From a virus, in the IMG/VR virus record IMGVR_UViG_3300020159_001039, positions 1-20,984 of that record: a stretch of 20,984 nt of DNA; one strand, given 5' to 3'. A program made the position numbers and the translations under genes. The notes under the pieces are model-generated. The model ran no database searches and was not told the origin of the DNA. It worked only from the letters and a program-made list of their open reading frames with translations. Position 1 is the first letter of the stretch, and each line of letters starts with the position of its first letter. This document shows, piece by piece, positions 1 to 20,984 of the stretch.

Positions 1-114
1 GTTCTGGTTCTGGTTCTAGTTAAAGAATATTCTAAAGAAAATTGGAAGTAAATAGAAAAAAAATAAATACGATATATTTATTAGAAAAATAAAAGAAATT
101 TAAACACACACAAT
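1..114 (+). other. 3' end of an upstream gene plus leader of the tail tube gene
   Basis: The window opens with a GGTTCT hexamer repeat. One frame reads Ser-Gly-Ser-Gly-Ser-Ser and stops at 21-23, which would be a Gly/Ser-rich C-terminus. Another frame stays open to a stop at 49-51 and ends in VKEYSKENWK. Too little is present to choose between them. In T4-like genomes the tail sheath gene normally precedes the tube gene, so a sheath C-terminus is possible but is not shown here. Bases 52-114 are very A/T-rich and contain a TATATTTAT motif at 73-81. Confidence 0.35.
73..81 (+). promoter_or_regulatory. TATTTAT motif before the tail tube gene
   Basis: TATATTTAT lies 33 bases before the tube gene start. 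The TATTTAT core recurs at 1599, 3592, 17732 and 18750, each time just upstream of a gene. It could be a phage-specific promoter -10 element. No Bacteroidetes-type -33 TTTG box sits at the right distance here. In A/T-rich DNA the motif also occurs by chance, so this is only a candidate. Confidence 0.3.
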
Positions 115-603
115 ATGGCTGATTTATTAATGAAAATGCCCTTTCAGTACGAACCGAAAAGAAAAAATAGGTTTATTCTTACATTCCCATCTTCTTTGGG
201 TATAAACTCTTGGTATGTAGAATCTACAGCAAGACCAAAAATTGAAATTAAAGAGGTTGAGATTCCATTCTTAAACACTTCAACTTATGTTGCTGGTCGT
301 TTTAATTGGGGAACAATTGAGGTTACATTCCGTGACCCAATCGGACCTTCGGCTTCACAAGCATTAATGGAGTGGGTTCGTTTACACGCTGAATCAGTAA
401 CAGGACGTATGGGTTATGCTGCCGGTTACAAAAAAGATATCGACCTTGAGATGTTAGACCCAACAGGTGTGGCAGTTGAGAAATGGATTCTACAAGGTGT
501 GTTCTTAACAAACGTTGACTTCGATTCATTAGGATATAGTGAAGACGGACTTATCACGGTTAAAGCAACTCTTAGACCTGACAGATGTATCTTGGTATAC
601 TAA
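115..603 (+). CDS. Tail tube protein (gp19-like)
   Basis: This 162-residue protein matches the T4 gp19 tail tube family in length (T4 gp19 is 163 residues) and in pattern. It has an N-terminal stretch with KRKNRFILTFPS, a central GTIEVTFRDPIGP strand, and a C-terminal part ending in ITVKATLRPDRC. Such subunits stack as hexameric rings to form the inner tube through which DNA passes inside the contractile sheath. The ATG at 115 is preceded by an A-rich leader and not by a Shine-Dalgarno site, as expected for Bacteroidetes. A strong hairpin terminator follows within 25 bases of the stop, so the gene can be expressed apart from the downstream baseplate genes, which suits a protein needed in many copies. 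The family assignment is by reading, without a database search. Confidence 0.88.
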   Translation: MADLLMKMPFQYEPKRKNRFILTFPSSLGINSWYVESTARPKIEIKEVEIPFLNTSTYVAGRFNWGTIEVTFRDPIGPSASQALMEWVRLHAESVTGRMGYAAGYKKDIDLEMLDPTGVAVEKWILQGVFLTNVDFDSLGYSEDGLITVKATLRPDRCILVY

Positions 604-624
604 AATAAAAACAAAATATTTTAT

Positions 625-653
625 AATCCCATCTATTACAGGTGGGATTTTTT
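625..653 (+). terminator. Rho-independent terminator after the tail tube gene
   Basis: A 10-bp stem (AATCCCATCT at 625-634 with AGGTGGGATT at 640-649, one G-T wobble) closes a 5-base loop and runs into a T-tract to 653. It lies between the tube gene stop and the next start. Confidence 0.85.
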
Positions 654-698
654 ATTTACTAACAATTTTAATCATTTATTTTTTAATAAAAAACTATT

Positions 699-1451
699 AT
701 GGATCAATCTGCACAATATGGACAAATGGATTTTAACTTACCACACGACGTGGTTTCGTTACCATCTAAAGGAATCTTTTATAAACCAAAAAAAGAATCA
801 TTAAAAGTGGGTTATTTAACCGCTGCCGATGAAAATATGCTAATGTCTCCAAATATGGCAAAAGACGGTTTAATATATAACTTATTAAAAAATAAAATTT
901 ATGAGCCTGGTTTTGATATTAATAATATGATTGACGTTGATATTCAAGCGGTTTTAATGTTTTTACGAACTACATCATTTGGAGGTGAATTTATTTATAG
1001 ATTACTTGACCCAAAAACAAATATGACATTTGAAACGACTGTTATTATTGACGAATTAAATTATTTGAAACCTTCACATGTACCAGATGAAAACGGTAAT
1101 TTTAATTTTATTTTACCTAAAAGTAAGAAAAATGTTAAACTTAGATTGATTACATTAGGGGACCAAAGAGAATTAGATAAAATAGAAAGTCAATATCCTT
1201 CAGGTATGGTGGCACCAATTGTTACAAAAAGAATGGAAAAAAATATAGTTGAAATTGATGGAGAAAGGGACAAAATGAAAATTAGTCAATTTATAAATCA
1301 GATGCCTATATCAGACTCTAAAGACTTAAGAAAATTTTTAAGAGAATGTGAACCAAAAATTGATTTAAATAAAACAGTAGTAGCCCCGTCAGGAGAAAAA
1401 GTAACTTTCGATGTTACTTTTGGGGCTGAATTTTTTCGCCCTTTCTTCTAA
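699..1451 (+). CDS. gp26-like baseplate/tail assembly chaperone
   Basis: This 250-residue protein resembles the T4 gp26 baseplate family (Pfam T4_baseplate). The N-terminus reads LPHDVVSLPSKGIFY, followed by a LTAADENML segment, then a region with IDVDIQAVLMFLRTTSFG and a C-terminal VTFDVTFGAEFFRPFF. In T4, gp26 and gp51 are needed for baseplate hub assembly, and similar pairs in other tailed phages act as tail assembly chaperones on the tape measure. Its place directly before the tape measure gene fits that role. The ATG at 699 is used because it follows an A/T-rich leader after the terminator; an internal ATG at 726 is possible. The last codons overlap a second reading frame (1411-1590) that looks like gp51, and the sequence at 1428-1440 could allow ribosomes to shift into it. 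Confidence 0.75.
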   Translation: MDQSAQYGQMDFNLPHDVVSLPSKGIFYKPKKESLKVGYLTAADENMLMSPNMAKDGLIYNLLKNKIYEPGFDINNMIDVDIQAVLMFLRTTSFGGEFIYRLLDPKTNMTFETTVIIDELNYLKPSHVPDENGNFNFILPKSKKNVKLRLITLGDQRELDKIESQYPSGMVAPIVTKRMEKNIVEIDGERDKMKISQFINQMPISDSKDLRKFLRECEPKIDLNKTVVAPSGEKVTFDVTFGAEFFRPFF

Positions 1452-1590
1452 TCATAAAAAGGCGTTATTAGATGAAATTTATTACTTGGTGAAGTACTGT
1501 CACTTTTCATATGGTGACATTATGATGATGCCGACATTTGAAAGAAGGTATTTCATAGATAAGTTAATTGAGGAAAAACAAAAAACATAA
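1411..1590 (+). CDS. gp51-like chaperone segment, overlapping frame, probably made by frameshift
   Basis: This frame is +1 relative to the gp26-like gene. From an ATG at 1411 it encodes 59 residues; the convincing part is residues 15-59, with ALLDEIYYLVKYCHFSYGDI and then MMPTFERRYFIDKLIEEK. That pattern (acidic helix with aromatics, MP, an RR/aromatic turn and IDKL) is typical of gp51/gpT-type tail chaperone C-terminal parts. The start is unclear. An AGGAG lies 15 bases before ATG 1411, which is far, and the first 14 residues look like a shadow of the other frame. A shift at TTT-TTT-CGC (1431-1439) would instead fuse it to the gp26-like protein, giving about 296 residues. Both routes are possible; the frameshift is favoured. 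Confidence 0.65.
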   Translation: MLLLGLNFFALSSNHKKALLDEIYYLVKYCHFSYGDIMMMPTFERRYFIDKLIEEKQKT

Positions 1591-1596
1591 TCATTA

Positions 1597-1605
1597 TCTA
1601 TTTAT
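1597..1605 (+). promoter_or_regulatory. TATTTAT motif before the tape measure gene
   Basis: TCTATTTAT ends 13 bases before the ATG at 1619. Nearly the same arrangement (14 bases) is found before the gene at 3613. It is a candidate phage late promoter element or leader signal. No matching -33 box was seen. Confidence 0.3.
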
Positions 1606-1618
1606 TAAGTAAAAAAAC

Positions 1619-3571
1619 ATGTTTTTAGGAGGTAATAATGTTAATACGCAAGGTCAAGGGTCTACTGCTGACCAATACTCCCAAGGTCAAGGATTTGGTG
1701 ATCAAATAAAAGACTTAGGAGAAGCGTTTGCAAACTATGTAGTTAGTGCCGAAAACTTATTAAAACCAATGGAAAATGCCGTTAAGGCATTTACCCATAT
1801 GGAAGATTCTTCATTGGCCATCCAAAAATCTATGGGTGGGTTTGCGTATTCGTACTACAAAACGATGTCGGACGGATCTAAAAAATTAGTAGAAAACACT
1901 TCTGAACTTAGAAATAAGTTAATGGATACGTTTAAATCGACACAAGATATAGGTGGGACTTTTGACGATGCTGCGAAAGCTATGGGGGCTTTAGCGTCAG
2001 GAATGGGTAGAATGGTTAACCCAAGTACTGAAGTTTTGACTAATATGGTGACATTAGCTCAAAGTACTGGATTATCCAACGAGGAAGTCGGGGACATGGT
2101 TACAAATATGGTTAGATTTAATGGAAACCAACAAGAGGCAACTAAAACCATGGCATCGTTAGCTATGGAAGCAAGAAAAGTTGGAATCAATACCAAAGGT
2201 TACATGAAAGAAGTTTCAACTAATATGAAACTATTAAATGGTTTTGGTTTTAAAACAGGAATTGACGGTATTAAAAAAATGGCTAAAGAGGCACTACTCT
2301 TAAGATCGTCCATAGAAAAAATAGGAGCCGCAAAATTTCAGAATAAAATTTTAACACCTGAAGGTGCTATTGAGGCCGCTGCGAGTATGCAAATGTTAGG
2401 AGGAGCGATGGGTAAATTGTCCGACCCATTCCAATTAATGCATATGGCTCAATCAGATATGGCTGGATTGCAAAAAGAGTTAGTTAATGCGACCAAAGCG
2501 TCGTTCGCCTTTAATAAAGAAACTGGTGGTTTTGACGCGTCAACACAAGATTTATATAAATTAAGAGAGCAGGCTGAAATTACGGGGGCTAATTTTGATG
2601 ATTTAGTTGAAGCAGGAAGAGAGGCCGCTAAAATGGACTACATAAAATCAAAATTTGACCTTAGTGGTTTAGATGATGCATCACAAGGTGTTTTGGCTAG
2701 TTTGGCGGAAATAGATAAAAGTGGTAAGGTAACTGTGGATTTGCCGGGTTATGAAGAAGGTAATAAAAGTTTGGAACAAATGATGAAAGATCCCGTATTT
2801 GTTCAAAAATTGGATGAATATAACCAACAATCAATGCTTAGTGAAAAAGAAATTGCACAAAGGCAAATGTCAATTACTGAGCAACAGGCAAGGGATGTGA
2901 ATATTATTAAAAACGCGGTAATTTTAGGGTTTAGTGACCAAGCAAGAAAAGACATTTATACTCAATTAAAAGAAAGTAATGATACTGCAAAAAGTGCTAT
3001 AACGGAAGCCAGTAAAGATATTGGTGAAGAGGTTGGCAGACAAGTTGTCCCCACTATGAGTACTTTAGGGACCGCATTTAATACTGCAATTAATCAAACA
3101 ACAGGGTATGGTAATCCTGCTAATAAGACGAAACAAGATGCGATTAAAGGTGCTATTAGAAATACCGGAACCGCTATTGGTAATGCGGTGACTGCAGCAA
3201 CCCCAACGATGGTTAGCGATATGTTTGTACCTGCCGGAGGTGCACCAACTTTATTAAATGAAGGTGCTCTTTATAAGGGTATCGTTGGTGATGAAGTGGC
3301 TATCGGAACAAATCTTACTGAAGCATTTAACAAGTCTGGTAAATTAAATGAAATAATGTCAAGCGTACTTTCAACAAACAATACGGGTGGAGGTAAACCA
3401 TCTGTTGATGGTAAAATAGACATTAATATTAACCTAACAGGTGCAATATCAGGAGATAAAAATGCTGACGTTGAAAAAATGTTTAGTGACCCAAGAGTTC
3501 AGAAACAAATAATGGATACCGTTCTTTATAAACTTGATAGTTACAAAAGACAACAAGGTGTTCTTTCTTAA
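1619..3571 (+). CDS. Tail tape measure protein
   Basis: This 650-residue protein has the look of a tape measure. It is mostly helical, Ala/Lys/Met-rich with few cysteines, and contains long helical runs such as residues 30-130 and 150-330, including QMLGGAMGKLSDPFQLMHMA near residue 260. The C-terminal part is Gly/Ala/Thr-rich with possible hydrophobic helices (residues about 490-560) and ends in a short domain with IDININLTGA. T4's tape measure gp29 is 590 residues, so the length is right for a myovirus; at the usual ~1.5 Å per residue it would set a tail of very roughly 100 nm. The gene follows the gp26/gp51-like chaperones directly, as expected. A GGAGG at 1628-1632 lies inside the gene and precedes only an out-of-frame ATG, so the start at 1619 is kept. 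Confidence 0.8.
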   Translation: MFLGGNNVNTQGQGSTADQYSQGQGFGDQIKDLGEAFANYVVSAENLLKPMENAVKAFTHMEDSSLAIQKSMGGFAYSYYKTMSDGSKKLVENTSELRNKLMDTFKSTQDIGGTFDDAAKAMGALASGMGRMVNPSTEVLTNMVTLAQSTGLSNEEVGDMVTNMVRFNGNQQEATKTMASLAMEARKVGINTKGYMKEVSTNMKLLNGFGFKTGIDGIKKMAKEALLLRSSIEKIGAAKFQNKILTPEGAIEAAASMQMLGGAMGKLSDPFQLMHMAQSDMAGLQKELVNATKASFAFNKETGGFDASTQDLYKLREQAEITGANFDDLVEAGREAAKMDYIKSKFDLSGLDDASQGVLASLAEIDKSGKVTVDLPGYEEGNKSLEQMMKDPVFVQKLDEYNQQSMLSEKEIAQRQMSITEQQARDVNIIKNAVILGFSDQARKDIYTQLKESNDTAKSAITEASKDIGEEVGRQVVPTMSTLGTAFNTAINQTTGYGNPANKTKQDAIKGAIRNTGTAIGNAVTAATPTMVSDMFVPAGGAPTLLNEGALYKGIVGDEVAIGTNLTEAFNKSGKLNEIMSSVLSTNNTGGGKPSVDGKIDININLTGAISGDKNADVEKMFSDPRVQKQIMDTVLYKLDSYKRQQGVLS

Positions 3572-3589
3572 TGAAAAAACAAGAAATAA

Positions 3590-3598
3590 TCTATTTAT
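3590..3598 (+). promoter_or_regulatory. TATTTAT motif before the 2170-residue baseplate gene
   Basis: TCTATTTAT ends 14 bases before the ATG at 3613. It matches the motif at 1597-1605 in sequence and spacing. Candidate promoter or leader element only. Confidence 0.3.
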
Positions 3599-3612
3599 GA
3601 TAAAAAGACTAA

Positions 3613-6600
3613 ATGGAAAGTCCACTATCATTTAATTCGTCAGAAAACTTTAGAAAGAAACTATTGGTTCGTAATCTACCCGCTTACCGAGTAGATGGTT
3701 CGTTCAGTAGTGGTGATAGACCCGCAGTAGGGGAATTTACAATTTTAGACTACGCAATAGTAGATTCAGAACAAGTAGACGTTATTGGGGATAGGCAAGA
3801 GAGACTATTGTACCCAATTAATCAATACGGTCCCGAAAACAAAAACTCTTACGGAGACATGGTTAAAATTAATTTTAACCGTAACTACAAAACAAACGAG
3901 GGTGAATACGGATTTCCTGACAGTATTAATAGTGATTTGGAGACTATAGGTAACAGTTCAGAGTTATATCATATTGTAAAAAATGTTTACAAACCACAAA
4001 ATAATAGAAACGACTACGGGGATAGTGTTTATTACATTAATAATGATAATAATATAAACACCGTAGGTAGTGGTGAATATAATATAGTTGATACGTTTAA
4101 TAGTTTTTTATTCCAAATTGGAAACAATAGTGAGGTAGAGCACAAAGTATTAAACAAATACAAACCAAATAATGGAGGCAATACTGATTTTGGTAATACC
4201 AAATACGAAATTAATAATCTACTTACTCTACCAAGTAATAATCAAATATTCGGTTATAATATAACATATACTATTAATAATGCGTTAGAACAAATAGGTA
4301 ATAACCAAGAAACGGTATTAATAACAAAAAACAAATATTCGCCTGAAAACTCAAACCAATACGGTAATACAAAATATAGTATCAATAATGATTTAATACT
4401 TGGGTCAAATCAAGGTGAATACAATTATGGTGATACTATTGGTGATGCTTTGGAACTTAAAGGTGTTGAATTAAGACCTACATTATTCACGAACAATGAA
4501 TACCGACCTGAAAATGGACAAAGTGTTTTTGAGGTTGAACCTTTTAGGATTCAAAAAAATCTAATAATTGGTTCAGGTAACTATGGTTATGATGACACTA
4601 TCGGTAGTGATTTAGAGTCTGAAGGTAAAACCGACAGACCTATATTAATTGCAACAAATCAATACGGACCTGATAACCCTATTAAAGGTGAAGCACCAAT
4701 AAATAGAAATTTACAAACAAAATCTAATGAAGGTGAATATGGATATCCTGATACTGTTAGTAGTGAATTGGAAGTTGTTGGTATTGACGAAAGAAAACCA
4801 ACATTTTTACAAAATGCTTGGGGACCTGAAGGTAATCAAAGTAGTGAGGAGGTTGACCCTTATAGAAAACTTAAAAATTTAACAATTAATCAAGGTAACT
4901 ACGACGTTACTGACACCGACCAAAATGAATTAGAGTTTGTTGGTGGTGTAAAAGAAACTGAGGCGTATGTAAAAAACAAATATGTGACAGGTAATGGTGA
5001 TTATAATACCTTAACAATCCAAGACCTACAATACACAACAACTGGTTTACCATATGCTAACTCTGACTCTACTTTTGTTTTCGTACCTTCAACATACTCA
5101 CCCGCTAGTATCTTAATAAGTGATAACCCTAATGGGTCAGACGGTAGTCTTTCACAAGATTCACAATTAGCAGCATTAGGCGCAAAACAATTACAAAAAG
5201 AATTTAAACATAGAGTTGCTTTAGAATTACTACAACAAACTTTAGGTAGGGTAAACTTATTAAATTCTAATGTTAATCCTGACACGGGTGAGATTTCAGC
5301 AAAACCTAATTTAGACCCATTTAATGCTATTGGTTTATTGACTGGTAACGTACCAATTATCGCAAGAAACTATTCTATAACTAATCCTGATTCATTTTTA
5401 GGTCAAGGCATAAATTTTGCGGCAAAATTAGCAGGCACATATTCACCATATTCATACATAACTGGAGAATATTTTGATTACCCTGATAATAAAGGTAATG
5501 GACCTTTCCAAAACCCATTATCAAGATTAGGAGGAGCATTAGGTTCATTATTTAGTATTAAACAACCAGCCAACCAATCATCATCTGAATTATTTGTTGA
5601 ATTTACATCAGTAGCAACTAGAAGTTTACTGTATGACCAATTAAAATATAATCCTTATAGACCAAACTATAAGATAGGAAATAACTTATTAGCACCTCCA
5701 GGTGTGTTTTATATAGGTGATAGGAAAAGTTCAATAACTGAGGAGGTTTCGCCGTTTGAACAATTACCATTAAATAAAGATGGTTCAGGGTCAAGTAACG
5801 GTCCCGTGTTATCTTATGGTAATGTTGGTAAATTATATGAAGGCGAAAAATTAACCGGAGCGTTATTTGGTTTAAACACTAGAAACTTCTACAGTGCAGG
5901 TGCTAAAGATACGAGTACTTGGGCTTCCACAAATATTGTTGGGGGGTTAACTTGGACATCTAACGCAGGTACTGGAAGTAAAAATTATACATTACCTGGT
6001 AAATTACAAGGTAGAGGTGGGGTTGATTTTATCGACGATTCCGATTTTAATTTTGATAGATTATCAAGTGCATACAGCCCAAGTCAATCAAGTGATTATG
6101 GATTCACCCCTGGTTCCATTTTAGATGTGACCCAAAAATTAGTGGATGCGGGAAATCAATCACCTAACAAATTAGAACATGTTGGTAATGCGATTAATCA
6201 AGTATCTAAGGTGTTTAATGACGGTTACCAAGAATTAACAAAAGGTTCTAGAGTTATACGATACACCACTCCAAATTCTATTGTTGGTGCAAATCAAAGT
6301 GCTTATTTTGAGGTAAAAGGTTTTGAATATTGTAGGGTATTCACAAAAGATAGGCCATACTACACATTTGATGAATTACAAAAACCTGATGGTAATATTA
6401 GAAAATATACAAATTCGGTTCTAGATAGTACGTTTAATTTAAATATTGCACCATTAGGTGGTGTTGACTCTACAAATATTAAAGACGGTAGGGTTAAGAA
6501 ATATATGTTGTCTTTAGAAAATCTTTCATGGAGAACTTCAAACAAACCGGGTTATACTTATGAAGATTTACCTGATTGTGAAAAAGGACCTAATGGTGGG

Positions 6601-9600
6601 CGTATAATGTGGTTCCCACCTTACGATTTAAGTTTTGATGAGAGTATAAGTACAGGGTGGCAAGACAATACATTTTTAGGCCGACCTGAACCAATCTACA
6701 CATATACTAATACCTCTAGAAAGGGTAACATAAGTTTCAAAGTTATTGTTGACCACCCATCAATTATGAATGTATTAGTGGATAAGGAATTAGAAAATGA
6801 GTCATCCAATGAAACAATCAATCAGGTTATTGATTCATTCTTTGCGGGATGTACTAAATATGATTTATACGATTTAGTAAAAAAATTCCCGATGTTTACC
6901 CCAAGTGATGTATTCGAAGTTCAATTACTTAATACTCCTGAGGATGTTAAAACGTTTACTGAAATATTACCTAATACTGTTATTGAACAAGAGATAATCG
7001 AAAAAAAAATTCCACCCGATCCTATACCAACACCTGCACCATGTACTAGTTGGCAAATTAGTGTCGGAACTACAACAACGGATGTTTCATATACTGATTG
7101 TGATGATAACCTTATTGTTTTATCTGCGTTAACATCAACCGCAACAACAGTTTGTGTTAAAAGAAATTCAGTACCTACCTTTACGGTTAGTGATGTTGCT
7201 AATACCGTAACAAATACGACACAACCTTGTAGTACACCACCAACGGTTACGGTAACACCACCTTTGGTTACTGAAGCACCAATAGAAAATCAATTTCCTG
7301 AAGTAGGGTTCTTCTTTCATAATGATTATCCCGACCCATCAGATAGTTATAGGATTTATGCGTCAAAACCTTATGATTTTTGGTTAAATATATATAAAGG
7401 TTTGAAAACTAAATATTTAAATCTTGGTGGTAACTCAAATCCGGCAACTTCACATGATTTTGGTAAAGCGTTAGATAAAATTATTAAATACGACGATGCT
7501 ACATATGTGGATTATACGTCACAACTTTTGAGTTCTGGATCTGACCTTATAGAGAAAAACACATACTTAGCAGACTACATTGAGACTAGAAAAGACCCGA
7601 TAACTGAATTCTTTTCTTTTATTGAAAGCGAATTCACTGAAGCGCAAAACTTTGTTAATAAAATATCGATAGCATTAGATGCTGGTGAAACTGTTTCTTT
7701 TGAGCTTTTGGGTTCAGCATCTGCATTAAATAGTAATAGTTATAATATTAATTTATCAAGAAGAAGAATTGACTCGGTAATGCAATGGATGTTTAACCAA
7801 AAAACACCAAAAGGAATCAAATTAGAAAAATATTATACTGATAAAAAATTAACTATTAAGATGACACCCAGTGGTGAGTCTGGAAAATTACTTGAACCTA
7901 AATATGCTTCTATTAGTTGTACTAGGGATTATGAAAATGAATCGAATGAAGGTGTTGTTTCGGTAAATGCCATGGCGTGTCGTAGAGTAAAAATAGTTAA
8001 TTTAAAGGTTAGTAATAATAATGCTCAAACACAAACACCACCTGCTCAAACACAAACATCTCCAGTTAATAACAATGGGGATACAAGTGTTATGGATCCA
8101 TTACCACCTAACACGGCTTCAGGAGTTAATACTCAACCGGTAGACCCAACAATTGAGTTACCACCTTATATTAATCCAGTACCATCTGGAAATACGGATA
8201 CTAATATTACTCCGCCATCATCATCCGTAAAACCACCATCAGGTAAAATTACACCTAAAAAAAGAACTGATTTAACTAAGAGATTGGCTAGAAAACTTTT
8301 AACAGAGTGTAATTACTTTGAGTTGGTTAAAAGAGAAAACCCAATGATATATGATGGTATAAAAAGTAAAATTAAACACTTCCATCCTGTATTCCACTCA
8401 ATTACGCCTGAAGGATTAAACGCTAGATTAACATTCTTACAACAATGTATGAGACCTGGCGATACAATACCTACGGTTTCTAAGGATGGTAATAATACTA
8501 AGTTAATCTATAATGATGTGACTAATAGTGTCTTCGGGGCACCTCCTGTGTGCGTTTTAAGGGTTGGCGATTTCTTCCATACTAAAATTGTTATCGATTC
8601 TTTAAGTATTAAATATGAAGATGGTAGATTTGATTTAAATCCTGAAGGTATTGGTGTACAACCTATGATTGCGGACGTTAATCTTGGATTTAATTTTATC
8701 GGTGGTCACGGTTTGGCGGGACCTATAGCAACATTACAAAACGCGTTATCATTCAATTATTATGCGAATACTGAAATGTATGATGAAAGGGCTGAGGCAA
8801 CTGAAGATGTGACATCACAATATGATGCTGAAATATTTGAAGACATTAAAAACCAAATAGGTGTGATTGAGGCTGACGACGATAGGTTAAATAGTACAGA
8901 AGGTGGGGTACCTATTGGTGTACCTGTAACTACTTATTTAGACCCTAATAATCTTAACTTAGTTTCAGGTACTATTAGTTATACTGAAATTATGAAAAAA
9001 CTTGTTGATAGTACTAAGTCTAGTTTAACTACAACCATAGATACACTTGAAAAAATTAATAGTGAGTTCTTAATTGGTGGGTTACAAATATTAACAAAAG
9101 ATAGAAAATATATTGATGGACATATAGGTGTAGGTACTACAGATAATGTTAAGATATTTGGTAAAGCGGACACTATACAAGGTAAAGTTGAAAACCTTAT
9201 TACTAAGGCAAAAGAAGATGTTGATAATGATTTGTGTCCGGCTATAGATTTAGTTGCTAATCAAAACTTTAGTGACCAAGATATTAGAAAAATTAAGAAT
9301 CAGATTAAATCATTAATTGATGCTAAACAAGATGTTTTAATAGGTTCACTAGAAAATTACGCAACACAGATAGGTAATGAAGAATTGAAACTTATTAATA
9401 TTATTGACAAGGTAAATTATGTAAATAATGCCCATGATGGTTATATCAATAATAAGGGAAATGTTATAGTATATAATATTTCAGGTACAACACAAATAAC
9501 ACCACCAAACGCGGCATCGGTTACTAATACTTTACAAGAATTAAATGCAGATACTGATGAAATAAAAAAGAGCTTAGAAAAATTCTATAACCAAATTAAT

Positions 9601-10125
9601 AATGGTATCATCATACCTTCAGGTAATACTGAGTATAATGATAATTTTGTTTTTAGTTGTTTGTTGGGTAATAATATAATCACGGAAAACGAAAATAGGT
9701 TCTTCATGTTGTTTGGTAAAGATGTGCTAGCAGACCCTGTTAAATTTGCATCATCTATCACATCACCGGTACAAAATACACCAAATGATGTTGCATGGAA
9801 CTCATTTGTTTTAAATAACTTAGGTTGGAATTTTAATCTTAATTTAACTACAGGTCAATTTGTGAGTCAACCGATACCTAATGGTTTATATTCTAACTAT
9901 GAAGTATCTAAGAAAACTGTTGACGATTCATTTAAGAAATTTAGAGATGATTACTTTAATAATACTTTCAATACCTTTAAACCATACAATGAATCTAAAA
10001 CAAGAATATTGACTTATGAAATAATTTTAACATCTACATCACCATATGATACTGATTTACAAAATATATATTCTAACACTAATTCTTCTGGGGATAAATT
10101 TAATTTGAAAAAAACATTCACATAA
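3613..10125 (+). CDS. Giant multidomain baseplate protein with repeats and OmpA-like domain
   Basis: This 2170-residue protein is far larger than any T4 baseplate protein. Segments in order: residues 70-482, seven full and one partial ~55-residue repeats (N-x-Y-x-P-E-N starts, then GEYxYxDT and a DLExxG turn); 510-980, a body with EFKHRVALELLQQTLGRVN and a NPYRPNY region; 983-1051, a β-rich part with LPDCEKGPNGGRIMWFPPYD and FLGRPEPIYTY, like other phage baseplate/tube-fold domains; 1137-1224, a Cys- and Thr-rich insert; 1228-1463, an OmpA-like domain; 1466-1552, a Pro/Thr/Gln-rich linker; 1553-1730, a conserved-looking domain (FHSITPEGLNARLTFLQQCM, then VLRVGDFFHTKIVID) that could be a tube-initiator-like fold; and a helical C-terminus. 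The stop overlaps the next ATG (TAATG), suggesting coupled translation. A baseplate role is inferred from position and these segments; exact T4 equivalence (gp48/gp54/gp6/gp7) is unknown. Confidence 0.72.
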   Translation: MESPLSFNSSENFRKKLLVRNLPAYRVDGSFSSGDRPAVGEFTILDYAIVDSEQVDVIGDRQERLLYPINQYGPENKNSYGDMVKINFNRNYKTNEGEYGFPDSINSDLETIGNSSELYHIVKNVYKPQNNRNDYGDSVYYINNDNNINTVGSGEYNIVDTFNSFLFQIGNNSEVEHKVLNKYKPNNGGNTDFGNTKYEINNLLTLPSNNQIFGYNITYTINNALEQIGNNQETVLITKNKYSPENSNQYGNTKYSINNDLILGSNQGEYNYGDTIGDALELKGVELRPTLFTNNEYRPENGQSVFEVEPFRIQKNLIIGSGNYGYDDTIGSDLESEGKTDRPILIATNQYGPDNPIKGEAPINRNLQTKSNEGEYGYPDTVSSELEVVGIDERKPTFLQNAWGPEGNQSSEEVDPYRKLKNLTINQGNYDVTDTDQNELEFVGGVKETEAYVKNKYVTGNGDYNTLTIQDLQYTTTGLPYANSDSTFVFVPSTYSPASILISDNPNGSDGSLSQDSQLAALGAKQLQKEFKHRVALELLQQTLGRVNLLNSNVNPDTGEISAKPNLDPFNAIGLLTGNVPIIARNYSITNPDSFLGQGINFAAKLAGTYSPYSYITGEYFDYPDNKGNGPFQNPLSRLGGALGSLFSIKQPANQSSSELFVEFTSVATRSLLYDQLKYNPYRPNYKIGNNLLAPPGVFYIGDRKSSITEEVSPFEQLPLNKDGSGSSNGPVLSYGNVGKLYEGEKLTGALFGLNTRNFYSAGAKDTSTWASTNIVGGLTWTSNAGTGSKNYTLPGKLQGRGGVDFIDDSDFNFDRLSSAYSPSQSSDYGFTPGSILDVTQKLVDAGNQSPNKLEHVGNAINQVSKVFNDGYQELTKGSRVIRYTTPNSIVGANQSAYFEVKGFEYCRVFTKDRPYYTFDELQKPDGNIRKYTNSVLDSTFNLNIAPLGGVDSTNIKDGRVKKYMLSLENLSWRTSNKPGYTYEDLPDCEKGPNGGRIMWFPPYDLSFDESISTGWQDNTFLGRPEPIYTYTNTSRKGNISFKVIVDHPSIMNVLVDKELENESSNETINQVIDSFFAGCTKYDLYDLVKKFPMFTPSDVFEVQLLNTPEDVKTFTEILPNTVIEQEIIEKKIPPDPIPTPAPCTSWQISVGTTTTDVSYTDCDDNLIVLSALTSTATTVCVKRNSVPTFTVSDVANTVTNTTQPCSTPPTVTVTPPLVTEAPIENQFPEVGFFFHNDYPDPSDSYRIYASKPYDFWLNIYKGLKTKYLNLGGNSNPATSHDFGKALDKIIKYDDATYVDYTSQLLSSGSDLIEKNTYLADYIETRKDPITEFFSFIESEFTEAQNFVNKISIALDAGETVSFELLGSASALNSNSYNINLSRRRIDSVMQWMFNQKTPKGIKLEKYYTDKKLTIKMTPSGESGKLLEPKYASISCTRDYENESNEGVVSVNAMACRRVKIVNLKVSNNNAQTQTPPAQTQTSPVNNNGDTSVMDPLPPNTASGVNTQPVDPTIELPPYINPVPSGNTDTNITPPSSSVKPPSGKITPKKRTDLTKRLARKLLTECNYFELVKRENPMIYDGIKSKIKHFHPVFHSITPEGLNARLTFLQQCMRPGDTIPTVSKDGNNTKLIYNDVTNSVFGAPPVCVLRVGDFFHTKIVIDSLSIKYEDGRFDLNPEGIGVQPMIADVNLGFNFIGGHGLAGPIATLQNALSFNYYANTEMYDERAEATEDVTSQYDAEIFEDIKNQIGVIEADDDRLNSTEGGVPIGVPVTTYLDPNNLNLVSGTISYTEIMKKLVDSTKSSLTTTIDTLEKINSEFLIGGLQILTKDRKYIDGHIGVGTTDNVKIFGKADTIQGKVENLITKAKEDVDNDLCPAIDLVANQNFSDQDIRKIKNQIKSLIDAKQDVLIGSLENYATQIGNEELKLINIIDKVNYVNNAHDGYINNKGNVIVYNISGTTQITPPNAASVTNTLQELNADTDEIKKSLEKFYNQINNGIIIPSGNTEYNDNFVFSCLLGNNIITENENRFFMLFGKDVLADPVKFASSITSPVQNTPNDVAWNSFVLNNLGWNFNLNLTTGQFVSQPIPNGLYSNYEVSKKTVDDSFKKFRDDYFNNTFNTFKPYNESKTRILTYEIILTSTSPYDTDLQNIYSNTNSSGDKFNLKKTFT
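3820..5060 (+). repeat. Degenerate protein repeats (7 full + 1 partial, ~53-59 residues each)
   Basis: Units begin at residues 70, 124, 181, 240, 295, 349, 402 and 455 of the 2170-residue protein. Each starts with N-x-Y/W-x-P-E/N-N. Most full units then carry a YG/INN-type stretch, a GEY-G/N-Y-x-DT motif and an acidic D/E-L-E-x-x-G. The DNA units (159-177 bp) have diverged strongly, so this is an old protein repeat and not a recent tandem duplication. Confidence 0.85.
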
Positions 10126-10442
10126 TGAAATATTATAATAGATATGATGATTTTTTAATTAACGGTACCCCAACCGTGGTACCATTTTTAAATATACCAC
10201 CAAGATCAACGGACCAAAGATATGTCTACAGAACTAATCAAAGTAGACTTGATAAAGTTAGTTATGAAAAATATGGGACACCATATTTCAGTTGGTTAAT
10301 TTTGGCTGCAAATCCACTTTTTGGTGGATTAGAACAGGATATACCTGATGGTACAATATTAATTATACCATTTCCGTTAGTTGCTGCCCTGCAAGACTAC
10401 AAATCTGCATTAGATACACATATTTTTTATTATGGCAGGTAA
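10125..10442 (+). CDS. LysM-like baseplate wedge protein (gp53-like)
   Basis: This 105-residue protein contains a LysM-like core: RLDKVSYEKYGTPYFSWLIL (residues about 41-60), then AANPL, then IPDGTILIIP near residues 74-83. T4 gp53 (196 residues) includes a LysM-like fold and joins wedges around the hub, and small LysM proteins occur in many contractile-tail baseplate loci, usually beside the hub gene. The present protein is only about half the length of gp53, so it may be equivalent to its LysM part or to a tail protein X. Its ATG overlaps the previous stop by one base, and its last 11 bases overlap the start of the 2431-residue hub-like gene, so the three are likely translated in a coupled way. 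Confidence 0.7.
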   Translation: MKYYNRYDDFLINGTPTVVPFLNIPPRSTDQRYVYRTNQSRLDKVSYEKYGTPYFSWLILAANPLFGGLEQDIPDGTILIIPFPLVAALQDYKSALDTHIFYYGR

Positions 10443-13400
10443 GTTTTCAAACACAAAAAAAATATTTGTTGAAACGGAATATGATAACGTTATTTTAGTA
10501 AACCCAAATGAGGTTTATGCTGACGATAATGCAACCGCATCCCCTAGATTGGTAGACCACGAAGACTTGGTATATTATGCTAATTTAGAAACATTTATTA
10601 TTCCTAGAACAAAATTAGCAATTGGTAAAAGTTTAGAATCACCAGTATATAATACTATTGCAACAATATTTGGTGGTGATGACGATTTAAAAATAAACTT
10701 TTTAAAACCAAAAGGCGGTAAAACTAATTTTGATACAAGTTGGTCCGACCAAATAACTGGCGATAATAGTAGAACGGGTGGGGGATTAAATCAAAAAACA
10801 GAACAAGTCGTTAATGTTGATGGGTCACCTAAATTTAAAAATAGTGTAAGTAATTACGAAGACACCCAATTATTGGGAATCAAATCTATTAGGGTTAGTA
10901 TTAAAGGAACTGGAGTTCCTGAAGTTAATATAGAAATGATAGACATTCAAGGTAGGTCTCTTTTTGAGCAAGGTGAAAATTCATTATATTCTGCGTTCTT
11001 TAACTTTCCATACCCATTATTTTATCTAACACTTAAAGGTTATTACGGTAAGGCTATAAGATATCGATTATCTTTAATGTCATTCAATGCTAAATTTGAC
11101 GCTGACACTGGAAATTACAACATCAGTTTGAAACTTGTTGGTAAATTTACGGCACTTCTTTTTGATACTCCTTTACAATACGCTCAGACAGCCCCAAAAA
11201 TGTATAATACTCAGATAACTGAGACAGACCCAATAAGCAAGACTGTTAGACAATTAAATACGTATAAGGGTAGACAAAAGTTACATGAGGTTTACCAAAT
11301 CTATAAAAGAAAGGGGTTAATTGCTAGTGATTTTGATGAAATATCGATAGATGAGTTTACTTATCGAGTGAATAACTACGTAAAAGTAATTTTAGATTCA
11401 TTAATAAATGATAAAAAAGGTGATTTTACACAACTTAATGATATCATAGATTACAGAGAAAATTTAACAAAACTAAAAAAAGAAGTTTACGAAAATTCGT
11501 TAAATAATTTTTTAGATAGGAGTAGTTACTACGTTGTTGAAACAAATGGAGCGAATGAAATATATTATCCATTTAGAAAAGAAATATCGGACCAAACTAA
11601 AGAAGAATACAAAACAAAAACAAACGAAAGGATTACTACTTATGTTGAAAATCTTAAAAACAACACAACATTTGGTACTAATTCAAAAGATGCTAAAAAA
11701 CAAATTCCTGTAACACTAAAAAATAGTAGTGACGTAATAAAAAAATTAGATTTTATTAGTTGGATTGGTAATGAAAAAAACGTACAAAACACATTTTACT
11801 TTAGGACGGGGAAACAATATGACCCAAACAATCCTGATATAGTTGAGGACTACCAAAAGTTCGTATTGGATGAACAAAAAAACGCACAATTAACAACAAA
11901 GGTATTACAAAATGGTGCTTGGGTTAATGAGACTCCCGATTACTTTGTTTTTGGGGACCAGCTAGTAAATAATGGTCTTTATGTAAAAAATAGTTATTTG
12001 TTTAAGTTAGACCAAATGGAAAAAACTTTAAACACAAATGAAGAAACAATTGAAAAAGAGTTAGGTGGTTTATTGGCGGATGCTGCAACAGCTAATTTAG
12101 GTTTTGTTCCAACTATTAGAAATGTGTTTGCGGTTATAATGGCTGGTGCCGATGCGTTTTATAGGTTAATGGAGGAGGTGCATCAAGATGCTTGGAATGT
12201 TAGGGATGATGCCGCAAGATTAAGGTCTGTTATACCACCTGAAAAATCATTTTCACCTGAGGCTCTTAAATCATTACAAACATCTAGTGGGGAATTAAAT
12301 AAGGATAACGTTATTTATCCTTGGCCTTTATATTTTACATTAGAAAAACAAAAAGACGGGAGAGAATTATATACTATACAATATCCTGGAGACTCTAAAG
12401 TTATTAATCAAACCAGAGGTTATGATTATAGAATTTGGCCTGAAATTGGTTTCGTCGAGGCATATTTAAAAGGTTCCACAGAAAAGGCAAAACCTGTGGA
12501 GGGTAACCTTTACGAAAATCCATTGGATACTACTAAGTTTGTTTCTGCAAATGCTTTAGAGTTCCCATTTAAAACATTACCCTACCAAGATTTAGATGCT
12601 ATAAAAACGTTTTATGAAATATTCGAACGTTCATACATTATTGCACATTACAGTAAGTTAGACCCAACCGTTGTATCACCAAAACAAATAGATAAATTCT
12701 ATGGTGATATTGAAAGTAAAAATATAAGTTTAGTTGCTTCTGATGATATTTCATTAAATAAGACATTAAAGGAGTTAAAACTTAATTTAACAACCTTGTT
12801 AGATTACATGAAAAAAATATCAAGTAACGGACAAGGTGATAGTTGGCAAACATATTTAAGAAGTTTATTCAAAACTGAATACTTAGAAAATATGTTAAAA
12901 GTACAAGATGAAATTTATAGTATTGATACTTTAAGTTCTAGAAGTTTAAAAGTATCCTCAGACCAACCATTAGTTACTAATTTAACGGATTATTTAAAAA
13001 GTACCGATAGCTCAAAACTAAATGCCTTAGACACATACCCTTTTACTAATGTTAATTGGTTAAAAAATAATATGTCTAACGGATTTACTTTAAATTCATT
13101 TGAAGAATTTAACGACACCACTAAAACTTTTGTTTATTTACAAGATAAAAAGACAATAGCAAGAATTAATGAGACCGAAACTTATAATAACATTAAATTA
13201 TTTACTGACGATTATTCTTTAAAAAGTAATGTACAACCTTATATTACTGACCAAACAAATAGTGTGTCGGTAACCACAAGACAGACATTACGAGATTTCT
13301 ACACTTATAGGGAAAATAAAAATTACTACATTACCGAATCGTCAATTGTTTATGGTAACTCTTATAGTGGTCAAGTAGGTGAAAACTATCAAACAACATC

Positions 13401-16400
13401 TTTGTTAAACACACCTTACTTCATTAATTCAATGGTAAATGGTGTTGAGTTAAAAAAGAATAATAATAAGACTGCGTTTGTGCCCTTAGGATATTTATAC
13501 CTTAATTCATTACCGTTAATAACAACAAAAGAAAGGTTGAAAAATATTAATGATGACGACACTATAACGGATTTAGATTATTTGGCATCAACATTTAAAA
13601 AATATTCAGCTATACATCAAGTGCCTTATGCTTGGGTATTGAAATACGGGTCAATTTGGCACAGATACAAAAAGTTTGTAGATACTGGTGTTGATATTTT
13701 AGATAGTGTTTGGAAAGACTTTGATTACGCAGGTTCATACGATCCTGTAACTTCTGCGGTAACTACACAATATACTATTCCTAATTATACGGGAGGTAGT
13801 CAAACTATATCTTTACAAAATACTGAATCATTTCCTACTCCATCTAACCAAACAAAAGATATAATTAACGTGGGGTTTTACCCTAAAGTAATAAATGCCA
13901 TTAATAATTTTGTAATAGGTAAAGATTTATTAACGGGATACACTACGGCCGATTTCCTAACAGCATACACTGAAAATAAACTAAGAATCGGAGTTAATAG
14001 TCAGTCAACGAATTATTTAAATTTTGGGTTTGATACCACAAACATTAATAGATCATTAATAAAACAAAATTTCTACCAATATAGAGAGTTTAGTGCTACA
14101 ACATCAATCAATGAAGGTAATACATCAATCTTACTTTACCCATCGATGGGAGGTATCCCAATTGACCAATCAATATTCGAATGCGTTAACAGTACTAATA
14201 ATTTAACTACCGAACTTTTAAATAATAAATCACTTTATAATGGGTCGGTAAGGTCATTATGGGGGTCATCCCATTTTGGATATTTTGATAATAGTCTAAT
14301 TAAAAAACCATCACCAACACAATATTTAAAAAACATTGCGGAAAGTAATACGGGTCAATACCCTTTCGATTTAGAATCGACACAATCTTATTATTCAAAC
14401 ATAGATGAAATTTTTAGTATCTTCACAGTTGAAATGTTAGATAAATTTGAAGAAAAGTTTTTAGGCTTCTGTAATTTTAATCCTGAAGCAAAAGACCTTT
14501 CATTAAATGATGAGATAATATCACCAACCTATAACCAAACAGGTGGTATACATAATTTAGAAGAAAAATCACTTATTAGTCAAATCAAATCATTATTTGT
14601 AATAAGTAAAAATGGTCTTGATTTTACAAATCAAAATAATGATGGCAAAACATTAGCGACAAAACAAATAAATACGTTTACAGAATCGGTTAAGAAGTTT
14701 TTAAATTTTGATTGTGTTATTAAATTAGGTAACCCTGGACACTTCGATAGAAAATTATTTAATTCATTTTCTAATTTAACTCAATTTGTACCAACCGATA
14801 AATATGAATTTTTACCATATGTTAAAGGTACGTTACCTGGTGACGGAACACCAATAACATTACTACAAAGTATAGCACAAAACAAAGGTGCTTGGGATTC
14901 ATTAAGAAAATATTTGGGGTATTCTACAATACCAAATATAGAATATCAGAACCAAGTTCAGACTGTATACCCGTCAGTACCATTGTCACCAACACCAACA
15001 ACAACGACGTTTACGCCGCCAACACCAAACCAAACATTTAGAACCTTCCAAGATTTATGTACAGGACAATACTTTAATATTATTGATACGAATAATAATT
15101 CTACAACACCATCATTCAATTACGTTAATAATCATGTATGGTTTTTGGAGGTTCTTGATAATACATCACAAGTAAAAAAATTCTGTGCTAGGAAAGTCCC
15201 TAATAGTGCGGTAACAACAACATATAATTTGGAGTTTGACGATAATTATCCTCAAACAAATGCTGTGAATATCACACCTGAAAGCTATTGTTTATCTTTT
15301 TATCAAACACAGATAAATTGCCAACAACCTAATTTAGCAACATCTCTACAATTAGAGTTTGTGGGTAATAGCTCTGTTATCCTACCCGAAACTCCAAATC
15401 AGGACAACATTAACTATTTTAATATTGTTATACCTACCGGTGGATACGCGGTTTATAAATTAACAGGGATACCTGTTTTTGACCCAACAAATTTTGGAAG
15501 TACTCGTTTTTATTCTGCTAACAGTGATATAAATGACCCAAATAATCTTCAATTACCTAAAAGTGGTAATAGTGGTTTAAATACAAACTATGCGAAAGTG
15601 TTTGAGGTTAATAATAACACTTCAGGAAATTATATAATGACCGTTAGTTACAGTATCAATGGCGGAGGCACATATCAAACATTAGTTGCAAATATATCAA
15701 CAGTTGGTGGTAATCAAACAACTATACCTACATCTATAACGGCAACACAAAATCCTACACCACTACCTAATACTCAAAAATCTTATGTAACTGATTTCTT
15801 CATTGATAATGATATCGCATTTACATCTGCGAATATTGAAACGGCATACCCATTAGTTAGATTATATGCTGAACAAAAATTAAAAGACCCTACGTTTAAT
15901 AAAGCAAAATTTACAACATTTATAAATAATTACTTAACGTCACAGTATCAGTTACAAAATGGTATTGTTAATGAAACCTTCACTAACTTAAATCAAATTT
16001 TAAAAGATATTAAAATCACAACAAACAATGAGCCTGTTGCGGTTAATGGTGATAATACAAAATTAAGTCTTTATAACACATTGAAAGGTTTTAACGATAA
16101 ATGGATTGCGGGTTCTGATTTAAAAACTGTAACTCTATTTGAGGACTTTTTATTTATGGATAGGGCAAACAGTGATTTAGGTGATACATATATAGTTGAT
16201 ATACAAAAAGTGCTTAATAGGTTAGATACTGAAAAAAACCCAGACATGAATTTAATGCAGGTTGTTAGTAACATTTTAACCGATAATGAATTTATGTTTA
16301 TGGCAATGCCGGCATATATTAATTTTTATGGTTTACAAGAGTCAGTCAAAAATGGTAAACCAGTTCAAGATACTGAAGTTGGTAATTCACTTTTCGGTAC

Positions 16401-17727
16401 ATATTTAGAGGTCGATTATACAAAATCAAGTCCTAAATTTTTATGTCTTTATATGGGTAATCCTTCAGAATACCCTAAACCAAAAGAAAATTCATTTAAC
16501 CGATTTGGTGATGATAGTTTTGATTTAAGAGTACCTGACAATCCATTAAGGATTTCAGACCCAAACAGGGATTATTCAAAAACTAATAGAGTTGTTGGAT
16601 TTAGTGTGGATTTTGGTATACAGAATCAAAGTATATTTAAGAGTCTTGATTTAGATATGTCTGAAATGAAAAACACGTCCGAATCATTTAAAGTGTTCGC
16701 TGATATAGGTAGTTCAGTTTCCGGAGATAAAGTTGGACAACAATCAACATCGATGTATAGTATCTACAAGTCTAGATCCTATTCTTGTGGTGTGCAGTCT
16801 ATGGGTAATGTTATGATACAACCAACTATGTACTTCGTATTGAGACATGTGCCAATGTTTTATGGGCCTTATTGGATTTATGAGGTTAATCATAACGTAT
16901 CGGAAAGAGGTTTTGACACTGACTTTAAAGGTACAAGGATACCTAAATATAGTTTACCAAACGTAAATAATCTATTAGTTAATGTTAATAAGAGAATTTT
17001 AAGTTCATTTAAAGAAAAGATTAAAAAGGTTATACCTGAATCGGAAGTAACTACACAATCACCGGCTGAGATTGAATTAACAAAAGACCCTAATATTGTT
17101 AAAACCCCAGAAGCCCAATGTTTGGATTTAACAAAATACCCAACAGTACCATTCTCACCTTTAATGTCTAAAACGGATACAGTTAACGATGTAATACCTT
17201 TTATTAAGACAGCTACACCTAACGCAAAATTAAGGGCACTATTCTTAGGTATTGCAAAAACTAGACCTTTAAATGGGTTTAATAATGGATCAAATACATT
17301 TAACACTATTAATAATAATTTATATGAGATTACAACATCAAATGAACCAAGAGGTAATCTAGGGTCATTTATTACTGAACAATCTTGTGTTAATATATAC
17401 AACATCAATGTACCTATTGCTAAATTCCCAAATATTGGAACAGCGACTGACTATATGGTATCTTATTATCAAGTTTACGAACCTTTAATTGAAAACTTAA
17501 AAAATGTTAATCCAAATACTAATGTGAATGTTAGTTACGGAAAGGCGTTAGCTCAATTGGCGTCTTGTACTTGGGATACTGCCGCAGCAATAACCTCATC
17601 ATTGAATGCTCAACAGATTAAAGACTATACAGAAAATATTATATATTCAGGAGATGCTACAACATATAACATTTTAGTTAATATTTATAAAGATGCTTAT
17701 GAGTATTTTGTACAAAACCCTAACTAA
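10432..17727 (+). CDS. Giant baseplate hub-like protein
   Basis: This is a 2431-residue protein. Residues about 135-260 (IKSIRVSIKG, VNIEMIDIQGRSLFEQGENS, FYLTLKGYYGK) resemble the first tube-like domain of gp27/VgrG-type hubs. Residues about 544-590 form a conserved-looking hydrophobic helix (LGFVPTIRNVFAVIMAGADA). Residues about 1520-1780 are an insert: Thr/Pro linker, a Cys-containing domain (LCTGQYFNIID, VKKFCARKV), then a β-rich domain and a second Thr/Pro linker. Residues 2053-2165 resemble the late-control/hub domain, with MGNVMIQPTMYFVLRHVPMF and a YEVNHN turn before FKGTRIPKY. Residues about 2230-2431 look like a decayed wall-hydrolase-type domain (LGIAKTRPLNG, INNNLYEI). It probably seats the tube and spike at the baseplate centre. 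The gp27 relationship is inferred; a separate gp5-like spike gene is not seen here. Confidence 0.68.
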   Translation: MAGKFSNTKKIFVETEYDNVILVNPNEVYADDNATASPRLVDHEDLVYYANLETFIIPRTKLAIGKSLESPVYNTIATIFGGDDDLKINFLKPKGGKTNFDTSWSDQITGDNSRTGGGLNQKTEQVVNVDGSPKFKNSVSNYEDTQLLGIKSIRVSIKGTGVPEVNIEMIDIQGRSLFEQGENSLYSAFFNFPYPLFYLTLKGYYGKAIRYRLSLMSFNAKFDADTGNYNISLKLVGKFTALLFDTPLQYAQTAPKMYNTQITETDPISKTVRQLNTYKGRQKLHEVYQIYKRKGLIASDFDEISIDEFTYRVNNYVKVILDSLINDKKGDFTQLNDIIDYRENLTKLKKEVYENSLNNFLDRSSYYVVETNGANEIYYPFRKEISDQTKEEYKTKTNERITTYVENLKNNTTFGTNSKDAKKQIPVTLKNSSDVIKKLDFISWIGNEKNVQNTFYFRTGKQYDPNNPDIVEDYQKFVLDEQKNAQLTTKVLQNGAWVNETPDYFVFGDQLVNNGLYVKNSYLFKLDQMEKTLNTNEETIEKELGGLLADAATANLGFVPTIRNVFAVIMAGADAFYRLMEEVHQDAWNVRDDAARLRSVIPPEKSFSPEALKSLQTSSGELNKDNVIYPWPLYFTLEKQKDGRELYTIQYPGDSKVINQTRGYDYRIWPEIGFVEAYLKGSTEKAKPVEGNLYENPLDTTKFVSANALEFPFKTLPYQDLDAIKTFYEIFERSYIIAHYSKLDPTVVSPKQIDKFYGDIESKNISLVASDDISLNKTLKELKLNLTTLLDYMKKISSNGQGDSWQTYLRSLFKTEYLENMLKVQDEIYSIDTLSSRSLKVSSDQPLVTNLTDYLKSTDSSKLNALDTYPFTNVNWLKNNMSNGFTLNSFEEFNDTTKTFVYLQDKKTIARINETETYNNIKLFTDDYSLKSNVQPYITDQTNSVSVTTRQTLRDFYTYRENKNYYITESSIVYGNSYSGQVGENYQTTSLLNTPYFINSMVNGVELKKNNNKTAFVPLGYLYLNSLPLITTKERLKNINDDDTITDLDYLASTFKKYSAIHQVPYAWVLKYGSIWHRYKKFVDTGVDILDSVWKDFDYAGSYDPVTSAVTTQYTIPNYTGGSQTISLQNTESFPTPSNQTKDIINVGFYPKVINAINNFVIGKDLLTGYTTADFLTAYTENKLRIGVNSQSTNYLNFGFDTTNINRSLIKQNFYQYREFSATTSINEGNTSILLYPSMGGIPIDQSIFECVNSTNNLTTELLNNKSLYNGSVRSLWGSSHFGYFDNSLIKKPSPTQYLKNIAESNTGQYPFDLESTQSYYSNIDEIFSIFTVEMLDKFEEKFLGFCNFNPEAKDLSLNDEIISPTYNQTGGIHNLEEKSLISQIKSLFVISKNGLDFTNQNNDGKTLATKQINTFTESVKKFLNFDCVIKLGNPGHFDRKLFNSFSNLTQFVPTDKYEFLPYVKGTLPGDGTPITLLQSIAQNKGAWDSLRKYLGYSTIPNIEYQNQVQTVYPSVPLSPTPTTTTFTPPTPNQTFRTFQDLCTGQYFNIIDTNNNSTTPSFNYVNNHVWFLEVLDNTSQVKKFCARKVPNSAVTTTYNLEFDDNYPQTNAVNITPESYCLSFYQTQINCQQPNLATSLQLEFVGNSSVILPETPNQDNINYFNIVIPTGGYAVYKLTGIPVFDPTNFGSTRFYSANSDINDPNNLQLPKSGNSGLNTNYAKVFEVNNNTSGNYIMTVSYSINGGGTYQTLVANISTVGGNQTTIPTSITATQNPTPLPNTQKSYVTDFFIDNDIAFTSANIETAYPLVRLYAEQKLKDPTFNKAKFTTFINNYLTSQYQLQNGIVNETFTNLNQILKDIKITTNNEPVAVNGDNTKLSLYNTLKGFNDKWIAGSDLKTVTLFEDFLFMDRANSDLGDTYIVDIQKVLNRLDTEKNPDMNLMQVVSNILTDNEFMFMAMPAYINFYGLQESVKNGKPVQDTEVGNSLFGTYLEVDYTKSSPKFLCLYMGNPSEYPKPKENSFNRFGDDSFDLRVPDNPLRISDPNRDYSKTNRVVGFSVDFGIQNQSIFKSLDLDMSEMKNTSESFKVFADIGSSVSGDKVGQQSTSMYSIYKSRSYSCGVQSMGNVMIQPTMYFVLRHVPMFYGPYWIYEVNHNVSERGFDTDFKGTRIPKYSLPNVNNLLVNVNKRILSSFKEKIKKVIPESEVTTQSPAEIELTKDPNIVKTPEAQCLDLTKYPTVPFSPLMSKTDTVNDVIPFIKTATPNAKLRALFLGIAKTRPLNGFNNGSNTFNTINNNLYEITTSNEPRGNLGSFITEQSCVNIYNINVPIAKFPNIGTATDYMVSYYQVYEPLIENLKNVNPNTNVNVSYGKALAQLASCTWDTAAAITSSLNAQQIKDYTENIIYSGDATTYNILVNIYKDAYEYFVQNPN

Positions 17728-17737
17728 CGTATATTTA
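17707..17737 (+). promoter_or_regulatory. Bacteroidetes-like promoter, near-consensus, overlapping TATTTAT
   Basis: TTTG at 17707-17710, 19 bases, then TATATTTA at 17730-17737. The Bacteroidetes primary-sigma consensus is TTTG, 19-21 bases, TAnnTTTG; only the last base differs. The -7 part overlaps a TATTTATA at 17732-17739. It would drive the two small genes at 17754 and 17990. The -33 box lies inside the end of the hub gene. Confidence 0.45.
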
Positions 17738-17753
17738 TATAAAAATAAAAAGT

Positions 17754-17978
17754 ATGAACATGAAAAATTTACTTGATGATTATCTTAAAAAAGATACTCG
17801 TGTAACACAAAGAGATAGTGGTAATGGATACCAAGAAGTTTGTGATTTAGATACTGGTGATTGTTACACAATCAGAATGAAAGACGGTTTGATTGAAAGG
17901 GTGGATAACACTATGAAAACAAATAGAACATTAAAGGTTGAGACACCACAAGGTGTTAAGACATTATTGAATGGTTAA
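17754..17978 (+). CDS. Small hypothetical protein
   Basis: This 74-residue protein is not recognised. It is charged, has no membrane segment, and includes YQEVCDLDTGDCYTIRMKDG in the middle (two cysteines six residues apart, then a β-hairpin-like turn) and a C-terminal KVETPQGVKTLL. The start could be ATG 17754 or ATG 17760, two codons later. An A-rich leader precedes it, and the next gene starts only 11 bases after its stop, so the two form one unit. Its position between baseplate and replication genes does not reveal a function. Confidence 0.65.
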   Translation: MNMKNLLDDYLKKDTRVTQRDSGNGYQEVCDLDTGDCYTIRMKDGLIERVDNTMKTNRTLKVETPQGVKTLLNG

Positions 17979-17989
17979 AAATTAAAAAA

Positions 17990-18682
17990 ATGAGTTTGGA
18001 TAAAAGAATATTAGAAGAATTAAAAAGATTTAATCAAATTAATTCGTACATCTTAAATGAACAGGATGTTCCCCCACCACCAGTAGATGATGCTGCTTTA
18101 CCACCTGCAGAAGGTGAGGTACCACCACCACCCGCAGGTGATGTAACTGCACCACCGGCAGATGCAACTGCACCACCGGCAGACGCAACCGCACCACCAG
18201 CAGAAGGTGATGCGATTCCTGAGCCTGTTGATATCGCGAATGATCCTGATGTTGAAGAAGTGGGTGTTGAAGATGAAGGTGAAGAAGGTGATGCTGAAGA
18301 GATTGATATTACCGACCTCGTAACATCCCAACAAGAAATCCAAGCAAAACAAGATGAGTTTATGGATGGTATATTTTCTAAATTAGATGATTTAGAAAGT
18401 AAATTATCACACATGGATAAAATTATGGATAAGATTAATAGTCTTGAAACTAAGTTTGATAAATATCGAGAAAAAACACCTGAAGAAAAATTAATGTTAC
18501 GTTCCTTGGATTCTTACCCGTACAATCAAAAATTAACCGATTTCTTTGATGATAAAAAAGGGGAAATGGAAGAAACAGGTAAAAATGAATATGTGTTAAC
18601 TTCAGATGAAGTTGAAAATTTTTCACCAAACGAAGTTAAAAAAACATTTAACATTTACGACGAAAACGACAACGCATTGTAA
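17990..18682 (+). CDS. Hypothetical Ala/Pro-repeat, acidic, coiled-coil protein
   Basis: This 230-residue protein has no recognised family. Residues 1-22 form a charged helix (DKRILEELKRF). Residues 26-76 are Pro/Ala-rich and include tandem APPADAT units. Residues about 77-105 are strongly acidic (EDEGEEGDAEE). Residues about 108-160 are a likely coiled coil with leucine/isoleucine spacing (IFSKLDDLESKL, IMDKINSLETKF). The C-terminus is charged and contains LDSYPYNQKLTDFF. The layout of flexible linker plus coiled coil suggests a scaffold or structural role, but this is a guess. It is followed by a strong terminator, ending the tail-side transcription unit. The Pro/Ala part is G+C-richer than its surroundings because of the repeat codons. 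Confidence 0.7.
   Translation: MSLDKRILEELKRFNQINSYILNEQDVPPPPVDDAALPPAEGEVPPPPAGDVTAPPADATAPPADATAPPAEGDAIPEPVDIANDPDVEEVGVEDEGEEGDAEEIDITDLVTSQQEIQAKQDEFMDGIFSKLDDLESKLSHMDKIMDKINSLETKFDKYREKTPEEKLMLRSLDSYPYNQKLTDFFDDKKGEMEETGKNEYVLTSDEVENFSPNEVKKTFNIYDENDNAL
18149..18211 (+). repeat. 3 x 21-bp tandem repeat (APPADAT)
   Basis: Three 21-base units start at 18149, 18170 and 18191 (GCACCACCGGCAGATGCAACT and variants). The first two differ at two bases, and the third diverges after the first 13 bases. They encode APPADAT, APPADAT and APPAEGD. Further degenerate PPAEGE-type units lie upstream. The near-identity suggests recent slippage-type expansion. Confidence 0.85.
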
Positions 18683-18698
18683 TATAAAAATAAGTTTT

Positions 18699-18725
18699 AA
18701 AGGGACTCTTAAGGTCCCTTTTTTT
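18699..18725 (+). terminator. Rho-independent terminator
   Basis: An AAAGGGAC arm (18699-18706) pairs with GTCCCTTT (18714-18721) around a 7-base loop and is followed by a T-run to 18725. It separates the tail-side unit from the gp32-like unit. Confidence 0.88.
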
Positions 18726-18736
18726 ATGCCCTTTCG

Positions 18737-18767
18737 TTTGACATTCTAGTATTTATACCTATATTTG
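18737..18767 (+). promoter_or_regulatory. Bacteroidetes-consensus promoter of the gp32-like gene
   Basis: TTTG at 18737-18740, exactly 19 bases, then TATATTTG at 18760-18767. This is a full match to the Bacteroidetes promoter consensus (TTTG, 19-21 bases, TAnnTTTG). Transcription would start around 18773-18776, giving an A/U-rich leader of about 27-30 bases before ATG 18803. A TATTTATA sits between the two boxes at 18750-18757. Confidence 0.7.
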
Positions 18768-18802
18768 ATGTAGATAAAAGAGTAATAATTAAAAATTTAT
18801 TT

Positions 18803-19660
18803 ATGGCAAATTCAGTATTAGATTCAGTACTTGCGCAGTACGAAAAGAACGCACAACCAAGTGGTTCACAGAGAACAAGTATCTCACAAGAAGACAGATT
18901 AAAGAAATATTTTTCTGCAATCTTAATGAAAAACGAAACATCCGCACAGCGTCGAGTTCGTATTTTACCTACAAAAGATGGTTCATCACCATTTGTTGAA
19001 GTTTGGTACCACGAGATTATGGTAAACGGACAATGGGTTAAGTTGTATGACCCTGACAAAAATGACAACGAGCGTTCCCCACTTACAGAAGTTTATAACG
19101 AACTTATTCAAACGGGTAAAAAAGAAGACAAAGAATTGGCATCACAATACCGTTCACGTTTATTCTACATCGTTAGAGTGATTGACCGTGACAACGAACA
19201 AGACGGTGTTAAATTTTGGAGATTCAAACACAATTACAAAAACGAAGGTATCTTGGATAAAATCCTTCCTATTTGGAAAGCTAAAGGTGATATTACAGAT
19301 GCTGAAAAAGGTCGTGACTTAATTATCGAACTTAAGAAGGCTAAAACACCACAAGGAAAAGAGTACACAGTAATCCAAACAGTTATGTACGATGACCCTG
19401 CATTACTTCACGAAGATAAAGAAATCATGAGTGGATGGTTGGAAGATGAGTTAACATGGAATGACGTATATTCTAAAAAACCTGTTGAGTATTTAGAGGC
19501 AATTGCAATCGGAGAAACTCCAATGTGGAGTACAGAACTTAAGAAATATGTCTATGGTGAAACTGCCGACATTTCTCTTGGTGGTTCAAATTCAAAAGAA
19601 GAGGTTCCTGTAGTAGACCCACAAGCTGACGAAGAGCCGGCGGAGGATTTACCATTCTAA
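18803..19660 (+). CDS. Single-stranded DNA-binding protein (gp32-like)
   Basis: This 285-residue protein is close to T4 gp32 (301 residues) in length and layout. It has a basic N-terminal helix region with an RLKKYFSAI segment, an OB-fold core opening with RRVRILPTKDG (residues about 50-60) and including WYHEIMVNGQWVKLYDP, a central FWRFKHNYKNEGI, and an acidic C-terminal tail. It would coat ssDNA and organise replication and recombination. Two things are odd. There are no cysteines at all, so the gp32 zinc site is absent; His70 may align with a zinc His, but DPDKNDNERSP (83-93) stands where Cys ligands would be expected. The C-terminus is EEPAEDLPF, like a bacterial SSB tip. It has its own promoter and terminator, and the leader is A/U-rich, which would suit gp32-type translational autoregulation, though this is not shown. 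Confidence 0.85.
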   Translation: MANSVLDSVLAQYEKNAQPSGSQRTSISQEDRLKKYFSAILMKNETSAQRRVRILPTKDGSSPFVEVWYHEIMVNGQWVKLYDPDKNDNERSPLTEVYNELIQTGKKEDKELASQYRSRLFYIVRVIDRDNEQDGVKFWRFKHNYKNEGILDKILPIWKAKGDITDAEKGRDLIIELKKAKTPQGKEYTVIQTVMYDDPALLHEDKEIMSGWLEDELTWNDVYSKKPVEYLEAIAIGETPMWSTELKKYVYGETADISLGGSNSKEEVPVVDPQADEEPAEDLPF

Positions 19661-19677
19661 TCTCATAAAAGATTAAT

Positions 19678-19711
19678 GATAAGCCTCATATTGTGTGGGG
19701 CTTATCTTTTT
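19678..19711 (+). terminator. Rho-independent terminator between gp32-like and UvsX-like genes
   Basis: An 11-bp stem (GATAAGCCTCA at 19678-19688 with TGGGGCTTATC at 19696-19706, one wobble) around a 7-base loop, followed by five Ts. It probably makes gp32 transcripts more abundant than the downstream recombinase message. Confidence 0.88.
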
Positions 19712-19724
19712 AACAAAAAATAAT

Positions 19725-20732
19725 ATGGCAATTAAAAAAAACGATTTCAGTTCATTAAAGAAGAAATTTTCCACATCTGCAAAATATAAACCACAAAGAT
19801 TCTTCGATCTTGGTGCTCCGTTTTTAGATGCTGTTGGTTTACCTGGTCCTGCTATGGGACATATTAATATGTTTCTTGGTCACTCGGATACTGGAAAAAC
19901 AACTGCGTTAGTTAAAACTGCGGTCGATTCACAGAAAAAAGGAATCCTTCCTGTGTTTATTATTACAGAACAGAAATGGTCATTTGAACATGCCAAACTA
20001 ATGGGGTTTGAATGTGAAGAAGTTGTTGACACCGAAACAGGTGAATTAGAATGGGATGGTTTTTACATCTTCAACAACAACTTTGATTACATCGAACAAA
20101 TCACAGATTACATTAATAGTTTATTAGACGCACAAGAAAAGGGTGATTTAGATTATTCATTATGTATCATGTGGGATTCAGTTGGTTCGGTTCCTTGTAA
20201 AATGACTTATGAAGGTAAAGGTGGAAAACAACACAATGCAAGTGTTTTGGCAGACAAGATCGGTATGGGAATTAACCAACGTATATCAGGTTCACGTAAA
20301 TCTGATTCAAAATACGAAAACACCCTTATCATTGTTAATCAGCCGTGGGTTGAGTTACCTGACAACCCTTTTGGACAACCTAAAATTAAGGCTAAAGGTG
20401 GAGAGGCGATTTGGTTAAACTCATCTTTGGTATTCTTATTCGGAAATCAAAAAGGTGCTGGTACTACAAAGATTACCGCAACAAAAGACAAACGAACAGT
20501 TAAGTTTGCGTCAAGAACAAAGGTGTCGGTTATGAAAAACCACATCAATGGACTTGGATTTGAAGATGGTAAAATCATTGTAACACCACACGGGTTTTTA
20601 CCTGGAAAAGAATCTTCCGAAGAAAAGGCATCTATTGAACAATACAAAAAAGAATATGCCGAGTATTGGAAGGAAATTATCGGAGTTGATGGTGACTTCG
20701 ATTTGAGAGCAGAAAAAGAAGAAGTAGAGTAG
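19725..20732 (+). CDS. UvsX/RecA-type recombinase
   Basis: This 335-residue protein is a RecA-family strand-exchange protein, most like phage UvsX. It has a Walker A GHSDTGKT (residues 52-59), a glutamate after the β-strand in IITEQKW (Glu82, in the position of the RecA catalytic Glu), a Walker B-like SLCIMWDSVGS (Asp151), and LIIVNQPW followed by a loop and KAKGGEAIW. It would form filaments on ssDNA coated by gp32 and drive recombination-dependent replication. T4 UvsX is 391 residues, so this is shorter. The ATG at 19725 is chosen; an upstream GTG at 19695 lies inside the terminator hairpin and adds ten unlikely residues. The C-terminus is acidic (AEKEEVE), as in other RecA proteins. Confidence 0.88.
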   Translation: MAIKKNDFSSLKKKFSTSAKYKPQRFFDLGAPFLDAVGLPGPAMGHINMFLGHSDTGKTTALVKTAVDSQKKGILPVFIITEQKWSFEHAKLMGFECEEVVDTETGELEWDGFYIFNNNFDYIEQITDYINSLLDAQEKGDLDYSLCIMWDSVGSVPCKMTYEGKGGKQHNASVLADKIGMGINQRISGSRKSDSKYENTLIIVNQPWVELPDNPFGQPKIKAKGGEAIWLNSSLVFLFGNQKGAGTTKITATKDKRTVKFASRTKVSVMKNHINGLGFEDGKIIVTPHGFLPGKESSEEKASIEQYKKEYAEYWKEIIGVDGDFDLRAEKEEVE

Positions 20733-20753
20733 TAACAATTTAAAAGACGACGA

Positions 20754-20984
20754 GTGTCAAAAACATTATTGGTTGATGGGAACAATCTATTGAAGATTGG
20801 GTTTCATGGTGTGAGAGAGTTCTACAATGGGGGACAACACGTCGGAGGTATTTGGCATTTTTTAAATACCTTAAGAAAATTCATTGAAGAATCTAACTTT
20901 ACTAAAGTTGTGGTATTTTGGGATAGTCAAACAGGCTCTTCTCAGAGAAGACTAATCTATCCCAAGTACAAACTTAATCGAAAA
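20754..20984 (+). CDS. 5'-3' nuclease of the FEN/RNase H (T4 rnh) family, 5' part only
   Basis: An open frame of 77 codons runs to the window edge. It starts at GTG 20754; an in-frame stop at 20733 and no ATG between them make GTG the only sensible early start. Residues: LLVDGNNLLKIGF (metal-binding Asp in the DGNN motif), GGIWHFLNTLRKFI, VVVFWDSQTGSSQRR (second acidic site), then IYPKYKLNRK, which matches the family's YKxNR helix. T4 RNase H removes RNA primers and flaps during lagging-strand synthesis and cooperates with gp32, encoded just upstream here. The protein is cut off by the window end and not by mutation. It begins 21 bases after the UvsX stop. Confidence 0.85.
   Translation, partial: MSKTLLVDGNNLLKIGFHGVREFYNGGQHVGGIWHFLNTLRKFIEESNFTKVVVFWDSQTGSSQRRLIYPKYKLNRK

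Follow-up and report, generated by a model that had tools for sequence, protein, structure and literature searches.

Does a phage tail gene that is overlapped by an open reading frame (ORF) in the +1 register encode one protein or two, and, if two, how would ribosomes pass from one frame to the other? The question is raised by a gp26-like gene in a 20,984-base IMG/VR virus record, analysed here over its whole length (the window). The gene and its +1 ORF (699–1451 plus 1405–1590) are followed by a probable tail tape measure gene at 1619–3571, which is syntenic with the gene annotated as tail tape measure protein in Flavobacterium phage immuto (Table 1). The 0-frame stop is the TAA at 1449–1451, and a +1 shift at 1431–1439 would yield a fusion of 296 residues (246 + 50). 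We propose that programmed +1 frameshifting produces a short (gp26-like) and a long (gp51-like) tail assembly chaperone from this one gene. This is the likely explanation for the locus as a whole; that the frameshift is real we regard as very likely, in the absence of protein-level data.

The window also carries gp32-like and UvsX-like genes. Two very large ORFs, 3613–10125 (2170 aa) and 10432–17727 (2431 aa), probably encode baseplate proteins; a Pfam search with the latter gave no significant match.

Table 1. Features of the locus, numbered by position in the window.
Feature	Position	Strand	Remarks
Tail tube (gp19-like) gene	115–603	+	Upstream of the gp26-like gene; PHROG 4542, E 7.5e-28
gp26-like tail assembly chaperone / baseplate hub gene (function inferred)	699–1451	+	0-frame product 250 aa
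5' hairpin	1381–1428	+	Outer stem 1381–1388/1421–1428; inner stem 1398–1405/1413–1420; loop 1406–1412
Conserved 9-nt bulge of the 5' hairpin	1389–1397	+	TCAGGAGAA
+1-frame ORF	1405–1590	+	Stop 1588–1590; open in all relatives
ATG of the +1 ORF	1411–1413	+	The only one before the slip site; not conserved
Slip site TTT TTT CGC	1431–1439	+	Proposed slip from TTT to TTC in the P site, where the A site holds the rare CGC
C-terminal part of the fusion (gp51/T-like domain)	+1-frame residues from 1438 on	+	50 aa
Probable tail tape measure gene	1619–3571	+	Directly downstream; from position and synteny with immuto

The +1 overlap is conserved and its second frame is under coding constraint

We collected 80 close relatives from IMG/VR (49–82% amino acid identity) and 160 distant loci from two groups, for which Microcystis phage Mel-JY01 and Flavobacterium phage immuto served as seeds, and scored the overlap as present where the +1 frame ran at least 120 nt beyond the 0-frame stop or off the contig. 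All 80 close relatives whose stop is readable have it, as do all 157 readable loci of the two distant clades, and a scan by the slip-site pattern alone returned 120 stretches, every one of them with the overlap. Bacillus phage SP-15, Listeria phage LIS04, LR756508, Rhodothermus phage RM378 and Streptococcus phage GXN1 have it as well. Loci within one clade are related, so these counts are not independent events, and representatives were used where this was relevant. Profiles built from the whole fusion in each of the three groups can be aligned over their full length (E 2.6e-34 and 5.6e-57). Past the 0-frame stop, the difference rates at the three codon positions of the +1 frame are 0.405, 0.288 and 0.518 in the close clade; because differences are fewest at position 2 and most frequent at position 3, the second ORF encodes a protein.

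All tallied relatives, whether close or distant, have the second ORF in the +1 frame; the only −1 case seen was Agrobacterium phage Atu_ph07 (our locus L375, ~3790–3810). There the C-terminal domain, at the same gene position, is in the −1 frame after CAT TTT TTC GCA, and a −1 frameshift at the U_UUU_UUC heptamer is likely. In LR756511 (L374, ~3796) the domain is in the −1 frame with a TAATG stop-start overlap, and may be a separate, reinitiated ORF. Public annotations list a hypothetical gene for the second ORF in immuto (L084 4833–4943), SP-15 (L086 4740–4859) and Mel-JY01 (L083 4740–4976), with no frameshift noted; those of immuto and SP-15 shorten it to a later start, and those of LIS04 and GXN1 omit it.

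The second frame has no usable conserved start

The ATG at 1411 in the window is preceded by AGGAG 15 nt upstream, and is found in only four of the 23 dereplicated close relatives. Ahead of the slip site, start codons of any kind (ATG, GTG or TTG) are missing in 19/47, 6/24 and 1/23 dereplicated members of the three clades, and in two loci (L039 and L040) the +1 ORF lacks all three codons altogether. Independent initiation fails because so many relatives have no possible start codon in the second frame; a conserved independent start was found in no set of relatives. Among the Mel-JY01-type phages there are several in which only 2 nt separate the opening of the +1 frame from the first TTT, with the end of the 0-frame 18 nt beyond that TTT; the shift is thus confined there to 20 nt that include the slip site. 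The locus has what marks G/GT-type frameshifting, namely a conserved slippery site without an independent start for the second ORF.

An invariant slip site points to a +1 shift

Conservation of the slip site was scored on 32 close-clade representatives with less than 90% nucleotide identity. TTT TTT CGN CCT is invariant in all 32, its third positions fixed while other codons vary. The arginine is always CGN and never AGA or AGG, even though arginine is mostly encoded by AGA. Across the window's genes, with about 6,700 codons, the only CGC is that of the slip site, and CGG is absent; in 140 kb of the closest relative, the frequencies per thousand are 0.23 for CGC, 0.33 for CGG and 22.6 for AGA. 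With CGN following, TTT is able to re-pair as TTC, and this arrangement, UUU followed by CGN with re-pairing to UUC, is met in 32/32 representatives. The invariant CCT is explicable because a Leu codon of the +1 frame overlaps there. Among the window's listed genes an in-frame TTT TTT occurs only once, and TTTTTTCG has a single occurrence on the + strand of the window.

The site varies in more distant relatives: TTT TTT TGG, TTT CTT TGG, CTT TTT TGG and TTT CTA TGG are found in the distant clades (the second in immuto, the last in L298, L309 and L320), TTC TTT CGT in GXN1, TTT CTA TTC in LR756508 and TTT TTT AGT in LIS04. At the GXN1 site a +1 slip is possible on the second codon only. TTT CTA TGG and the LIS04 site need the first TTT, and the slip codon may therefore differ between clades. 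A −1 slip at an X_XXY_YYZ heptamer, the G/GT prototype (albeit not a universal one), is not supported at this locus, where the overlap is +1. On this comparative evidence a +1 shift is far more likely than a −2 shift.

A covarying hairpin abuts the slip site

Immediately 5' of the slip site lies a 17-bp hairpin that covaries among the close relatives and in every one of them ends 2 nt before the site. The distance is identical, without a single indel, in all 32 sequences; with the second TTT in the P site, the base of the hairpin is separated by 2 nt from the E-site codon and by 5 nt from that in the P site. The predicted minimum free energy is −18.1 kcal/mol (z −3.29). Pairing is maintained in 92.8% of cells across the 32 distinct alignment rows and falls to 36–57% when the partners are slid by one to three columns. 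Double-sided changes number 51, against 18.3 in shuffles, and covariation is 0.328 versus 0.203 in shuffled alignments (0/500). When codons are randomised synonymously, the 48 nt preceding the slip site stand out with a z of −2.21 (SE 0.13), other windows along the gene giving values of −0.34 or above, about zero or positive. Third positions are also fixed in GCC CCG TCA GGA GAA, 35–50 nt upstream, and in GGGG, and it is these segments that form the hairpin. The covariation and randomisation tests show that the hairpin is a selected RNA structure.

Its bulge, TCAGGAGAA, is nearly invariant (GGAG in 31/32), more so than pairing demands; a Shine-Dalgarno (SD)-like role, protein binding or a tertiary contact are all possible. 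The AGGAG lies inside this bulge, 38 nt upstream of the P-site codon, and the window has no prfB-type SD-like sequence within a few nt of that codon. A stable hairpin is found only in the clade to which the window belongs. In the two distant clades structure is weak (z about −0.75), and an SD-like purine motif at positions −36 to −24 relative to the first TTT is enriched over synonymous randomisation (z −1.67 and −1.40). The immuto clade has this upstream motif although its leaders lack SD sequences. No specific signal for downstream (3') structure was detected in any clade (mean z 0 to −0.7), and an Rfam search returned no match above threshold.

On 70S ribosomes a hairpin juxtaposed upstream to the E site stimulates +1 and attenuates −1 frameshifting (PMC6321510). 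The SD:anti-SD duplex is placed 5–6 nt upstream of the P site, and for −1 attenuation a spacing of 2 nt outperforms one of 5 nt (PMC3639245). The hairpin described here has the features of a refolding upstream hairpin: it is stable, it abuts the E site and its pairing is maintained. A role as frameshift stimulator is the best reading and a likely one; it remains an inference, as experimental data on whether the shift requires the pairing are lacking.

Most of the initial annotation of the locus, made from sequence alone, stands. It had the gp26-like frame ending at 1451 and the +1 frame open to 1590, with TTT TTT CGC at 1431–1439 joining 246 and 50 residues into a fusion of ~296, all of which held. 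The expectation that CGC should be a slow codon held as regards its rarity, and a +1 slip from TTT to TTC is supported by all comparative tests, while the −2 alternative it offered is disfavoured by the GXN1 and L298/L309/L320 sites. Its claim that the second frame lacks a good start held in part: the ATG at 1411 exists, but is not conserved. It had named an independent start in relatives or an unconserved slip site as refuting; conserved independent starts are absent from every set of relatives, and the slip site has been kept. The covarying hairpin it had missed.

The fusion as an inferred counterpart of T4 gp51

The gp26-like product matches PHROG 150 'baseplate hub' (E 5e-10) and scores 21.5 bits against PF12322 (T4_baseplate), below the 24.5 cut-off. 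Its homologue in SP-15 scores 100 bits against the same family, with homology along the whole fusion (E 2.6e-34). The two parts of the fusion were folded separately with AlphaFold. The model of the gp26-like product matches the SP-15 baseplate hub subunit (TM 0.80, E 9.5e-16), and the 50-aa domain is predicted to form three helices (pLDDT 88). A fold search with the C-terminal domain (51 residues) gave no significant match, and searches of solved structures gave none. From the position before the tape measure gene, the link to PF12322 via SP-15 and the resemblance in fold to T4-like baseplate hub (assembly) proteins, the gene likely encodes a tail assembly chaperone, a function that is inferred.

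According to Pfam, T4 gp26 is the PF12322 domain alone and gp51 is that domain followed by 48 residues. Because gp51 has both the gp26-like domain and a C-terminal extension, it would be the counterpart of the whole frameshift product, with gp26 answering to the short one; this amends the initial annotation, which had taken only the second part to be gp51-like. Against the gp51 family profile the C-terminal part aligns colinearly but weakly, at low probability (E 0.0025 for the SP-15 group, 0.0056 for the domain alone), and hhalign comparisons to single-sequence T4 gp51 and gp26 gave no usable result. Since direct similarity to gp51 is weak, the equivalence is an inference.

Shine-Dalgarno usage and the putative hosts

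SD-like motifs occur in 3% of leaders in the close clade (1% in shuffled sequences), 0% in the immuto clade and 55% (9%) in the Mel-JY01 clade. The closest relative (IMGVR_UViG_3300034117_001582, G001), a 292-kb contig of which 140 kb were sampled, has A-rich leaders without SD sequences, with SD-like motifs in 5/117 (4.0 expected), and no tRNA gene was found in the sampled 140 kb. Low SD usage fits hosts with an occluded anti-SD such as the Bacteroidia (PMC8710568), although the host of the window is unidentified. F. johnsoniae prfB retains an SD-containing +1 site despite this occlusion, and a hairpin is therefore not the sole solution. We dropped the general rule that a hairpin replaces the SD, as the Flavobacterium clade has no SD leaders and yet combines an SD-like motif with a weak hairpin.

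A model for decoding of the locus

In the proposed model, one T4-like tail chaperone gene would be decoded in two ways. Most ribosomes would stop at 1449 and release the short gp26-like protein, while a fraction would shift +1 at TTT TTT CGC. While the A site, holding the rare codon CGC, is slow to be filled, the peptidyl-tRNA-Phe paired with the second TTT would move forward by one base to TTC; reading would resume at GCC CTT and add the 50-residue three-helix domain. The resulting long form of 296 aa would be the equivalent of T4 gp51 (or lambda gpGT). Once unwound by the ribosome, the hairpin would tend to re-form in the mRNA exit path, where, like the Shine-Dalgarno duplex in prfB, it would keep the ribosome from moving back and favour the forward shift. 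The occurrence and efficiency of the shift are inferred only, as is the notion that both products are made, or needed, in a set ratio.

Alternative explanations

Two alternatives concern details of the model. A +1 slip on the first TTT (as TTT T or TTT C) rather than the second is possible in nearly all variants, including TTT CTA TGG and LIS04, and in the window would give the same protein. We consider it unlikely: it leaves unexplained why CGN is invariant in place of the common AGA, and GXN1 can slip at its second codon only. The hairpin, in turn, could serve a purpose unrelated to frameshifting, for example as a protein-binding operator. Its bulge is almost invariant, as is common for binding sites, and the distant clades have the +1 overlap without a stable hairpin. 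Against this stands the fixed distance to the slip site, and we hold a separate purpose to be improbable.

Other alternatives dispense with the +1 shift itself. Separate translation of the second ORF, by overlap or reinitiation, could start from the ATG at 1411 or a nearby TTG; most close relatives do have a TTG, and LR756511 may have the domain as a separate ORF. However, beyond the counts of missing start codons given above, several relatives have a +1 stop right before the first TTT, the common TTG is incidental to the TTTGGGG of the hairpin, and the close clade has no SD leaders, which makes this reading very unlikely. If peptidyl-tRNA-Phe slipped by −2 on the run of six T, a mechanism proposed for Mu-type tail genes, translation would enter the same frame after one additional Phe; the TTTTTT run does not vary within the close clade and allows the re-pairing. 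Re-pairing fails at TTC TTT CGT, TTT CTA TGG and the LR756508 site, and on the first two of these variants a −2 slip is disfavoured. A hairpin juxtaposed to the E site is moreover reported to hinder backward slips, and a −2 slip does not require the CGN that invariably follows the run. We regard −2 slippage at the locus as very improbable. Transcriptional slippage on the homopolymer of six T, a run that is short for polymerase slippage, and sequencing error are all but excluded: hundreds of contigs agree, and in one distant clade the run is interrupted (TTTCTTTGG) with the same overlap.

Relation to known systems and implications

The preferred reading, a +1 shift on the second TTT, can be set beside several known systems. 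The G-T frameshift is conserved in long-tailed phages 'except T4', with one likely +1 case in archaeal HSTV-2 (PMC5009743). Lambda G/GT likewise makes two proteins from one gene before the tape measure, a short one and a frameshifted long one with an alpha-helical extension, but the lambda shift is −1, whereas ours is +1 at UUU_CGN with a 5' hairpin. T4-like phages carry one short and one long fused gene (PMC10885494) and are reported to use another mechanism (Vladimirov et al. 2022, via PMC10885494). T4 gp26 and gp51 are linked to our locus through the PF12322 domain by way of SP-15, and gp51 has a C-terminal extension of ~48 aa with a similar motif (SISKMIPAERGFVLKLIEK vs DIMMMPTFERRYFIDKLIEEK); the T4 proteins, however, come from two genes on opposite strands, without a frameshift.

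In prfB (RF2), too, a P-site tRNA slips +1 next to a slow A site, with a duplex abutting the E site. There the duplex is SD:anti-SD and the A site holds a stop codon; here an intramolecular hairpin is paired with a rare sense codon. UUU_CGU shifts +1 in influenza A, and PA-X shares with our locus the UUU_CGN shift codons and the direction, but on eukaryotic ribosomes and with no conserved 5' hairpin reported as a stimulator (PMC3498833). Refolding hairpins a few nt upstream are predicted to favour +1 and oppose backward slips (PMC3639245, PMC6321510); the published +1 effect comes from reporter constructs, while the hairpin of the window's clade is natural, covarying and conserved. What appears to be new is the combination: tail chaperones of T4-like phages made by a +1 shift, UUU_CGN as the shift site in a phage, and a naturally occurring 5' hairpin next to the E site. 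Our reading of the literature covered an open-access subset, and an earlier report in a subscription journal is possible.

A bolder interpretation, towards which we lean by a narrow margin, is that this is a natural +1 shift on bacterial ribosomes in which a dedicated, covarying 5' hairpin stands in for the Shine-Dalgarno duplex, in hosts that probably hide their anti-Shine-Dalgarno; in that case T4 genes 26 and 51 would represent, in split or duplicated form, what is elsewhere one frameshifted gene. The hairpin would be the natural counterpart of an effect so far known from reporter constructs, and would allow the influence of structure behind the ribosome on the direction of slippage to be tested in a compact system. 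On our preferred reading, a +1 frameshift at this gene has gone unannotated in a large and mostly uncultured T4-like group, the cultured members of which include Bacillus, Listeria, Rhodothermus, Flavobacterium and Streptococcus phages. That one gene would have met with four solutions: a +1 shift, a probable −1 shift in Atu_ph07, a possible separate ORF in LR756511 and two genes in T4.
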